64,000 nt of DNA, from positions 248,001 through 312,000 of the forward strand of contig NZ_SNWA01000001.1 of NCBI RefSeq assembly GCF_004361815.1, in the 5' to 3' direction. Shown in pieces: positions 1-64,000 of this stretch. The position numbers and the translations under genes were made by a program. Each line of letters opens with the position of its first letter. Position 1 is the first letter of the stretch. Origin of the DNA: Paraburkholderia sp. BL10I2N1. GTDB taxonomy: Bacteria > Pseudomonadota > Gammaproteobacteria > Burkholderiales > Burkholderiaceae. The notes under the pieces are model-generated. The model searched no databases, had not been told where the DNA came from, and saw only the letters and a list, made by a program, of their open reading frames with translations.

Positions 1-1335
1 CAGCACCAGCTTGACTGGGAGCTCGCCGTCCCGCGGGCTGGTTTGGGCAGGCGTTTCTGGATGCGTTGACGCTTCTGAAGCCAGGCGCACGCCCCGATCA
101 GGACTGACCCAGGTGCCGCGCATCCGGCCAAGGCGCCAGATGGCGCGTGGCAGCCCGACAATCGATGACAGGGCCTGAAAGATCCAGAACACCAGGGGAT
201 ACCAGACGAGCCAGAACAATGAGCGAAATATCCCGCGCTCGAAGCGCTCGTCCATCCACGCGCTGGTGAGGGCCTGTGCGAGGTAGGTCAGTGCGAGAAC
301 CTGGCCCCAGTCGTGTGGGTGGAGCCCTATGGCTGGCCAGAATCCCAGGAAGTTCGGCCCCGGATGGGACAGCAGTGAAACTTCCGCCCAGCTCAGAATG
401 CCGATTCCGACCGCGTAGGCCCAGCAGGTGGACACTACGAAGTTGATCCAGACCGGTAGCAGGCGTGGCTGCTTCAGCAAGGCAGGAAAGACCGTCAGCA
501 TGACCGTCGTCCCACCCTCGCTCCATCGAACGCGCTGGCGCCACAGCCCGCGCAGGGTCTCTGGCATCAGGATCCAGCATAGCGCCTTGGGCTCGAATGC
601 CAGGCGCCATCCAGCGAGCTGGACGCGCCAGCTCACATCGACGTCGTCGGTCAGGGCCGTACGTGACCACCAGCCGGCGTCCTGCAACGCGCGCTTGCGG
701 AAGGCGCAAATGACCCCGGAGACGGTGAAAAGCGATCCATACACGGTCTGCGCGCGCTTGATGAGTCCGACGAGGGACGAAAACTCCCCGACCTGCAAGC
801 GACCCAGGAGCGTTGCATGATTGCGTACACGCGGATTGCCGGTGAGCCCGCCGATCCGCGCATCAGTCTGGAAGCGGCGGACCAGCCATGTCAGCGCGTG
901 CGGCTCGAGCAGCGCGTCGCCGTCAATGCACACCAGCAACTCGTGCCGGGCGGCCAGCGCCCCAGTGTTCATCGCAGTGGACTTGCCCTGGTTGGTATCC
1001 AGATGCACCACACGCAGCGCCGGCATCTGCAGGGTCAGCGCGTCGAGCCAGGCGCCGGTCCGGTCAGTGGAACCGTCGTCGATCGCGACGATCTCGAAGT
1101 TCGGGTAGTCGATGAGCGTTAGCGCCCCAAAGGTCTCGGCCAACTGCCGCTCCTCGTTGTGGCAAGGCACCAGAACCGACACCCCCGGATAGTCCCAGAG
1201 CCGGGGCGGTTCCTCTGGGCGCGGCTCATGGCGGCCGCGCAACCAGACGTAGAGCCAGCCGCCGCTGATCCAGTAAAACGCAGCCACGAAGGGATAACCG
1301 AAGCAGAAAGCGGTGATGATGGCGTGGAAGGTCAT
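1..1335 (-). CDS. pgaC: Poly-beta-1,6-N-acetylglucosamine synthase PgaC (3' end cut by window edge)
   Basis: Inner-membrane family 2 glycosyltransferase that polymerises N-acetylglucosamine from UDP-GlcNAc into the PNAG biofilm polymer. The reverse-strand frame reads 445 codons with no stop up to base 1. Visible motifs are an N-terminal membrane segment, PCHNEE, the DDGST nucleotide-binding motif, CIDGDALL, the acceptor-site TDDVD, WILMPETLRGLW, the QRVRW processivity motif, C-terminal membrane segments and WVSPDRG, which closely follow E. coli PgaC. The frame continues about 30 residues past the usual PgaC end and leaves the window. It starts 27 bases after the pgaB stop, so it is third in the operon; a pgaD-type partner would lie outside the window. 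Confidence 0.95.
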   Translation of the reverse strand, partial: MTFHAIITAFCFGYPFVAAFYWISGGWLYVWLRGRHEPRPEEPPRLWDYPGVSVLVPCHNEERQLAETFGALTLIDYPNFEIVAIDDGSTDRTGAWLDALTLQMPALRVVHLDTNQGKSTAMNTGALAARHELLVCIDGDALLEPHALTWLVRRFQTDARIGGLTGNPRVRNHATLLGRLQVGEFSSLVGLIKRAQTVYGSLFTVSGVICAFRKRALQDAGWWSRTALTDDVDVSWRVQLAGWRLAFEPKALCWILMPETLRGLWRQRVRWSEGGTTVMLTVFPALLKQPRLLPVWINFVVSTCWAYAVGIGILSWAEVSLLSHPGPNFLGFWPAIGLHPHDWGQVLALTYLAQALTSAWMDERFERGIFRSLFWLVWYPLVFWIFQALSSIVGLPRAIWRLGRMRGTWVSPDRGVRLASEASTHPETPAQTSPRDGELPVKLVL

Positions 1336-1362
1336 TGGAGTCACTCGCCGGGCGACCGTGCG

Positions 1363-3180
1363 TCAATGCCGCACAGGGAAGACAGCCGCCGACACTCCGG
1401 GCGCCGCGACAACCGCCTCGGGCAGGTCTGCAACAGGATTGTCAGGGCACCAGCCCAGTGAGACGCCGCCGTGGCGCTCGAAGTCCATGGCCGTACGGGC
1501 GAGCAGGTGTGCATCAGGCGGCGTGGCACCGGTGAACCAGCGGGCAAGCGTGGGATCGACCGGCGCGACGCGATTGTCGGCGACCTGATCGCCGAAGCCC
1601 GCGGGCACCAGGCTGATATCGGCGAGCGGGTGCGGCGTGGTGGTGGCGCGGCTCGGCGCGAGCCATAGCAACTTCAGCCCGGGTCGCGCGGCATCCAGCA
1701 CGGCGAAAGCCCGCCAGCCGAGCGCATCTGGGCGATCGCTCTGGACGAGGGTATCGAGCATCGCCTCTCGTCGTTTGCGCGCCGCCCATGCGGACCAGCT
1801 CAGGGGAATGTCCGGGCGATGATCGAACAGGGGTGGCGGATCGTCGAAGCGCATAGACTGCGTCGGCGCGTCGGTGTCTTCGAGGAGCCACCCGTCCAGT
1901 GGCACCAGTCCGCCCAGGTCTTTGTAGAGACGCAGAACACGCGCTTCGTCGCCCAAGGCGGCGAGCGCTGCGCGGTGAGGCAGGCGAGCGTAGACCTCTA
2001 CGCCGGCACGGGTGTGCATCTGCCAGGCAACGCGCGAGAGCCAGTCACCCGCAAGTGGCAGTTCGCCGGTCGGGAACCAGGCGGCGGTGATTCGCCCCTG
2101 GACGTCGCGGCGCACCGCGTCGACCACGACGCCGGTCACGCCCAGCGCGCGCACCCGCTCGATCGCATGGCCCAGGCGTTCGTTGCTCGCGTTCTCGTCG
2201 CCTGCCCACAAAGCGGCCGGGTCGAGGCAAACAAGACGATCTACCCGCCTCACATTCGGATCGGGCTGCAAATTCTCGACCAGTTCCACCAGCGGCGGGT
2301 TGTAGGTGGGCAGGTAGCGAGCGATTCTCAAGGGCTCGTTCAGGTAAGAGGGGCCCTGGTCGAGCGCGAATGCGAACTCGAAGCCCAGGTCGCGTGCCGC
2401 TTGAGTGCCGATCGCGTTGTAGCGACCGTAAGGCCACACCAGCGCACGCGGCGCGCGGCCCAGCTCCCGCCGCAGCGTGGCGCTGCCGGCCTCAAGGTCG
2501 GTCCGCAAGGCCGCCGCGAAATCTGCCTCGCTCTGGTAGCCGGCTCCGGCCGAATAGCTACGCGTCACGGTTGCGGGCATGGTGTTGCCCTGCGGGTTGC
2601 CGACGACTTCATCGTGCAGCGATTGGGTGTGCAGCGCGAATTCGACCAGGCCGGAGCGCTGCATCTCGCGCGCCTGATCCCAGGTGATGAAGCGCTCGCG
2701 CGACACCATCCGGCCGCCATAGCTGACCATCGCGCCCGCGGGCGGCTGCATCCAGTCGGTCACCAGCGCGGCTACGATCGGATAACCGTAAGCCAGAGCG
2801 AGCGAATAGACCCGGGTGTACAGACTACGGTAGCCATCATCGAACGTGATCAGCACCGCCTTGGCCGGCAGCGCCTTCTCGCCGCGACCGGCGCGCGCGA
2901 GGTCATCAAGCGAAATTGCGGTCCAGCCGTTGCCACGCAGCCAGTCGAAGAAGCTCACCAGGCGCTCGGCGGTGATCGCCTCATCGTCCAGGTCAGGCCT
3001 GGCGTCGACGACGTCGTGGAACGAGACCGTGGCGAAGGTTGGGCCTGGTGCGGCCGGCACAGAGGGTTGCTGCGCGAACGCGGGCCGCGCGTCAATGTAC
3101 ATGCCCGCCAGCACCAGCAACAGCGCCAGCCCGCGCGCCAAGGCGTGTTTCGCGGTGTTCAGGGAATGGTTCGCGCTCAT
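1363..3180 (-). CDS. pgaB: Poly-beta-1,6-N-acetylglucosamine N-deacetylase PgaB
   Basis: Periplasmic enzyme that partly deacetylates PNAG so that it can be exported. About 605 residues, slightly shorter than E. coli PgaB (672). The N-terminus has a hydrophobic signal (LALLLVLAGMYIDARPAFA) but no clear lipobox, unlike the E. coli lipoprotein. A NodB-type deacetylase domain follows with SFHDVVD and ITFDDGYRSLY (metal-binding Asp pair), then a C-terminal glycoside-hydrolase-like domain with WLLEDTDAP. The frame is open upstream to 3501, but the start at 3180 is chosen because its ATG overlaps the pgaA stop (ATGA), implying translational coupling. Confidence 0.93.
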   Translation of the reverse strand: MSANHSLNTAKHALARGLALLLVLAGMYIDARPAFAQQPSVPAAPGPTFATVSFHDVVDARPDLDDEAITAERLVSFFDWLRGNGWTAISLDDLARAGRGEKALPAKAVLITFDDGYRSLYTRVYSLALAYGYPIVAALVTDWMQPPAGAMVSYGGRMVSRERFITWDQAREMQRSGLVEFALHTQSLHDEVVGNPQGNTMPATVTRSYSAGAGYQSEADFAAALRTDLEAGSATLRRELGRAPRALVWPYGRYNAIGTQAARDLGFEFAFALDQGPSYLNEPLRIARYLPTYNPPLVELVENLQPDPNVRRVDRLVCLDPAALWAGDENASNERLGHAIERVRALGVTGVVVDAVRRDVQGRITAAWFPTGELPLAGDWLSRVAWQMHTRAGVEVYARLPHRAALAALGDEARVLRLYKDLGGLVPLDGWLLEDTDAPTQSMRFDDPPPLFDHRPDIPLSWSAWAARKRREAMLDTLVQSDRPDALGWRAFAVLDAARPGLKLLWLAPSRATTTPHPLADISLVPAGFGDQVADNRVAPVDPTLARWFTGATPPDAHLLARTAMDFERHGGVSLGWCPDNPVADLPEAVVAAPGVSAAVFPVRH

Positions 3181-5342
3181 CTTCCGAACTTGTGTTCGAA
3201 CTTCAGGTAGCCGACCAGGGTGCGCTCGCGCTGCCCGTCGTACACATTGCTCGTCCACTCGATGCCCCAGGTCAGCTCGGTCCAGGGATCGGAACGCCAG
3301 CTCTGTTCGTATGCGGCGCCGCCGACCGCATGTGTGCCAAAGCCTTGCTCGTTGAACACACCCGCAGTCAGCCGCAACTGCTGCACGAACGTGCGTTCGT
3401 AGACACGCCACATGACATGCTTGATCTGTACTTCCAGGGAAGGATGCCACGCCTCTGTGGGATTGAAGTACGGTGTGAGTGCAAGGCTGTTGCGCTGCCA
3501 TTCAATACGTGGTTTGAGCGTGACGTCCAGGTGCGGCCGATTGAGCAGCGGGAGAGCGCCATCAATCATCACCTGCTCCCGGCGGTTGCCGTCGCTGAAG
3601 TTCATGTGCTGCACGTTCAGGCCCGCATGCGTCGATCCGTTCCACGCATAGCGCAGGCCGCCGCGAATCGAATCCGCGGTGATGCCGTGGAAGTCCGCCT
3701 GCAACGGCGCTTCGGGTGAATGCTTCGCGGCATCTGCAAGGAAGGTCCAGTGATCGGTGGGCTCCCATTGCGCGGCGAGCGAGCCACCTGATGTGTTCAG
3801 GGAACCCATCTGAGACCATGCGAGTGCAGTCAGCTTCCAGTCCGGCCAGAGCGCCTGCGCGCCGCCGCCTACGCGGTAGCGTTCGGCGCGCCCCTCCTCC
3901 AGAGAGTCGGAGCTGCTGTCAGCCAGGCCGATTAACCGCCATGTGCCCGCGAAGGTCGCGGACTCGACCTGAAGGCTGGCGTCCATGCCGTTTCCGGGCC
4001 CGCGAAGTGCCTGGCTCGAAGCGTGCCTGCCAGCCAGATCGAATTGCACACTGGGCCCCGTTTCGGCGTCGAGTTCCCGCTCCACCCGCTGGACGCTCGA
4101 AATATCCGCTCCTTGCTCCAGCAGCGGCGCGAGGCGCTCGTCGGCCCGCAATATGCGATGGCGGCGTATGTCCGAATCCACCTGCTGGACGCGGATGCCG
4201 AAGTCTTCAGGTGCAAGCGCAGCTGCCGTGTCAATCTCGTCCTCGGCCAGGCGGGGCCAGCCCTGCTGCGCAGCGATGTCGGACTCCTGCGCGCGCAGCC
4301 AGGAAAGGCCAGGGGCGCCACGCTCGAGCGGCGCGACGAGTGCCCATGCGGCGGCCGGCATGTCGGCATAGCTGTGAATGGCGGCGTCCAACGACTGAGC
4401 GTCGAGCCAGGTGGCGTTCGCGCGCGGTGTCTGCAGTTTGCCGGCAGATTGCCACGGTGGCCCTGCCGCGGCCACAAGGGCGTCGACGGTCGCAAAGGCG
4501 GCATCGAAGTCTTCGCTTTCTACCTCGGCGTAGGCGCGCCCCGTCATCAGCGAGCGCCATGGGCTGTCCTCGTCCGCGCGCCCGGCGGGCGGTAGCTGCT
4601 CCAGCGCTTCCTGATAGACGCGGCGCGCTTGCGTGGGGCGCCGCAGTGCGAGCAGTGCATCCGCCTCGGCCTCCAGGACATAGACAGGCACCGTGTCCCC
4701 CGCCGAGCGCAGGGCTTCAATCTGGTCTACCGCATCCTGCCAGCGCTCGCGGTATCGCAGGGCCACCGCACGGTCGCGCTGCAACCGGATGATTAGCCCG
4801 GTGTCGGGCGGCACAGCGGCGCGTGCCTCGGCGAGCAGTGCGTCCAGGCGAGCCAGTGCGAGATCGACATCGTCGAAACGACGCCGCGGATCCGGTGAGC
4901 GCGAGTGGATGTCGATGGCCCAGCGCAGGCGCTGGCCAGCCACGCGACTGCGCACGCCCGCGTCGATGTGCGAGCCCAGCACATGGGCCGCTTCGCTCGG
5001 GGCACCGAGTTCCATCAGCACATCGGCCAGGGCCTGGGTAATTTCGGTGTTGCCGGGTTGCAGCCGCAAGGCCTGCGCAATGGCGGCGAGGGCTGCGTAG
5101 CGGTCGCCGGCACGCAACGCGGCGCGACCGCGCTCGAGCAGCACCGACGCATCCGTCCCGGGATCGGGTGGATTGTCGCGCCCGGATTGCGCGCTGACGG
5201 CTTCGACTACGCCGGGCGCAGTGATGACCTGGGCGTGCTGCGATGCGATCTGACCTGCCGCGCCACCGCACACGACCACCCCGGCCATTCCGATCCGCCA
5301 CCTGAGGTAAGCCAGACAACTCCTCATAATCCTTGACGTCAT
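3177..5342 (-). CDS. pgaA: PNAG export porin PgaA
   Basis: Outer-membrane exporter of partly deacetylated PNAG: a periplasmic TPR domain followed by a beta-barrel. An N-terminal hydrophobic stretch (GMAGVVVCGGAAG) looks like a signal peptide. TPR-like helices follow (LLERGRAALRAGDRYAALAA and later copies), and the C-terminal third is rich in alternating aromatic strands ending in FEHKFGR, as expected of a barrel terminus. Possible ATG starts are 5375, 5342 and 5327; none has an ideal Shine-Dalgarno. 5342 puts a short basic n-region before the hydrophobic core. First gene of the pgaABC operon, so the promoter should lie in 5343-5914. Confidence 0.9.
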   Translation of the reverse strand: MTSRIMRSCLAYLRWRIGMAGVVVCGGAAGQIASQHAQVITAPGVVEAVSAQSGRDNPPDPGTDASVLLERGRAALRAGDRYAALAAIAQALRLQPGNTEITQALADVLMELGAPSEAAHVLGSHIDAGVRSRVAGQRLRWAIDIHSRSPDPRRRFDDVDLALARLDALLAEARAAVPPDTGLIIRLQRDRAVALRYRERWQDAVDQIEALRSAGDTVPVYVLEAEADALLALRRPTQARRVYQEALEQLPPAGRADEDSPWRSLMTGRAYAEVESEDFDAAFATVDALVAAAGPPWQSAGKLQTPRANATWLDAQSLDAAIHSYADMPAAAWALVAPLERGAPGLSWLRAQESDIAAQQGWPRLAEDEIDTAAALAPEDFGIRVQQVDSDIRRHRILRADERLAPLLEQGADISSVQRVERELDAETGPSVQFDLAGRHASSQALRGPGNGMDASLQVESATFAGTWRLIGLADSSSDSLEEGRAERYRVGGGAQALWPDWKLTALAWSQMGSLNTSGGSLAAQWEPTDHWTFLADAAKHSPEAPLQADFHGITADSIRGGLRYAWNGSTHAGLNVQHMNFSDGNRREQVMIDGALPLLNRPHLDVTLKPRIEWQRNSLALTPYFNPTEAWHPSLEVQIKHVMWRVYERTFVQQLRLTAGVFNEQGFGTHAVGGAAYEQSWRSDPWTELTWGIEWTSNVYDGQRERTLVGYLKFEHKFGR

Positions 5343-5914
5343 GACGATTGCGATTCTTATTCTCTGCATGAACAAGATAGATCAAGCCGCAAACGCCTGA
5401 CTGAACTGCCAGGTCCGCTTGATCTCGTCGGTGAGCGTTGGTGCATGAAGGCGACAGGCACACTCTACCTCTTACTACAGGTACTATGTGCCACGAAGCT
5501 GACGGCGGACGGACTTCGGGGATGCGGCGGCCAGCAAGTGGTTGAGGACCGCCACACCGATGGCTGCATTTGCCGGCGACAACCGGATTCACTTTACCCT
5601 GCGAACGGCCACTCGCCATCGCCGGGCGCTTACTGCATCGTATGGAAGGTTCACAACTACCGACTTCGCGATTGACGTGATCCGTACACAAAGGTCCGTG
5701 GTCCTGGCGAAGTCGACGTTTGAATGGATACTCGGATCGATCCCGCAGCAATCCCCATGTTCCGCCTGAACTCGGGACCTGCTTGCTTCCAGAGCAGTCG
5801 TCGTCGGCGTTCCGTGGTGATGCTCGTGTATTCCATGACCTGACTTCGACGATCCATTTGTCACGACCTTGCCTTCCCGGCTCGACATTCGACAAGCGAA
5901 GTGACTGAAACTAG
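5343..5914. other. Intergenic region upstream of pgaA
   Basis: About 570 bases between the pgaA start and the end of the exporter gene. Short ORFs exist on both strands but none has a credible ribosome site or protein-like composition. It should carry the pga promoter; I could not assign -35/-10 boxes with confidence. Confidence 0.5.
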
Positions 5915-6589
5915 CTAAACACGCGACGCCAGCAGTCTGATCCCGGCAATCCCGAATACTACGGCGAGGCAGCCTTCCAGTGCGCGACGGGTCCGCACGT
6001 ACATCCTGCGAGCCGAGTCCGTCGAAAACAGTACGGCATAGCCGCCGAACACCAGGCATCCGATGGCCGCACAGCCTGGAATTAAAGCACTATGGGAAGA
6101 TCCCGTGCTGTTCGACGATAGAGCAACAATTGAAACCCACACGAGGATAGCTTTTGGATTGGTGAGATGGAGCATCGCGCCGCGGGCGTAGACGCTCGTC
6201 AATGTCGGCGTTCGTTCGACCTTCAGCACGGATGCAGTTGCTGTCGCAAGCGCATTGCGTCCGGATTTGAAGGCCAGCCACAAGAGATATAGACCACCAA
6301 AAATCTTGACTGCAATGATGAATTGAGAATAGGCGATCAGGGCAGCCGACACGCCTAGCGTTGCCACCGTCGCCCAAAACATCGACCCCGAGATCACGCC
6401 GAGTGCGAACATCAACGCCGCTTTCCGGCCATGATTGGCCGCTATGGACATAATTGCAAGGTTGCTCGGCCCGGGACTCGCGGTGCCAACGAAATACGCT
6501 GCATAGGCAAGCAGCAGGCCTGTCGAGAAGTAGGCGTGTCCAGTCATGTCTGGGCTCCAGAAATTCAGAATGTCGATCAGTTCTTTCAT
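5915..6589 (-). CDS. LysE/RhtB-family amino-acid exporter
   Basis: Inner-membrane exporter of the LysE/RhtB superfamily, which pumps amino acids or related small molecules out of the cell. Seen: five to six hydrophobic segments, the family signature near the first helix (GTASPGPSNLAIM), and a loop with LTNPKAILVWVS. Two starts are plausible: 6589 (GGAAG 8 bases upstream, 224 residues) and 6547 (GGAG 7 bases upstream, 210 residues, closer to the family norm). The frame is open to 6652. It is not in an obvious operon, and the substrate cannot be told from sequence. Confidence 0.88.
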   Translation of the reverse strand: MKELIDILNFWSPDMTGHAYFSTGLLLAYAAYFVGTASPGPSNLAIMSIAANHGRKAALMFALGVISGSMFWATVATLGVSAALIAYSQFIIAVKIFGGLYLLWLAFKSGRNALATATASVLKVERTPTLTSVYARGAMLHLTNPKAILVWVSIVALSSNSTGSSHSALIPGCAAIGCLVFGGYAVLFSTDSARRMYVRTRRALEGCLAVVFGIAGIRLLASRV

Positions 6590-6912
6590 CGAACGTGCTT
6601 CCGCCTCAGGCGTCAAGGCGTCTTCCGGACAGAGCGCGGCGATCATTGGCATGGCGTTATTTCTACTTCAGGTGTTTCTCTGAAGAGATCTTCGGGCTTT
6701 CACGGACCAGTTTCGTCGTGGACTCGCACAGGCGGGCCTACCGAGGCCCGTCATTGAGGCCGTGGCCTGGTCAAACGGCTCATGCGCGTCATGATGTTGC
6801 CCGTCTGTGTCTACCACCGCCTTCATCGCCACAACGGCGAGATACCCCGCCCGCGTTGCCTGCCTCTCCAGGAAAACCGGCGGCGCAGCAGCCCAGTACG
6901 CCCTGGCGCTTT
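6590..6912. other. Intergenic region
   Basis: About 320 bases between the exporter start and the end of the small secreted protein gene. I see no supported gene. It must hold the exporter promoter. Confidence 0.4.
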
Positions 6913-7317
6913 CTACTGGGGGGAAGGCGGATTCAAAAGCTTGCTCAACGGCTTCAGTGGGCCAATTGGGAGGAGCGAGAATGTCATTAAGTGCGCTTTC
7001 CCCAAGGGAAGTGCCTCAAGCATTTCATGCGCTTGATTTACGTCCGTAACGTTCAGGATGAACGCCACCCCAGCCCGGTCTTGCAGTGAATACCACTGGT
7101 CAATCTTGCCCTCGAGGTAGAGCTGCGCCGTCTCGCGAACTTCGGTCGGAAGAATGTGTTGGGCAAGTTGCATGTCCGTGCCCGGCGGAAAGGTGCCAAT
7201 CGCCAATATCTTCGTGGTTGGCGTGGTTGGCATCGGAGTGGTTTGCGCCATGGAGACTCCAGCAGAAGCGACCAGCACAGAGGCTGTTGTCAAATTAAGA
7301 AGAAGGCGTTTCATCAT
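6913..7317 (-). CDS. Small exported protein with muconolactone-isomerase-like domain
   Basis: Predicted secreted protein of about 134 residues. An N-terminal signal peptide (MMKRLLLNLTTASVLVASAG, cleavage near VSMAQ) is followed by a Pro/Thr-rich linker and a roughly 90-residue domain. That domain resembles the dimeric alpha/beta-barrel muconolactone isomerase/YCII group (RETAQLYLEGKIDQWYSL ... AGVAFILNVTDVNQAHEML). Catalytic activity is not shown, and an exported member of this fold is less usual. Alternative starts are 7335 and 7314; 7335 overlaps the end of an upstream methyltransferase remnant. Confidence 0.72.
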   Translation of the reverse strand: MMKRLLLNLTTASVLVASAGVSMAQTTPMPTTPTTKILAIGTFPPGTDMQLAQHILPTEVRETAQLYLEGKIDQWYSLQDRAGVAFILNVTDVNQAHEMLEALPLGKAHLMTFSLLPIGPLKPLSKLLNPPSPQ

Positions 7318-7334
7318 GTCCCGTTCTTTTCGCA

Positions 7335-7560
7335 TTAGCCTGAAGGCTGCCGCTCAGAGATGTTCATCGCCACGTGCCGCAGCAATACGGCGTCGAAACA
7401 GTTGCCGTCGAAGGAAAAGTCCAGCGCACTGGCGGTATGGAACGACACACGTTCGCTCTACCCTGTGCGCTGGGTGAGATAGCGTGCGGCATCCACGAAC
7501 GGCTCGCCGAGGGCCGGTCGCGCGATAGTGTTCGCGTACGCCATCAAGTGCATCAGGCAT
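7335..7560 (-). pseudogene. Decayed SAM-dependent methyltransferase fragment
   Basis: On the minus strand the piece MPDALDGVREHYRATG (typical N-terminus of class I methyltransferases) is followed, in another frame, by EPFVDAARYLTQRTG, an in-frame TAG, SERVSFHTASALDFSFDG and CFDAVLLRHVAMNIS. The core (motif I region) is missing between the two pieces, so this is a deleted and frameshifted remnant. Its terminal TAA touches the first ATG upstream of the small secreted protein, suggesting they were once one operon. Confidence 0.75.
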
Positions 7561-7615
7561 TGCAAAGGTACCATCGATTTTCACGAGCGACTATTCATCA
7601 CAACGTTGACGGGTT

Positions 7616-8590
7616 ATGAAGCAGAACTTCACAGTCAGCCAGGGCGTGCTCGACGGCGTGGAGGTGTTCCTGAGCGTTGCCCAGCATCGCAGTTTTCGCA
7701 AGGCAGCCGCGGAGCTCGGCGTGACGCCGTCGGCTATCAGCCAGACGGTGCGTGTACTCGAAGCGCGCATTGGTGCAGCGCTCTTCATACGCACCACGCG
7801 CAGTGTCGGCTTGACCGAAGCCGGCGAGCGATTTCTTGCGCGCGCAAAGCCCGCCTTCGAGGAACTGGTCGCCGCCAGTGAGGTTGCGCGTGAATTCGGC
7901 CAGCGGCCCGCCGGATTGCTGCGTCTCTCTGTGCCGCGCGCGGTCATCCCGATTCTGCAGGAGCTGATCGCATCGTTCTGCCGGGCTTATCCCGAGGTCG
8001 AGGTGGAGCTTGCTGCGAGCAAGGAGGTGATCGACCTCGCGGCCGAAGGATTCGATGCCGCCGTCCGGCAGGGGCATCTCGTTGCTCCCGACATGGTCGC
8101 AGTGCCGTTGACGCCACCATTTCGTCTCATCGTCGTCGGCAGCCCTGCCTACTTCGCGGAGCACAGCCAGCCCAGGCACCCGAACGATCTGCGCCAACAT
8201 GCATGCTTGCGATGGCGGCGATCCAACGGCGCGCTCGCGCTATGGTCATTCAACGACAACGACAACGACCAGACGATCGAGATCGCCGTATCCGGCCCCC
8301 TCATCGTCAGTGACTTTCCCACCATGCTTGGCGCGGCGATCGAAGGCATGGGCCTTGCCCAGCTACCTGAACCGCTGGCAGCTACCGGGTTGAAATCCGG
8401 AGAACTGGTACAGGTGCTGGAGGCATACGCGCCGGTGAGGCCGGGGGTGTTTCTCTGCTATCCAGGCCGCCAGCAGATCATGCCGAAGCTGCGCGCGTTC
8501 ATCGATCATGTGAAAAGCCGCGCGGCTGGCGATGGCAAGGTCCGGGTACAAGCTGACGCGAGGCGCGCGGGGTCTCGAAAAAGAGGCTGA
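7616..8590 (+). CDS. LysR-family transcriptional regulator
   Basis: Cytoplasmic DNA-binding regulator of 324 residues. The N-terminal winged helix-turn-helix (FLSVAQHRSFRKAAAELGVT, SAISQTVRVLEARIG, LFIRTTRSVGLTEAGERFL) is followed by the periplasmic-binding-protein-like effector domain (LRLSVPRAVIP to the end). It belongs to the group that usually controls a divergent oxidoreductase or transporter; here the divergent neighbour is the methyltransferase remnant and secreted isomerase-like gene. The effector is unknown. The C-terminus is longer and more basic than usual (RAAGDGKVRVQADARRAG). Confidence 0.93.
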   Translation: MKQNFTVSQGVLDGVEVFLSVAQHRSFRKAAAELGVTPSAISQTVRVLEARIGAALFIRTTRSVGLTEAGERFLARAKPAFEELVAASEVAREFGQRPAGLLRLSVPRAVIPILQELIASFCRAYPEVEVELAASKEVIDLAAEGFDAAVRQGHLVAPDMVAVPLTPPFRLIVVGSPAYFAEHSQPRHPNDLRQHACLRWRRSNGALALWSFNDNDNDQTIEIAVSGPLIVSDFPTMLGAAIEGMGLAQLPEPLAATGLKSGELVQVLEAYAPVRPGVFLCYPGRQQIMPKLRAFIDHVKSRAAGDGKVRVQADARRAGSRKRG

Positions 8591-9065
8591 TAGTCTGCGT
8601 GAATTCCATGCATGGGACCGCGTTCGACTCGTCCCTGCTGCGTCGTTATTTCTCGGGTCAAGGACAGGCTTCGGAAGCAGAAGGGACGCTTGAGCGTCCG
8701 GGAGCCGTTCCCTCTGAATGGCCGTAGATGGCCGGGTGCTGCCTCATGCAATAGGAATACGCAGCCCGAACCTCACGAGGCTGCGACCGGCAGCACGCGA
8801 CCCGGTGCGGACGGTCCCAGCCGTCGCAAGCATACGGCAGGTCTGGAGCGTACAGCGGTCAGTCAGGACGTGAAGCTCGGCGCCGGCACCAACGGAGTGG
8901 GCTTCGACGTCGGCATGGGCGGGAGGTTCGACGATGGTCGATTGGCAGGCACTCATCATAGTCGACGACGCGCGGGCGAGGCCGCAGGACAAAATCCCGC
9001 GCTCACGCCGCGACGCGCGGATCGCGCGCGCATGCGGCGTGATCCGCGATTCATCGTGTGCCAGG
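8591..9065. other. Intergenic region with dispersed GGCCG motif
   Basis: About 475 bases without a supported gene. It contains one copy of the dispersed intergenic motif at 8716-8735 (GAATGGCCGTAGATGGCCGG), followed by a segment (GCTGCCTCATGCA) that recurs near 25005. The downstream operon of the minus strand ends at 9066. Confidence 0.5.
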
Positions 9066-10646
9066 TTAGCCGTGGCCGAGCCGGCCGTCGCGCACCCGCC
9101 AGAGATCGAGCGGGTTGTCGTCTTGCAGCGCGGGCGGCAGCAGTTCCGCAGGTAGATCCTGATAGCAAACCGGCCGCAGAAAACGCTCGATCGCCGTCGC
9201 GCCGACCGATGTCGTGCGCGGATCGGACGTCGCCGGGAACGGCCCGCCATGCACCATCGCATGCGACACCTCGACGCCGGTCGGATAGCCGTTCGCGAGA
9301 ATCCGTCCCGCCTTGCGTTCGAGCGTCGGCAGCAGGCGCCGCGCGAGCGCGACGTCGTCCGCCTCGACGTGCAGCGTCGCCGTGAGCTGCCCTTCGACGT
9401 GCTCCGCGAGCGCGATCATCTCGTCGACGTTCTTGCAGGTCACGATCAGCGACGTCGGCCCGAAGATCTCGTCCTCGAGTTGCGGGTCCGACACGAACGC
9501 TTGCTGGGTCGTCGCGAACAACGCCGGGCACGCGGCGCTCTTCGCGTCCGTGTCGGCGCCGCGCGCGAGAGCACGCACGTCCGCGCCCGCCCCACGCTTG
9601 GCGATGCCGTTCGCATACGCGGCCGCAATGCCGGCGGTCAGCATCGTCTGCGCGCCCTTCTGCCCGAGCGCCTGGGCGGCCGCATCCACGAACGCCTGCG
9701 TATCCGGCCCGTCGAGCACGACGACGAGCCCCGGATTCGTGCAGAACTGCCCGACGCCGAGCGTCAGCGAATCGACGAACCCGCGCGCGATCTCCGCGCC
9801 GCGCTTCGCGAGCGCGCCCGGCAGCACGAAGAACGGATTGATGCTGCTCATCTCCGCATACACCGGAATCGGCTCACGACGCTTCGCGGCGATGTCCATC
9901 AGCGCGAGGCCGCCGCCGCGCGAGCCGGTGAAGCCGACCGCCTTGATCGCCGGATGCGCGACGAGCGCCCCGCCGATCGCGTTGCCCGCGCCGATCGCGA
10001 GCGAGAACGTGCCTTCCGGCAGCCCGCACGCGCGCACCGCCTGCTGGATCGCGCGCCCGACGAGCTCCGACGTGCCGAGATGCGCGGGATGCGCCTTCAC
10101 GACGACCGGGCACCCGGCCGCGAACGCGGATGCGGTATCGCCGCCCGCGACCGAGAACGCAAGCGGGAAATTGCTCGCGCCGAACACCGCGACCGGCCCG
10201 ACCGGAACCTTCTGCAGACGCAGATCCGCACGCGGCAGCGGCTTGCGCTCGGGCTGCGCGGAATCGATCGTCGCGGCGAGCCAGCGCCCGTCGCGCACGT
10301 GCGACGCAAAGAGCCGCAATTGCCCGATCGTCCGCCCGCGCTCGCCTTCGAGCCGCGCGACCGGCAGCGCCGATTCCTGATGCGCGCGCTCGATCAGCGC
10401 GTCGCCGAGCGCGAGAATGTTCTCGGCGATCGTCTCGAGAAAGCGCGCGCGCGTTTCGAACGGCGCCGCCCGGAACATATCGAACGCCGCGTGCGCGAGC
10501 CAGCACGCGCGATCGACGTCGTCCGCGCTGCTCTCCCCAAACGGCGGCTCGAGCGCCGTGCCGCGCGCCGGGTCGAACGCGAACATCGTCCCTGCCGCGC
10601 CGCGTACCGACGCGCCGCCAATCAACATCTCTCCGGTGATCTGCAT
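9066..10646 (-). CDS. Aldehyde dehydrogenase, ketoglutarate-semialdehyde type
   Basis: NAD(P)+-dependent aldehyde dehydrogenase of about 526 residues, in the branch that oxidises 2,5-dioxopentanoate (alpha-ketoglutarate semialdehyde) to 2-oxoglutarate. Seen: [32 protein letters not shown] (cofactor region), [11 protein letters not shown], the catalytic glutamate region YAEMSSINP, and the catalytic cysteine in [10 protein letters not shown]. Last gene of the sugar-acid operon, matching the last step of the non-phosphorylative route. The second of two adjacent ATGs is chosen (AGGA 5 bases upstream); it overlaps the stop of the preceding amidohydrolase. Confidence 0.9.
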
Positions 10647-11644
10647 CATCGTCCTGTCTGTGTGCCCAGTTTGCGAGGTTCGTCGAGATCGATCCGGTAG
10701 ATCCGGATCGCGTTGTCATGCCAGATCGCGCGGCGTGCCGCGTCGCTCAGCTGCCGGTCCGCCATCGCGGCCGCGAACGTCCGCACCAGCGCCGGATACG
10801 CGATCCGCAATCCGGCGACCGGGAAGTTGCTCGCGAACATGCTGCGCTCGGCGCCGAAGATCGCGACCGCGTCGCCGATGATGCGGCGATTCTCCGCGTC
10901 GTTCCATGCGGCGTCGCGCAGCCCGAATTCGGACAGCTTCACCGACACGCGCGGCTGCTCGGCGAGCGCCTCCATCCCGCGCCGCCAGCGCGCGAGGCCT
11001 GTGTCCGAACGGTCCCACGGCAGCCCCGCGTGTTCGAGCACGACGTCGACGGCTGGCGCATCGGCGAGCCGCGCGGCCGTTTCGTCGAGATGCCAGAACG
11101 GCACGCGCAGATCCCAGCGCAGCCCATGCGCGGCGAGCCGTTCGAGCGCGCGGGGCCAGCGCGGGTCGCTCAGCGCGCCAGGGCCGTCGACCGTGGCGTC
11201 CGGCGTCGCCGACGTGCGCGGCTTGAAGCGCACGCCGCGCACGAGCGGATACGCGGCCTGCTCAGCGAGGCGCTCGTCGGCATCGTCGGCGAGCAGGTCG
11301 ACCCACGCGACGACGGCCGACGGAATCGGATGACGCGCCGCGACGTCATGCAGCCAGCGCGTTTCCGCGAGCGCGTCGTCGCGCAGGCACTCCGCCTCGA
11401 CGTGCACACTCGCGACGACCGGCGCGCCGCCGGCCGCGCGCCGGAATTCGTCGACGCCGAAGTCGTTGCACAGGTCCACGTAATCGCCGAGGATGAAGTG
11501 CTCGGGATCGTACGCGCCCTGCAGCCATGGATAGCGGACTTCGCCGTTCAGGCGCCACAAGTGATGGTGCGCGTCGACGATCGCATCGGGCAGCGCGAGC
11601 GCCGCGTCGTCCGCGCGCGGATCAGCGACCGCCTGCGAGCACAT
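10646..11644 (-). CDS. Amidohydrolase-2 family protein, probable sugar-lactone hydrolase
   Basis: Metal-dependent TIM-barrel hydrolase of the amidohydrolase-2 (COG3618) group, about 332 residues. Metal motif DAHHHLW near the N-terminus, VHVEAE, VLEHAG and a late [10 protein letters not shown] match the family that includes L-fuconolactone and L-rhamnonolactone hydrolases. In this operon it would open the aldonolactone ahead of the dehydratase. The ATG at 11644 lies within the end of the preceding gene (23-base overlap). An upstream TTG at 11686 is less likely. Confidence 0.86.
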
Positions 11645-12569
11645 AGGAGGCGTCCGGCTCGCGCAGCGTCGGCATCTCGTTGACAAAGCACCACGCAGTC
11701 AGGTCGAGCTCGCGCACGTGATCGTCCTGGAACGACACGTACGCGGCGGGCCGCGACGGATGGAACGACAGCGCGGTCGGATTCGCCGGCAACGCGATGC
11801 GCTCGATTTCCTCGAGCCGCTCCGCGTCGAATACCGAGATCGACTGCTCGCCCGAATTCGTCAGCAGCAGCAGGTCGCGGCCGTCGACCGAACTCGTCCG
11901 GTAAATGCGGTTCGGATCGCTGCGCGTCTTCACGCGGCGGCCGCAGGTCATCGTCGCGGTGTCGATCGCGACGAGCGTGTCGTCGCCGCGGTTCGCGACG
12001 AAGAGCGTCTTCTCGTCGCTCGACAGAGCGTTGCCTTCGGGGCGCGGCCCCGGCATCACCGCGCGCGGCGTCACCGTCGCATCGCGCGGATCGAACCGCG
12101 TGACCGTGTTCGACAGCAGATGCACGCCGTATGCGCGGCTCGCGTCGCGCGTCAACGTGACGAGGTGCGTCTTCACACCTCCGGACGGCACCGCCATGTT
12201 CGGCACAGTCTGCTCGCGCGGACGATCGAACACGAGCAGCATGTCGCTTGCCTCGCTCATCGCGTACAGGCGCCCGTCGGCGTCGCTCGCCATCCCGTGT
12301 GGCCGGTAGTACGGCCAAAGGTCGAGCATCCGCGTGAGTTTGCGCTCGTGCAGATCGATCTCGGCGATCCGGTGATCGCCGTCCTGGCCGCGCGTCCACG
12401 CGGTTTCGATCCCGAAGATGCCAACGTACGCGAAGCGGCGCTCCGCGTCGACGGTGAACTCGTGCGGGAAGCTCGGCAGCACGATGTGCTTGAGCGCCGC
12501 CTTCGTCTCGAGATCGTAGAAGCTGAAGGTATGGGCGCATTTCTGCACCAGCAGCAGGATGTGGTTCAT
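11622..12569 (-). CDS. YncE-like beta-propeller protein, possibly lactonase-related
   Basis: Protein of 315 residues with repeated beta-propeller blades (HEFTVDAERRFAYVGIFG, RPHGMASDADGRLYAMSEAS, GNALSSDEKTLFVANRGDDT, ALSFHPSRPAAYVSFQDDH), like YncE or 6-phosphogluconolactonase-type folds. There is no signal peptide, so it is likely cytoplasmic. Start 12569 has GGAG 8 bases upstream; the frame is open to 12647. Within the sugar-acid operon it could be a second lactonase or a sugar-binding protein; no catalytic residue can be assigned. Confidence 0.8.
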   Translation of the reverse strand: MNHILLLVQKCAHTFSFYDLETKAALKHIVLPSFPHEFTVDAERRFAYVGIFGIETAWTRGQDGDHRIAEIDLHERKLTRMLDLWPYYRPHGMASDADGRLYAMSEASDMLLVFDRPREQTVPNMAVPSGGVKTHLVTLTRDASRAYGVHLLSNTVTRFDPRDATVTPRAVMPGPRPEGNALSSDEKTLFVANRGDDTLVAIDTATMTCGRRVKTRSDPNRIYRTSSVDGRDLLLLTNSGEQSISVFDAERLEEIERIALPANPTALSFHPSRPAAYVSFQDDHVRELDLTAWCFVNEMPTLREPDASYVLAGGR

Positions 12570-12662
12570 CGTGAATCTCCGTCCTTCGAGGTTTCGCCGC
12601 GGCACGCATGTCGCGACGCGGCGAGTGTGGGTTCGTTGCGTGCGCAACCGTCAGTCGGTTTC

Positions 12663-13955
12663 TCAGTCCTCGCAGCGCTTCGGCAGCGTCAGCGCGAGCA
12701 GGCCGGCCACCGCGAGCGTGACCGCGAGGCTGTACACGCCGGCCGCCGAGCTCACGTGCTGGGTCAGCACACCGACCGCGTACGGGCCGCAGAAGCCGCC
12801 GAGGTTGCCGAGCGCGTTAATCAGGCCGCGCGCACTGCCGGCGGTCTCAGGGCTGCAGAGCTTCGGCGGAATCGCCCAGAACACGCCGGCTGCCGCCTGC
12901 AGGAAGAAGCCGCAGCCGATCAGGAACGCGAACGACACGAGCATCGTCTCGTGCGTCAGCACCGACAGCGTGAGGCATGCGGCGAAGCCGACGAGCGGCA
13001 GCAGCACGAACAGGCGGCGCTTGCCGGTCCGGTCGGACAGATACGACGTCGCGAACATGCCGACCATCATCGCGATGTAAGGCAGCATCGCGAGCAGGCC
13101 GATATTGCCCATCCCGGTGTGCGTGAGGTTCTTCAGCAGCGTCGGCAACCACATCGTGTAGCCGTAGATGCCGACCTGGTAGCAGAAGTTGATCGCGATC
13201 AGCAGCCAGATCGTCGGGTTGCGCATCATCGCGCCGAACGAGGCCGCGTCCGGCGTGCCCGACGCGCGCTTGCGCTCCTGCTCTTCGCGCAGCGCGTCGA
13301 GGATGTACGCCTTCTCGCGCGGCGATACCCAGCGCGCGGTCTTCGGGCCGTCGTCGGCGAACAGCATCCAGACGATCAGGAACAGCAGCGACAGCACGCC
13401 CGTGCTGAAGAACAGGTGGCGCCAGTCGTACGCGGCGAGGATGTAGCCGGACAGCGGCGCGGTGATCATCCCGGCGAGCGGCACGAACATGATGACCATC
13501 GCGTTCGCGCGCCCGCGTTCGCGATCGGGGAACCAGTTGCTGACCATCGTCAGCACGACGGGCAGCATCCCGCCTTCGGCGACGCCGAGCAGGAAGCGCA
13601 GCGTCAGCAGCTCCCACGTATGCGTGACGAGGCCGGTCAGCCCCGACAGCGCGGCCCAGCTGATGAGCGACCACGCGATGAATTTCTTGCCGCTGCCGAG
13701 CGCCGCGCGCTTGCCGCCGGGAATCTGGAGGAACAGGTAGCCGAAGAAGAAGATCCCGCCGGCCAGACCGGCCATCGTCGCGTCCATGCCGAGATCGGCG
13801 TTCATCCCGCCCGGCATCGCGAACGCGATGTTCACGCGATCCATGTAAGAGATGATGCACGCGAGCAGCAGCGGCGGAATCACGCGCAGCCAGCGGCGGC
13901 GTGGAATGGCTTCGCCGGCGTCGTAAGCCGGGTTGGCCGGGGTCAGCATGGTCAT
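12663..13955 (-). CDS. MFS transporter, ACS (anion:cation symporter) family
   Basis: Twelve-helix inner-membrane symporter of 430 residues. Family features are SYMDRVNIAFAMPGGMNADLG in helix 1 (a D-R-x-N pattern typical of ACS carriers of hexuronates, glucarate and similar acids), FLLGVAEGGMLPVVLTMVSNWFPDRERGRANA, and LSDRTGKRRLF in the second half. It would import the sugar acid degraded by its neighbours. GGAG lies 5 bases before the ATG. It is separated from the upstream aldolase-fold gene by 195 bases containing three hairpins. Confidence 0.92.
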   Translation of the reverse strand: MTMLTPANPAYDAGEAIPRRRWLRVIPPLLLACIISYMDRVNIAFAMPGGMNADLGMDATMAGLAGGIFFFGYLFLQIPGGKRAALGSGKKFIAWSLISWAALSGLTGLVTHTWELLTLRFLLGVAEGGMLPVVLTMVSNWFPDRERGRANAMVIMFVPLAGMITAPLSGYILAAYDWRHLFFSTGVLSLLFLIVWMLFADDGPKTARWVSPREKAYILDALREEQERKRASGTPDAASFGAMMRNPTIWLLIAINFCYQVGIYGYTMWLPTLLKNLTHTGMGNIGLLAMLPYIAMMVGMFATSYLSDRTGKRRLFVLLPLVGFAACLTLSVLTHETMLVSFAFLIGCGFFLQAAAGVFWAIPPKLCSPETAGSARGLINALGNLGGFCGPYAVGVLTQHVSSAAGVYSLAVTLAVAGLLALTLPKRCED

Positions 13956-14045
13956 GATGTCTCCAGTTTTGGTGGTCGGCAGCGACGGACTTCTGATGGA
14001 CCGCCTGTCACGCCGTGACGAACCGGCGCAGGGCCGGCCGCCGGC

Positions 14046-14124
14046 GCGGAACGCACGTGCGTTCCGCCTCTGCGCGGACGCCTGCCCGTCCGCGCGGCAA
14101 ACGCGGTTCGCACATGGAACCGCG
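14046..14124. repeat. Three consecutive stem-loops inside the sugar-acid operon
   Basis: Three separate inverted repeats: 14046-14067 (22 bases, core CGGAACGCACGTGCGTTCCG, perfect palindrome), 14072-14080 with 14087-14095 (GCGCGGACG arms), and 14102-14109 with 14117-14124 (CGCGGTTC arms). They sit between the DHDPS-fold gene and the MFS gene, which are read right to left. No T-run follows, so they look more like mRNA-processing or stability elements, or a partial attenuator, than a Rho-independent terminator. Confidence 0.7.
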
Positions 14125-14150
14125 AAACGCGTGCCGCGCGCGAACGGACC

Positions 14151-15068
14151 TCAGCGGCCCCAGCGCAGCACGAGCGGATCGAGCCGGCGCGCGGCGTCGA
14201 GCAGCCCAGCGCGAACCTGCGGATGCAGCTCGGGCCACGGCGCGCGCGCCTTGTCGCACGCGATCACGCCGCCTTCCTTCAACAGCGCCTTCGCGGTCAG
14301 AAAGCCTGCCTGGCGGTTCTCGTAGTTGATCAGCGGCAGCCAGCGCGCGTACTGCGCGACCGCTTCGTCGCGCTTGCCCGCGAAGTACGCGTCGGTGATC
14401 TGGCGAATCCCGTCCGGATAGCCGCCGCCCGTCATCGCGCCGGTCGCGCCCGCGTCGAGATCGGCGAGCAGCGTGATCCCCTCCTCGCCGTCCCACGGGC
14501 CTTCGATCGCCTCGCCGCCGAGCGCGATAAGCTCGCGCAGTTTCGACGCGGCACCCGCGGTCTCGATCTTGAAGTACGACAAGGCCTCGATCTGGCGCGC
14601 GAGCTTTGCGAGGAACGGAGCGGACAGTGTCGTGCCGCTCGCGGGCGCGTCCTGGATCATCAGCGGGATGTCGAGGCCGTCGGTCACTTCCTCGAAGAAC
14701 GCCTGGATCTGCGCTTCGGACACGCGGAACGTCGCGCCGTGATATGGCGGCATCACCATCACCATCGCGGCGCCCAGCGCCTGCGCGTGACGATTGCGCT
14801 CCGCGCAGATCCGCGCGCTGAAGTGCGACGTCGTGACGATCACCGGCACGCGGCCGGCGACGTGCTCGAGCGTCGTGCGCGTGATCAGTTCGCGCTCATC
14901 GTCGCCGAGCGCGAACTGCTCCGAATAGTTCGCGTGGATGCAGATCCCCTGCGAGCCCGCGTCGATCATGAAGTCGAGGCAGCGGCGCTGGCCGTCGAGG
15001 TCGAGCGCGCCGTCCTCGGTGAAGATCGTCGGCGCGACTGGGAACACGCCTTGGTAACGAGCTTTCAT
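14151..15068 (-). CDS. Dihydrodipicolinate synthase-family lyase/dehydratase
   Basis: Class I aldolase-fold enzyme of 305 residues. The Schiff-base lysine is in ALSYFKIET, with MPPYHG and the glycine-rich GATGAMTGGGYPDG region also seen. In the non-phosphorylative aldonate pathway such enzymes either dehydrate 2-keto-3-deoxy-pentonate to 2-oxoglutarate semialdehyde or split 2-keto-3-deoxy acids. The semialdehyde dehydrogenase in the same operon favours the dehydratase role (inference). The ATG follows the stop of the enolase gene by 2 bases and has GGAG 5 bases upstream, so the two are coupled. Confidence 0.88.
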   Translation of the reverse strand: MKARYQGVFPVAPTIFTEDGALDLDGQRRCLDFMIDAGSQGICIHANYSEQFALGDDERELITRTTLEHVAGRVPVIVTTSHFSARICAERNRHAQALGAAMVMVMPPYHGATFRVSEAQIQAFFEEVTDGLDIPLMIQDAPASGTTLSAPFLAKLARQIEALSYFKIETAGAASKLRELIALGGEAIEGPWDGEEGITLLADLDAGATGAMTGGGYPDGIRQITDAYFAGKRDEAVAQYARWLPLINYENRQAGFLTAKALLKEGGVIACDKARAPWPELHPQVRAGLLDAARRLDPLVLRWGR

Positions 15069-15070
15069 GA

Positions 15071-16243
15071 TCACTCCACGATCTCGAACTGGTCGAGGAA
15101 CTCGGTCTTCAGCGTGAGGCCGAGACCCGGCACGTCGTCGCGCAACTGCAGGTAGCCGTTCTCGGCGACCGGCTCGCCGTCGAAGATGTAGTAGAACAGC
15201 TCGTTGCCGACCTCGACGTCGAACATCGGGAAGTACTCGCTCATCGGCGACGCGAGCGTGCTCATCGTCAGATGATAGTTGTGCATCTGGCCCGCATGCG
15301 GGATCACCGGCACGCTGTACGCTTCGCACAGCGCGTTGATCTTGTGCGCCATCGTGATGCCGCCGACGCGGTTCGTGTCGTACTGGACCACCGACACCGC
15401 CTTGCGGTCGAGCAGCTGCTTGAAGCCGTACAGCGTGAACTCGTGCTCGCCGCCCGAGATCGGGATGCTCGTCAGCTGGTTCAGCTCCGCGTAGCCGTCC
15501 ATGTCGTCGGCGATCACTGGCTCTTCCAGCCAGCGCGGCTGATACTTCTCGAGCTTCGGCAGAATCCGCTTCGCATACTCGAGGTTCCAGCCCATGTAGC
15601 ACTCGAGCATCAGGTCGTTGTCGTAGCCGATCACTTCACGGACCGCGGCGACCGACTTCAGGTTCTCGACGACGCCCTGCTGCCCGTGCGCGGGCCCGTA
15701 GCCGAAGCGCATCTTGAATGCTCGGAAGCCCTGGTCGAGGAATTTCTGCGCCTCGGCCTGCATTTCCTTGAGGTCGGTGCGATAGAGCTTCGAGTAGTAG
15801 CACGGAATCTTCTCCTTCGTGCGGCCGCCGAGCAGCTTGAAGACCGGCTTGCCAACGCTCTTGCCGAGGATGTCCCAGATCGCGATGTCGACGCCCGAGA
15901 TCGCGGCCATCCCGATCCCCTTGCGCCCCCATGCGTGCGTCGCGCGGTACATCCGCTGGTTCAGGTACTCGTAGTCCCACGGGTCCTGGCCGATCACGAG
16001 CGGCGCGAGGTACTGGTCGATGATCACCTTCGCGACCTGCGGCGCGAGCGCGACGTTGCCGTAGCCGACAGTCCCGTCGTCGGTCTCGACTTCGATGACC
16101 GTCCACGAATGGAAGCGGAACGTGCTCATCGTTTCCTGCGGCGCGTACAGCAGGTCCATCGCATTCGCGCAGAAATTGCCCTGCGGCGGCACGGTCTTGC
16201 CCTTCCATTGGAATACGCGGGCGCGGACGGACTTGATCTTCAT
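15071..16243 (-). CDS. Enolase-superfamily sugar-acid dehydratase, L-rhamnonate dehydratase-like
   Basis: Mandelate-racemase-group dehydratase of 390 residues that removes water from an aldonate to give a 2-keto-3-deoxy acid. Seen: the capping domain, [10 protein letters not shown], metal-ligand stretches LECYMGW, WLEEPV and SGGEHEFT, and the general-base histidine in [12 protein letters not shown]. The [12 protein letters not shown] and SEYFPMF features resemble the rhamnonate dehydratase subgroup, but the substrate is not proven. AGGAG lies 8 bases before the ATG. Second structural gene of the operon. Confidence 0.88.
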
Positions 16244-16309
16244 TGCGGTGTCTCCTGAGATTCGATGTGTTTTGATGTGTCGTGAAGCGCGCGAGCGGCC
16301 GGGCGACCG

Positions 16310-17356
16310 TTACGCGGAAATCGTCTGCTGCCGGCGCGCGGCGCCCATCCGGCAGGCGATCTGCAAGGCCTGCCAGGTCGCGCCGACGTCGGCGGTGCCG
16401 CGGCCCGCGATGTCATACGCAGTGCCGTGCGCGGGCGTCGTGATCGGCACGGGCAGCCCGCCCTGCACGGTCACGCCGCGCGAGAAACCGAGCAGCTTGA
16501 TCGCGATCTGCCCCTGGTCGTGGTACATCGTGACGATCGCCTGGTAATCGCCGGCCTGCGCCTTCAGGAAGATCGTGTCGGCGGGGAACGGGCCGTGGAA
16601 CGGCGCGTCGGTCGGCCAGTCGCGCGCCTGCAGCTTCGTCACCGCGGGCTCGATGATGTCGATCTCTTCGCGGCCGCAGCTGCCGCCGTCGCCGCCGTGC
16701 GGATTGAACGCGGCGATCGCGATCTTTGGCGCCGCGATGCCGTTCGCGAGCAGCGACCGGTAGATCAACTCCGAAGCCTGCTCGATCCGCTCGACGCTCA
16801 GGTAGCCCGGCGCGTCCTTCAGTGGCACGTGCGACGAGATGCGCGACGTCCACAGCTCGCCGAGGGTGTTGAATTCGCAGAAGTAGCCGGTCACGCCGAG
16901 GTATTCGGCGAAGTGGTGGAGCTCGTCCTCGTGCTTCAGGCCGCCGAGCTTCATCGCGTGCTTGTTCAGCGGCGCGAAGCAGATCGCGTCGACCTCGCCG
17001 GCGAGCGTGGCGTCCATGCACAGGTTCAGCACGGTCAGCACCGAGTGGCCGCCGGCCGCGCAGACCTCGCCGACCTTCACTTGTGCCGGGTCGATCGTGT
17101 CGACTTCGACGAACGCGGGACGCGCGATCGACGGCCGGTTGCGCGCGGCGGCGAGCGACGCGATCGGCTCGACGTCGACTTGCACGCCGGCGACGCGCTG
17201 GCCGGCTTCCCACAGCCAGCGGTCGCCGATCAGCACCAGGTTCGCGCGGGACGTCGCGTCGGGGCGCGCGAGCAGCTTCGCGATCAGCTCGGCACCGATG
17301 CCAGCGGGATCGCCGAGCGTCAGCGCGACGACGGGCAAGGTCGACGGGGCCGTCAT
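16310..17356 (-). CDS. PdxA-family dehydrogenase (4-hydroxythreonine-4-phosphate dehydrogenase-like, PdxA2 type)
   Basis: NAD-dependent dehydrogenase of 348 residues from the PdxA family. Family marks are LTLGDPAGIGAELIAK at the N-terminus, ICFAPLNKHAMKLGG, AAFNPHGGDGG, ADTIFLKA and VTMYHDQGQIAIKLLGF. The catabolic setting suggests the PdxA2 branch, which acts on sugar-acid intermediates, rather than vitamin B6 synthesis (inference). First structural gene of the operon. Its ATG overlaps the TGA of an 18-codon leader ORF, with GGAG 7 bases upstream. Confidence 0.9.
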   Translation of the reverse strand: MTAPSTLPVVALTLGDPAGIGAELIAKLLARPDATSRANLVLIGDRWLWEAGQRVAGVQVDVEPIASLAAARNRPSIARPAFVEVDTIDPAQVKVGEVCAAGGHSVLTVLNLCMDATLAGEVDAICFAPLNKHAMKLGGLKHEDELHHFAEYLGVTGYFCEFNTLGELWTSRISSHVPLKDAPGYLSVERIEQASELIYRSLLANGIAAPKIAIAAFNPHGGDGGSCGREEIDIIEPAVTKLQARDWPTDAPFHGPFPADTIFLKAQAGDYQAIVTMYHDQGQIAIKLLGFSRGVTVQGGLPVPITTPAHGTAYDIAGRGTADVGATWQALQIACRMGAARRQQTISA

Positions 17357-17409
17357 GCCGGTTCTCCTGCGGGCGCCGCGCGGTGCGCGACCGTTGAATT
17401 CGTCTGCAT
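17353..17409 (-). CDS. 18-residue leader ORF coupled to the pdxA-like gene
   Basis: On the minus strand a GGAG sits 7 bases before an ATG at 17409. This opens an 18-codon frame (MQTNSTVAHRAAPAGEPA) whose TGA overlaps the ATG of the pdxA-like gene (ATGA). The pdxA ribosome site lies inside the leader. It looks like a translationally coupled upstream ORF that could tune expression of the whole operon. No homologue is known to me; the alternative is chance. Confidence 0.5.
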   Translation of the reverse strand: MQTNSTVAHRAAPAGEPA

Positions 17410-17528
17410 AATGTGTCTCCGTTTTCGCCGGAATCCGGCTGTTCCTGATATGGGGTTCATGCTAGGTAGACGGACCCCGCCCGTAAATTGAAAACTCTTG
17501 ATGAATCGATAACCTGAGGTAATCAAAT
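17410..17528. promoter_or_regulatory. Divergent promoter region of sugar-acid operon and its LysR gene
   Basis: A 119-base gap between the leader ORF and the LysR gene. It has an AT-richer patch with dyad-like sequence (TTGAAAACTCTTGATGAATC, near 17488-17507), the usual place for a LysR binding site. GAGGT lies about 9 bases before the LysR ATG. Assignment as operator rests on context. Confidence 0.55.
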
Positions 17529-18506
17529 ATGGGCTCGATCGACAAACGCGACTCGACGCCGCAGCTGCTGAACCGGCTGCGGATGCGTCAGATCGCGCTG
17601 TTGCTCGCAGTCGACGAATGCTCGACGCTGCACGCGGCGGCCGACCGGCTCGGCCTCACGCAGCCGGCCGCGACAAAGATGCTGCACGAACTCGAGAACG
17701 CGCTCGGTCAGCGGCTGTTCGATCGCGTCGGGCGCGGCCTCGTGTTGAATCCGGCCGGCGAGCGCGTGCTCGGCTACTTTCGCGGGATCCGGGGCAGCAT
17801 GGAGGCGCTGAACCGCGAGCTCGCGGAGCTGCAGCTCGGCAGCGCCGGGCGGCTCGCGATCGGCAGCATCATGGCCGCGTCGCCGGGGCGGCTCACCGAG
17901 GCGCTCGTGCAGCTGAAGGCGCGCTATCCGCTGCTCGCGATCGACATCGCGGTCGACACCAGCGACCGGCTGATGCCGCAATTGCAGGAAGGCGTGCTCG
18001 AGGTCGTGATCGGCCGCGACGCCGGCAGCGACTGCGTGTTCCGCGCGGTCGACGACGAGGCGCTCGCGGTCGTCTCCGGCCGCAACCATCCGCTCGCGGG
18101 CGCGGGGCCGGTCGGGTTCGACGCGCTGCTCGAGTATCCGTGGATCCTGCAGCCGGGCGGCAGCCCGGCGCGCGAGGTCATCGAGGGCGAGTTCCGGATG
18201 CATCACGAGCCGATGCCGCGCGGGCTGATCGAGACCGGCTCGATGCTGACGACGATGAACCTCGTCGACCGCTCGCAGATGCTCGGCGTGATCCCGCTGA
18301 CGGTCGCGCAGCGCAACGTGGAGCACGGGCTCGTCGCGATCGTCGACTACACGCTTGCGCAGAAGCTGCCGTCGTACGGCAGCCTCGTCCGGCGCGACCG
18401 GCCGCTCAGCATCCCCGCGCGGCAGTTCCTCACGCTGTTCCATCACGAGGACGACGGCGAGCAGCCAGGCGGTCAGTTGTCCGGCGTCGACACCAGCAGC
18501 ACGTAA
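17529..18506 (+). CDS. LysR-family regulator of the sugar-acid operon
   Basis: Regulator of 325 residues. The helix-turn-helix (LHAAADRLGLTQPAATKMLHELE) and the overall pattern (LRMRQIALLLAVDECSTLHAAADRLG) match the GbpR/galactose-binding-protein regulator branch of LysR. The effector domain begins near GRLAIGSIMAASPGRLTEAL. It is transcribed away from the catabolic operon, so it probably responds to a sugar acid or its keto derivative. Its last 30 bases are overlapped by an opposing ORF fragment. Confidence 0.93.
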   Translation: MGSIDKRDSTPQLLNRLRMRQIALLLAVDECSTLHAAADRLGLTQPAATKMLHELENALGQRLFDRVGRGLVLNPAGERVLGYFRGIRGSMEALNRELAELQLGSAGRLAIGSIMAASPGRLTEALVQLKARYPLLAIDIAVDTSDRLMPQLQEGVLEVVIGRDAGSDCVFRAVDDEALAVVSGRNHPLAGAGPVGFDALLEYPWILQPGGSPAREVIEGEFRMHHEPMPRGLIETGSMLTTMNLVDRSQMLGVIPLTVAQRNVEHGLVAIVDYTLAQKLPSYGSLVRRDRPLSIPARQFLTLFHHEDDGEQPGGQLSGVDTSST

Positions 18507-18749
18507 GCCGGCACGTCGGTCGTGCCGGCCAGCGGATGCACGACCGTCGCCTGCACCGACAGCGCGGCGGCGATGTCCGGCGCGCTGTCGATCGTCCCCG
18601 TGCGCGTGATCGTCACCAGGCGCGTGGGGCAGCGCAGCGTCTCGCGATACAGCGCTCCGTACCACAGCGGCCCCGTGCGGTGCGCGTCCTCGAGCACGTC
18701 AGACGCCGCGCGCCATTGCAGCGGCAGGAACTCCTCGCGATCGCATATG
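18473..18749 (-). pseudogene. 3' fragment of an unrecognised gene
   Basis: A minus-strand open frame reads DREEFLPLQWRAASDVLED, then LWYGALYRETLRCPTRLVTI and VVHPLAGTTDVPAYVLLVS, ending at 18473. The composition is protein-like and the end looks like a natural C-terminus, but there is no start: to the right it runs straight into a plus-strand dehydrogenase fragment. I do not recognise the family. It overlaps the end of the LysR gene tail to tail. Confidence 0.45.
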
Positions 18750-18755
18750 GGGTCG

Positions 18756-18860
18756 GTCGCGAGCCTGAAGACGATGGCCGAGCAGATCGCGGAGAACGCG
18801 CGAAGGCTCGTGAAAGGCGAGCCGCTGCTGAACGTCGTCGACGTCGGTCGCGGTTACTGA
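18756..18860 (+). pseudogene. C-terminal scrap of a D-2-hydroxyacid dehydrogenase
   Basis: Thirty-four codons (LKTMAEQIAENARRL, then GEPLLNVVDVGRGY) match the last helix and tail of NAD-dependent D-2-hydroxyacid dehydrogenases, ending in a TGA. The rest of the gene is absent, so it is a deletion remnant beside the IS3 scar. Confidence 0.6.
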
Positions 18861-18936
18861 GTGCCGTTGCGACGATTGATCCGCACCTCGGCGCAATGCC
18901 GATCGATAACATACGGATATCGATATATCGCGTAAT

Positions 18937-19712
18937 GAGATCGCTCAGAAATACGGGGTTCACCCGGTTATGGTTGGGCAGTGGAAGAAGGAGATTGTGG
19001 AGCGTGCAGCGGCGCTGTTTGAAGTGAAGCGTGGACCGAAGCCGGTGGACGATCAAAACGCGCCGGAGCGGCTGTACGGCGAGATTGGAAAGCTGAAGAT
19101 GGAAGTGGACTGGCTCAAAAAAAAGTTGTCGCAGTGAGCCGGCAGCTACCTGCCAGCTGTGACCAGTATCACCGAATGCGGGACAGGCTACCTATACCGC
19201 AAGGTGCTGTCCGGGCGCATCAGCAACAGCATGGACGCCGGGTTCTGCGTCGACTGCCTGGAAGAGGCGTTGAGCCAGTACGGCAGGCCGGAGATCTTCA
19301 ACAGCGACCAGGGTTCGCAGTTCACCAGCGACGCGTTCACCGGGGTGCTCAAGGGTGCCGGTGTGGCGATCAGCATGGACGGTCGGGGCCGGGCGCTGGA
19401 CAATATTTTCGTTGAACGCCTGTGGCGCAACGTCAAGCATGAGGATGTCTATCTGAAGGGCTATGCGACGATGGGCGAACTGACGGTGGGGCTGGCGCAG
19501 TACTTTGCCTACTATAACGGCGAGCGGCCTCATCAGTCGCTCGGATACCAGACCCCAGCCGCGGTCTATCCGAGTGGCTGCGGTGGTGGGGCCAGGATTG
19601 TCGACAGGTTCAGCGGGGCGCTGGCGGAACCGGGGCAGCGCTGTTCAGCTGCGTGTGGTATCGATGCAGCTTAAATTGCGGTCCACTCTGTCTTGACACT
19701 GGGGTCCACTTT
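18937..19712 (+). mobile_element. IS3-family insertion sequence remnant
   Basis: Contains the 3' two-thirds of orfA (EIAQKYGVHPVMVGQWKKEI ... LKMEVDWLKKKLSQ, stop at 19135-19137) and the C-terminal part of the orfB transposase (from about 19159). Catalytic Asp is seen in NSDQGSQFTS and Glu in FVERLWRNVKHED, ending in HQSLGYQTPAAVY. The 5' IS end, the orfA start and roughly the first half of orfB are missing, so it cannot move by itself. The right end is near 19712 (TGTCTTGACACTGGGGTCCA inside it) and interrupts the neighbouring receiver-domain gene. Confidence 0.88.
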
Positions 19713-19926
19713 ATCTGCCGCCAGCATCCAGGTCCATCGTCACCAGCTTCCTGACCACGACCATTGCAGTGTCCTCACCGCCCAGGTCGTGATCGAAGGA
19801 AATTTCGAACGGACAGCCGCGAGCTTCGAGAAGCGTAGTGGCCTCGAGGGACGTACGTGCGATTACCCAATCGGATGCGACGGGGTCACGGATGTCATCG
19901 ATAAACAAGCGGTATCGGGCTTCCAT
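19711..19926 (-). pseudogene. Predicted cyclic-phosphate processing receiver-domain protein, 3' end truncated by IS
   Basis: Seventy-one codons with YRLFIDDIRDP, WVIARTSLEATTLLE and ISFDHDLGGEDTAM, recalling the small stand-alone receiver-like (cREC) domains linked to RNA or nucleotide processing. The frame breaks at LDLDAGGR, where family members normally continue about 25 residues more, and the stop codon lies in the IS3 end. The ATG lies inside the end of the upstream PLD-like gene (32-base overlap), so the two were translated together. Family assignment is from memory of motifs. Confidence 0.6.
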
Positions 19927-20416
19927 TTTTACCGATCCTCAGAGCCTGGTCACGGCGACATCTGCGGTCTAAATGCGCCAGATACGCTGCGAGCTGCCGG
20001 TGCTGAGGATCTCCCTTGATGCCACCAACAACGTAAGACAGCTCCTCATTCGACGTAAGCGCAGCCTTCGTGATGTTAGCTGACCCCACAATTGCAGAAT
20101 ACCGGTCGCCCGCCTCGAAGTAGTACAGCTTCGTGTGGAGATACGAGCGACTGTGATCCACGACGATGTGCTCGACACCGAGCGTGGCCAGCCCATCGGC
20201 GGCGTCCTGTTCTGTGTGCTTGTCGTTGGAGTAAAAGATGACGCGGGCTCCCCGATCTACGGCCTTTTTCAGTTCATCCGCAATCGCTTTGATCCCGCCG
20301 AATTTCAGATGACCAGAGCACATCGAGATGATGTGTGCGTCGACCAACCCTTTCCTGATAGCTGCAAGATGACCGTGCTCGCCCGTCTTAGATTGATTCC
20401 AGATGAAAGTCGACAT
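19895..20416 (-). CDS. Phospholipase D-like (single HKD) protein
   Basis: Protein of 173 residues with one HKD-type motif: H94 and K96 in YLHTKLYYF, then GSAN at 111-114. This is typical of single-motif PLD-like nucleases that work as dimers. An N-terminal segment (WNQSKTGEHGHLAAIRKGL) and a nucleotide-fold-like middle (GARVIFYSNDKHTEQDA) precede it. It has no signal peptide. The frame is open to 20515; 20416 is the first start with family-like sequence, though without a strong Shine-Dalgarno. It overlaps the receiver-domain gene. Nuclease or phosphodiesterase activity is inferred. Confidence 0.72.
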   Translation of the reverse strand: MSTFIWNQSKTGEHGHLAAIRKGLVDAHIISMCSGHLKFGGIKAIADELKKAVDRGARVIFYSNDKHTEQDAADGLATLGVEHIVVDHSRSYLHTKLYYFEAGDRYSAIVGSANITKAALTSNEELSYVVGGIKGDPQHRQLAAYLAHLDRRCRRDQALRIGKNGSPIPLVYR

Positions 20417-20827
20417 GGGTTGAATATTGTTTGTTAGCAAGGGCCTGCCCTGAAGCGAGGTTTCGGGCAGAAACCGGCCGTATCGCTGGCGATCTGAGCT
20501 GCGCGTTGGCGCCACCTAAGGAAATCGAACGATTGTAAACCTTGCGACAACGTCGGGTGGACCTTTCGTGCCTACGGCAGCCATGCGCCAAAAAGCAGAC
20601 GCACGTCGACCCAAGAGAGCTGCTGGCCGGTCTGGAAGGCATTGCGGTAACTTCTTACCCTGTACGTGACGGCAGCACTTTTCCGTTTCGGCCCTCGCGG
20701 GCCGATCTTTCTCCTGGGTGGACGCAGTGTGCGGGATATCCCGATTTTTGCTGCGGCGCAAGGTGCAGACTTAAGTGAACAAAGTTCAAAGTAAGTGAAT
20801 CTCGACATGAACCGACGCGCGGCTCGT
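20417..20827. other. Intergenic region
   Basis: About 410 bases between the PLD-like gene and the toxin-antitoxin promoter. No supported ORF. It includes a diverged stretch similar to other dispersed intergenic elements (TGGCCGGTCTGGAAGGCATT, near 20623-20642). Confidence 0.4.
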
Positions 20828-20912
20828 TTAAACCAAATGGGAATGTCTTGTATCTCGTTTGGTAATCGGCTAAACTGTATCCCAGTTGGGCATCAATCGT
20901 TGCTCATTTGGG
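20828..20912 (+). promoter_or_regulatory. Promoter and repeated operator of the RES/Xre toxin-antitoxin pair
   Basis: Candidate -35 TTGTAT at 20848-20853 and -10 TAAACT at 20871-20876, 17 bases apart. Four related heptamers surround and overlap them: CCAAATG (inverted) near 20833, GTTTGGT near 20857, AGTTGGG near 20884 and CATTTGGG near 20905. This arrangement suits autorepression by the Xre-type antitoxin. A GGGAG follows just before the antitoxin ATG. Confidence 0.65.
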
Positions 20913-20920
20913 AGAAAATC

Positions 20921-21448
20921 ATGACGGCAGAAGCAGTGGCAGGACGGCAGCATTCGCGACGTGCGAAGCCTAGCGCTTCGGCGGCAAAATCTGCAGCGGC
21001 CTCCAGGCTCGCTCACATAGGCACCAATGGGCTCGGCGCTCAGGAAGACGATTTGACGTTCTTTCTCGGTCTCGCCCCTACCGAACAGTCACGCCTGATT
21101 CGAGATGGCATGGAGGCGGTAATCGTCAGCCGAATCGCCACCGAACTGCTGGCAATTCCGGTGCAAACCCTGCTCGCCAGTCTGCGCCTTCCCAGCAGCA
21201 CTATCAACCGCAAGATTGCGCAGGGAGAGCGGCTCAGTGCGGGAGAATCGGACCGTGCAGCTCGTACGATGCTGATTTACGCTCAGGCCAAGGATGTTCT
21301 CGAAGACGGCCGTCTGGCCGCTGAATGGCTGCTGCGTCCGAATGTTGAACTGGGCGGCGAACGGCCGCTGGACACGCTGGATACGCAAACGGGGTTTGAC
21401 CGCGTGCGTGACATTCTGGTGCGTCTCGAACACGGCGTGACCGTATGA
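20921..21448 (+). CDS. Type II antitoxin, Xre/MbcA/ParS (DUF2384) family
   Basis: Antitoxin of 175 residues. The C-terminal DUF2384-type domain is recognisable (MLIYAQAKDVLEDGRLAAEWLLRPN, LGGERPLDTLDTQTGFDRVRDILVRLEHG), with a central helical region (LLASLRLPSSTINRKIAQGERLS). It should neutralise the RES toxin and repress the operon through the repeats upstream. Start 20921 has GGGAG 6-7 bases before it; the longer frame to 20795 runs through the promoter and is rejected. The stop overlaps the toxin ATG (ATGA). Confidence 0.9.
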   Translation: MTAEAVAGRQHSRRAKPSASAAKSAAASRLAHIGTNGLGAQEDDLTFFLGLAPTEQSRLIRDGMEAVIVSRIATELLAIPVQTLLASLRLPSSTINRKIAQGERLSAGESDRAARTMLIYAQAKDVLEDGRLAAEWLLRPNVELGGERPLDTLDTQTGFDRVRDILVRLEHGVTV

Positions 21449-21915
21449 AGGTGTTTCGTCTTGCCAAAGAGAAGCCCGGAAAATACCGGGCCGATGATCT
21501 GAGCGGCAACGGTGCGGCGCTGGCAGGCGGCCGCTGGAATCCGCGGGGAATGCCGGTGCTTTATACGTGCTGCCACGCGTCGACGGCGGTCCTTGAGGCG
21601 CGTGTCCATGCGTCAGGATTGCTGCCGGTGGCCAACTTTTATCTGGTCACACTGGAAGTGCCGGACAGGGCTGCATCGAGCGCCTACGTGCCGGACCTGC
21701 CCGAGGACTGGAACGTGCTGGATCGCGATCCAGCGTCGACCGTGGACCTCGCGCGGCAGTGGCTCGAAGCCGGGAAACGGCTCGCGATGCGAGTGCCATC
21801 TGTTGTTTGCCCGAGTGACGACAACCTGATTCTTAATCCGTTGCATCCGGGCATGAAGCACGTAGTAGTACTGCACAAGCAGCGCTTCGAGCTGGACCGG
21901 CGGCTTTTCAAATAA
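21445..21915 (+). CDS. RES-domain toxin
   Basis: Toxin of 156 residues in the RES family, whose studied members degrade or ADP-ribosylate NAD+-linked targets and halt growth. The conserved polar set is present: arginine in GGRWN (R30), Tyr40, Glu51 in TAVLEARVH, and the C-terminal NPLHPGMKHV with its asparagine. It looks intact and is coupled to the antitoxin by a 4-base overlap, so a working system is likely. Confidence 0.92.
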   Translation: MKVFRLAKEKPGKYRADDLSGNGAALAGGRWNPRGMPVLYTCCHASTAVLEARVHASGLLPVANFYLVTLEVPDRAASSAYVPDLPEDWNVLDRDPASTVDLARQWLEAGKRLAMRVPSVVCPSDDNLILNPLHPGMKHVVVLHKQRFELDRRLFK

Positions 21916-21979
21916 ACCCGGCGGCGATCGCGTTTGCGCGGTCGCCGTCAGACAGGACCATGACAGGCGGAGTGGTGGT

Positions 21980-22330
21980 ATGAATCCCGTTGAAGCGAAA
22001 ACGACCCTTGAGCAGCTGGCGCGCGGCATCGATCCCGAGACGGGCGAGATCATCGCTGGGCAAAGCCCGTTCAATAACCCGCAGGTGATCCGGGCCTTGT
22101 TTTTCGCTGTCAAGGAACTCGACAAGCTCGGCGGTGCTCCGGAGCCTGCCGGCCGAGCTGCCCGCGAGCGACCTGAGAATGCTGGCCGCTCGTGGTCGGA
22201 TGAAGAGGATGCGGACCTGTTGAACACCTTCGACGCGGGCATGTCTCCGAAGGATCTGGCCGTAAAACACAGGCGCACCAAGGGTGCGATCGACTCGCGG
22301 CTGGTTCGCCTCGGCCGGGTGGCCCCTTGA
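21980..22330 (+). CDS. Hypothetical protein with SANT/Myb-like C-terminal segment
   Basis: Protein of 116 residues. The first half has LARGIDPETGEIIAGQSPF and a helix; the second half (WSDEEDADLLNTFDAGMSPK, DLAVKHRRTKGAIDSRLVRL) looks like a helix-turn-helix of SANT/Myb type used for DNA binding. It lies 64 bases after the RES toxin on the same strand and may be co-transcribed. I know no function. Confidence 0.72.
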   Translation: MNPVEAKTTLEQLARGIDPETGEIIAGQSPFNNPQVIRALFFAVKELDKLGGAPEPAGRAARERPENAGRSWSDEEDADLLNTFDAGMSPKDLAVKHRRTKGAIDSRLVRLGRVAP

Positions 22331-22733
22331 AAGCAGGTTGCGTGGGAGTCGCGAAGCGCCTCATGTAGGGTAGGTGTAGCGGCCCGATAACATCTAGGGA
22401 AGCGCTGATCAATATGTTGGCACGCCGAGTTGCCGACGATGCCGCTCAAGCTTTTTTCGATGGGAGAAGGAAATGGCTACATTCGACGCGAGTTTGGCCC
22501 GATTGCGGACCTCACTTCGCGCTTTTTTCGTCTTCAGGACGGATTTCCCCTGCCCCGGCGCACATTTCCAGTGACGTGAATTGGCTCATGATTTCTTTCT
22601 CTTTGATAGTTGGCTCTTTTCTTGCTCTGAGCGCATAAATTCTCGAAGCACGTCGGACGCTAGCCGCTTTTCGGCCGCGCATGCGCCTTGGCGATCCGGG
22701 AAGGTATGCAGCGGTGCAGCTGCGATACGCCGG
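22331..22733. other. Intergenic region, possible IS-end scar
   Basis: About 400 bases with no supported gene. The stretch from 22394 (TCTAGGGAAGCGCTGATCAA) resembles an insertion-sequence terminus, but no partner end or transposase is seen. A minus-strand 77-codon frame overlapping the EAL gene was not accepted. Confidence 0.35.
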
Positions 22734-24332
22734 CTATCTCTTGACGATGGCCCGCTCCTCCCAATGGGTTTGCGACGGAGCATGGACACGGACTTGTGAG
22801 TGGCGGTACATCCGCTCAAATTCCAGAATGTTTGCCGGTCGCTGGAACAGAAAGCCCTGCGCGAACCTGATGCCGATTTCCTTCAACGCGTCGCGTTGCT
22901 CAACTTCTTCGACGCCTTCCGCGACGATCGTCAGATCCAGCTTGTTCGCGAGATAAGTGATGCCTTCAACGAGTTGGCGGCTTTGGTTCGCCACTCCATC
23001 AGTGAACTGCCGGTCAATCTTGATGAAATCGAAAGCGAAACGCTGCAACAGTGCGAGGTTGCTGTTGTCCGTACCAAAATCATCGACGGCGAACTTTACG
23101 CCGTAAGTCTTGAGATTCATCAAATTTTCGTGACTGTTTGCGAGGCCTGTGAGTAATCCGCGCTCCGTGATTTCAAGCACCACCTGAAAACGGGTCGGGC
23201 TTCGCTTGAGCGTCGAACTGATGTCGTGGGGAAAACAATGCATTTCGATGTGCTTCGGTGCGAGATTGACGTTCACCCGGAAGCCGTCCGGAAATTCACA
23301 AGCATCCAGTTCAGTAAGCGCCGTAGCCAGTACGAACTCCGTCAGGGGAGCAATCACGGTGGTCATTTCTATCTCACCGATGAACTTTCCCGGCAATACC
23401 AGCCCGAGACGCGGATGCTTCCAGCGTAACAGCGCCTCGGCGCCGACCCATTGCCCGCTTTCCAGATCAACGATTGCCTGGTATTCCACGTAAAACTCGT
23501 TACGCCGCAAACCTGCCCTAACCTGCCTTTCTAAGCGCTGCCGGGGCGTGAAGCCCGCGATATAGCCGGCGAGGAGCGTCGCAAACACAAAGAGACCGAT
23601 GAACAGTGCAAGCACCTCGGTCGCGATCAGATCGGCCCGCAGTTTGTCGCCGTCGCGTTCGACCCCGACAACGATTTCACTCATGCTGGACTCGCGGGCG
23701 GCGGTCTTCAGGAAGCGCCCGTCGCTTGTGAGCGTTCCCCCCGTTCCGTCAGATACCGACGCGCTCTTCGCCCCCGACGCTTTCGCCCGGGCAAGGATGT
23801 CCACGACGTACGCCCCCTCAACGATGTATAAAACGCCATGCCGGCTGTCGACCGGAGCGTAAATTGCCATGACCGGTGTGCCCGGAATGAGTTGTGTTCC
23901 GCCAAGGAAGGCGATCTGCTGGGCATCGCCCGTCGGAACGAGATAGGAGGCGAGTGGAATGGACACCGGTCCACGGACGGTTGAACAGTATGCGCTACCA
24001 TCCTTGACCAGCATGGCGGTCCGGCGATAGGGGACGGACACGTCTTTGAGCGTGAGTTGCGTCTGGACCTCGGAACACGGCCGTCCCGCAAGATTCGCCA
24101 GTTTGCGTTCGCCAGCGCGGGTCTCTGAAACGATGCGGTCGATCGCGTCGTCAATGTCCTGTGCAACAACCTTTTGCTGAGCTTGCGCCCGCTCAGACAC
24201 GATGTGGTAGCCAGCCAGAAGAGCCAGCACGGTTACAGCCATCAGAAGCACCGCTCCGATGATCTTGCGCCGGCGGGACGCGGCGATTTCCCGCCACAGG
24301 ACGGTTGCGGGTATTGCTGGTTTCGGCTTCAT
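22734..24332 (-). CDS. CSS-motif cyclic-di-GMP phosphodiesterase (EAL domain)
   Basis: Inner-membrane enzyme of about 532 residues that hydrolyses c-di-GMP. Membrane helices near residues 23-45 and 236-260 flank a periplasmic CSS domain with PCSEVQ and AYCSTVRG, the cysteines of the redox-sensing CSS motif. The cytoplasmic EAL domain has GAEALLRW (Glu about 299), NVNLAP, LEITERG, VDDFGTDNSNL, IKIDRQF, AEGVEE and QGFLFQRP. These are the residues needed for catalysis, with DDFGTD in place of the common DDFGTG. The start has GGGGGAAG just upstream. It may oppose biofilm formation, for example PNAG, but no link is shown. Confidence 0.93.
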   Translation of the reverse strand: MKPKPAIPATVLWREIAASRRRKIIGAVLLMAVTVLALLAGYHIVSERAQAQQKVVAQDIDDAIDRIVSETRAGERKLANLAGRPCSEVQTQLTLKDVSVPYRRTAMLVKDGSAYCSTVRGPVSIPLASYLVPTGDAQQIAFLGGTQLIPGTPVMAIYAPVDSRHGVLYIVEGAYVVDILARAKASGAKSASVSDGTGGTLTSDGRFLKTAARESSMSEIVVGVERDGDKLRADLIATEVLALFIGLFVFATLLAGYIAGFTPRQRLERQVRAGLRRNEFYVEYQAIVDLESGQWVGAEALLRWKHPRLGLVLPGKFIGEIEMTTVIAPLTEFVLATALTELDACEFPDGFRVNVNLAPKHIEMHCFPHDISSTLKRSPTRFQVVLEITERGLLTGLANSHENLMNLKTYGVKFAVDDFGTDNSNLALLQRFAFDFIKIDRQFTDGVANQSRQLVEGITYLANKLDLTIVAEGVEEVEQRDALKEIGIRFAQGFLFQRPANILEFERMYRHSQVRVHAPSQTHWEERAIVKR

Positions 24333-25108
24333 GCGCTTCCCCCTTTTTGCGCTTGGCGACACACCTCGATTTGCACCAACGCGGGTTGCAGCGGCAATCG
24401 GCCGTCGTCAGGTAAGCCGCCGCTTAAGAGCAAACATATGATTTATACCATTTCATGGATTGGAGGCAATCGATAGCCTGATGCGCATGGGGACTTTGAA
24501 CCAGAAGCTGTCGCTCGCGTCGCCAATGCCTTGACGCGTTATTGGCTTGCGCATTCGAACGCCCGTCGCGGCTCACGTCGATCGATTTCCAGAAGTCCAA
24601 TCCGACGCTCTACCAGAAGCTCCACAAGTGATAGGGAGAACTGGAACGCCTCCCCTTTAACGGTATCGGAAAGCAGAGAGCCCACGGGCACAAAGTGACC
24701 GCCGGCTCGACGCCGCCTGAGTCAGCCCGGTGCTCGCGCGAACTGGTCGCAAGTCCGGTACGACGCGTGTGACTGGCTTTGCCGCTGTCGTCCGCCGAGG
24801 CTACCGTGAGATATTTCAAAATGGACTTCGGAACATTTGGTTGCCCGAAGCCGTTCGTTATGGTGGTGCTGCCGTGAACTGCAGACGCCCGCGACGGCCG
24901 ATGAAGCAACCTTGGCCTTTGCCAATCGAATGGCCGTTCGCTGGTGCTGAACCGCCGTCTGAACGTCCGAGCGACGTGACAGGCGAATGACGGTTCATGG
25001 CCGCGTGCTGCCTCATGCAGTCGGCATATGCAAGTCTAGCGCGATAGGTCTCGATCGGGAGCACGCGAGCCAGTATAGCGAACACCCGCATTTCTACATG
25101 ACAGCCGG
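24333..25108. other. Intergenic region with tandem dispersed motifs
   Basis: About 775 bases without a supported gene. Near 24548-24630 a plus-strand stretch ends in SIDFQKSNPTLYQKLHK and a stop, possibly a gene scrap. From 24880 two dispersed GGCCG motifs occur: TCGAATGGCCGTTCGCTGG near 24928-24946, and GAATGACGGTTCATGGCCGC at 24985-25004. The second is followed by the same GTGCTGCCTCATGCA stretch seen near 8737. Confidence 0.45.
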
Positions 25109-25567
25109 TCACGGTAGTGATCCGCGGATCGTCTTCGGTGGATAGCTCGCCAGCACGACAGCGGTGGTCACCGGGCCAAATCTCGCCAACGTGTCGATTG
25201 CAACTTCGAGTTGCGTCATGTCTTCGACCACGATGCGCACCATGAAGCAGTCTTCGCCAGTTATTCGATGCGCCTCGACTATTTCCGGCATTGCTTCGAA
25301 GGCGCACAGGCATTGCTTGATCTGAGCATGAGTGGTCCGGATCCGAAGGATGGCTGCAATGCCACGGCCCACGAGACCGGGATTGATCCGCGCCGCGTAA
25401 CCTTCAATGACGCCTTGTTCCTCCAGTCGTTTGATACGGGCGGTGACGGCCGGCTGTGAAAGTCCGATCTGCTTGCCAAGCTCGGTGTTGCTGATGCGCG
25501 CATTGCTCTGAAGAGCCTCCAGTATCCGCCAGTCCAGCCGGTCTAAAGTTGCTTGCTTAGTTTTCAT
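25109..25567 (-). CDS. Lrp/AsnC-family transcriptional regulator
   Basis: DNA-binding regulator of 152 residues. The N-terminal helix-turn-helix (LDWRILEALQSNARISNTEL, GLSQPAVTARIKRLEEQGVI) is followed by the RAM effector-binding domain (ILRIRTTHAQIKQCLCAFEA, ITGEDCFMVRIVVEDMTQLE). It is divergent from an RBBP9-type hydrolase 124 bases away, which it may control. Confidence 0.93.
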   Translation of the reverse strand: MKTKQATLDRLDWRILEALQSNARISNTELGKQIGLSQPAVTARIKRLEEQGVIEGYAARINPGLVGRGIAAILRIRTTHAQIKQCLCAFEAMPEIVEAHRITGEDCFMVRIVVEDMTQLEVAIDTLARFGPVTTAVVLASYPPKTIRGSLP

Positions 25568-25691
25568 TTGTGCAGTCCGGCAATTTTCTCTGTTTTAACC
25601 GGTGGTAGCCGTCAATTCATTTGATCCGGCATGTTGCCAGAATCCATGCGCTTTTACACTGGATGCTCATTTAACATTGGAGAGCTGGCAG

Positions 25692-26225
25692 ATGGACTAC
25701 CCCGTTTTGGTTGTTCCCGGTATCGGCAATTCCGGTCCATTGCACTGGCAAAGTAGGTGGGAGGCGGCGCATCCCGAGTGGCGGCGACTCGTTGTCGAAG
25801 ACTGGGATCAGGTCGCCTGTAACGATTGGATATCGGCCATCGGGCGGCAGGTAGCGAAAAGCGGCGACGACACCGTCATCGTTGCGCACAGCCTCGGATG
25901 CCTGGCGGTCGTGCATTGGGCGGCACACCGTTCGCCCCGGATCCGTGGCGCGCTGCTTGTCGCTGTTCCCGACCCGGTCACCCCGGCGTTTCCTGCGGCG
26001 GCCGCAACGGGATTTGCGCCGTTACCATCGGAACGGCTACCGTTTCCTACGATCGTTGTATCCAGCTCCAACGATCCCTATGGCGGCGCAGATCATGCGC
26101 GTCACTGCGCCAAAGCATGGCGGAGCACACTCATCGAAGTTGGAGAGAAGGGGCACCTCAATGCGGATAGCGACCTGGGCGATTGGCCTGAAGGGTTCAG
26201 GCTGCTCCAATCACTGGGCAAGTGA
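25692..26225 (+). CDS. RBBP9/YdeN-type alpha/beta hydrolase
   Basis: Small serine hydrolase of 177 residues. Family marks are VVPGIGNSGPLHWQSRWE at the N-terminus, the nucleophile serine in VIVAHSLGCLAVVHW, the aspartate in VVSSSNDPYGG, and the histidine in GEKGHLNADSDLGDWPEG. Cytoplasmic; substrate unknown. Start 25692 carries GGAG about 9 bases upstream; the frame extends to 25602 but lacks family sequence there. Confidence 0.92.
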   Translation: MDYPVLVVPGIGNSGPLHWQSRWEAAHPEWRRLVVEDWDQVACNDWISAIGRQVAKSGDDTVIVAHSLGCLAVVHWAAHRSPRIRGALLVAVPDPVTPAFPAAAATGFAPLPSERLPFPTIVVSSSNDPYGGADHARHCAKAWRSTLIEVGEKGHLNADSDLGDWPEGFRLLQSLGK

Positions 26226-26595
26226 TTGATATTTTGACTAGATCCGCTCGTTTCTCGCGCGACGCGGCGTACGGATTAAGCGGGTCACGGCCGCCGAAGC
26301 CGCATTCGCCGAAGTCCGGAAATCGTACCTAGTCGACAAAATGCCAACGATCTTGACTTTCGGGGGAAGTCCTTGCAAACGAAATAGGCCGACTTCAGCC
26401 CGATATGCGTCTCGCATTGCCGTCGTCGGTTTTGTTACCGAAGGCGAAGAGCGATGCTCGTCGGCCGATGCGGTCATTTTTATGGCGGCCGGTCAACTTC
26501 GCCATCGACCAATGCATCTTCAACGCTGACCTCTATAATGACCGAGCCCATACGATCGTTGCGCTGCGGGTGACCGATTCGCTACGGAGGGAGCA
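26226..26595. other. Intergenic region
   Basis: About 370 bases. Reading frames here lack ribosome sites and I support no gene. A good Shine-Dalgarno (GGAGGGA) for the GFA gene lies at the right end. Confidence 0.4.
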
Positions 26596-26994
26596 ATGCT
26601 CAAAGGCGGCTGCTTTTGCGGAAAGGTCCGTTACGAGGTCTTGGGTACGCCCTTCGACTCCACAATCTGCCACTGCGTGGACTGTCGCCGCGCATCGGCC
26701 GCCCCGTTCGTCGCCTGGTTTAGCGTCAGGCAATCCGAGTTTCGATTCGTCCTTGGCGAACCAGGGAGCTTCGCAAGCAGCAAAGCGGTTTTGCGAGCAT
26801 TCTGCGCGGACTGCGGCACGCACTTAACCTACCAACACGACGATTTCCCCGACGAGATTGATATATCGACGTGCAGTCTCGACGTGCCGGAGCAGGTTCC
26901 GCCCGAGCATCACACCTGGATGTCGCAGAGGTTGTCGTGGATTCATGTATCTGACGCCTTGCCAAAGCACGCGGGCAGCTATTCAAAACCCTGA
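26596..26994 (+). CDS. GFA-family zinc protein (glutathione-dependent formaldehyde-activating-like)
   Basis: Protein of 132 residues with the CENP-V/GFA zinc fold. Zinc cysteines are visible as GGCFCGKVRYE, CHCVDCRRAS and FCADCGTHL, followed by IDISTCSLD and the tail SQRLSWIHVSDALP. Many members have no proven activity on S-hydroxymethylglutathione, so the name is a family label. The Shine-Dalgarno is strong. Confidence 0.92.
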   Translation: MLKGGCFCGKVRYEVLGTPFDSTICHCVDCRRASAAPFVAWFSVRQSEFRFVLGEPGSFASSKAVLRAFCADCGTHLTYQHDDFPDEIDISTCSLDVPEQVPPEHHTWMSQRLSWIHVSDALPKHAGSYSKP

Positions 26995-27180
26995 ATTCGA
27001 ATGGCAGGCTTACACTCTGCCGACGGTCTGCGACGTCGCCCGGTGGCTGGCTCACGCGTGAAACACGCAAGGCTTCGAATCGCACGAGTTTTACGCGCAT
27101 ACTCGAGGCCGACGGACACCGCACGCGTTATCCGTTTCGTGATCGCAGCAGACACTCTTCCCCGCAGACTGGAGATCCGA

Positions 27181-27387
27181 ATGAATGAAGACACCTTCAA
27201 CCTCAGCGTACGCAAGTTTTTGAAAATGGTCGGCGTGAGTTCGCAGCGTGAAATAGAGCATGCAGTCGCCAAGGCCATCGCCAGCAGCGCCATTGCGGGC
27301 AATGAATCCTTTCCCGCGAAAGTTACGTTGGAGGTCCCGGGGCTCAAGCTGAAAGTCGATTTCGAAGACGAAATCAGGCTTGAGTAA
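27181..27387 (+). CDS. DUF6494 family protein (copy 1)
   Basis: Sixty-eight residues: MNEDTFNLSVRKFLKMVGVS, SQREIEHAVAKAIASS, FPAKVTLEVPGLKLKVDFED. This is a compact helix-plus-strands protein of unknown role found in proteobacteria. GGAG lies 6 bases before the ATG; the frame is open upstream to 27001 but that part is not family-like. A close paralogue is encoded at 53424-53630. Confidence 0.85.
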   Translation: MNEDTFNLSVRKFLKMVGVSSQREIEHAVAKAIASSAIAGNESFPAKVTLEVPGLKLKVDFEDEIRLE

Positions 27388-27644
27388 GAGGACGAACACC
27401 ACCCGCAGAGAACGCGTTTACCCGGATCAGATCCGCGGCCGCCGGAACGTTCTCGGCCACTCCGGTCATTCGAGCCCACCGGCGTCTGGCCAATTTTCAA
27501 TGACCGGTGTCGGAAAAATCGAACAGGCGCTATCGACCCACTCCCGTCGTCCGCCTCCCATCGGCGGATGTCGGCTGTTCACCCGCAAACCGGACACTCG
27601 CTGGCGTTGCCGGATAGCCGTTCGTCACCGGAAACGCCGCAGTC

Positions 27645-28880
27645 CTACTGCAGCTTCAGTAAGCCGCTGAGCGCCAGAGCGACGGTCTTCGTAGCCCGCC
27701 TCAGATCTTCTATCGCCACTCGCTCGTCCGCCCGGTGTCCGTTTGCCTCAAGGAGTGTGCGAGGTCCGGCTCCGTAGATCACGGTCGGCACACCGGCTTC
27801 GCAGTACAGGCGGGCATCGGTATAGAGCGGCACACCTTCCGCCGTAATCTCCGTCTGGATCGTGACGCGAGCCGCCGCCTGCAATGCGGCGACGAGCTGC
27901 TCCGCGCCGGGCAACTGCCTCATCGGTGAGGCGATCAGCACCTCGCGGAATTCGACGCTGATGCCGGGCAGCCCGGCGACAGCGTGCCGCACGACTTCCT
28001 CCACGCGCGTTCGCGCGGCAGCCGCGTCTTCCTCCGGCGTCACGCGCCGATCGAGCCGCAGGGTCACCAGATCGGGCACGACGTTGGTATTGATGCCGCC
28101 TTCGATCAGCCCCACTACGAGTGTCGGATGTTCGATTCCGGTGGTCGCGGAGCGAATCGTGGCCAGTTCCGCGCGATGCGCATAGAGCGCCTGCAACACC
28201 GCCGTGGCCGCCTCAAGCGCGTCGTGTCCGGTGTCGGGGCGAGCGGCGTGCGCGGACTTGCCGCGCACGGCGACTTCGAGATGCACGCAACCGTTGTGAG
28301 CGGTCGTGATTGCATACGAGAAGCCGGCGCAGATCGCGAAGTCGGGCTTTACGATGCCGTTCGCAAGCAGCCAGCCGGGACCCAGCAAGCCGCCGCTTTC
28401 CTCGTCGTAGGTCAAATGCAGTTCGACCGTGCCTTGCAGCGGGGCAGCCGTCTCGATCAACGCGCGCAATGCGAAAGCGTACGTGGCGAAGTCGGACTTC
28501 GAGACTGCCGCACCGCGTCCGATCATATAGCCGTCCCGGATCTCGGCGCCGTAAGGATCGCTCGACCAGCCCTCGCCGGGCGGCACGACATCGCCGTGTG
28601 CGTTCAGTGCAATCGTCGGGCCGTCGCCGAAGCGATGCCGAACGACCAGGTTGGTCACACTGATCATGCCAGCCTGAACGACAGCGTCTGCCGGCACGAC
28701 GTGTCGCTCGACTTCAAGGCCGAGCGCTTCTAGCGCGCGGGCGGCCAGATCGGCGTGACCCGCACAATCGCCGGGCGGGTTGTCAGAGGGCTCGCGAACG
28801 AGGGCGGCCAGAAATTCGACTTCAGCGTCGAAGCGATCGTCGACCGCTTCCAAAAGGGCTTGCGTGGTCATTCGGTCCAT
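27645..28880 (-). CDS. M20-family metallopeptidase/deacylase
   Basis: Zinc-dependent M20 amidohydrolase (ArgE/DapE/ACY1/CPG2 group), about 411 residues. Metal-site stretches ALNAHGDVVPPGEGWSSDP, IGRGAAVSKSDFATYAF and HLTYDEESGGLLGPGWLL are seen. The dimerisation domain carries RGKSAHAARPDTGHDAL, and a late histidine lies in EANGHRADERV. The usual GRGxxDxK is GRGAAVSKSD here, a variant worth checking. Last gene of the ABC-importer operon; its ATG overlaps the preceding stop by one base. Confidence 0.88.
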   Translation of the reverse strand: MDRMTTQALLEAVDDRFDAEVEFLAALVREPSDNPPGDCAGHADLAARALEALGLEVERHVVPADAVVQAGMISVTNLVVRHRFGDGPTIALNAHGDVVPPGEGWSSDPYGAEIRDGYMIGRGAAVSKSDFATYAFALRALIETAAPLQGTVELHLTYDEESGGLLGPGWLLANGIVKPDFAICAGFSYAITTAHNGCVHLEVAVRGKSAHAARPDTGHDALEAATAVLQALYAHRAELATIRSATTGIEHPTLVVGLIEGGINTNVVPDLVTLRLDRRVTPEEDAAAARTRVEEVVRHAVAGLPGISVEFREVLIASPMRQLPGAEQLVAALQAAARVTIQTEITAEGVPLYTDARLYCEAGVPTVIYGAGPRTLLEANGHRADERVAIEDLRRATKTVALALSGLLKLQ

Positions 28881-30421
28881 CAGTTCCGTGATGAAGGGGC
28901 GTAAAACGGCTGACGCGGCGGTGTTTCAGCAAAATAGTCGGTGTAAAAGGCCTTTACATGAGGGAACACGGCCGTGCCCAGTTCCCGCTCCGCCTGCTTC
29001 ACCTCGTTGCGCGGCTTCGCGAGAGTCTGTTCGATCTCGTTGAGGATCGCATCGCGATCCACGCGCGTGAACCGGCCATCCCGGTACACCACTTCGCCGG
29101 CAATCATCACGGCATCGACAGCATTGGTCTTGGCGCGCTGCATGAGCGCATCGAGCATCGGAATGTTATCGTCCTGATACGGATACGTGGCGGTCTTCCA
29201 GTTCATCAGCACCAGATCGGCCAGGCGTCCGGTTTCCAGGCGCCCAATTTGTGCGCCGAACGGGGTGGTTCGAGCGCCATCCTCAGTGGCCATTTTCAGT
29301 ATTTGTGGGCAGGTCGGCACGTCGTCGTCCATTCCCGGCGTGCGGTGTACCCGCAGTGCGAGGCGCATCTCCTGCAACATGTCGCGGTCTTCGTTGATAC
29401 CCGCTTCGTCGAGCCCCATGCCGACCGTCACACCGTATCTGGCGAACGCATTCAAGGGTGCCACGCCACTGCGCAAACGGAGATTCGAACTGCAGTTATG
29501 GCAGATGCAGGTGCCGGTATGCGCGACCATTTCGATGTCTGCTTCCGTCAGCCACACGCCATGGCCGAGGGTTAGCGACGGACCGAGCAGACCGAGATCG
29601 TTCAGATGCGCGACCGCCGTCTTGCCGGTCCGGCGGCGCGCGTATTCCTTCTGATAGGCGGTTTCGAGCAAATGCATATGCATCGGTACGCCGGCTTTGT
29701 CGGCGCGTTCCTTGATGGTAAGCAGTGTCTCATCGCTACACCAGTGCAGGTTGGCAGGTGCAAGCTGAATCCGGGTCAGCGATTGGCCTTCGTTGTCCTG
29801 CGTGAGCATGTCGAACAACTGCAGATGATCGGCCAGCGGGACCTGCTGCGCTTTCAGATGCGCAGCGAGCTTAGGTCCGATGTCGGCCGGCAGGCGTTTG
29901 ACGAAGTCTTCGTCGGCTTCGTAGACGAGCAGATTCTGCTCGCGCACGGCGAAGCTGTACGACGCGCGCATACCGATGTCCCGATACGCCTTCAGGACGC
30001 CTGAAGCGGCTTCATGTATCGACGACAGCGGACCAGGCCGCCAACCGTGGATGTGCTGCACGGTGGTAATGCCGGACGCAATCATTTCGAAGGCGGAGTA
30101 CAGGGTATCGAGGTAAAGATCGATCTCGCGCGTACCCATCCGGCTCGCAAACCACAGTTCCAGCGCGTAGTCCGGAGAGCCGTGTTGCAGCGGCGTCAGG
30201 CCGACGTGATGGTGACTGTTGACGAAGCCAGGCAGCAACACCGTATCGGGCGAGCCGAGGCGCGGCGCGTTCGGATACTTTGCGATCAGCTGCTGCGCAT
30301 CGCCGATCTCGACTATTACGCCGTCGCGTTGATACAGCGCGCCGTCGCGGATGACCTCTGCGGTGTGCCGGTCGGCAACGCCCTTGACGATCCAGCCAGC
30401 GACAATCAATGTTTCTGACAT
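28880..30421 (-). CDS. Amidohydrolase of the TRZ/ATZ/deaminase group
   Basis: Metal-dependent hydrolase of 513 residues. An N-terminal composite beta domain (MSETLIVAGWIVKGVADRHT) is followed by the metal motif FVNSHHHVGL, MHMHLLETAYQKEY, LTLGHGVWL and GLDEAGINEDRDM, as in cyclic-imidate and aminohydrolases such as 8-oxoguanine deaminase or atrazine-type hydrolases. It probably deaminates or opens a heterocyclic or amide compound imported by the neighbouring ABC system; the substrate is unknown. The frame is open to 30616, but 30421 fits the family start. Confidence 0.88.
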   Translation of the reverse strand: MSETLIVAGWIVKGVADRHTAEVIRDGALYQRDGVIVEIGDAQQLIAKYPNAPRLGSPDTVLLPGFVNSHHHVGLTPLQHGSPDYALELWFASRMGTREIDLYLDTLYSAFEMIASGITTVQHIHGWRPGPLSSIHEAASGVLKAYRDIGMRASYSFAVREQNLLVYEADEDFVKRLPADIGPKLAAHLKAQQVPLADHLQLFDMLTQDNEGQSLTRIQLAPANLHWCSDETLLTIKERADKAGVPMHMHLLETAYQKEYARRRTGKTAVAHLNDLGLLGPSLTLGHGVWLTEADIEMVAHTGTCICHNCSSNLRLRSGVAPLNAFARYGVTVGMGLDEAGINEDRDMLQEMRLALRVHRTPGMDDDVPTCPQILKMATEDGARTTPFGAQIGRLETGRLADLVLMNWKTATYPYQDDNIPMLDALMQRAKTNAVDAVMIAGEVVYRDGRFTRVDRDAILNEIEQTLAKPRNEVKQAERELGTAVFPHVKAFYTDYFAETPPRQPFYAPSSRN

Positions 30422-30450
30422 GGTTGCTTTTACCTGAATAGAGGAGAGTT

Positions 30451-31332
30451 TCAGAACGATGGTGTGTCGTATAGATCGACACGCCGATGGTCGAAGTAAG
30501 ACAGCTTTTCGCGGGTCGCCGCGATCTCTGCATGCGCGAGCGTCGCGCTGACGATGCCAGGTCCTTCGTTGCCGGGCCGGCGGGCGAGTACAGCGCCGTC
30601 GGCGGCAATCACACACGACTCGCCATAGTTGTCGATGCGCACGCCATCGAGGAATTCGTCACCGGTCTTGTTCGCGCAAACGACCGCCAGCCCATTTTCC
30701 CGCGCGTGCGTGCGCAACTCCCCGACGAAGAAATCCATATCGTCGCCACCGCTGCCCGCGACGGGCACGATGACGAGATCGGCGCCGGCCGCACGCAACG
30801 CGCGCCAGCATTCTGGAAAGCGGCGGTCGTAGCAGACCAGAACGCCGATGCGCCATGCGCCTACCTGCACGACGTGCAGTGCGTCGCCAGGCGTGAAGTG
30901 CGCGGCTTCATCGTAGCCGGGCGGCGGGTCGTCGCCGACAGGCAGGTGAAGCTTGCGCGCAACCGGACCGGCGCGCAGCGGATTGCCGTCGGCGTCGAAG
31001 CCGAGCACGGCGTTGTGATACCGACCACTCGCCCGATCGATTTCGTAGAACGGTACGAACAGGGCGATGCCACGCTCCCTGGCCAGCGCGGCGCAGCGTG
31101 CGGCGAGGGGACCGTCGGCGGGCTGCGCCCAGTCACGATATTGCCCGCCCGGCGCGCTCGCGAAGTACGGCACCATTGAGAACTCGGGCAAGACGATCAA
31201 CTGGGCGCCGTCATCAGCGGCGGCGCGCACGGCGGCAAATGCCACGGCCTCGTTGCCGGCAAGGTCGGTTGTGCAGGGAGGCAATTGCAGTGCCGCGGCC
31301 CGAAGTGTGCTCAGGGTTACCAGTCGATTCAT
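30451..31332 (-). CDS. Carbon-nitrogen hydrolase (nitrilase superfamily)
   Basis: Amidase or carbamoylase of 293 residues with the Glu-Lys-Cys triad: Glu in LIVLPEFSMVP, Lys in ARKLHLPVGD and Cys in VLVCYDRRFPECWR. The sequence recalls the N-carbamoylputrescine amidase or beta-ureidopropionase branches. Cytoplasmic. Its ATG overlaps the stop of the ABC ATPase gene (ATGA), so import and hydrolysis are made together. Confidence 0.9.
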   Translation of the reverse strand: MNRLVTLSTLRAAALQLPPCTTDLAGNEAVAFAAVRAAADDGAQLIVLPEFSMVPYFASAPGGQYRDWAQPADGPLAARCAALARERGIALFVPFYEIDRASGRYHNAVLGFDADGNPLRAGPVARKLHLPVGDDPPPGYDEAAHFTPGDALHVVQVGAWRIGVLVCYDRRFPECWRALRAAGADLVIVPVAGSGGDDMDFFVGELRTHARENGLAVVCANKTGDEFLDGVRIDNYGESCVIAADGAVLARRPGNEGPGIVSATLAHAEIAATREKLSYFDHRRVDLYDTPSF

Positions 31333-32141
31333 CGGACCCGCTCCTGCTCGGCGAAGGCGCGATCGACTTCATCGCGCATCAGGTCGGTCAGGTGGACGCT
31401 GAGATCGTGGAACGCCCGGCTGCGCGTGTCCCGCGGACGAGGAAGATCGACCGGAATGATGGTCTTGATGCGCCCCGGGCGTGCCGTAAACACGACAATG
31501 CGGTCGGCGAGCGCAATCGCTTCGTCGATGTGGTGAGTGACGAAGACCATCGACACATTGCTTCGTTGCCAGACCTGGATCAGGAAGTCCTGCATCTTCG
31601 CACGCGTTTGCACGTCCAGCGCGGCGAACGGCTCGTCGAGCAGCAGTATCTCGGGCTTCAGCGCGAGTGCACGCCCCACGGCAACACGCTGGCGCATGCC
31701 GCCCGAGAGCTGGTCGGGCCGTTTGTCGATGGCTTCGGACAAGCCGACACGCTCGAGAATTTCCTCTGCGACACGCCGCCGGTTTTCCTTGGGCATGTGC
31801 TGCATTTTCAGGCCGAAGGTGATGTTTTCGCCCACGCTCAGCCACGGAAAGAGCGAGGCGTCCTGGAAGACGAGTCCACGGTCCGTGCCCGGTCCGCTCA
31901 CCTCGGCACCGCCGCACACGATGCGGCCGCTGGATATCTGTTCCAGTCCTGAGATTAGATAGAGCAGAGTACTTTTGCCGCACCCGCTTGGGCCGAGGAA
32001 CACGACGAATTCGCGGCGAGCGATATTCAGGTCGATGTCACGCAAGGCAACGAACGGTGCGCCGTCTGTCTGCCATGTCTTGCCGACGCCCTTGCAGGTG
32101 ACGAGCGGCGGTTGCATGGAAGCTGATTCATTCTGGCTCAT
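31329..32141 (-). CDS. ABC transporter ATP-binding protein, nitrate/sulfonate/taurine type
   Basis: ATPase of 270 residues. Walker A FLGPSGCGKSTLLYLISGLE, Q-loop LVFQDASLFPWLSV, signature LSGGMRQRVAVGRAL, Walker B ILLLDEPFAALD and switch histidine VFVTHHIDEA are all present. It powers the adjacent permease. The start at 32141 is two bases past the permease stop codon edge; the frame continues to 32207 but inside the permease gene. Confidence 0.94.
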   Translation of the reverse strand: MSQNESASMQPPLVTCKGVGKTWQTDGAPFVALRDIDLNIARREFVVFLGPSGCGKSTLLYLISGLEQISSGRIVCGGAEVSGPGTDRGLVFQDASLFPWLSVGENITFGLKMQHMPKENRRRVAEEILERVGLSEAIDKRPDQLSGGMRQRVAVGRALALKPEILLLDEPFAALDVQTRAKMQDFLIQVWQRSNVSMVFVTHHIDEAIALADRIVVFTARPGRIKTIIPVDLPRPRDTRSRAFHDLSVHLTDLMRDEVDRAFAEQERVR

Positions 32142-32142
32142 A

Positions 32143-33042
32143 TCATTTCCCCAAACCGTTACCTGGCACCCAGAACAGCACCTTGCGCTGGACGATTCGC
32201 AGCGCAACGTCGAAGGCGAAGCCGGTGACGCCGATCAGCGTCATCGTGAAGAACGACAGGCTCGAGTTGAAGGTATTGCGCGCGAGCATGACGACCTGAC
32301 CGAGCCCGCTGCCGACGCCGGTCGCTTCCGCCACCAGCACTACCATCCACGCGCCGAACAGGTTCATGCGCAGCACCATGAAGAGCGACGGCAAGATGGC
32401 CGGCAGAATCACATGACGGAACGTCTGCGCGCGCGTCGCGCCCATCACGGCGGCGACGTTAAGGTGGGTACGGCTGACGTTGTCGATCTGGCTGATCGTC
32501 GAGACGGTCATGACAAAAAAAAGCGAGATGAACACCATGAATACAGCGGGCGCATTCCCGATTCCGAACAGGAAGATCGCGACCGGGAGCCACGCGATCG
32601 GTGAAATGGGAGCCAGCAGCGTGATCGTCGGTAAGGTGAGGTTGCCGAGCAGGCGGAAGTAGCGGATCGCGACGCCCATCGCCACGCTGCAGACGAAGCC
32701 CAGCACCAGGCCGCTTAACACCCGCAACGTTGTTGCGACGATTGTCATGGCGAGCGACTTCAGCGCTGTCGCGTTGGACGTCTCGCCGATCACGTCAGTC
32801 GGGATGAAGTACTGAGCCTGCGACGCGAAGTTGCGCAGGAAGATGTGCGGCGGCGGCAACAGAAGCGGATCTGCCCAACCTGCGGCCCACGCCAGTTCCC
32901 ATGCGGCAATGAAGCACGCCAGCGAGGCGACTCCCCAGCCAAGCGGCACGAGTCGCCGGACGAGGTTGGAGCGTGGCCGGCCACTTGCTGCCGGGCGCAC
33001 CACGCGCCGGTGCGCGAAGAGGGTCGTCGGATCGGCTTTCAT
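32143..33042 (-). CDS. ABC transporter permease, nitrate/taurine type
   Basis: Inner-membrane permease of 299 residues with about six helices and the cytoplasmic coupling motif near VAAVMGATRAQTFRHVILPAILPSLF (EAA-like loop). An N-terminal cytoplasmic basic stretch precedes the first helix. It overlaps the binding-protein gene by 4 bases (ATGA). Confidence 0.93.
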   Translation of the reverse strand: MKADPTTLFAHRRVVRPAASGRPRSNLVRRLVPLGWGVASLACFIAAWELAWAAGWADPLLLPPPHIFLRNFASQAQYFIPTDVIGETSNATALKSLAMTIVATTLRVLSGLVLGFVCSVAMGVAIRYFRLLGNLTLPTITLLAPISPIAWLPVAIFLFGIGNAPAVFMVFISLFFVMTVSTISQIDNVSRTHLNVAAVMGATRAQTFRHVILPAILPSLFMVLRMNLFGAWMVVLVAEATGVGSGLGQVVMLARNTFNSSLSFFTMTLIGVTGFAFDVALRIVQRKVLFWVPGNGLGK

Positions 33043-34100
33043 GCGGATTTCAGCTTGAGCTGGCCATAGAGATCGCCGTTTTCCTTGATCACCTCATTGA
33101 GCGGCCCCCAGTCGAACATGTCAGGGCCAGGAAGTCGCTTGATGTAGCGCAGGTCCTTCAGATTCTGCGCCCGCTGCAGGATGAAATTCTGGTTGCTGCG
33201 CTGATCGATCATCGCCGGCTGCTTCGCGGCTGCGTCGAGCGTGGCGTCGTAGCTCGTTTTGAAGTACTTGCCGACGGTGTCCTTGACGGCCGAGGCGCGG
33301 TCCAGTTCTTCCTGATGCTGCGCGACCATCATCGCCTTGATCAGCGCCTTCACCGCATCGCGGTTTTCGTGCAGGAGCTTGCTGCGCACCGCGAGAACGC
33401 AGTCGGAGTAGTTCGCGCCGTATACATCCACACCGTTCGAAAGCTGCACGGAGCCCGGCCTCGCCTTCAACGCCTGCGTCGCGTAGGGCTCGATGTGGCA
33501 CATTGCATCGACGTTCCCGGCGATGAACGCCTGCGCCAGCTCCGGCGACGTGCCGAAGTAGCGCACCTTGACGTCGGCGAAACTCATGCCGGCCTTCTTC
33601 AGGTAATCGTACGGGAGCATTTCGAGCGTATCGGCCTGGAATGTGCCGATGGTCTTGCCGCGCAGTTGGGCCGCTGACGTGATGCCCGCCTGCGCGACGA
33701 TCACGCAGCCCTGCACGCCCGAGCCTGCGACGATCTTGATCGGTGCGCCGGCATCGTAGAGCGTCATGAAGTTGGTGTACGGAACCACGGAGACGTCCAC
33801 CACGCCCGCGCCGAAGAGCGCCGCGATGTCCGCATTGGACGGGGTGGTGACGAAGTCGAGCGTGACGCCCTGCGCGAGATTGCGTTCCTTGACGAGAAAG
33901 AACGGACAATTGCAGAGACCCGTGCCGTGCGTCGCCTTGAGGGTCAGCGGGCCGGCCGCCATGGCCTGTGGTAGATAGGCACCGCCCAACGCCGCGGCGC
34001 CGGCCAGACACGCACCGCGCATCAGGAATTCGCGCCGCGTACTGCCGAGTTCGGTCAATGGGTAACCATTCGGGTCTTGCTGAACAAATTTCCTGAACAT
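33039..34100 (-). CDS. ABC substrate-binding protein with Tat signal
   Basis: Periplasmic NMT1/SsuA-type binding protein of 353 residues. The N-terminus carries a twin-arginine signal (STRREFLMRGACLAGAAALG, cleavage near QAMAA), then CNCPFFLVKERNLAQG, NADIAALFGAGVVDVSVVPY and FIAGNVDAMCHIEPYATQAL, typical of the nitrate/sulfonate group. Tat export suggests folding before export. The frame runs to 34406, but only 34100 gives a proper signal peptide. Confidence 0.92.
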   Translation of the reverse strand: MFRKFVQQDPNGYPLTELGSTRREFLMRGACLAGAAALGGAYLPQAMAAGPLTLKATHGTGLCNCPFFLVKERNLAQGVTLDFVTTPSNADIAALFGAGVVDVSVVPYTNFMTLYDAGAPIKIVAGSGVQGCVIVAQAGITSAAQLRGKTIGTFQADTLEMLPYDYLKKAGMSFADVKVRYFGTSPELAQAFIAGNVDAMCHIEPYATQALKARPGSVQLSNGVDVYGANYSDCVLAVRSKLLHENRDAVKALIKAMMVAQHQEELDRASAVKDTVGKYFKTSYDATLDAAAKQPAMIDQRSNQNFILQRAQNLKDLRYIKRLPGPDMFDWGPLNEVIKENGDLYGQLKLKSA

Positions 34101-34110
34101 CGCGTGGTCC

Positions 34111-35028
34111 TTAGAGAGGTTGAACGGCAGATGGGCATGTGAAAGTTTCCGCAGGCGACTGCGCAAGCGTTTGTTCCAGCAGATCGAAGCTGAAAATCTG
34201 TCCAATCGAGCCGGAAACCTGCATTCGTCCGAGCGCTTCCAGCGACCGGGCACGTGCGAGAATGCACTCGCGAAGCGGGCGAATATCGATGATCGGCGGC
34301 TGCGCGGCGACGCCGGCCAGCAGTTCGTCAAGCGCGAATTCGGGGTAGCGGTACGCGCTGGCGCGCAGGGCTTCGCGGGGATTGTTCGTAATCGCTTCCT
34401 GCGCATCGAGCATTGCGCGTAAGGCCGCGCGGATGATCTCAGGATGTGCGTCGAGAAAACTCTTGCGGGCGACGAGCAACGTGTCGGGATAGTCGCCGCC
34501 CCAAGCGTGCAAGCCGTCGCACAGCACCTCGAAGCCGCGCAGCCGAAGGCGGGAAATCCACGGTTCGATCAACGTCAGCGCCGCGAGGCGGCCGTCGGTC
34601 AGATCGGCGACCGCCTCGGCGAGCGATGGGTACAGCACGCGTTCGACCTGCATGAGATCCATTCCGTGTACCCGCAGTGCATCGTGCAGCAGGACTTCCA
34701 TTGGATCGTCGGCGAAGGTTCCTACACGCTGGCCGCGCAGATCGCTCATCGACAGGCCCGGCTGCCCCACGAGCGCCATGCCGAGCTTGCCGCTGCCACC
34801 GACAATGCGCAGCGGGTCGGGCCGGGCATGATCGACCAGCGGCTGTGTAAAGCCGGTGGTGCCGAGATCAGCCTCTCCGCTTCTCAGCAATGCGGCGGTG
34901 GAGCTGAAATGTGTCAGCGGCGGTGCTTCGACCTGCAGGCCATGACGCTCGAACAGGCCGGTATCGACCGCAACGAACAACGCGAGATTGGAAAGCGCAC
35001 TGCCGTGCGCCAGGAGCAGTTTTTGCAT
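34111..35028 (-). CDS. Second NMT1-like substrate-binding protein, no signal peptide
   Basis: Protein of 305 residues with the NMT1/THI5-like binding fold (LSNLALFVAVDTGLFERHGL, LRSGEADLGTTGFTQPLVDH, GRLAALTLIEPWISRLRLRG) and a C-terminal helical region. It starts directly with the first beta strand (MQKLLLAHGSALSN), so it appears to lack an export signal. It may be a cytoplasmic sensor or binding protein, or its true start may be misjudged. First gene of the operon, 10 bases before the Tat-exported homologue. Confidence 0.85.
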   Translation of the reverse strand: MQKLLLAHGSALSNLALFVAVDTGLFERHGLQVEAPPLTHFSSTAALLRSGEADLGTTGFTQPLVDHARPDPLRIVGGSGKLGMALVGQPGLSMSDLRGQRVGTFADDPMEVLLHDALRVHGMDLMQVERVLYPSLAEAVADLTDGRLAALTLIEPWISRLRLRGFEVLCDGLHAWGGDYPDTLLVARKSFLDAHPEIIRAALRAMLDAQEAITNNPREALRASAYRYPEFALDELLAGVAAQPPIIDIRPLRECILARARSLEALGRMQVSGSIGQIFSFDLLEQTLAQSPAETFTCPSAVQPL

Positions 35029-35503
35029 GACAGGATCTGGGAGTCAGGGAATCGCTGGGGCAGACGGCTTGCCGCACGCGAGGGCTTGACGATGTTTAGC
35101 GAAGACCGTGCCAGCGAGCGGGGCTTCGTATGAGCTCAAGCGCATCGCTTTGTTTACAGGATGTTGAGGATATTGTTTTAAATAAATCTTAAAACTTGTA
35201 CACAATTGTGTCTCATCCTGTCTTCGAAAAACGCACCACAATGTGGCCGAAAGGCTGATTTTGCACCGCCATGTTGCGCTCGGCACAGTGACTGGGCATC
35301 ATGCGTTCAAGCATTTTTAGCTTGATCTAACAAGGAATGACGGGACACAGTCGTACAATCTGCTTTGCAACAAAAATACAATCTGGCATATAACTTGTGT
35401 GCAATATCGGCGATAATTTGCACTGCGGCGAGGCAGTGCAATTGGTGTAGTCAACCGCGCACGTCGCCCTTGTCGTGATTCAACTCATTACCAGGACCCT
35501 TTC
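35029..35503. promoter_or_regulatory. AT-rich divergent regulatory region with palindromes
   Basis: A 475-base gap between the importer operon and the GntR gene, clearly richer in A+T than its surroundings. It holds a perfect 12-base palindrome ACACAATTGTGT (35200-35211), two TACAATCTG direct repeats (near 35354 and 35378), and a stem-loop with 9-base arms (TTGCACTGC 35418-35426, GCAGTGCAA 35433-35441) in the GntR leader. These are candidate GntR operators. Confidence 0.65.
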
Positions 35504-36235
35504 ATGTCGACTGATAAGAAGAGGGCGAAGACGGCCGAAAACGAAGTGGCTGGCTCCTTCGACGGCGCGCATCGCCACGTGATTTACGAGCGCTTGATGA
35601 ATGCGATCTCGGAGCATCGGCTGCAGCCCGGCACGAAGCTCGCCGAAGACCGGCTCGCCACTATTTTTGGCGTCAGCCGCACCACTGTGCGGACAGTGTT
35701 GCAGCAACTGGCGCACGAACTTGTCGTCACGATCGTGCCGAATCGCGGCGCGTTTGTTGCGAGCCCGACGGTGGAGGAGGCGCGCGAGTTGTTCGAGGCG
35801 CGGCGTCAGATCGAATTGCCGATCATCGAAAAGGTGTGCCGTTGCGCGACGAAGAAAGACCTGGCGCGTTTGCGCGCGCATGTGGCACAGGAAGATGAGG
35901 CCCGTAAGCGTGATGACCGGCGCACCTCGGTACGACTTTCAGGCGAATTCCACGTGATGCTCGCGCAGGTGTCGGGCAATCGCTTCGTCGAGCGTACGAT
36001 GCGCGGCCTGCAGATGCTCACCTGCCTGACCATCCTGCTCTACAACGCGCCGACGGCGAAGGCGTGTCCACATGACGAACATACGCGCCTGATCGATGCG
36101 CTGGAAGCGGGCAACTTGAAGCTGGCGCAAAAAGTGATGATCGAGCATCTCGAACATATCGAAGCCACGCTCCGGTTGCATGAGCCCGAGGAAGAGCACG
36201 ACGATCTGGAGGCGATCCTGTTCGATGGCCAATGA
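35504..36235 (+). CDS. GntR-family regulator (FadR/FCD subfamily)
   Basis: Regulator of 243 residues. The N-terminal winged helix (IYERLMNAISEHRLQPGTKL, IFGVSRTTVRTVLQQLAHEL) is followed by a C-terminal all-helical FCD ligand domain with metal-type residues in SGEFHVMLAQ and HDEHTRLIDALEAGN. It is divergent from the ABC/amidohydrolase operon and convergent with the deacetylase gene, and probably represses the importer operon until substrate binds. Confidence 0.94.
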   Translation: MSTDKKRAKTAENEVAGSFDGAHRHVIYERLMNAISEHRLQPGTKLAEDRLATIFGVSRTTVRTVLQQLAHELVVTIVPNRGAFVASPTVEEARELFEARRQIELPIIEKVCRCATKKDLARLRAHVAQEDEARKRDDRRTSVRLSGEFHVMLAQVSGNRFVERTMRGLQMLTCLTILLYNAPTAKACPHDEHTRLIDALEAGNLKLAQKVMIEHLEHIEATLRLHEPEEEHDDLEAILFDGQ

Positions 36236-36247
36236 CGTCGGCGTGCT

Positions 36248-37444
36248 TCAGGGCGCGGTGAGCGTTTCGAGTACCTGCCGCAGGAAGTGGTCGCATTCCG
36301 CGAGTTGCCACAACTCGACGGATTCGTCCGCCTTGTGGGCATCGTCGATGCTGCCAGGACCGCAGATGACAGTCGGAATTCCAGCCTGCGAGAACAGGCC
36401 GGCCTCGGTACCGTAGGTCACCTTGCGTGTCTCGAAGTCGTTGCACAGGCTCCGCACGAGTCGCGTGACGGCGGCTTGTTCCGCGCTGTCGAGCGCCGGG
36501 GTCGTGCCGACCTTTTCAAACGAGATCGACGCCATGTCGGCCACCGCGCGCATCTCCGGTTCGAGTTGCTCGCGGGCATAGCGGGCGATCTGTTCGAAAA
36601 AGCGTTCTGGATCTTCTGAAGGCAGGTTGCGATACTCAAAGAAGAACTCGCACTGCTCGGGAATCGTGTTGATCGCGATGCCGCCTGAGATCATGCCGGT
36701 CTGCGCCGTCGAAAATGGCACGTCGAAGGCGCGATCGAACGGGCCGTTGCGGCGAAGTAGATCGGCGGCCTCGCGGATGCGGCAGATCAGCCGCGCCGCA
36801 TATTCGATCGCGTTGACGCCGCTCGGCGTGCGGGACGAATGGCCGGCCAGACCCTTCACGCAGCATCGGTAAGCATTGTTGCCTTTGTGCGCGACGACGG
36901 GCCGCATGCTTGTCGGTTCACCGACGATGCACCCAGCCGGGCGAATGCCGCGTTTCGCAAGTTCCGCCAGCAGCAACGGCGCGCCGAGACAGCCGACTTC
37001 CTCGTCGAAAGAAAATGCGAGATGAATCGGCTCGCGCAGCCGGCGCTTCTGGATGTCGGGTAACAAGCCGAGCGTCACGGCGATAAACCCTTTCATGTCG
37101 CACGAGCCGCGGCCGTAGATTCGATCGCCGCGGATGACCGGATCGAAGGGATCACTTGACCAGTTCTGGCCGGTTACGGGAACGACATCGGTGTGTCCGG
37201 ACAGCACGACGCCGCCATTCGTCTCGCCGTGCATCGCTGGCAACGTCGCGAACAGATTCGCCTTTTGCCGGGACCGGTCATAGACGAGAAGCGCTTCGAC
37301 GTCGCGGGCTCGAAGGCGATCCCGGATTGCTTCGATCAGGCCGAGATTCGAGCGGCTGCTGGTCGTGTCGTATCGAATGAGCTCCTCAACTAGCGCAAGG
37401 TAAGGCGCGCGATTGCTTGCGCTAGCTGTCGGCTGATCAGGCAT
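36248..37444 (-). CDS. argE: Acetylornithine deacetylase-type M20 peptidase
   Basis: Zinc-dependent deacetylase of 398 residues. VVLSGHTDVVPVTGQNWSSDPF, YGRGSCDMKGFIAVTLGLLP and SFDEEVGCLGAPLL supply the M20 metal and catalytic residues, with KGLAGHSSRTPSGVNAIEYA in the dimer domain, and VTYGTEAGLFSQAGIPTVIC and GSIDDAHKADE at the end. This is the typical ArgE pattern, but the catabolic context allows a different N-acyl substrate. It ends 12 bases from the end of the GntR gene. The frame is open to 37642. Confidence 0.9.
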   Translation of the reverse strand: MPDQPTASASNRAPYLALVEELIRYDTTSSRSNLGLIEAIRDRLRARDVEALLVYDRSRQKANLFATLPAMHGETNGGVVLSGHTDVVPVTGQNWSSDPFDPVIRGDRIYGRGSCDMKGFIAVTLGLLPDIQKRRLREPIHLAFSFDEEVGCLGAPLLLAELAKRGIRPAGCIVGEPTSMRPVVAHKGNNAYRCCVKGLAGHSSRTPSGVNAIEYAARLICRIREAADLLRRNGPFDRAFDVPFSTAQTGMISGGIAINTIPEQCEFFFEYRNLPSEDPERFFEQIARYAREQLEPEMRAVADMASISFEKVGTTPALDSAEQAAVTRLVRSLCNDFETRKVTYGTEAGLFSQAGIPTVICGPGSIDDAHKADESVELWQLAECDHFLRQVLETLTAP

Positions 37445-38117
37445 GGCCAGTGACCTCTTTGTCTCGGTGTTAGATCGATCAATTCTATGCCGACGAAATT
37501 CTTTGAGGTGTGAATGCATATCCCGAGCCGCGGGGTGCGTTGATAGAGCGTTTTCGGCAGCTCCGAATGCCCGAATTCGGCCGGGGGTTAGTTGAGTTGA
37601 GGCGGAGTTCCCGAAGCTGCAACCCCTTCTGACCGTGCGCAACGGCCGAACGGACTAAGCCACTCGCGCGGTAAGGTGCTCCGATTGAGCTCTGGTGGTG
37701 CCCGAGAAGAAACCCGCTCTGCTTTCTGGACGAGGCAATCCGCGTCGTTCCTCCCCAGGAGCAGAGCTTTGACTCCGATACATATTGATCCTTCACCCAG
37801 ACCGATCTCTGTAACGCCTGCACCGATTTGCTTAAGAGTACGTCGTAGCGGTCGACAGAGCCGGCGTCCTCTTCTTGTTTCAGGGTCCTATAAACGGTCG
37901 GACGCTGCCGATCGCGACAGGCAGCAGCCGGGCCACCTTCGGCCGTTCGAGCCGACATCGCGACCGGCTCTTTCTGGCCGACTACTGCCTGACGTGATGG
38001 TGTAGCCGGGTTGAATTCATTCGCATATGAAAGAGGAGCAACAGCCGAACCCTATGGCTGTTGCCCCTCGCTGAGACGTCTGACCGACGTCAACAGGCTC
38101 GACCCGCTTTTCGTCGC
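37445..38117. other. Intergenic region
   Basis: About 670 bases with only low-quality reading frames. Near 37957-37983 a diverged dispersed motif occurs (GACCGGCTCTTTCTGGCCGA). It marks the border between the metabolic region and decayed mobile-element DNA. Confidence 0.4.
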
Positions 38118-38576
38118 CTATCTGTCGAACCTCCATGAGCGCATTCGAATCTTCTCTCGCGCCGCCTCTTCGGCCGTAACCTCCGTAAGGCGCTCGTTGA
38201 AGTGACGCAGGTTCGGCAGCAAGTCGGCAAGCGGGCCGCGAATCGCGCGCGCCAGCACGTCGTCGCGATGCTCGTCCGGCCAGCCTTCCATGTCCGCCAG
38301 CCGCTCGATGCATCCAACGAGATTCGCGCGGAAGCGCTGAACGCCACCAGCACCAAGGTATTGTCCCCACGGTAGGTAAGGCGCGCGACTGTCCGGATCG
38401 GTCAACGTTCCAGACACTGCCTTGACGCATTCCAGCAGATCGTCACGGTGAGCCCTCATCGCGGGCAACTTCCGCTCGATAGCCTTTTCGGGACCCTCGT
38501 AATGCAGCCGGTCGCCATTCAGACTCAGCCTCATCGACTGTCTTCGGCATTCGTGCCAGAGGTCCATGGCGTTCAC
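38118..38576 (-). CDS. TubC_N docking-domain-like hypothetical protein
   Basis: Protein of 152 residues. The N-terminus (DLWHECRRQSMRLSLNGDRL, then HYEGPEKAIERKLPAMRAHR) resembles the TubC N-terminal docking fold that recurs in proteins of proteobacterial genomic islands and plasmids. The rest is alpha-helical (YLPWGQYLGAGGVQRFRANL). A GTG start at 38576 has GGAGGTGACCT just upstream and overlaps the stop of the preceding frame. It usually follows a primase/helicase gene, which is here a remnant. Confidence 0.75.
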   Translation of the reverse strand: MNAMDLWHECRRQSMRLSLNGDRLHYEGPEKAIERKLPAMRAHRDDLLECVKAVSGTLTDPDSRAPYLPWGQYLGAGGVQRFRANLVGCIERLADMEGWPDEHRDDVLARAIRGPLADLLPNLRHFNERLTEVTAEEAAREKIRMRSWRFDR

Positions 38577-38852
38577 AGGTCACCTCCCGCGATGTTCTTT
38601 TTCTCATCGTCGGCAACCGGATTTTCGGGGGATTGGGTGGAGGAGGACAAATAGCCCTCGGATGGCGCTTCATCTCCCGTTACGAATTTTTCTTCTCCGC
38701 CCAATTCTCCGTTTCTATCCGAACATCGAAACAAGCCTTATCTGGCAAGGGTTCCAGCGTTTCGCCACCGACTTTCGATACGAAACTCGATTTCTCATTC
38801 GAAACATCGAAATGCCCGCCGATATTGGTTTGTATCGATGTTTCGCTTGAAA
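38577..38852 (-). pseudogene. Frameshifted C-terminal remnant, probably of an island primase/helicase
   Basis: Two overlapping minus-strand frames look like one tail broken by a shift. One reads ETSIQTNIGGHFDVSNEKSS, SKVGGETLEPLPDKACFDV and ENWAEKKNS then stop. The other reads GEEKFVTGDEAPSEGYLSSS, TQSPENPVADDEKKNIAGGD and ends at the TGA that overlaps the TubC_N-like start. The repeated CGAAACATCGA-like DNA in the segment suggests an internally repetitive tail. The parent protein is inferred from the usual neighbour of TubC_N-like genes. Confidence 0.5.
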
Positions 38853-39107
38853 CGGGGGGAGTGGCGGTTTCGCTACATCGGTGAAATGATCGTTGGCAGC
38901 GCGATTGCGGCCGGCGTGATGGTGGCAGTGGTTCGTCTGTTTGGACACCCCGTTTGCCACGACTGCGTCTACAAGACGTATCGAATTCCGGGCACGGCTT
39001 TACTGTATGCGGCTGGATGGATTTTCGGCTGCCTGATCGCGCGGAAACCCAGCGCAACTCGGAGCAGTCCCACGTCCGTGGCGCGTATTCGCCGCTCACC
39101 ATGCTGA
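38838..39107 (+). CDS. Small putative membrane protein (uncertain)
   Basis: Eighty-nine codons with two hydrophobic stretches (YIGEMIVGSAIAAGVMVAVV and GTALLYAAGWIFGCLIA) separated by HPVCHDCVYKTYR. It is protein-like but has no strong ribosome site and sits between two gene remnants, so it may itself be a fragment. Confidence 0.35.
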   Translation: MFRLKRGEWRFRYIGEMIVGSAIAAGVMVAVVRLFGHPVCHDCVYKTYRIPGTALLYAAGWIFGCLIARKPSATRSSPTSVARIRRSPC

Positions 39108-39559
39108 TCAAGCGCGGCCTCGATCGGTCCACTCATTACCTGGCAAACCATCTGGTTGCGCTGAGAGTGACGGTTGTCGCGACCGGGGCGGCAATCATGA
39201 TTTTGCTGTCCAGATCGAATCTCAAGCCGGCAGTTGTGCCGCAGATTACGCCCGATATCACGCTTCCGCTATTTCAGTTCCTTGCGGCAATCTGGATCGC
39301 GGCGGAGACAGCCACGCCGTCCAAAGCCGGCGTTTGGTCCAAACTGGCTGCGTTCGGGGCGTGGTCGTATAGCCTCTATCTTTGCTACAAGATTGCGCTT
39401 GCAATGCTGGAAATGACCGGATTCGACGGCACGTCCCCATCCGCGTGGCTCGTACAGGTGTCGTTGGCGTTCGTCATCAGTTATGCGTTCTACCGGATGA
39501 TCGAAAGGCCTTCGCATCTGATTTCCCAGCGACTACGGAAATACAGGCCGGCTGCCTAA
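39074..39559 (+). pseudogene. 3' fragment of an acyltransferase-3 (OafA/YrhL-like) gene
   Basis: The frame reads YSPLTMLIKRGLDRSTHYLA, hydrophobic helices, FGAWSYSLYLCYKIALAMLE and FVISYAFYRMIERPSHLISQ, matching the last membrane helices and basic tail of integral-membrane acyltransferase-3 enzymes. The catalytic N-terminal helices are absent and the upstream sequence is out of frame, so only the last 150-160 codons survive. Confidence 0.7.
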
Positions 39560-39607
39560 GCTGAGAGATATGGGCAAACTGTTGAAAAAAGAAACTCCAC
39601 CTGGTTC

Positions 39608-39928
39608 CTAGCGCTTCTCCGACGCTTCGTCCGTAGCGCGGAGGGCCGCATTCGCCAAGACCAGCAGCCCCGCTTCGTGGTCGCGCAACGCTCCATCAAC
39701 TGAGTCAAAAGCCTTCTCCAGCGCCTTGTGCCCTGGCTTCGTCGCCTTGCCGCCTTCCGAAATGGCTTCGGCTTCCTTTTTCAGTCGCTTGACCAGCTTT
39801 GTCGCGAACCGGCTATCGAGGGTCCCTTCGCGAACGAAAGTGCTGATCTGCGCTGCCAGCGACGCAAGTGTCGCCTCTGTTGTCTCTGTCGAGTCGCTAG
39901 TGACCTCAGGCGAAGGCTTCTTGCTCAT
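39608..39928 (-). CDS. Hypothetical protein, 106 residues
   Basis: Charged, helix-rich cytoplasmic protein (LASLAAQISTFVREGTLDSR, FATKLVKRLKKEAEAISEGG, KAFDSVDGALRDHEAGLLVL). The start at 39928 has GGAG 7 bases upstream. No family is recognised; composition and ribosome site support a real gene. Confidence 0.65.
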   Translation of the reverse strand: MSKKPSPEVTSDSTETTEATLASLAAQISTFVREGTLDSRFATKLVKRLKKEAEAISEGGKATKPGHKALEKAFDSVDGALRDHEAGLLVLANAALRATDEASEKR

Positions 39929-40587
39929 CAGGATTCTCCAGGTAGTCGTGCGGGGGTTGTTGCCGGACCTGACAGATTCTAGCCCGGTGCGCAGGCTATC
40001 AGCGGCGCGGGCAGCACATTGGCCGCACTGGTCACGAGCTGGTCTCCGCATCTCGACGGCGCGAACGGCACCCGGAGGCCAAAGTTTCTCTCTCATCACC
40101 ACAGGCTGAAGTTGTCCACTATTGCCAGACCGGCTTAGCGTCATGTTTTTGTTACCGTTTTATGACGGGTGAATGAAGGTTATGCACCGAAAAGGTGGAT
40201 GAACCTGTGGACAACTTTGTAGTAACGCGCCCAAGCCCCTGATCGCACGGGGATTTGCTGCGCTGCCCCTGGAACGAGCATGGCCTGACCATCGACGGAC
40301 TGCGGAAGGCGCAACAAAAGCAACATCGAGCATCGCTAGACTGGCGATGCCATTGTGCGTTTCTTGACACCCGCCCGCCTTTCTGAGCGGGCTTTTTTTC
40401 GTTCTGAGCGACGACCGCACCAGCCCGCCTGCCTACGAATTGATGCCGGGGTAGCGGATGAAGTGCGTGGTAGAGCTGAGCGAAGCCGAGGAAATGAAAA
40501 GCGGCCCGCCGCATGGGGGGCCGCCAGACGTCACACAGATGCTATTGTTTCGTTGCTATTCTGCGTTCGTCGCCGTTGCTCCCTGGC
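39929..40587. other. Gap with DnaA-box-like motifs and a terminator
   Basis: About 660 bases without a supported gene. Three near-matches to the DnaA box occur: TTGTCCACT 40112-40120, TTATGCACC 40180-40188 and TGTGGACAA (reverse) 40206-40214, beside an AT-rich patch near 40141-40165. The right part holds a strong terminator and the first copy of a duplicated segment. Confidence 0.45.
40373..40399 (+). terminator. Rho-independent terminator, no known upstream gene
   Basis: Stem GCCCGC/GCGGGC with an 8-base loop, followed by seven T on the plus strand. There is no plus-strand ORF just upstream, so it may end a small RNA or an unrecognised transcript. Confidence 0.75.
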
Positions 40588-40612
40588 TTAGCGGTGCAGC
40601 ATCGGCAGCACC
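40494..40612. repeat. Duplicated segment, copy 1
   Basis: About 119 bases (starting AAAAGCGGCCCGCCGCATGG) closely matching 42052-42163. The main differences are a 14-base difference early on and scattered substitutions. It contains the 3' end of a 30-codon minus-strand ORF. Confidence 0.75.
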
Positions 40613-40680
40613 GCATAGACCGAGCTCACGCAGAAGTAGTTGGCTGCGAGCAGCCAATACATCAGGTTCGCTGTACCCAT
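40588..40680 (-). CDS. 30-residue hydrophobic peptide
   Basis: Frame of 30 codons on the minus strand: MGTANLMYWLLAANYFCVSS followed by VYAVLPMLHR. GGAGG sits 4-5 bases before the ATG. One hydrophobic helix suggests a small membrane protein. The final LPMLHR and stop are preserved as LPMMHR in the second copy of the duplicated segment at about 42140, supporting a coding role. No function is known. Confidence 0.55.
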   Translation of the reverse strand: MGTANLMYWLLAANYFCVSSVYAVLPMLHR

Positions 40681-40767
40681 GTGCCCTCCGTGAAAAGCGG
40701 GTTCGTGACAGAAGGGACCGCCTCGACTCCCGGCCAAGGCATCCGGGCGAATTCCTTCCCCTTTCCC

Positions 40768-40792
40768 GAACGGCGCGATCCTCGCGCCGTTC
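40768..40792. repeat. Perfect 11-base-pair hairpin
   Basis: GAACGGCGCGA (40768-40778), 3-base loop, TCGCGCCGTTC (40782-40792). No T-run on either side. It lies upstream of the 30-codon ORF on the minus strand, so it may be a leader structure. Confidence 0.6.
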
Positions 40793-41090
40793 GTCTTATG
40801 AGCGTCCGAAGCTCATACCTCACACCATTCACACGGAATTCTTCAGGGACGATGGCAGTAGTGTGTCGATTCGATGACAGGGCAATTCGCGGGTGAGAAA
40901 GGTGCCGTCCGCGCTGGCCTATTCTGTGCGGTTAGCGGTCCGGGGAGCAACGATGCGGTTTCTGGGCCGTGGCGGTTTCCGTTTCCACCCTCGCTTTCAC
41001 CAGTGAACTATTGCCGCCGCTGAGGTAGCATCGATCCGATCGTGCAAGCATCAAGTCTGCTGCGATGTGGCTTTTCAGAAGGGATCGGCC

Positions 41091-41336
41091 ATGAAACCCG
41101 GAACGTTCATCGAACAAGCCGAGCGCGACGCCAAGGTGGTCGACGCAGTGCATCACGCCCAGTACGCCCTCGTCATCCACAACGGGCTCATGGTCCGTTC
41201 AGAGGGCGAGGAGTGGCAGATGGAATTTGAGCGGGAAATCGACAGGCTGACAGAGGCGATGACGCTCCTGGGTATCGACATGTCGAAGCCATTGATTGCA
41301 CCGGTACGCGGCGACCCGCTGGAGGACGAGGACTAA
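41091..41336 (+). CDS. Hypothetical protein, 81 residues
   Basis: Small acidic protein (MKPGTFIEQAERDAKVVDAV, HHAQYALVIHNGLMVRSEGE, FEREIDRLTEAMTLLGIDMS). GAAGGG lies 8 bases before the ATG at 41091. No family recognised. It is just upstream of the lytic transglycosylase on the same strand. Confidence 0.6.
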   Translation: MKPGTFIEQAERDAKVVDAVHHAQYALVIHNGLMVRSEGEEWQMEFEREIDRLTEAMTLLGIDMSKPLIAPVRGDPLEDED

Positions 41337-41427
41337 CTATTACAGGGTGGTCTTTCAGCCCAGCGCTGCCCGCTGGAGCGGGTCTCAGTCCAACGGATAG
41401 CGCCATGTCACGCCGGACCCTGCCAAG

Positions 41428-41910
41428 ATGAGTACACGCTTTCTATTAGGTATGCTGATTGTAGTAGTGCTAGGGTGCACTGCCCTGACCTGTCGTGCTG
41501 ATTGTTTTGACATCGCTGCCAAATACCAGCATGTGAATCCAGCCATCCTGCGCGCCATTGCGCAGGTTGAAAGCCAGAACAATCCGCATGCGATCAGCCG
41601 TAATAAGAATGGGACGGTGGACATGGGTCTCATGCAGATCAATTCAATCCATTTGCCGGAGCTAAACCGGCGTGGGATTCACCGGCGCGACCTCATGAAC
41701 GTGTGTAAGAACATCTACACGGCGGCCTGGCTGTTGCGCGGGAAGATGGATCGCTACGGCAATACGTGGAAGGCCGTGGGCAGCTACCATTCCGTGACAC
41801 CTCAATATCGCGGGCTGTACGCCACCCTGGTACGAAGAGAGATCGAACGGGAAGCCGAGACCTACAGGGAAGCCGAGACCTACAGGGAAGCCTCCCTTTA
41901 TGTGCACTAA
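41428..41910 (+). CDS. Lytic transglycosylase, VirB1/IagB-like
   Basis: Secreted peptidoglycan-cleaving enzyme of 160 residues. The signal peptide (FLLGMLIVVVLGCTALTCRA) is followed by an SLT domain: FDIAAKYQHVNPAILRAIAQ, catalytic Glu in VESQNNPHAIS, VDMGLMQINS, and VGSYHSVTPQYRGLYATLV. Enzymes of this size open the cell wall for type III/IV secretion or conjugation; no such cluster is in the window. It is lower in GC than its neighbours, and its C-terminus is made of tandem repeats. Confidence 0.9.
   Translation: MSTRFLLGMLIVVVLGCTALTCRADCFDIAAKYQHVNPAILRAIAQVESQNNPHAISRNKNGTVDMGLMQINSIHLPELNRRGIHRRDLMNVCKNIYTAAWLLRGKMDRYGNTWKAVGSYHSVTPQYRGLYATLVRREIEREAETYREAETYREASLYVH
41851..41893 (+). 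repeat. 18-base tandem repeat at the 3' end of the transglycosylase gene
   Basis: GAAGCCGAGACCTACAGG is present twice plus a partial copy (roughly 41851-41893), encoding EAETYR repeats just before the stop. It could vary in copy number without breaking the frame. Confidence 0.75.
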
Positions 41911-42821
41911 GCCACCGCTCACGCTGAGTGACGTGCAGCCAACGCTACTGGTTGAGGAATAGAGCGCGGCTGGGACAAAAGCAAACAGCGGGGGTGAAAA
42001 GTGGCGGCGCCACGCGGAGCCGTTCTCCGATCCTCATGGGCGCGAAATGCGGAAAAGAAAAGCGGCCCGCCGCATGGGGGACACAGATGCCATTGTTTCG
42101 TTGCAATTCCGCGTTCGTCGTCGTTGCTACCTGTCTTAGCGGTGCATCATAGGCAGCACCGGCTCGGGAACCGCGGACTGACGCGGGCGCTCGCCGCGCT
42201 GGCGCTCAGATGTTTATGAAGTGATTTGCGCCTTTCCAGGCTAGTTTCGATGAGGGGCGCTGCCCCTTGATCGCTATTACTTCTTGTCGTGTATCTGTAG
42301 CCACTGCGTCGCGCCGCGGTCCCCCGTGCCCAAGCGCCCGGCAGCCACGGTAAGCCAACACAACTGACTCTTGTCGACCCACTCCGGCCGTTGAACCCCG
42401 TGCTACCTCAATGGCAGCTCCTGAGGGTCCAGCGGTCATCCGTGCATTCGTCCCGGTCGGCAGGTCCCCTTCGGCCAGAAGAGAAATTCGCGCCACCACC
42501 ACTCCACATGATTGCGAATGTCCGCTTCGGCACGACGTGTCTGGCAGCCATCGCTAAGGATCGTTCGATGCCTGGCCCCGTCTACATGTCTGTCAGTACG
42601 ACGTGGTGCGGGCGGGCGTCAGACAAGGCGCGATGGAGGAAATCGCGGAGTACTCCATTGTGGTCGGAGTCTTGCGCTGCTATGGGGATTGAAGAGCTTG
42701 GCGTGGTTCATCAAGCGCCGATTCTGGATTACAGGAAAATCGCCAGTGCAGCGCTGCAAAAGGTATTCGGCGTTTCGAGCTTAACCTTTAATTGAACCAC
42801 GCCGCTTTTTTTACTCACTGT
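41911..42821. other. Gap with second duplicated segment and unsupported small ORFs
   Basis: About 910 bases. It carries the second copy of the duplicated segment (42052-42163). From 42500 to 42795 several short frames look weakly protein-like (one reads MEEIAEYSIVVGVLRCYGD) but none has good start signals. Confidence 0.4.
42052..42163. repeat. Duplicated segment, copy 2
   Basis: About 112 bases matching 40494-40612. On the minus strand it keeps the end of the small ORF (VLPMMHR, stop) but lacks its start and hydrophobic core. Confidence 0.75.
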
Positions 42822-43262
42822 TTAGTCATATTGGTGATGTTTGTGATGGCGCTTGCCCGGTCGGTAGCCGCGGGCATAGTCGTCCGCGTACGAGTTGGAC
42901 CGCGAGATGTTGCCGCCAAGCGCTGAACCCGCGCCGCCGCCCACGGCCGCGCCGACGAGGCCTCCGGCGCGGCCGCCCATGGCATTGCCTGCCGCCGTGC
43001 CGGCGCCGCCGCCGAGCGCGCCGCCGACGATGGCGCCTGTGCGCTCCCTGCGGTTTGACGTGACTGCGCCGCCGGCACCGCCGCCGACTGCACCGCCAAT
43101 GACGGCACCCGTGCTGCCGCCTACTGCGCCACCAACGGCAGCACCGGCCACGCCGCCGAGCGCGCCGCCAAGAGCGTTGTTCATATCGCCGGCCACTGCC
43201 GGCAACGACGCCGCAGCGGTGAGCGCTGCAATGGCAACAATCTGGATGATTCTCTTCGACAT
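42822..43262 (-). CDS. Exported glycine-zipper protein
   Basis: Protein of 146 residues. The signal peptide (MSKRIIQIVAIAALTAAASL, cleavage near AVAGD) is followed by about ten GGALGG/GGAVGG units forming glycine-zipper segments, with basic breaks (TSNRRERTG) and a His-rich tail (GKRHHKHHQYD). Such proteins insert into or span the outer membrane or line the periplasm; the exact role is unknown. The frame is open to 43358 but the signal peptide fixes the start. Confidence 0.85.
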   Translation of the reverse strand: MSKRIIQIVAIAALTAAASLPAVAGDMNNALGGALGGVAGAAVGGAVGGSTGAVIGGAVGGGAGGAVTSNRRERTGAIVGGALGGGAGTAAGNAMGGRAGGLVGAAVGGGAGSALGGNISRSNSYADDYARGYRPGKRHHKHHQYD

Positions 43263-43586
43263 AAAAAGGCTTTCGTTTTTGGGACGGCGCCGAGTATAAC
43301 CGGCCCTCCGAAAGGCTGTTGTAACTCGTCGGTTCCACCTCGGTAAGAGGTGTAACAAAATGATCCGGTGGGCTTTTTAGCGAGACGCTGACGGCACCGC
43401 GGTATCGGCCTCTCTGCCGGCGTCGAGCCTGGTGTGGCACTGATGGCAGAAGGCGACAGATGTCCGTGATGTCGCGACAAGCATCGATTTGGCGCATTGC
43501 GGTTGTTCGCGCCTGCGACTTTCTACGTACCGGACGCGACCAGATAGTGCGTAAGCGCCTCCCATCGCTTGAGGCTATAGTCGTGT

Positions 43587-43646
43587 GCCATCGCCATCGC
43601 CATCGCCATCGCCATCGCCATCGCCATCGCCATCGCCATCGCCATC
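43587..43646. repeat. Hexanucleotide microsatellite (GCCATC)10
   Basis: Ten uninterrupted copies of GCCATC, 60 bases. Because the unit is six bases, copy-number change would not shift a reading frame, but the tract is not inside a supported gene. Confidence 0.95.
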
Positions 43647-43652
43647 GCGACG

Positions 43653-43670
43653 CGCCGAACATGTTCGGCG
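43653..43670. repeat. 18-base perfect palindrome
   Basis: CGCCGAACATGTTCGGCG, six bases after the GCCATC array. It could be a protein-binding site; nothing nearby shows which protein. Confidence 0.7.
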
Positions 43671-44086
43671 GGGGAAAGTCCGTTTCCTGGGTGGAGCAGA
43701 CGTCCAAACGTCCGTGTGAAGGCGCCGGCCAACGGCCGGAGATGGCCGGACACGGCCCGATGCCGAATGGATCAAATGCCTCGCCCGGGATCGACCCGCG
43801 TCCGACCCTTGCCGACCCATAGCCGCCGTCCGCGGCTTCCGAAAGCTGCCCGTCACGGCTACTCGTCGTCGGGGGCTAGCGCGCAGCAGGCTTGGGCGCG
43901 AGAATCATCGGAACCACCTGCGCACGCGATCCCTTTCAATTGAGGCGTCCGCGTCTTTGCACCGGAGCTTCGATGCGAACGTTCTTGCGGCGGGCTTTCC
44001 ATGACAGGCGTGGAGTGCTGTGTTGGTGACCGGGGCGAGCTGTAAGGCGGTGATGTCGACCGGTGCACGAATGGGGGAGCGAGACG

Positions 44087-45340
44087 ATGACGACCGTCAT
44101 CACGACTGTCCACGGCACTTTTGCCAGGCAGGCGGCCTGGGCCCAGCCCGATTCGCCGCTCAGCCAATATCTGACTGCGCATCTGGGCGGGGCGGTTCGG
44201 ATCGCGCCATTCGATTGGTCGGGCCGCAATTCGTTTGAGGCCCGCGACGACGCCGCAAAGCGCTTGTGCGACCACCTCGAAGCCATCGGCCGCGCAGAGC
44301 CGGACAGTCGTCAGTTCGTCGTGGCGCATAGCCACGGCGGGAATGTCGCCCTGCTTGCGGCAGCGAACGGCAGGCTGTCTAAGCCTGTCGCGGGGATTGT
44401 CTGCCTGTCTACCCCGTTTCTGCAGGCATGGCCTCGACATCTCGGTGCGGCCCGCATCGTGAGCGCCGCCGCCGGAATCGTCCTGCTCTTCGCGAATCTG
44501 CTCTATCTCATGCTGCGCAACCGGGTGGGGAGCTCCTTCCTCATGGCATGCGTAGTCGTGGCGGCCATCCCTACGATCTATATCTTCATGAAGGCCGCGG
44601 CTACCTTGGCGGACAACGACAAACCGCGCTGGGTGCTCCCAGAAATGGATCCGCATCGCATGCTCATCTTGCGGGCCGCTGCCGATGAGGCATCGGCCGC
44701 CCTGGGCGCGGCGACCCTTGCCTCATCGTTAGTGGCGAGATTCTGGGCGCTCACGTCAGTGGGTGCGCCGCTGTGGATGCGTGCACTGGAACAGGACGAG
44801 GCCGACAGGGCACGTCAGACCCGCTACTCGTGGCCGCGGCGCGTCCACGGTCTAAGCGTCATGGGTCTCTTCGTGCTTGGCATCGTTCTTTGCGTGCTTA
44901 GCCTGCTGCCGATCAATCCGCCCTGGGTCACCAGAAACCAAGCAACCGCTGTCCTCGTCGCGTCTTTCGTTCTTAACCTTCCGTTCGCTTGGCGCAAGGT
45001 ACTCGCGATCGCCGTGTTGGCGCCGTTATGGTGGCTTTCGATGCTCTTGGCCGGCCCGGTACTGCTCTTGCTTTCCGTCTTCGCGATGTCGTTCGGGTCG
45101 TCGCTTGCCCTGCGTCATTTCCTGTGGATCGTTTCCGCCGAGCCAACGCCTCCCGGCGTGTGGATGACGGTCCAACTGGACCCCGAGAGCACGCCCCGAG
45201 GGTTTCGAGGCCTCATGCACAGCTCCCTGTATGACGATCCGCGAGCGCACTCCGTGATCGCCCATTGGATGAAAAAGCAGACGGGCGTTTCACCTGCCGC
45301 GGAGCGCAGGGAGGGATCGGCCCCTCGTCGCGAGGCGTAA
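44087..45340 (+). CDS. Membrane-bound alpha/beta hydrolase
   Basis: Protein of about 417 residues with an N-terminal lipase-like fold (VHGTFARQAAWAQPDSPLSQ) and nucleophile serine S82 in FVVAHSHGGNVALL. Multiple membrane helices follow (VSAAAGIVLLFANLLYLML, VHGLSVMGLFVLGIVLCVLS, VLAPLWWLSMLLAGPVLLLL). A conserved-looking C-terminal segment includes DDPRAHSVIAHWM, whose His could serve the triad. The start at 44087 has GGAG about 8 bases upstream. Lipid or ester substrates are likely, but none can be named. Confidence 0.75.
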   Translation: MTTVITTVHGTFARQAAWAQPDSPLSQYLTAHLGGAVRIAPFDWSGRNSFEARDDAAKRLCDHLEAIGRAEPDSRQFVVAHSHGGNVALLAAANGRLSKPVAGIVCLSTPFLQAWPRHLGAARIVSAAAGIVLLFANLLYLMLRNRVGSSFLMACVVVAAIPTIYIFMKAAATLADNDKPRWVLPEMDPHRMLILRAAADEASAALGAATLASSLVARFWALTSVGAPLWMRALEQDEADRARQTRYSWPRRVHGLSVMGLFVLGIVLCVLSLLPINPPWVTRNQATAVLVASFVLNLPFAWRKVLAIAVLAPLWWLSMLLAGPVLLLLSVFAMSFGSSLALRHFLWIVSAEPTPPGVWMTVQLDPESTPRGFRGLMHSSLYDDPRAHSVIAHWMKKQTGVSPAAERREGSAPRREA

Positions 45341-45816
45341 TCGTCATGGGGCGGCTGCGCGTGGTCCGACTACTCAGGACTCGGTCGCCGGCGGGCCTCT
45401 TTCCCGACAGAGTGTGGCAAGCCGTGGCTACCCAGCGCCTCTCGCGCGGAAACAGTCTTGTCGGCTTATCCGCTTTCTCGCGGATCATCGCCGATCTGCC
45501 AACGTCCGCTGTCTGGCCGACCTCTGCCGGACGCCGATCGGCTGAAGGCGACCCGAAGCAGCCGGTTGTCGTTCTCTTAAGCTGACACTCGGCGAAGAAA
45601 GGCGGCTTAACGAACGAAACCAAGGTCTGAGCCTCGCACACCGACAGAGGGAGGCAAACTGTTCGTGCATCAACAACTCGGCGAACGCCGCCCTTTGGCA
45701 AGAATTGCTTACTGGCGATTCGCTGCGACCTAAAATGAAAATGAAAGGATGGGTGATCGGCCCATCATGGGGACATTGTCGCCCTACCTAATCGGCAATA
45801 TTGATCAGTGGATAAC
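45341..45816. other. Intergenic region with dispersed motif
   Basis: About 475 bases. Holds a copy of the dispersed element around 45500-45520 (CAACGTCCGCTGTCTGGCC) with flanking related sequence. No supported ORF. Confidence 0.45.
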
Positions 45817-46362
45817 ATGATGCCTAACAAAAAAGGAATGAGTTTCATTCCGCGTTGGGTTGTCCTTGGAGTGTATGGAATAGCATTGTCGATATTTCTC
45901 CCCGTCATGAGCCATGCGCAGCCTACGGAGAACGTAAAGCAGGCCATGAGCATGCTGAAGGCAAAAACCGCCAAGTTGGGTGCACCAGGAATCAAGGGAG
46001 AGGATGCTGTTGCGGGAAAACCTGTCCCGGCGTTGTACTTTGGCACGACCAAGATCAATAACAACTTCGCCGTGGTCGATGAAGTGAAACAGGAGATTGG
46101 CGGAACTGCGACGTTATTCGTGAAGAGCGGCGATGACTTCGTCCGTGTGGCGACGAACGTGCAGAAAGACGACGGGTCGCGGGCTATTGGCACCGTTCTC
46201 GACCCAAAGGGTAAGGCCATCGCGGCCATCCGCAACGGCAGTGCCTACTATGGCGAAGCCGACATCCTCGGTAAGCCTTACGTGACGGGCTATGAACCGA
46301 TTAGGGATCCCGGCGGAAACACTATCGGCGTCTATTATGTGGGATATCTCAAGGCGCAGTGA
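45817..46362 (+). CDS. Stand-alone periplasmic Cache-domain protein
   Basis: Protein of about 181 residues with an N-terminal hydrophobic signal (WVVLGVYGIALSIFLPVMSH, cleavage near AQPTE) and a Cache fold (VPALYFGTTKINNNFAVVDE, GTATLFVKSGDDFVRVATNV, YYGEADILGKPYVTGYEPI, GNTIGVYYVGYLKAQ), as in the Cache3/Cache2 sensor part of chemoreceptors. There is no membrane anchor or signalling domain after it, so it may be a free ligand-binding protein or a receptor cut down to its sensor. Lower GC than neighbours. ATGs at 45817 and 45820 are both possible. Confidence 0.8.
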   Translation: MMPNKKGMSFIPRWVVLGVYGIALSIFLPVMSHAQPTENVKQAMSMLKAKTAKLGAPGIKGEDAVAGKPVPALYFGTTKINNNFAVVDEVKQEIGGTATLFVKSGDDFVRVATNVQKDDGSRAIGTVLDPKGKAIAAIRNGSAYYGEADILGKPYVTGYEPIRDPGGNTIGVYYVGYLKAQ

Positions 46363-46388
46363 GTCGAAGTATGCCATCCCTTAATATC

Positions 46389-46418
46389 CCGCGTCGCCCC
46401 CCCGGCGACGCGGTTTTT
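46389..46418 (+). terminator. Rho-independent terminator of the Cache gene
   Basis: Ten-base-pair perfect stem CCGCGTCGCC/GGCGACGCGG with a 5-base C loop, followed by five T, 27 bases after the Cache gene stop. Confidence 0.88.
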
Positions 46419-46843
46419 GTCGCCTACGTTCCCGCAAGCTTCGAGATTTGAGCATCGATTAACGATCTAGGCGTCGATGTCGATCGGCTGCTCCTGGCCG
46501 CACTGAGACGTTCCCCTCGATTCGCTTTGCGGCAAAAGTTTGGGCAAGTACCGCTGCGCGTTCGGTCGAGCCGCCTCGCAGTGACCACAAATCCCGTCAA
46601 AGTGTAAGCTCCCGGCCAAGGCATCTTGAACGTGCGTAGCGAGAGGAAGGAGTATCGCGTCCATCAACTTGATGGACAGGCGTACACGGTGATCGCTGCC
46701 GAGATAGTGGGATAAGAGGTACAGCAGACGACTGGTCGGCAGCGAATTACCACCGGTGCCTACCGTGCACGCCAGCTGACCCTACCTTTTAGGGGCGGTG
46801 GCGCAGCTGCTACCCAACAAGCTTTGCCTTGATCCACGGACAT
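46419..46843. other. Intergenic region
   Basis: About 425 bases. A 66-codon minus-strand frame (46467-46667) has a CGHC cluster but no ribosome site and is not accepted. No other feature seen. Confidence 0.4.
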
Positions 46844-47353
46844 TTAAATGCGGTAGGTCCATACAAGGAACACCGCGATGGCGGCTGCGACGATCATTCC
46901 CGCCCAGGCGAGCGGAACGATTCTCAGGGCGAGAAACACTAGCGCAAGCAGAATGACGATCAGCAAGCCGATCAGCGCGAACCTGAGCCTCTTGCCCGGG
47001 GCGGCCCCACCATGCGGCCACCACTCGCCGCGCGCGCCCAGCCCGTAGTCGATGAGAACATGATGAATCGCGTGCAGATCCTCGAAAAGGTAACCCGTGA
47101 TTGACTTTGTATTGTTGTCGATCCGAAAGCTCACAAGCTCGAGCCCATTGACGCGCACCTCGGGCGAGACCGCGCGGATCGCGAAGTGCGCGCCATGGAT
47201 CGTCACTTCGGTGGCTTGACGCGGACCGAATGAAGTGTCGACGGTGATACGGCGATGCGTGACGTGATCGATGCGTGGCGCCGGGTAGCCGCTAATGTTC
47301 ACGCCCGGCGGGACATTGAAGTTGGGTGCAGTCCTCACGTTGCCTCCCCTCAT
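46844..47353 (-). CDS. Hypothetical membrane protein with IPT/TIG-like N-terminal domain
   Basis: Protein of 169 residues. The N-terminal half is beta-rich (RQATEVTIHGAHFAIRAVSP, EVRVNGLELVSFRIDNNTKS) like an IPT/TIG immunoglobulin-type fold. Two membrane helices follow at the C-terminus (FALIGLLIVILLALVFLALR, AWAGMIVAAAIAVFLVW). The gene overlaps the end of the large esterase gene by one base (TAATG), so the two form an operon. It may anchor, or protect the cell against, the esterase (inference). Confidence 0.7.
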   Translation of the reverse strand: MRGGNVRTAPNFNVPPGVNISGYPAPRIDHVTHRRITVDTSFGPRQATEVTIHGAHFAIRAVSPEVRVNGLELVSFRIDNNTKSITGYLFEDLHAIHHVLIDYGLGARGEWWPHGGAAPGKRLRFALIGLLIVILLALVFLALRIVPLAWAGMIVAAAIAVFLVWTYRI

Positions 47354-50300
47354 TAAACCGTGAACTCCACGTCGTCGCCGCTGATCGCGCCGAGCGGCGT
47401 CACGCCGAAGTTAAGCCGCACGCCAGTCACCGCGCCGAGGCGCAACGCCGGGTTGATGCCGGCAAACGCGGCGAGTGGAACGCGCACTGTCTTGAGCGCT
47501 GCCTTGGTGATCCAGTCCTGGCCGGGGCGCTGATCGGGAAACGGAACATCCGTGATCGTCCCGATGCGCACGGTTGCCGCTCCACCCGACGTGAGCAACG
47601 TGACCAACAGGTCTTGTGGCTGATTCGCGGGGTTGAGGACGGCGCCGCTTTGATACTGCTGCCCAAGCCTGAGCGACAAAAAGGTGAACGCGCGCACGTC
47701 GCGGCTATCGACCTCCGAAGAGTATATCTGCGGTACGCTCCAGACGAGCTCGGTCATGTCCGAGTCGTGTGGATTCTGCGATAGCGCCTGCGACGACTGA
47801 TTTGCCCAGGCGCTCGTGCTAGTGTCGCTGTAGGCTACGGGCTGCGCGAGCCTGTTGAGGTCGCGGCGCAGCGGCGTCTCTGCGGCCAGACCGAGTTGCG
47901 CGTCCGCGTCACCGAAGTTGTCAACCACGAGTCGGTTCACGAGCTGGTACTGATGGTGAATTGAGTATGTTTCCAGCCCCGGTGGCCGCGACGGCCCCGA
48001 GACGTAGACCTCGTAGCCAGGACTCGCGAGCAGGAGGTCCTGAAAATACGCACTCACGTAGCCTTTCAGGATCGCCTGGTGCTCATCGGGTGAGAGCGTC
48101 CCCGGTAGCACCGTCTCGTTATCGGTTGCCACCCATACCGTGTTGAAGCCGTTATGGCGTGCGCGGTGAATGAAGATCATCGCCTTCGGGCACTGCGCAT
48201 GGTCATAGATAAAGAACGGATTGACCACTACCGACGCGCCCGACACGTCGTTGTCGAACGCCCCATAGACGATGAAGAGCGACGACCCCGTGAAGTCAAG
48301 CGAGAGGAAGTTGGTCGGCGCGATCGGCACCACGCAGCGGATCTGAAACGGCGTGCCGCGCTGAACGTTCTTGACCTGCGCATCGACGACACCCTCGGCG
48401 CCACGGGAGTGACCGATGAGGCCGATGCGCGCCGGATCGATCATGTTCTGGAGCAGATCGCCCGCAGCGCCGTTGCGCTGCAGCAGCATGCTCACGGCCG
48501 CGAGGATCGCGTCACCGCGGTGATCGATGTTGGTGCCGCTTTCAATCGCGTTGACCGAGTTGAGATCGATGCTGAAACAGATCATCCCGAGGCTGGCAAG
48601 CTGGCTTGTGAGGTAGCGATAGCCCTGATAGCTCGGCACTGACGAGTCGTGCATGCCGTGCGCGATCACCACGAGCGGATATGGCGCGCCGCCCGGATCG
48701 ACTGCGCCCGGATTGCCGGGCGCCTGCGGATAGGTCAGCTCGCCGCCGAGCGTGAGTGTCGCGGACGGGCCGTCGGGCGTCGCCGGAACGTTGAGCGTAA
48801 ACGTCGGCACGTCGCCTGGCGCAGACGGAGTGAACGGTCCTTGCTGCGACGGATCGCCGATTGGCGACGGATCGCCCGTCGAGGTCGGGCTTGTCTGAGC
48901 GCACAGCGTTTGACGAGCGTGGAGCTGTGACGCCGCCGTGATCGCCTGCGCGAGCGGAACGGTGACTACGCCACCCTCGGCACTGGCAGTGCCAACGAGC
49001 TGGGTGCCGTCCAGCACCTCGACGTACGCGCCTGGCACCGCGCCGGCGACGTTCGCACTGCGATCTCCAATGCGCACCGGAGCGAGCACCTGCGGCGCCG
49101 GCAAGGACGCCAGCGAGCCGACGGTGACCGCCGCCGAGAGCGGCCCGTCGACACCTCCCACCCTCTGCGACGCAGTAATGTCATTGCCGTTCTGCAGCGC
49201 CGGCCCGACATGCACTGTGACCGTCGAGCCGCCGGCCAATGCGAAGCCGACGGGAAACCCGCTCTGGAACACTCGGACCTGAGCGCCCGGCAGTACTCCG
49301 TCGACGGGCACAAGCGTGCCGCAGTCGTAGAGCGGAGCGCGCACGACTGGCGCTGCGATCGACACAGGCCGCGGTTGCACAGTCTGTGGATCGGAGAACT
49401 CGTCATGTCCGCACAGCGACTGCTTCGCGCGTACGATCTGGCCAACGGTAAGCGGTGCATTGAGCGCGATTATGTCGAATTGCGACGCGCCCGCGCGTCC
49501 AAGCTCGTTCTCCGGCGCGCTCGCGTTCGCCCGTGCGTAAAGCGTAATGACGCCGCCGCCGATCTGGTTGTCGACGCGGACGAGCTGGTCGCCATCGTAC
49601 AGCACCGGTTCGAGCACTGGCTTGATGCGCGCGTCTGGCGCGATCACAGTAACTGCTGACGACATTGCGCCGTCCGTGGTGCAACCCGCGCGCGCCATCA
49701 TCGACTGTTTGGCGGTGATCGCGTGCCCCGTGGCGAGTGCTGTTCCGACATTGCAGTGGACCGCACCCCAGCACGAGCAGAACGTGCCGAGCGATACACC
49801 GCTATCGAATACCTCGACAGTGGCCCCCTGCGTGAGGCCGTCCATATCGACGAATGTCTGGCAGCCGAAGATCGGCGCGGACAGGTTCGGCGCCGGCAGT
49901 GACGCCGGCGCCGCAATCACGTTGCTGGGTGGCGAGAATACGCTCGTGCTCGCGCAAACGGTAGCGGTACCGAACACCTGGTCGGCGGACAGATCGCTCG
50001 GGCTGAAGCAGGCCGTACCGTCGCCATCAGCGACCGCGCTGCCCAGCGTGCGCGTACCGTCCACGCCGCCGGTCAAAAGCGTGACCGTTGCGCCCGGTGC
50101 CAACCCGTCGACATACACGCAGTTGGCGCAGCTAAAGATGTCAGGCGTAAGGCGCGGGGGGGGCGGCGGGATCTGTACGTCGCCAACCACAACCGCGGGC
50201 GAATCGTTGCTCGTTGGGTCGGGCGCCAACGTTTGACGCGCGCTCACGCTTTGATTCGCGGCGAGTTCGCTTGCTAACGTGAAGACTATCCAGGAGTCAT

Positions 50301-50433
50301 TGACCGTCTGCGTCTGAACGGTGGTCCCGTCGACGCGAAGCTCAACACTCGCGCCGGGTACGATGCCCCAGACGGCTACACTCGTGCCGCAGCGAGCCAG
50401 TCGCTCCCCCACCGTCGGCGGAAGTAGTGCCAT
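47353..50433 (-). CDS. Large Ig-repeat alpha/beta-hydrolase (esterase-like)
   Basis: Protein of 1026 residues. Residues about 5-520 are six Ig-like beta-sandwich repeats of 80-90 residues (pattern VDGLAPGATVTLL, VDGVLPGAQVRVF, VAGAVPGAYVEVL). Residues about 545-800 form a chlorophyllase/PET-hydrolase-like domain with YPLVVIAHGMHDSS, nucleophile S676 in GLIGHSRGAEG, an acid near D727 and a histidine near 757-760. The C-terminal 150 residues are beta-rich. There is no signal peptide or membrane helix, unusual for an adhesin-like repeat protein, so export (if any) would need a leaderless route. Coupled to the membrane protein downstream. Confidence 0.8.
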   Translation of the reverse strand: MALLPPTVGERLARCGTSVAVWGIVPGASVELRVDGTTVQTQTVNDSWIVFTLASELAANQSVSARQTLAPDPTSNDSPAVVVGDVQIPPPPPRLTPDIFSCANCVYVDGLAPGATVTLLTGGVDGTRTLGSAVADGDGTACFSPSDLSADQVFGTATVCASTSVFSPPSNVIAAPASLPAPNLSAPIFGCQTFVDMDGLTQGATVEVFDSGVSLGTFCSCWGAVHCNVGTALATGHAITAKQSMMARAGCTTDGAMSSAVTVIAPDARIKPVLEPVLYDGDQLVRVDNQIGGGVITLYARANASAPENELGRAGASQFDIIALNAPLTVGQIVRAKQSLCGHDEFSDPQTVQPRPVSIAAPVVRAPLYDCGTLVPVDGVLPGAQVRVFQSGFPVGFALAGGSTVTVHVGPALQNGNDITASQRVGGVDGPLSAAVTVGSLASLPAPQVLAPVRIGDRSANVAGAVPGAYVEVLDGTQLVGTASAEGGVVTVPLAQAITAASQLHARQTLCAQTSPTSTGDPSPIGDPSQQGPFTPSAPGDVPTFTLNVPATPDGPSATLTLGGELTYPQAPGNPGAVDPGGAPYPLVVIAHGMHDSSVPSYQGYRYLTSQLASLGMICFSIDLNSVNAIESGTNIDHRGDAILAAVSMLLQRNGAAGDLLQNMIDPARIGLIGHSRGAEGVVDAQVKNVQRGTPFQIRCVVPIAPTNFLSLDFTGSSLFIVYGAFDNDVSGASVVVNPFFIYDHAQCPKAMIFIHRARHNGFNTVWVATDNETVLPGTLSPDEHQAILKGYVSAYFQDLLLASPGYEVYVSGPSRPPGLETYSIHHQYQLVNRLVVDNFGDADAQLGLAAETPLRRDLNRLAQPVAYSDTSTSAWANQSSQALSQNPHDSDMTELVWSVPQIYSSEVDSRDVRAFTFLSLRLGQQYQSGAVLNPANQPQDLLVTLLTSGGAATVRIGTITDVPFPDQRPGQDWITKAALKTVRVPLAAFAGINPALRLGAVTGVRLNFGVTPLGAISGDDVEFTV

Positions 50434-50624
50434 CGCGCCTCCCAGTTAGCTTGGGATAGTGTAGCCATCCCCTTACGTGTTCCAACCGTTCTCGCTAGTT
50501 GAAAGGTCGGTGGCAAGCGGCTAGTGTATCGCCACCCATAAGACGAACTCGACCAGTCTGCTTTTAAGCAGTCAAAGTGCTCGATAGGAAGAACCAAGCC
50601 AGTTCGCCGTCCGGCACGGGCGCT

Positions 50625-51042
50625 TCAGGCCCTCTGTAGAATGTCCATTGCCTTTTCGGCATCGTCCACGTCGACCGCGAGATAAGCGATGAACTGTGTG
50701 CCTGTAAAGCGGCCGAAACGCCGCGGAGGTTGATCCCCTCATCTGCCAGCATCTGGGTCAATTGCGCGATGATCCCCAGTAGGTCCACACCCATTACACG
50801 AACGGAGTGAAGGCTCGGGGTGACGTTGAACCCCACCTGTGTGGCGGCCTGGATCTCCTTGTCCCCCTGCAGCGGTGCGACAAACACGCCCCCTTGCCCA
50901 GTGCTTCCGGCGTGCGCCGTGCGACGACGAACGGCAGGCCTACGCCAGCACCCCGCAAAGCGCTTAATACTTGCGCAAGCCCGCCCCGTTTGCCCTCGAT
51001 GGTAGCTGCCCAAACATCGACACGTTCCACGCTTAGTTCCAT
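50625..51042 (-). pseudogene. ACT-domain protein gene broken by two frameshifts
   Basis: Read from 51042: frame one gives MELSVERVDVWAATIEGKRG and ends near ARRTPEALGKG. The sequence continues in a second frame as GVFVAPLQGDKEIQAATQVG, VTPSLHSVRVMGVDLLGIIA and QMLADEGINLRGVSAA, then in a third as TQFIAYLAVDVDDAEKAMDI to the stop at 50625. Together they make a normal small ACT-domain protein of about 135 residues. The first shift is at a G run near 50890 (one base short); the second is near 50708. Real decay or sequencing error are both possible, since homopolymer errors can cause the first. Confidence 0.8.
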
Positions 51043-51493
51043 GGCAGTCCCTCCCGCCTGTCGCATCTCAACAAAAAAACTACTTCACCACCGGCACGCG
51101 AGCAAAGCCCGCGGCCCTCAGCGTAAGCGACACACTGGAATGCTGGGAATCCCCGGGCCGGCATTGGCGGATTTCATGTTATGCAACGCTGGCCCGTGCG
51201 CCCAAGAAACCACCCGTGTCGGTTTGCCACCACGTGTCCGCGTCATCCGGTGATTTGCGACGGCAACGAGCCTGCGCCATGGTCAATTGCGACGACTTCG
51301 ATTTACCTGCAGAGCGACGAGATCAAGCGGGCACGCATGCCCTCGGAAAAACCTTGACTGACCGCCTCAGGGCGTGAAGCGGTCTCTCGCGTTTTCCCGA
51401 AACGGACGTTCGCCGTTGCTACACTTTTCATCACGGCGGTCACGCCCGAAGCCCCTGTTCTCCTCAAGAGGCTTCGCAAGCCTCAAGCAGCGG
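51043..51493. other. Intergenic region
   Basis: About 450 bases between the ACT pseudogene start and the nuclease stop. No supported gene or repeat. Confidence 0.4.
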
Positions 51494-52939
51494 TCATTGT
51501 GGGGGAAATAGCTGTTCTTGAGGCGGGTGAACTAAGGACCACAGCGACTCGAATGCTTGGTCGGCGTTTCTGGGAATGATAGATTCGTTCGCTAAACGTT
51601 CAAGGTCTTCGTAGGTAGCAACATAAATTCCCTTGCTAGATGCTATTTCTTCATCCGTCAGAGCCTCGCGCTTCATTGTTGTAACGACGACTGGCAGAAC
51701 CTTCAGATGGGGATTGCCTGTCTGCTTTAGCTTTTCTAGTAGAGCCACCGCTCGGGCAAGTAACTTGGATAACTTTCCATTGTTATTGATCGCTCCGGTT
51801 GTGCACTCGATAACCGCAATGTTGCCATTCGGACTTACGGCAAGTAGGTCGGCAGCGTCGGTTGTGAAATGGCTTGAGAGCGGATTGACGGCGAAGCCGT
51901 ACATGAACATCAGGTTGCCAACACCCGCTTCAAGCACTCGAGCATCTTGTTTGTGTGACTTTGCATCAAATAAAGATTTCTTTGTTCCCTCGAGCTCGGG
52001 ATCGAATACCTCATGCATCGACCGGCGAACGTTCGCCGCATTGTCGGGGTCGGTAATCCAGCCCTGGTGCATCCAACGACCTTTATACGACGCAAATCCC
52101 TGAATGACCGATCCCTTTGGCACTTCGATGTCGACGGAGCCTACGGTCACATACTCCCCATCATCTGACCATGTTAATTCGCTCGAATTGAACGCTCCTC
52201 GCTCTGTTGCTTTCGCATCTGGGGCTTGCACTCGATAACCGAGCCTTGCTTGCGTACGATCCACGTCCTTAGCAACACGAATAGCCAAATGGGCAACACC
52301 GTTCTGTATGCGTGCGCGTGGACCCAGATCTACCGCGACGACTCCTTCAGCCGTGACATCAAGAGAGCAAACGTCCCACCTCAAAGGGTACAAATGCAAT
52401 TCGCCCGCCAACTCAACGATTGAGTCGTATGGCATCGCTCCTGAGCGAAGATCGCTCTGGAATTCTGTTAGACGATTCTGGAAAACGTGTGAGCCAGTCG
52501 ATATCGACAGCCGCAGTGGATGAACGATGGGTGTATAGAAATTCGGCGGAAACTTCTCAAGATATGTCGAAAAACTGCTGTGAGGTTGCGCGTAGCGCCC
52601 AAATCGTAGGCAGCCAATGGGCGTCTCAATGCCGTCACCTCTCAATGCTGTGACCAGACTCAGATAGTCAATTCCGAGTTTGGATAGGGGTATCGAACAA
52701 CCGCATATGGACGGTGTTCTGACCGTGAGTTCCGGCAGCGATTGATTTCCAACTGGATGATAGATGTGGCCTTGAGCAAGCTCAAGGCCGTCCGACCCAT
52801 TAATCGCAATAAAACTGAAGTTCGTATGCTTGTAGGCATCGGCGCCGGTTGCGTACAGCAACGAGAACTCATCCAATTTCTGCTGTTCATGGGGGGGTAG
52901 TGGCGGCATTTCTAGCCCCTCTGTAAACGGGTCGGTCAT
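51494..52939 (-). CDS. Orphan protein with PD-(D/E)XK-like nuclease domain
   Basis: Protein of 481 residues. The first about 300 residues are not recognised (mixed alpha/beta, with LTVRTPSICGCSIPLSKLGI and IETPIGCLRFGRYAQPH). Near residues 337-420 it has a restriction-endonuclease-like core: EAGVGNLMFMYGFAV, then D364 in TTDAADLLAVSPNGNIAVIECTTG with E378 and T380, i.e. D-x13-E-x-T instead of E-x-K. An alpha helix and the strand VLPVVVTTM follow. It has lower GC than its neighbours and no methylase or partner gene, suggesting transfer. Anti-phage defence is a guess. Confidence 0.65.
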   Translation of the reverse strand: MTDPFTEGLEMPPLPPHEQQKLDEFSLLYATGADAYKHTNFSFIAINGSDGLELAQGHIYHPVGNQSLPELTVRTPSICGCSIPLSKLGIDYLSLVTALRGDGIETPIGCLRFGRYAQPHSSFSTYLEKFPPNFYTPIVHPLRLSISTGSHVFQNRLTEFQSDLRSGAMPYDSIVELAGELHLYPLRWDVCSLDVTAEGVVAVDLGPRARIQNGVAHLAIRVAKDVDRTQARLGYRVQAPDAKATERGAFNSSELTWSDDGEYVTVGSVDIEVPKGSVIQGFASYKGRWMHQGWITDPDNAANVRRSMHEVFDPELEGTKKSLFDAKSHKQDARVLEAGVGNLMFMYGFAVNPLSSHFTTDAADLLAVSPNGNIAVIECTTGAINNNGKLSKLLARAVALLEKLKQTGNPHLKVLPVVVTTMKREALTDEEIASSKGIYVATYEDLERLANESIIPRNADQAFESLWSLVHPPQEQLFPPQ

Positions 52940-53423
52940 GACGGTTTCTCTCGTGGCTCAGCCTTGTATGCGCTTTCAGTTCGATTGCCATGTCGATTAG
53001 GTTTGTTTCGAGCCGCCGGGCAAAAAGTCGACCTCGGCATACCTAGTGGCGCGGCGATGCGACCACTGCACTTGGACGATTGTCGACGATTTTGCCTCGG
53101 ACGTCGAACGGCCGGTTATGGCCGAACACGGTCCGATGCTGAACGGGCGATGCGACCATCATCGATCCGGCTGCATCCGGCAGCAATCGACCCACTCCAG
53201 ACGTTGGACCCGGCACCGGCTCAACGGCGGCTTTTAGGGTAAAGCCGACGTTCGAATGCCCGAACGAGAGCATGGTCGAAGGGGCCGTAGATGGCCCGGT
53301 GCCTGCCTTTGGCGACAGCGATCCGTCGTGGTTGACGTCGCCGAAGGCACATTGGTCGAAAAACCGTCGCGAACCGTTGCCGATAGTCGTCGCGGCTGCC
53401 GTGCAGAAAACGTCATCTCGCAC
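52940..53423. other. Intergenic region with dispersed motifs
   Basis: About 485 bases. A clear dispersed motif at 53106-53125 (GAACGGCCGGTTATGGCCGA) and a weaker one near 53280-53298 (AAGGGGCCGTAGATGGCCC). No gene supported. Confidence 0.5.
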
Positions 53424-53630
53424 TTACTGGAGCGAGATTTCGCCATCAAACTCCACTTTCAGCTTGAGCCCTGCAACTTCCAGCGTTACTTTTGCGGGAA
53501 ACGATTCCGTACCTGCGATGGTGCCGTCAGCAAGGGCCTTGGCTACCGCGTGCTCGATCTCGCGCTGCGAATTGACGCCAACCATTTTTAAGAACTTGCG
53601 TATGCTGAGGTTGAAGACTTCTTCATTCAT
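53424..53630 (-). CDS. DUF6494 family protein (copy 2)
   Basis: Sixty-eight residues (MNEEVFNLSIRKFLKMVGVN, SQREIEHAVAKALADG, FPAKVTLEVAGLKLKVEFDG), clearly paralogous to the protein at 27181-27387. GGAG lies 6 bases before the ATG at 53630. The frame open to 53717 is not family-like. Function unknown. Confidence 0.85.
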   Translation of the reverse strand: MNEEVFNLSIRKFLKMVGVNSQREIEHAVAKALADGTIAGTESFPAKVTLEVAGLKLKVEFDGEISLQ

Positions 53631-53832
53631 TGACAGCTCCCATTTTCCGATGAAGGAGAGATTCCCGACAGTGAAGTTAAGCCCAGCCGGCGGGCATCGA
53701 CATGCTATCGAGAGCAACTGCCCCCGATGACGATGGCGACGACCTTGTCGCCGCCGACGGTGGTGAGTTCGACTTCCGCATTCACTGCGCCATCGGCGAG
53801 GGATGTGATCTTGCTGCCACGTTACGCGGCTG

Positions 53833-54066
53833 CTACGCGGCCTGAGCTAGTTCAAAAGGTGAGCGCGGCAGGGATTCGCCATCCACGAATGCAGTGGCAC
53901 TGCGCGCGGCAAACGCGAAAGCGCATTCTTGACTCGCGAACTCTCCGAGATTCCCGAGTGAAGTAGCTTCACCGTCTTCCGCTAAGATCGATGCACGCGC
54001 TACAAAGGCTTTGCCATGCTTCGTGACGCAGGGCTGAATTGCTGCGCCGCGGTGATATAGAACCAT
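53833..54066 (-). CDS. Hypothetical protein, 77 residues
   Basis: Small protein (MVLYHRGAAIQPCVTKHGKA, FVARASILAEDGEATSLGNL, FASQECAFAFAARSATAFVD). A GGAG 6 bases before the ATG and even codon use support it. No family named. It is followed by a short unexplained gap and the second DUF6494 gene. Confidence 0.68.
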   Translation of the reverse strand: MVLYHRGAAIQPCVTKHGKAFVARASILAEDGEATSLGNLGEFASQECAFAFAARSATAFVDGESLPRSPFELAQAA

Positions 54067-54301
54067 GAAAACTCCTCTCATTGATGTTCGCGGAATCGGC
54101 GATGGCAGTTTAATGTCCCATCTTCGTCAAGGGAAAAACGTTACCTTTCCTCGCAGGACGCATAAATAATACATAAAGGCTCTGTCTGCAGTGGTCGAAC
54201 GTGACGCCTCGTTGCGGGTCGACAGGCCTTGTAAAACGGACGGGAAGCGATAGTGCCTTCTCCCGCCCACAAGATAAAGTTGAAGTTTCTTATCGTGTGC
54301 A

Positions 54302-54484
54302 TTAGCGATCGTGCATGGATCGGTGTGAAAGCAGCAGCATTGCCTTGTCACCCTTGATGGGCATACCGTTCCCAAGTGCATTTACTTTGATATGCCAAGT
54401 ATCGTCAACGTGATGTAATCGATAATCAGAAAGTACGTTCTGGAAATACCATCCTTGCACTAATCGCTCAACGCCTTTAACCAC
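54302..54484 (-). CDS. Short hypothetical ORF (uncertain)
   Basis: Sixty codons from a GTG (VERLVQGWYFQNVLSDYRLH, HVDDTWHIKVNALGNGMPIK, GDKAMLLLSHRSMHDR). The amino-acid mix is protein-like and GC is low, but no ribosome site is visible. It may be a fragment. Confidence 0.35.
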   Translation of the reverse strand: MVKGVERLVQGWYFQNVLSDYRLHHVDDTWHIKVNALGNGMPIKGDKAMLLLSHRSMHDR

Positions 54485-54600
54485 GCGGGTTTCGACGCCC
54501 GATCATCACTGTGGATTCGCTACAACCCGGCTCCCCTCTCCATCCCTTACAGGGTATCGGCTAGACTTCCACCTGTGAAGCAGGTCCTATTGGAGAAGAC

Positions 54601-55320
54601 ATGCGCGACAACCTGATTCCCGTCATCGTGGGCCGGAAATGGCAAATTGCTAAGGGGTACCATGCCGTTGAACTTCGAACAACGTCCAAATCGGCGCTTC
54701 CGCCGTTTAACGATGGGTCGTGCGTCACTCTCTGTCTGAACAGCGCTGGCGACAAGCAAAGAATTTATCCTTTGCTCGGTGTTTCGTCCCTGTCCGATGG
54801 TTACGTGGTAGGCATGAGACAAGAAGGTGATGGCAGAATGGATAGTCTGCTATCCAAGTTTCCGTTGAATGAACGAGACGAAGTGTTTGTCGGCACCCCC
54901 CAAAGCCCGCCGACAATTTTGGACGATCGTGCGCGATCTATCCTTTTTGCTGGCGGAATAGGCGCCGCATCGATCGCGGGAATCGCGAAGCGGCTTGCAT
55001 CGGCGGGTCAAAGGTTCGAGGTGCACAACTTCGCCCGATCGGCCGACCGCGCAGTTCTTCGAGAAGAATTTGACGCGCTTCGAAGTCACGGTAAGGTCTA
55101 TCACCATTTCGGCCTGTCCGATGATCTATTCGCGCAGAAGAGTTCCCACGCAATGAGTCCAACTCATGCCAACACACAGGTTTACTGCAGCGGCCCCCCT
55201 GCTTTCATGGATCTCATTGAGCGCCAAGCCCGCGAATGGGTGTATGCAGCGAACGTTCATAAAATCGCCCTTGGCGACCAAACGGCATGGTCAGCGGCAG
55301 TGCGACGGCACGGTAACTGA
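54601..55320 (+). CDS. Phthalate-dioxygenase-reductase-like flavoprotein lacking the 2Fe-2S domain
   Basis: Protein of 239 residues. The N-terminal FMN/FAD-binding barrel is shortened (VELRTTSKSALPPFNDGSCV, MRQEGDGRMDSLLSKFPLNE), and the NAD-binding half is clear (ARSILFAGGIGAASIAGIAK, EVHNFARSADRAVLREEFDA, VYCSGPPAFMDLIERQAREW). Members of the family normally have about 80 more residues with a plant-type ferredoxin domain; here the frame ends after VHKIALGD. It could be a natural short form or a truncated reductase. No oxygenase gene is nearby. Confidence 0.72.
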   Translation: MRDNLIPVIVGRKWQIAKGYHAVELRTTSKSALPPFNDGSCVTLCLNSAGDKQRIYPLLGVSSLSDGYVVGMRQEGDGRMDSLLSKFPLNERDEVFVGTPQSPPTILDDRARSILFAGGIGAASIAGIAKRLASAGQRFEVHNFARSADRAVLREEFDALRSHGKVYHHFGLSDDLFAQKSSHAMSPTHANTQVYCSGPPAFMDLIERQAREWVYAANVHKIALGDQTAWSAAVRRHGN

Positions 55321-55959
55321 GGCGCGCTTTCCGCAGCTGATGCACAATCGCTCGTCGGTCTCGCCCGCTCACGCCTATCTGGGGCTTTGGAATACTCGTG
55401 AGACGCTTGGACGGTTCTAGAACCGTGGGTTGACGTCATGCGCATCTGACCGTTGGCGACCCGGAGCGGCCGCCCACATTGTTTGACATTAACGGCTGGT
55501 ATGAAGCAGGTTCGGTCATCGGAGCCGCGCCTAACTAACGTCCAAGCAAGGGTGCGTCTGTGTGTGCAAATCGGGGGCTGACTACGCGCGCGAAACCGGC
55601 TTGCAGTGGAACGCTCAGCAGGAGCGCGCTAAGTTGTCCCGCTTCGCAAGCTTGCTGCATGGCGTCATTGCGTTCGCTGTCGACGAACGGTCCTAAGCGG
55701 GTCGCGTGTCGCTCCAAAATAAAAGCTCGCGATTGCACCCGGCCTCGCGCTCACGTTGGCTGTGACGAGCTTCGACTTCGTCGGAGAAGGGCTGCAGGAT
55801 GAGCTTGATCCTCGCAATGAGATGTAGCGCGTCGGCGGATCGTTGATCCGCTATCCGGGCGTGTACCCCAGCTAGCACACGTGCCGCGCACAAGGAAACG
55901 GCAGGAGCTCGCGAGTCGACGACGCCGGCTTGTCTCGAGGCCGGCAGTTACGCGATGCG
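55321..55959. other. Intergenic region
   Basis: About 640 bases. Several overlapping minus-strand frames of 60-70 codons are weakly protein-like, but none has a ribosome site or recognisable family; they may be decayed coding sequence. Confidence 0.35.
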
Positions 55960-56523
55960 CTAACGTGGATTAATGTGCTTGACAACATCTGCCACGATGG
56001 CACGGGTCTGCCTGTCGGTAGTCGGTGCGAAGATGCCCTGCCATGCCGAAGACTTAGTGTTGTAGGAGCGTTCCCCGAATACCTGGTCAGTCTGCAGATC
56101 GCGGAAAGTCACCTTGGCTCGCATGAAGGCATTGCCGGTCATGATTCCAAATGCGATCCGTGCACCTTGCGAGACGAAGTGGTAGTCGTCGACATAGACA
56201 TCAACGACTGTGCCGGCGCCGCTCCGGGTTGCCATTCCCGCGGTTTCATCGATGAAGCTCAGTCCTGCCGGGTTCGAGGCACCTTGCATGGCTTCCCGCC
56301 ATTCCGTCTGCACCCGCGGCCAGTCGGACGAGGCCGTGGCTACCTTCGATCCGGTCATGCGCAGGACAACTGTATGGGTCGAAGCAGGCGGCACGACGAT
56401 GCTGGCTTCTGAGGTCCTTTCACCCGACGACGCATTGTCTTGGGTCTGCAGCGTGGCGGCGCATCCGCCGAAGAAAGCTGTGCTTGCGCTCACGATAAGA
56501 ATCGGGAGTAGTCGTCTCTGCAT
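55960..56523 (-). CDS. Lipoprotein, DUF4410-like
   Basis: Exported protein of 187 residues with a type II signal peptide and lipobox (ASTAFFGGCAA). The mature part (VLRMTGSKVATASSDWPRVQ, VVDVYVDDYHFVSQGARIAF, MRAKVTFRDLQTDQVFGERS, FAPTTDRQTRAIVADVVKHI) matches the DUF4410-type fold of outer-membrane or periplasmic lipoproteins of unknown role. Confidence 0.78.
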   Translation of the reverse strand: MQRRLLPILIVSASTAFFGGCAATLQTQDNASSGERTSEASIVVPPASTHTVVLRMTGSKVATASSDWPRVQTEWREAMQGASNPAGLSFIDETAGMATRSGAGTVVDVYVDDYHFVSQGARIAFGIMTGNAFMRAKVTFRDLQTDQVFGERSYNTKSSAWQGIFAPTTDRQTRAIVADVVKHINPR

Positions 56524-57051
56524 TTGGGTGTTCCGAATGATGAAATCGATTTGTCGAATGGAATTACAGGCTCTTTATCGGCATGAGATTGTCGAACTTG
56601 AGCAGCATCCGCTGCTGTCAGCGTTCGCTCGCTGCAATGACGGGGCAACTCGAAATCGGCCCCACCAGCAGCGTGGTCGACTACCCGAAGATCGAGCGCG
56701 TATCGCTAATCGGCCATCCATTGATGTGGATGTTGCCCGCGGGTGATCGGCTCGAAAGTAGACGACAATAGACGTGCGCGATTCAGCCGGTGCGCGCGCC
56801 GTCGTCGGGAGTCCGGATGGGTCCAGCCAAACTTAGACTGCTCGCAATGCATGCTTTCGACCCTGAGTTGCCGTTCGACACGAAGACAAGTCGGCGACTG
56901 CTTCGGGACCTACTACGGCCGTTCGCGCTTCCGTCATCTCGACGCTGCTGGCGGGGCAGCGAGATTGTCCATACGTGCGTTCCCGGCGCCATCTTTCCGA
57001 TGGTCGTCAAGTCGCGATCACCGACGCTTAAGCCCCGTCATTCAAGCCGTT
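56524..57051. other. Intergenic region with dispersed elements
   Basis: About 530 bases without a supported gene. Sequence near 56850-57060 (around CGACCCTGAGTTGCCGTTC) belongs to the diverged dispersed intergenic family. Confidence 0.4.
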
Positions 57052-57323
57052 TCACGCGTTGTCCCACGGCGGCAAACCCGAAAATGCGTTGACCAGAAAA
57101 TCAATTGCCGCACGTACTTTGGCGCTCACGTGACGACGGCTCGGATACAGGGCAAGCACATCGATGTCCGGCAAGCGGTATTCACGCAAAACTCTAACGA
57201 GCTTGCCCGTGCGAAGGTCGTCGCCAATCAGAAACGTGGGCTGCCAGATGACGCCGTGTCCGGCAAGCGCCGCCGCGCGCGCTGTATCGCCGTTATTGGT
57301 GTGCATGCGACAGTTGACCTGAA
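57052..57323 (-). pseudogene. C-terminal fragment of a LysR regulator
   Basis: The frame reads LQVNCRMHTNNGDTARAAAL, AGHGVIWQPTFLIGDDLRTG, LVRVLREYRLPDIDVLALYP and RAAIDFLVNAFSGLPPWDNA, the last 85-90 residues of a LysR effector domain. The 5' side is cut exactly where the IS1182-type remnant begins (57324). The DNA-binding half is absent from the window. Confidence 0.82.
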
Positions 57324-57598
57324 GGGGGTGGAGCAAGCTGAGCGCCAAATTTCTATCATAAGCGCCGGAGTTATATAGATTTGCCGAATTATTCGGGAAC
57401 ATCGCAGTCGGTGCCGTTTCTGGATACCGGAACAGTCCTGACGTTGCGACGACGGTCCACAGAAGTGTTGTCCGACGCCGTCATCGGCAACTTGATGGGA
57501 CTGAATGCCGTCCGGGAACTGCGCAACTCTATGAAAACGATGGACTTTACGACTGCGAGGCTTATGAGAGAAATTTGCGCTCAGCTTGCTCCACCCCC
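57324..57598. mobile_element. 275-bp MITE-like remnant of an IS1182-family element
   Basis: Both ends carry an imperfect inverted repeat of about 40 bases beginning GGGGGTGGAGCAAGCTGAGC. The right 150 bases encode the transposase C-terminus in frame (VIGNLMGLNAVRELRNSMKT, then FTTARLMREICAQLAPPP), almost identical to the end of the remnant at 59850-60449. The transposase core is missing. No clear target duplication; LysR and thiolase fragments abut its two ends, so flanking DNA was also lost. Confidence 0.82.
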
Positions 57599-57813
57599 AT
57601 GTAGGGCTGGCTTGAAGCGCAATTTGCGGATCGGCCTGCAGTACCAGCGCAGCGGTGAAATCCTGCTCCGAGAACGATTTCATCGACATCGGCGGTGGAG
57701 ACGCCCGCATGCGCCAGCGCCTCGTTCGTCACCCTGACGATCAGGCTCTCCACGCTCTCGTTGTCGTACTTGCCGAAGGGCGTATGCGCCCAGCCGGCGA
57801 TTGCGGTTGCCAT
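57599..57813 (-). pseudogene. N-terminal fragment of a thiolase/acetyl-CoA acetyltransferase-like gene
   Basis: Starts well (GGAGGAG then ATG at 57813): MATAIAGWAHTPFGKYDNES, SLIVRVTNEALAHAGVSTAD and VDEIVLG. A shift then moves to another frame (QDFTAALVLQADPQIALQAS), and the gene is cut by the IS1182-type remnant. The catalytic cysteine region is lost. It follows the acyl-CoA ligase gene by 17 bases on the same strand. Confidence 0.8.
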
Positions 57814-57830
57814 GCAGACTCCTCCGGTAT

Positions 57831-59324
57831 TCAGATCTGCTTGCGCAATTCGCGCTTCAGCACCTTGCCCGTGCTGTTCTTGGGCAACTCGTCGATGAAG
57901 AGGTAGCGCTTGGGTCGCTTGAAGCGCGCGATGTTGGCCAGGCAATGCGCGTCCAGTTCCTCCTGCGTCACCGACGCGCCGCCGCTGAGCGCGATGAAGG
58001 CGACGACGATCTCGCCCCACTCCGGGTCCGGCGCGCCGACCACACATACTTCGGCCACGCCGGGATGACGCAGCAGCACTTCCTCGACTTCGCGCGGATA
58101 GATGTTGCTGCCACCGCTGATCACCACATCCTTCGAGCGGTCACGCAGCGTCAGGCAGCCGCGCTCGTCGAAGGAGCCCAAGTCGCCGGTATGCAGCCAT
58201 CCTCCGCGCAGGGTGTCCGCCGTCGCCGCCGGATTGTTCCAGTAGCCCGCCATCACTACGTCGCCGCGGCAGACGATCTCGCCGATTTCGCCGGCGGGCA
58301 GATCCCTGTCCTGGCCATCGACGACCCTGACCTCGACGCCGGTGCGCGGCCAACCAACCGAACCGAGCACGTTCTCGCCGGCGTCCACGTGGTCGCTACA
58401 GCGCATGCCGGTGATCGTCATCGGCGCTTCGCCCTGGCCGTAGATTTGTGCAAGTACGTGGCCGAAGGTTTTGATGGATTTTGTCAGCTCATCGACGTAC
58501 ATCGGTCCGCCGCCATAGACGATGCAGCGCAGGTGGCGGGGACGCAGCCCGCTGCGCTCGACCTCCTGCCGCAGGCGTTGCACCATCGTCGGCGCGAGAA
58601 AAGCGCCGCAGGATGCATGCACGTTGCACAGCGTGAGGAATTCGTCCGGCTCGAACGCACCCGAAGCGGGAATCACCTGCCGCGCGCCACGCGCGATGTA
58701 GGCCGGTATGTACATGCCCGAGCCGTGCGACATCGGCGCGGCATGAATTTGCGATGCGTGCTCGTCGATCTGCTCGATGTCGGCCAGGTGCGCCACCGCC
58801 ATCGCCAGCAGGTTACGGTGCGACAGCATGGCCCCCTTCGGTCGACCGGTCGTGCCGCTGGTGTAGAACAGCCATGCGAGCTGCTCCGGCCGCACCTCGA
58901 CCGGCATGGCAGGGGCGGCATCCAGGCATTGCTGGTAAGCCGTCTCGCCGATGGCCACTACCGGACGCTGTGCGCGCAACTGCCCTGCTAGCGGCAGCGC
59001 ATGTTTCGGCGAGGCAAACACCACGGCGGCTTGCGCATCCTCGGCGATCTGCGCCACTTCCTTCGCATGCAGCTTGGCGTTCAATGGCACGGCCACCATG
59101 CCGGCCCCCCAAACGCCGAACATCAGCTCGACATATTCCGGCCGGTTTTCGCTGACGATGGCGATGCGGCTGCCGGGATCGTACACGCTGCCCAGTGCAT
59201 TCGCCAGCGCCAGTGCGCGCCGGCGCAGTTCCGCATAGGTGGCAAACAGTTCCGTGCCGTGGAACACCGCCTCGCGGTCGGCAAAGCGCCGCGCGGAACC
59301 GTCGAGCAGGTGGAAGAGGTTCAC
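57831..59324 (-). CDS. AMP-binding acyl-CoA synthetase/ligase
   Basis: Adenylate-forming ligase of about 497 residues that activates a carboxylic acid with ATP and CoA. Motifs: LAWLFYTSGTTGRPKGAMLS (P-loop), YGGGPMYVDELTKSIKTFGH, IYGQGEAPMTITG, GWLHTGDLGSFDERGCLTLR, RSKDVVISGGSNIYPREVEE and the catalytic lysine near LPKNSTGKVLKRELRKQI. All look intact. A GTG at 59324 with GGAG 7 bases upstream is preferred over the TTG at 59330. Its pathway partners (thiolase, hydrolase) are broken, so its present role is doubtful. Confidence 0.92.
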   Translation of the reverse strand: MNLFHLLDGSARRFADREAVFHGTELFATYAELRRRALALANALGSVYDPGSRIAIVSENRPEYVELMFGVWGAGMVAVPLNAKLHAKEVAQIAEDAQAAVVFASPKHALPLAGQLRAQRPVVAIGETAYQQCLDAAPAMPVEVRPEQLAWLFYTSGTTGRPKGAMLSHRNLLAMAVAHLADIEQIDEHASQIHAAPMSHGSGMYIPAYIARGARQVIPASGAFEPDEFLTLCNVHASCGAFLAPTMVQRLRQEVERSGLRPRHLRCIVYGGGPMYVDELTKSIKTFGHVLAQIYGQGEAPMTITGMRCSDHVDAGENVLGSVGWPRTGVEVRVVDGQDRDLPAGEIGEIVCRGDVVMAGYWNNPAATADTLRGGWLHTGDLGSFDERGCLTLRDRSKDVVISGGSNIYPREVEEVLLRHPGVAEVCVVGAPDPEWGEIVVAFIALSGGASVTQEELDAHCLANIARFKRPKRYLFIDELPKNSTGKVLKRELRKQI

Positions 59325-59343
59325 TTGCAATCTCCGGGGAAAA

Positions 59344-59770
59344 TCAATGCATGCCCATACAGCGCGCCGACAGCCAGTCGAAAATCAGGGAGGTCGCCTC
59401 GGCCAGCAACGCGGGTTGCCCGGCGTAGTAGTGGGTCGCTCCCTTGACAACGTGGAAGGTCTTCTCGGTCGACAGCGCGGCGTCATGCGGCATTTTCGAA
59501 TGCGGCTGCGGCACGGCGTTGTCGGCGCTGTTTTCAATCACCAGTAGCGGTGCGCGCACGCGCGCAGCGCAGGCGAGTCCGTCCGCGCGGGAACTCGAAC
59601 GACCATTGCGAAAGCCACGAGCGCAACGTCGCCAGCGATCCGCCACCGCTCCAGCCGGCCAGCACGATTTTTTTCCTCGCCGAGTAGCGCCTTCCATAGG
59701 ATATGACGCGGCGGCCTGGTGTTCAAGGAAGATGCCGGAAAGAAGGTCCGCGCCAGCCCTGGCAATCAAG
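59344..59770 (-). pseudogene. Alpha/beta hydrolase remnant
   Basis: Pieces in different frames: KKIVLAGWSGGGSLATLRSW (nucleophile elbow GWSGGG) followed, after a shift, by VRAPLLVIENSADNAVPQPH, STEKTFHVVKGATHYYAGQP and SLIFDWLSARCMGMH. The latter carry the aspartate and histidine ends of the triad. The N-terminal third is missing. It belongs to the ligase/thiolase cluster. Confidence 0.7.
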
Positions 59771-59849
59771 CTCCCCGCCCCAAGGAGGCTGTCGCGAAAG
59801 TCCATTGCCGATAAAATCCGGTAACGCAACCCTGATGAAGAGATGAGCG

Positions 59850-60449
59850 ATGAGCACGGCTCGCAAAGTACCGTCACCGGACAGTAAGCAACACGATCTG
59901 TTTGGTGGAGTGCCGGCTCAAGATGCCAGACCCAGGCCGAAAGCGTCGGATACGGGGCGCCGGTTTGTAACGGGCAACCCGCACGAGATTGTCCTGGGCA
60001 CGACGCGCCTGGAGGACTATCTGAAGCAGGCCGGTCAACGTGCACCATTTGTCGTAGCGCATTTGCTCGGGCAGCACAGGACTGGCTACCGTTCGAGCAG
60101 CGCTATGCTGCCACCGGGCGCTCCTTACGCGCCACGCCTGATGATGGGTCTGATCCTGTATGGCGTCATGCAGGGTGTTCATTCGCTGCGTGAGCCGGAG
60201 CGACTGGCGCGACTGGATTTGGGATGCATGTGGGTAACAGGGGGTATCGCGCCGGATCATGCCAATATTGGTCGCTTCGTCGACGGCGCCCCCGTTATGA
60301 GGTGGGTCGCGGTATGTTGTCCGACGCCGTCAACTGCAACTTGATGGGACTGAATGCCGTCCGGGAACTGCGCAACTCTTTATGAAAACGATGGGCTTTA
60401 CGACTGCGAGGCTTATGAGAGAAATTTGCGCTCAGCTTGCTCCACCCCC
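59850..60449 (+). mobile_element. IS1182-family transposase remnant with internal deletion
   Basis: The transposase N-terminus is intact for about 150 codons (MSTARKVPSPDSKQHDLFGG, RLMMGLILYGVMQGVHSLRE, DLGCMWVTGGIAPDHANIGR). It jumps near 60300 to the extreme C-terminus (LSDAVNCNLMGLNAVRELRN), where an extra T breaks the frame, and ends at the inverted repeat at 60449. The catalytic middle is deleted and the left inverted repeat is not seen. Confidence 0.82.
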
Positions 60450-60499
60450 TACTAGAGTGCGATGCCATTCGCCAAGGGCCGCAGCCGACCCTGAACTGC

Positions 60500-60776
60500 C
60501 ACTCGAACTATCTGCATATCAACGCCCCCTTTGGGAGTGGTTGGGACATTGATTGTCATCATTCGCGCGCTCAGCGCTCAGCTGCCTATGCAAGGAATGG
60601 GCGCGCTCGACGCCATCACGGCCCTGCTTAACAGTCTGAGGTAAGGCGGCGCAATGTACGCACTAGGCGGCATGCCCACCGCCGCCGATCAGCCCACTAT
60701 TGAGCAACCGGCAAGCGCTCCGCGGAAGAAACGGAAGGAGGCCGTCGCCGATGGCGACAGCGCAGGAATCGCTTTT
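60500..60776 (+). pseudogene. Possible phage gene scraps
   Basis: Two consecutive plus-strand pieces look coding: TLIVIIRALSAQLPMQGMGA, LDAITALLNSLR with stop near 60639, then a new ATG at 60654 (MYALGGMPTAADQPTIEQPA, PRKKRKEAVADGD). The style recalls small phage structural genes, but I cannot name a family. The second frame runs on through the antisense of the glycosyltransferase and is not real there. Confidence 0.3.
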
Positions 60777-61643
60777 CTAGCCCGCCGCAACGAGCAGCGC
60801 GATTACACCCAACAGGCCCACAACGACAACGCCATACCCGGCGTGAAGGTAGCGGGCCTGCCGCTTGTAGCGCGCCGTGTACATCGGTGCGAAATCCTTC
60901 ATACGCTCGCCAAAGACGTTGATCGGGTTCGCCGCATGTTCGGCGTACCGGTCGCGGTTGCGCTCATAGATGAGGCGTTGCGACTCCGCGACGTTGCCCT
61001 GTTCCACCAGTTCGGTCGAGCGCGAGCTTTTCTTGATACGGTAGAGGTAAAGCGGCTCCTTGATGTACTGGACATGGGACTCCGGGCGCAACATGCGCAC
61101 ATAGAATTCCCAGTCTTCGAAGCCGTGGACCATGTCAGGCGAATAGCCGCCCGCGCGCAGGAACGCCTCGCGCCGGTACATGGTCGTGTTGACGATCATG
61201 TTTTGCCACAGCAGCTTCTTATAGCTGTATTCCGGCAAGCGCCACACCTTGCGACTCTCCCCAAAGCGCTGCGCGCCGGTATGCACGAGCACGGTATCGG
61301 GGAACGCCTCGAAGCACTCCACGACGCGCCGCAGATAGTCGGAGTGAATCCTGTCGTCGCCATCGAGCGGCACAAAGAGCGTGCCGCGCGCCTGGGCGAA
61401 ACCGAAGTTGCGCGCTGCCGCGACGCCGCCGTTTTCCTTGAAAAACGACAGGAACCGGCAATCTTTCTTTGCGTATTCCTGGATAATGGCTTGCGAGCCG
61501 TCATTTGAGCCGTCATTGACGACGATGCATTCCCAGTCGCTATAGGATTGGGCGAGCACCGATTCAAGCGCGTCAGCAATGAAGGCTTCTTGATTGAAGC
61601 AGGGGACAACGATGGAGACTGTAGGCTTTGGGCGATGAAAATT
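60777..61643 (-). pseudogene. Family 2 glycosyltransferase without a visible start codon
   Basis: Sugar transferase with a GT-A core: PKPTVSIVVPCFNQEAFIAD, WECIVVNDGSNDGS, ENGGVAAARNFGFAQARGTL, LFVPLDGDDRIHSDYL, MVHGFEDWEFYVRMLRPESH, and a C-terminal helix GVVVVGLLGVIALLVA. The catalytic domain is complete (DxD-type GDD present). The frame is open upstream past 61740, but no ATG, GTG or TTG precedes PKPTVSIVV; the first GTG (61559) is inside the fold. Probably the 5' end was lost by rearrangement, or a rare start is used. Isolated from any polysaccharide cluster. Confidence 0.68.
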
Positions 61644-61797
61644 TTTTCCGGCCGCTTTGCTGCGGGTTACGGGGATGCCGCGAAGTTTAACCGATTGACG
61701 CGCCGGGCATGGCCGGGCGATTTGATGGGTTAATGACGTAACGGCTCTGATGCAAATAGGTGCTCTGGAAGAGTTCAGATCAGGTAGAAAGGATTGC

Positions 61798-62037
61798 TTA
61801 TCGGGGCAGACAGGGCCGAACGGTGTGTCCGCAGTCCTGCAGGCGCCGGGACCGGTAATGAGCGCTGGCGATGCCGATCAGGCATGCCGGCAAGTTTGTG
61901 AAGTACAGAATCAATTGGTCGCGCCTGATCTGCTTCTTCAGGACGGCCTTGCCGTGTGCGTCGACGCCGTGGACCTGGAATACGTTCTTTGCGAGGTCGA
62001 TACCAACAGTCGTGACCTTGATGATGGGCGCTCCCAC
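61798..62037 (-). mobile_element. IS110-family transposase N-terminal fragment
   Basis: Seventy-nine codons: VTTVGIDLAKNVFQVHGVDA, KKQIRRDQLILYFTNLPACL and AHYRSRRLQDCGHTVR, the DEDD-type N-terminal domain of IS110 transposases, with the first Asp in GIDLAK. It is truncated at 61798; no remaining domain or ends are present. Confidence 0.85.
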
Positions 62038-62459
62038 TGGTGAAGTGGTGGCTTTGACACTTCCACTAATGGCACATCGATGCCGTGCCGGGCGGGGCCG
62101 TCCATTCCATTAGCAAAGCTGACGCAGTTGGTCGTTGGTCGCGCCAGCGGCAGCTATGGCCGCTGACAAGCAACACGTCACAATTGCGAATTGAATGGCC
62201 GGTTCCTGAGTGGAGCCGCCACCTGAATGTCTCAGCGACGGTGCGAGTGAATGACGCCTCATGGCCGACCACTGTCTAATGCACGCCGCGTATGCCGCCT
62301 GCACCTCACGAGCTTCGGGGGCCGGCGGTCGACCCTTCCCTGCCACTCGACACTCGGCCGTCTCAATGTCTCTTATGCAGGCAGGACCGTCGCTCGAATG
62401 ACCTCCGTTTTGTTTCTACTGTGTTCGAGGCCATCCAGCGCGCGAAGCGCCAAGTGCAC
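62038..62459. other. Intergenic region rich in dispersed motifs
   Basis: About 420 bases made largely of the dispersed intergenic family: TTGAATGGCCGGTTCCTGAG near 62190, GAATGACGCCTCATGGCCGA at 62249-62268, plus related flanks (CAGCTATGGCCGCTGACAAG near 62151). No gene. Confidence 0.5.
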
Positions 62460-64000
62460 TCAGTGTGACTGCCCGGCTGAGACCATTGGGTCTAGCGACA
62501 ACTGCTGGAGGCTCTCTTCGATGTCGTGATCCCAGCGAACCCGTACTACGGAGAAGCCGCAACTGGCCGCCCACCCGTCTTTGACCTCATCCCGCCGCAC
62601 AGTCGCCTCGTGTACCCGAAGCGCCTCTTCTTCAGACATCCCGGCATATCGCACAGGTGCGAAGTGGTGAGGACCGTCGACTTCGACGAACATGCCGAAC
62701 GCCGGTAGATAGAAATCGAACCGGCCCCACCGAGTCTGACCGCCAGCCGCAGGGATGAGCACACGAAACTCGACTTCGAACTCAATGTTCCTGCTTCTGA
62801 GCCATGCGGCTACGCGCGTCTCGCCGCTGGATTGACTGCATTGCGGGCATCCTTTTGCTTCCAGATGCGCCTGCGGTGTCTGCCGGAAAACTCCGTGCTT
62901 CCGACATTCCATTTCGACCGGCTGGTTGTACCGCTGATAATCTGTCCGAGAGTAATCGTAACGATCGCCGTGAAGCAACCTGAAGCGCCTGACGATCTCG
63001 GTCGTCGTGAGAACCCGTTGAGCGGCTGCTGCCAGTCGCGCTTCGCGGCCGCAATCCGGACAACCCTTACCAAGCCAATGATCGCGTGGTGACTGCAGGA
63101 AAGCCCCATGCTCTTTACACACTATGCTCACCCGTCGGTTTGACTGCTCGTAGCTCATCGCGGAGTAGTCGTATCGGCCTCCATGGATGTCGCGAAACCT
63201 TGACAGTACTTCGTCGGCCGATAACACGAGTTTCGGGGTTCGAACGGACGCGGCGCTTTCCCCGCCGCAGCCCGGGCAACCTGTGCCAGCCAGATAGTTG
63301 ACTGCGGTCGGATAAAAGGGACCGTGACGGCGGCATACGACGGTGATGGGATCGCACATCCTCTGATACCGAATGAGACTGTGGTCGTATTTTGCGCCAT
63401 GGACTGCCGCGATTCGGCTCATATACGTATCCGGCGTCACGCGATGCGCGAGCCCCTTCGCCCGCAACGCGCAGACAGGGCAACCACCCTCATTCCACAA
63501 GTTGTATGGAAGGATCGAGAAGCCTCCGTGTTCGGCGCACTCAACGACGACATGGTCGTACTGCGTCTTGTACACAGCGGATGACAAGTCATAGCGGTCG
63601 CCGTGGGCCGCGCGAGCCCGAAGCTCGAACTCAGCCTGGCCCAACCGGTGCTTGTTCGCGGCCACGAGAGAGCCGCATTCGGGGCAACCGGAACCGCGGA
63701 GATGGTTGTTGGGTAACTGCTGAAAGGGGCCATGCGCACGACAAACAATCGTTACCGGGCGCTTCGTGCTGCGGGCGTCGACCAGGCTGTAGTCGTAGAC
63801 AGCGCCATGACGGGCTACGAAGCGATCGACCAGTTCTGTGGTTGTTAAGCGCCGCCTTACAGCGCTCTTTCTGTTCGCTTCCTGGCTGTCTTCGCGTCCG
63901 CACAGTTGGCATCCGCGCCCTTGGATGTGTGCTTGAGCCCGCTGACTAAAACTAAACGGACCATGGCTACGGCAAACGATATTTACCTTTTCTGCCATCC
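62460..64000 (-). CDS. Zinc-ribbon-repeat (DUF723-like) protein with C-terminal endonuclease-like domain, 5' end outside window
   Basis: At least 513 residues; the first unit is cut by the window edge. Six tandem units of about 60 residues follow one pattern (RFRLLHGDRYDYS, an IVCKEHGAFLQSP-like strand with Cys and His, a GCPDCG knuckle), each a likely treble-clef zinc ribbon. The last about 110 residues form a Vsr/PD-(D/E)XK-like nuclease: GETRVAAWLRSRNIEFEVEF, GRFDFYLPAFGMFVEVDGPH, RRDEVKDGWAASCGF and FSVVRVRWDHDIEESL. The architecture recalls phage or homing-type endonucleases with repeated DNA-binding ribbons. It stands alone beside IS scars. Confidence 0.8.
   Translation of the reverse strand, partial: MAEKVNIVCRSHGPFSFSQRAQAHIQGRGCQLCGREDSQEANRKSAVRRRLTTTELVDRFVARHGAVYDYSLVDARSTKRPVTIVCRAHGPFQQLPNNHLRGSGCPECGSLVAANKHRLGQAEFELRARAAHGDRYDLSSAVYKTQYDHVVVECAEHGGFSILPYNLWNEGGCPVCALRAKGLAHRVTPDTYMSRIAAVHGAKYDHSLIRYQRMCDPITVVCRRHGPFYPTAVNYLAGTGCPGCGGESAASVRTPKLVLSADEVLSRFRDIHGGRYDYSAMSYEQSNRRVSIVCKEHGAFLQSPRDHWLGKGCPDCGREARLAAAAQRVLTTTEIVRRFRLLHGDRYDYSRTDYQRYNQPVEMECRKHGVFRQTPQAHLEAKGCPQCSQSSGETRVAAWLRSRNIEFEVEFRVLIPAAGGQTRWGRFDFYLPAFGMFVEVDGPHHFAPVRYAGMSEEEALRVHEATVRRDEVKDGWAASCGFSVVRVRWDHDIEESLQQLSLDPMVSAGQSH

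Follow-up and report, generated by a model that had tools for sequence, protein, structure and literature searches.

A putative mobile nucleic-acid-processing module pairing a PLD-superfamily protein with a cyclic-phosphate receiver in Paraburkholderia and related genera

In the 64,000-nucleotide stretch of Paraburkholderia sp. BL10I2N1 analysed here (contig NZ_SNWA01000001.1, positions 248,001 to 312,000, called the window below), the gene for a small protein of the phospholipase D (PLD) superfamily overlaps that for a cyclic-phosphate processing receiver (cREC, printed as cRec in the literature), and the same order of genes, PLD followed by cREC, is found in 11 out of 11 close loci, spread over nine genomes that belong to Paraburkholderia, Caballeronia and Burkholderia sp. 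E7m39. We tentatively favour the reading that the pair forms a small, horizontally mobile two-gene module for processing nucleic acids, in which the PLD protein would cut and the cREC protein would treat the phosphate ends. This reading is drawn from the pairing in relatives, the nuclease partners of other cREC genes, the dN/dS values of the two genes, an RNA-repair operon of a phage and the published contexts of cRec. Speaking against it are the description of the cREC domain in print as uncharacterised (PMC9503650), PLD relatives that lack cREC, the majority of cREC genes, which do not follow a PLD gene, and structural matches to FAM83-type proteins. The window locus carries lesser weight in the argument, because its own cREC gene is broken.

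The two genes and the insertion that truncates one of them

The PLD gene lies on the reverse strand at 19895..20416 and encodes a protein of 173 aa with a single HKD motif, in agreement with the original prediction. It matches PLDc_2 (PF13091) with an E value of 1.6e-8 and 34.9 bits, above the curated Pfam cut-off of 27, while its match to the NgoFVII PLD domain (PF09565) lies right at the cut-off. The motif reads HxKx4E...GSAN...E, the Asp of HKD being replaced by Glu, and its residues H94, K96, S112, N114 and E125 are the same in all 18 sequences of the alignment. The AlphaFold2 model (pLDDT 86) has SauUSI, BfiI, a phospholipase D and Zucchini as top Foldseek matches. BfiI, the PLD domain of SauUSI, NucT and Zucchini, all among the top matches, share with the window protein both the fold and the catalytic H, K, N and E; the window protein differs from these single-HKD nucleases in having only 12-19% identity in the Foldseek rows, in standing alone without DNA-recognition or helicase domains, and in carrying HxKx4E in place of HxKx4D. 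In BfiI, NucT and Zucchini, dimerisation completes the active site. By analogy with these enzymes, the window protein is predicted to be a dimeric, metal-independent nuclease, that is, a phosphodiesterase that would cut DNA or RNA once two subunits have jointly completed the active site. Human PLD folds of the FAM83 type, which are not known to be enzymes, appear at ranks 14-15 of the same Foldseek matches. The best PADLOC match is the DISARM model DrmC (E 1.6e-11), with which the protein has the PLD domain in common; it scores only 28.9 bits against the NCBIfam equivalog cut-off of 133 for DrmC, and no other DISARM gene was detected among the window neighbours scanned.

The cREC gene, also on the reverse strand (19711..19926), is reduced to 71 residues, compared with 105-113 in its relatives. 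It matches PF20274 with an E value of 2.5e-14 and 54.2 bits (cut-off 27), the match covering only 1-60 of the 88 positions in the profile, whereas the intact protein of P. sediminicola reaches 73.8 bits over positions 1-87. According to our alignment A2 and the secondary structure of the intact homologue, the missing part contains the conserved P74, H82 and N85, which P. sediminicola and C. concitans retain, as well as the final strand and helix. A scan of the window with the cREC profile found no further piece of the gene. Neither the window fragment (E up to 0.1) nor the intact homologue (E up to 0.001) matches the canonical receiver profile PF00072, PF20274 being the only family recovered, and searches by sequence among solved structures gave no credible relatives. 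The AlphaFold2 model of the intact homologue (pLDDT 93) nevertheless resembles receivers in its fold: nearly all its top Foldseek matches are receivers, with weak E values (best 3.8e-3) and middling Z scores (up to 8.8). The small protein was originally described as receiver-like, and this is how it appears in the model. In its intact form it agrees with the published cRec also in its family match, in its DD...DHDLG...H(S/T)xN residues and in being a small single domain. That it belongs to a type linked to RNA or nucleotide end processing holds as a published prediction, the passages of the papers concerned proposing that cRec acts on RNA or ADP-ribose ends (PMC7824862, PMC9503650) and one of them calling the domain uncharacterised (PMC9503650). 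The reaction itself we would picture as that of a receiver-fold phosphoesterase, which may act on phosphate ends or on cyclic nucleotides arising from the same event.

The truncation is due to the right end of an insertion sequence (IS) remnant lying on the forward strand (18946..19713), which cuts the cREC gene after residue 71. The remnant contains an integrase core (PF13683, E 2.8e-16; also PF00665) and presumably belongs to the IS3 family. Its end is placed at 19713 by three comparisons: similarity to a fuller copy found in another genome (G865, contig C38) stops there; a separate 38-base stretch of the same genome (contig C17), 87% identical and taken for the IS terminal repeat, ends there too; and DNA homology with P. 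sediminicola, which extends from 19713 to 20600 at 90%, begins at the very base where the IS ends. Relative to the fuller copy, the left end is missing, and so are about 390 bases inside the remnant. GC makes up 67-71% of the DNA to the left of the IS (16000-18499) and 53-63% from 19000 rightwards to 26000, with a step at 18500-19000, so that the two sides of the junction differ in composition as well. At 18747-18860 there is a short gene fragment, which has no Pfam match and looks by eye like the C-terminus of a 2-hydroxyacid dehydrogenase. The loss of the last part of the second gene to an IS remnant is thus confirmed. The term knock-out, which had been applied to the whole copy, fits the cREC gene alone, since the PLD gene retains its reading frame and catalytic residues; the window copy of the module is probably half-broken by the IS end.

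Conservation and decay of the pair

The overlap of 32 bases (19895..19926, reverse strand) noted originally follows from the coordinates of the reading frames, and both its length and the start of cREC are identical in P. sediminicola (L003), C. concitans (L004) and Burkholderia sp. E7m39 (L005). In P. kirstenboschensis (L006) the start region is kept while the PLD gene is frameshifted. A GAGG site stands just before the start in four of these five sequences and differs in E7m39. Among the window and the first three relatives, dS reaches about 1.6 despite the same overlap, and dN/dS lies at 0.16-0.31 for PLD and 0.09-0.22 for cREC (six pairs each), low values from which we conclude that purifying selection acted on both genes.

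Of the family's 398 genomes, 75 are matched by PF20274, with 34 over the cut-off, and 13 by the PLD protein, six of them at more than 100 bits; for this PLD search the eight best candidates were scored in many of the genomes. Five of the six strong matches (in G000, G364, G132, G337 and G357) have cREC directly downstream. The exception is plasmid pBB2 of Cupriavidus necator N-1, with PRTRC genes before the PLD gene and a hypothetical gene after it. This check of neighbours covered PLD matches of at least 40 bits and one weaker match (G337, C7). Profiles of both proteins were then run in six frames over 26 sources, in which two records (L061 and L132) represent a single Cupriavidus locus. The eleven close loci (the window, L003 to L006, L058 to L060, L125, L139 and L140) all have the pair; three of them (L125, L139, L140) were retrieved through their cREC, each being also a PLD match, and a twelfth record, 22B1P (H6/H18), stands outside this set. 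Conversely, cREC follows PLD in none of 14 distinct distant loci, from Pseudomonas, Variovorax, Cupriavidus, Vibrio, two MAGs and eight viral contigs (eight of 15 being scanned), where the PLD relatives lacking cREC show 27-46% identity; one record (L008) offers only 244 bases after its PLD gene. Two protein searches suggest three further candidate pairs (P0004/P0032, P0007/P0038, P0022/P0100). Approached from the cREC side, in 144 genomes of the same genus, five of 17 places with a cREC of the window type have the PLD pair (G000, G364, G793, G810, G812) and 12 do not. The tight coupling that had been proposed therefore recurs among close relatives, and the PLD gene was not found to neighbour cREC only rarely, the outcome that would have spoken against it.

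The integrity of the pair varies. Both genes are intact in five loci (L003, L004, L058, L059, L125) and both damaged in four (L006, L060, L139, L140). PLD is intact and cREC damaged in two, namely the window, through the IS, and E7m39, through a frame change near residue 86 that lies on a draft contig and could be a sequencing error. Decay therefore affects six of the 11 loci, and at no locus is PLD broken while cREC stays intact. The GC content of the pair is 53-57% against 59-62% for the loci, 3-9 points lower in each of the seven compared (the window, L003, L004, L005, L058, L059 and L125), which fits mobility.

Other settings of cREC and PLD relatives

The contexts of cREC were studied at 38 places, each within a stretch of 7-12.5 kb: 37 that score 58 bits or more and lie in genomes other than that of the window, and the second cREC locus of the window genome (L094). 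The latter, a match of 40 positions, and L068, a copy of L067, were dropped, which left 36 loci, none of them the window locus. A same-strand reading frame stands upstream at 24 of them: ten were scanned with Pfam, three are PLD by identity, six are Cys-rich by eye and five are unassigned. Nuclease-like genes occupy this position at nine loci (four PLD, two PDDEXK_4 and one each of GmrSD_N, Mrr_cat and NucS_C, the last just below its cut-off), and a Cys-rich frame of 140-200 aa at seven (one scanned, six by eye). For comparison, 41 genomes contain 304 matches to PLDc_2, 24 to Mrr_cat and one to PDDEXK_4. A rough binomial estimate gives about 1e-12 for seven of 36 loci and about 1e-8 for five origins, figures that assume about 0.95 genes per kb and refer to families picked post hoc in loci related by descent. 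A Chryseobacterium plasmid also carries cREC, a WYL gene and a PD-(D/E)XK nuclease one after another.

On a tree of 52 cREC proteins, built without L060, L006, L139, L140 and short frames, the PLD label requires three changes and its rows lie on both sides of a split supported at 99/98; the PLD-linked cRECs thus fall in two deeply separated subfamilies, in both of which the pairing is kept. The second of these clades includes one copy without PLD (G337, L067). The restriction-type label needs five changes for five rows. These changes indicate that partners were acquired repeatedly, or swapped. At the same time, the rows linked to PLD group together there (none of 500 shuffles gave a value as low). 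Apart from the window genome with its two partial cRECs, a phylum-wide search with PF20274 gave matches above 60 bits in three of 398 genomes; the weaker matches, by eye ordinary receivers in longer frames, were set aside.

A broader possibility, which we consider doubtful, is that cREC constitutes the constant subunit of small nuclease systems with swappable partners (PLD, PD-(D/E)XK, Mrr, GmrSD or NucS-like genes directly upstream), established in several independent origins. If this were true, cREC would process what nucleases leave over or license their activity, amounting to a general arrangement of nuclease plus end processor that is not described in the parts of the papers found. The printed contexts comprise RNA ligases, Nudix, sirtuin, 2H and WYL genes, within RNA repair and ADP-ribose processing (PMC7824862, 2021; PMC9503650, 2022), and the main-text passages of these papers, figures and supplements aside, mention neither a PLD nor a restriction-type nuclease as partner. 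Within the same scope, the words phospholipase and PLD are absent from the text of PMC9503650, while phospholipase occurs once in PMC7824862, in a reference; the text available for PMC7159879 has a single, unrelated mention of a receiver, and our literature search, to the extent of the texts it reached, turned up no PLD-cREC pair in print. That cREC pairs repeatedly with unrelated nucleases suggests a role for it in nucleic-acid conflict or repair beyond the printed contexts of RNA ligases and NAD. A nuclease with an identifiable product beside cREC would, moreover, offer a direct biochemical test of the predicted cREC reaction.

Phages provide a further setting, with 136 records containing cREC by tblastn. 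In Ochrobactrum phage vB_OspM_OC (L133, 2546-4949), a gene matching the phosphatase half of a polynucleotide kinase family is followed by cREC, RNA ligase 1 and a gene matching the kinase half; this cREC is 45% identical in alignment A2 (overall range 45-50%). The operon resembles the bacterial pair in having a cREC relative within overlapping genes, and differs from it in the partners, which are kinase, phosphatase and ligase instead of PLD. In an Erwinia jumbo phage, cREC forms the end of a Nudix gene that comes after a Sir2-like gene. Both phage settings fit the published contexts of cRec. The PLD protein had no match in the phages collection; relatives 37-42% identical occur in six viral contigs, five of which have a candidate large terminase gene downstream, confirmed by Pfam in four (L141, L142, L144, L146) and remaining a candidate in one (L145), all without cREC.

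Two minor observations concern the neighbours of other cREC genes. One cREC clade (L063, L064, L065, L066, L070, L071, L091) has as a steady upstream partner a Cys-rich protein (GRYCGVC...) that may bind zinc, and a protein of 230-280 aa, by eye similar to the uracil-DNA glycosylase (UDG) type, lies directly or one gene downstream of cREC at L063, L066, L078, L080, L081 and L088; of L063, L066 and L081, which were scanned, only L081 gives a Pfam match to UDG, and that below the cut-off.

Candidate functions and the surroundings of the pair

In functional terms, the question is whether the pair serves defence, repair or neither. The original prediction allowed for an effector system in defence or RNA repair, and our evidence supports this in part, without establishing defence. 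A signal-gated effector, with cREC sensing or binding a cyclic nucleotide or ADP-ribose signal and thereby controlling the attack of PLD on phage or cell nucleic acid, would be in keeping with the DrmC match, with the patchy distribution, low GC and frequent decay, which suit mobile defence genes, and with the locus of P. kirstenboschensis (L006, 4992-12457), where the pair is flanked by GajAB (E 2.2e-224 and 4.7e-136) on one side and by a 1079-aa AAA/PRTase-CE protein similar to retron type III-A (E 5.6e-33) on the other. That copy, however, is itself decayed, and apart from the toxin-antitoxin pair of the window no credible PADLOC defence match emerged from 16 further flank proteins (four in the window, three each in L003 and L004, five in L005 and one in L006); the conserved Asp and His of cREC, moreover, suggest catalysis and not mere binding. 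We consider such an effector unlikely. A defence island as the rule was also rejected, given that only P. kirstenboschensis among the five loci listed has recognised defence genes on both sides; P. sediminicola has the selenocysteine genes selA/selB in its flanks, and in C. concitans the flanks include a transporter gene and one of the LysR type. Somewhat less likely still is a counter-defence or end-repair module of plasmids and phages, in which PLD would remove damaged ends and cREC would heal them before ligation. The phage cRECs in the RNA-repair operon and at the end of the Nudix gene agree with such a role, as do the viral-contig PLD relatives before terminase genes, a pair on a P. largidicola plasmid that is preceded at 0.5 kb by a Lar-family restriction alleviation gene, and the flanks of E7m39, which hold genes for Ku, LigD and DNA polymerase III alpha, LigD standing about 2.7 kb from the pair and Ku farther out. 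Yet no ligase or kinase was recognised directly beside the pair in the window, in L003 to L006 (mostly by eye) or in L125, and the PLD genes of phage contigs come without cREC.

A toxin-antitoxin function, with PLD as toxic nuclease and cREC as antitoxin, might be imagined for two small overlapping genes that show signs of mobility and have a toxin-antitoxin pair next door, yet we regard it as rather improbable. It is lowered by the loci that keep PLD intact with a damaged cREC, which are two of 11 (the window and the draft contig of E7m39), the reverse being found in none, and by the window genome having only two cRECs by PF20274, both partial. The toxin-first order is, besides, less common in type II systems, and an antitoxin role of cREC is consequently unlikely. 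Very improbable, in our judgement, is the absence of any functional link, cREC being then a frequent passenger of mobile regions whose adjacency to PLD persists by descent. The confinement of all 11 pairs to genomes of the Paraburkholderia/Caballeronia type and the clustering of PLD-linked rows on the tree would agree with this; the two cREC subfamilies, the overlap kept at dS up to about 1.6 and the repeated nuclease partners of other folds argue against it. The processing of nucleic acids by a PLD nuclease and an end-treating cREC thus remains the reading that we tentatively favour.

Several features around the pairs deserve separate mention. The toxin-antitoxin pair noted originally beside the window genes is confirmed as a RES/Xre system exceeding both NCBIfam cut-offs, with a Xre/ParS-type antitoxin at 20921..21448 (NF049845, 95.6 bits, cut-off 90) and a RES-domain toxin at 21445..21915 (NF049844, 140.9 bits, cut-off 110). 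Both genes are on the forward strand, opposite to PLD, and the two-gene system begins 504 bases from the PLD start. Since no RES or Xre gene was recognised beside the other pairs (partly by eye), we discarded them as part of the PLD-cREC system and consider them chance neighbours. Other neighbours in the window are LysR, EAL and AsnC genes; the AsnC-type regulator (25112-25567) has PADLOC matches to CARF/Csa3 models at the level of the HTH (best E 4.4e-7). On an Arcobacter plasmid (L131, 3995-7000), a large gene annotated as phospholipase D family lies some 0.6 kb downstream of a cREC gene and is read in the opposite direction. The second cREC of the BL10I2N1 genome (G000, C1, 392334-393630; L094, 5935-7231) is also broken: homology stops at residue 40 and does not resume beyond a segment of 1,175 bases, which is bounded by perfect inverted repeats of 38 bases and contains no visible transposase and, by eye, an apparent VapBC toxin-antitoxin pair.
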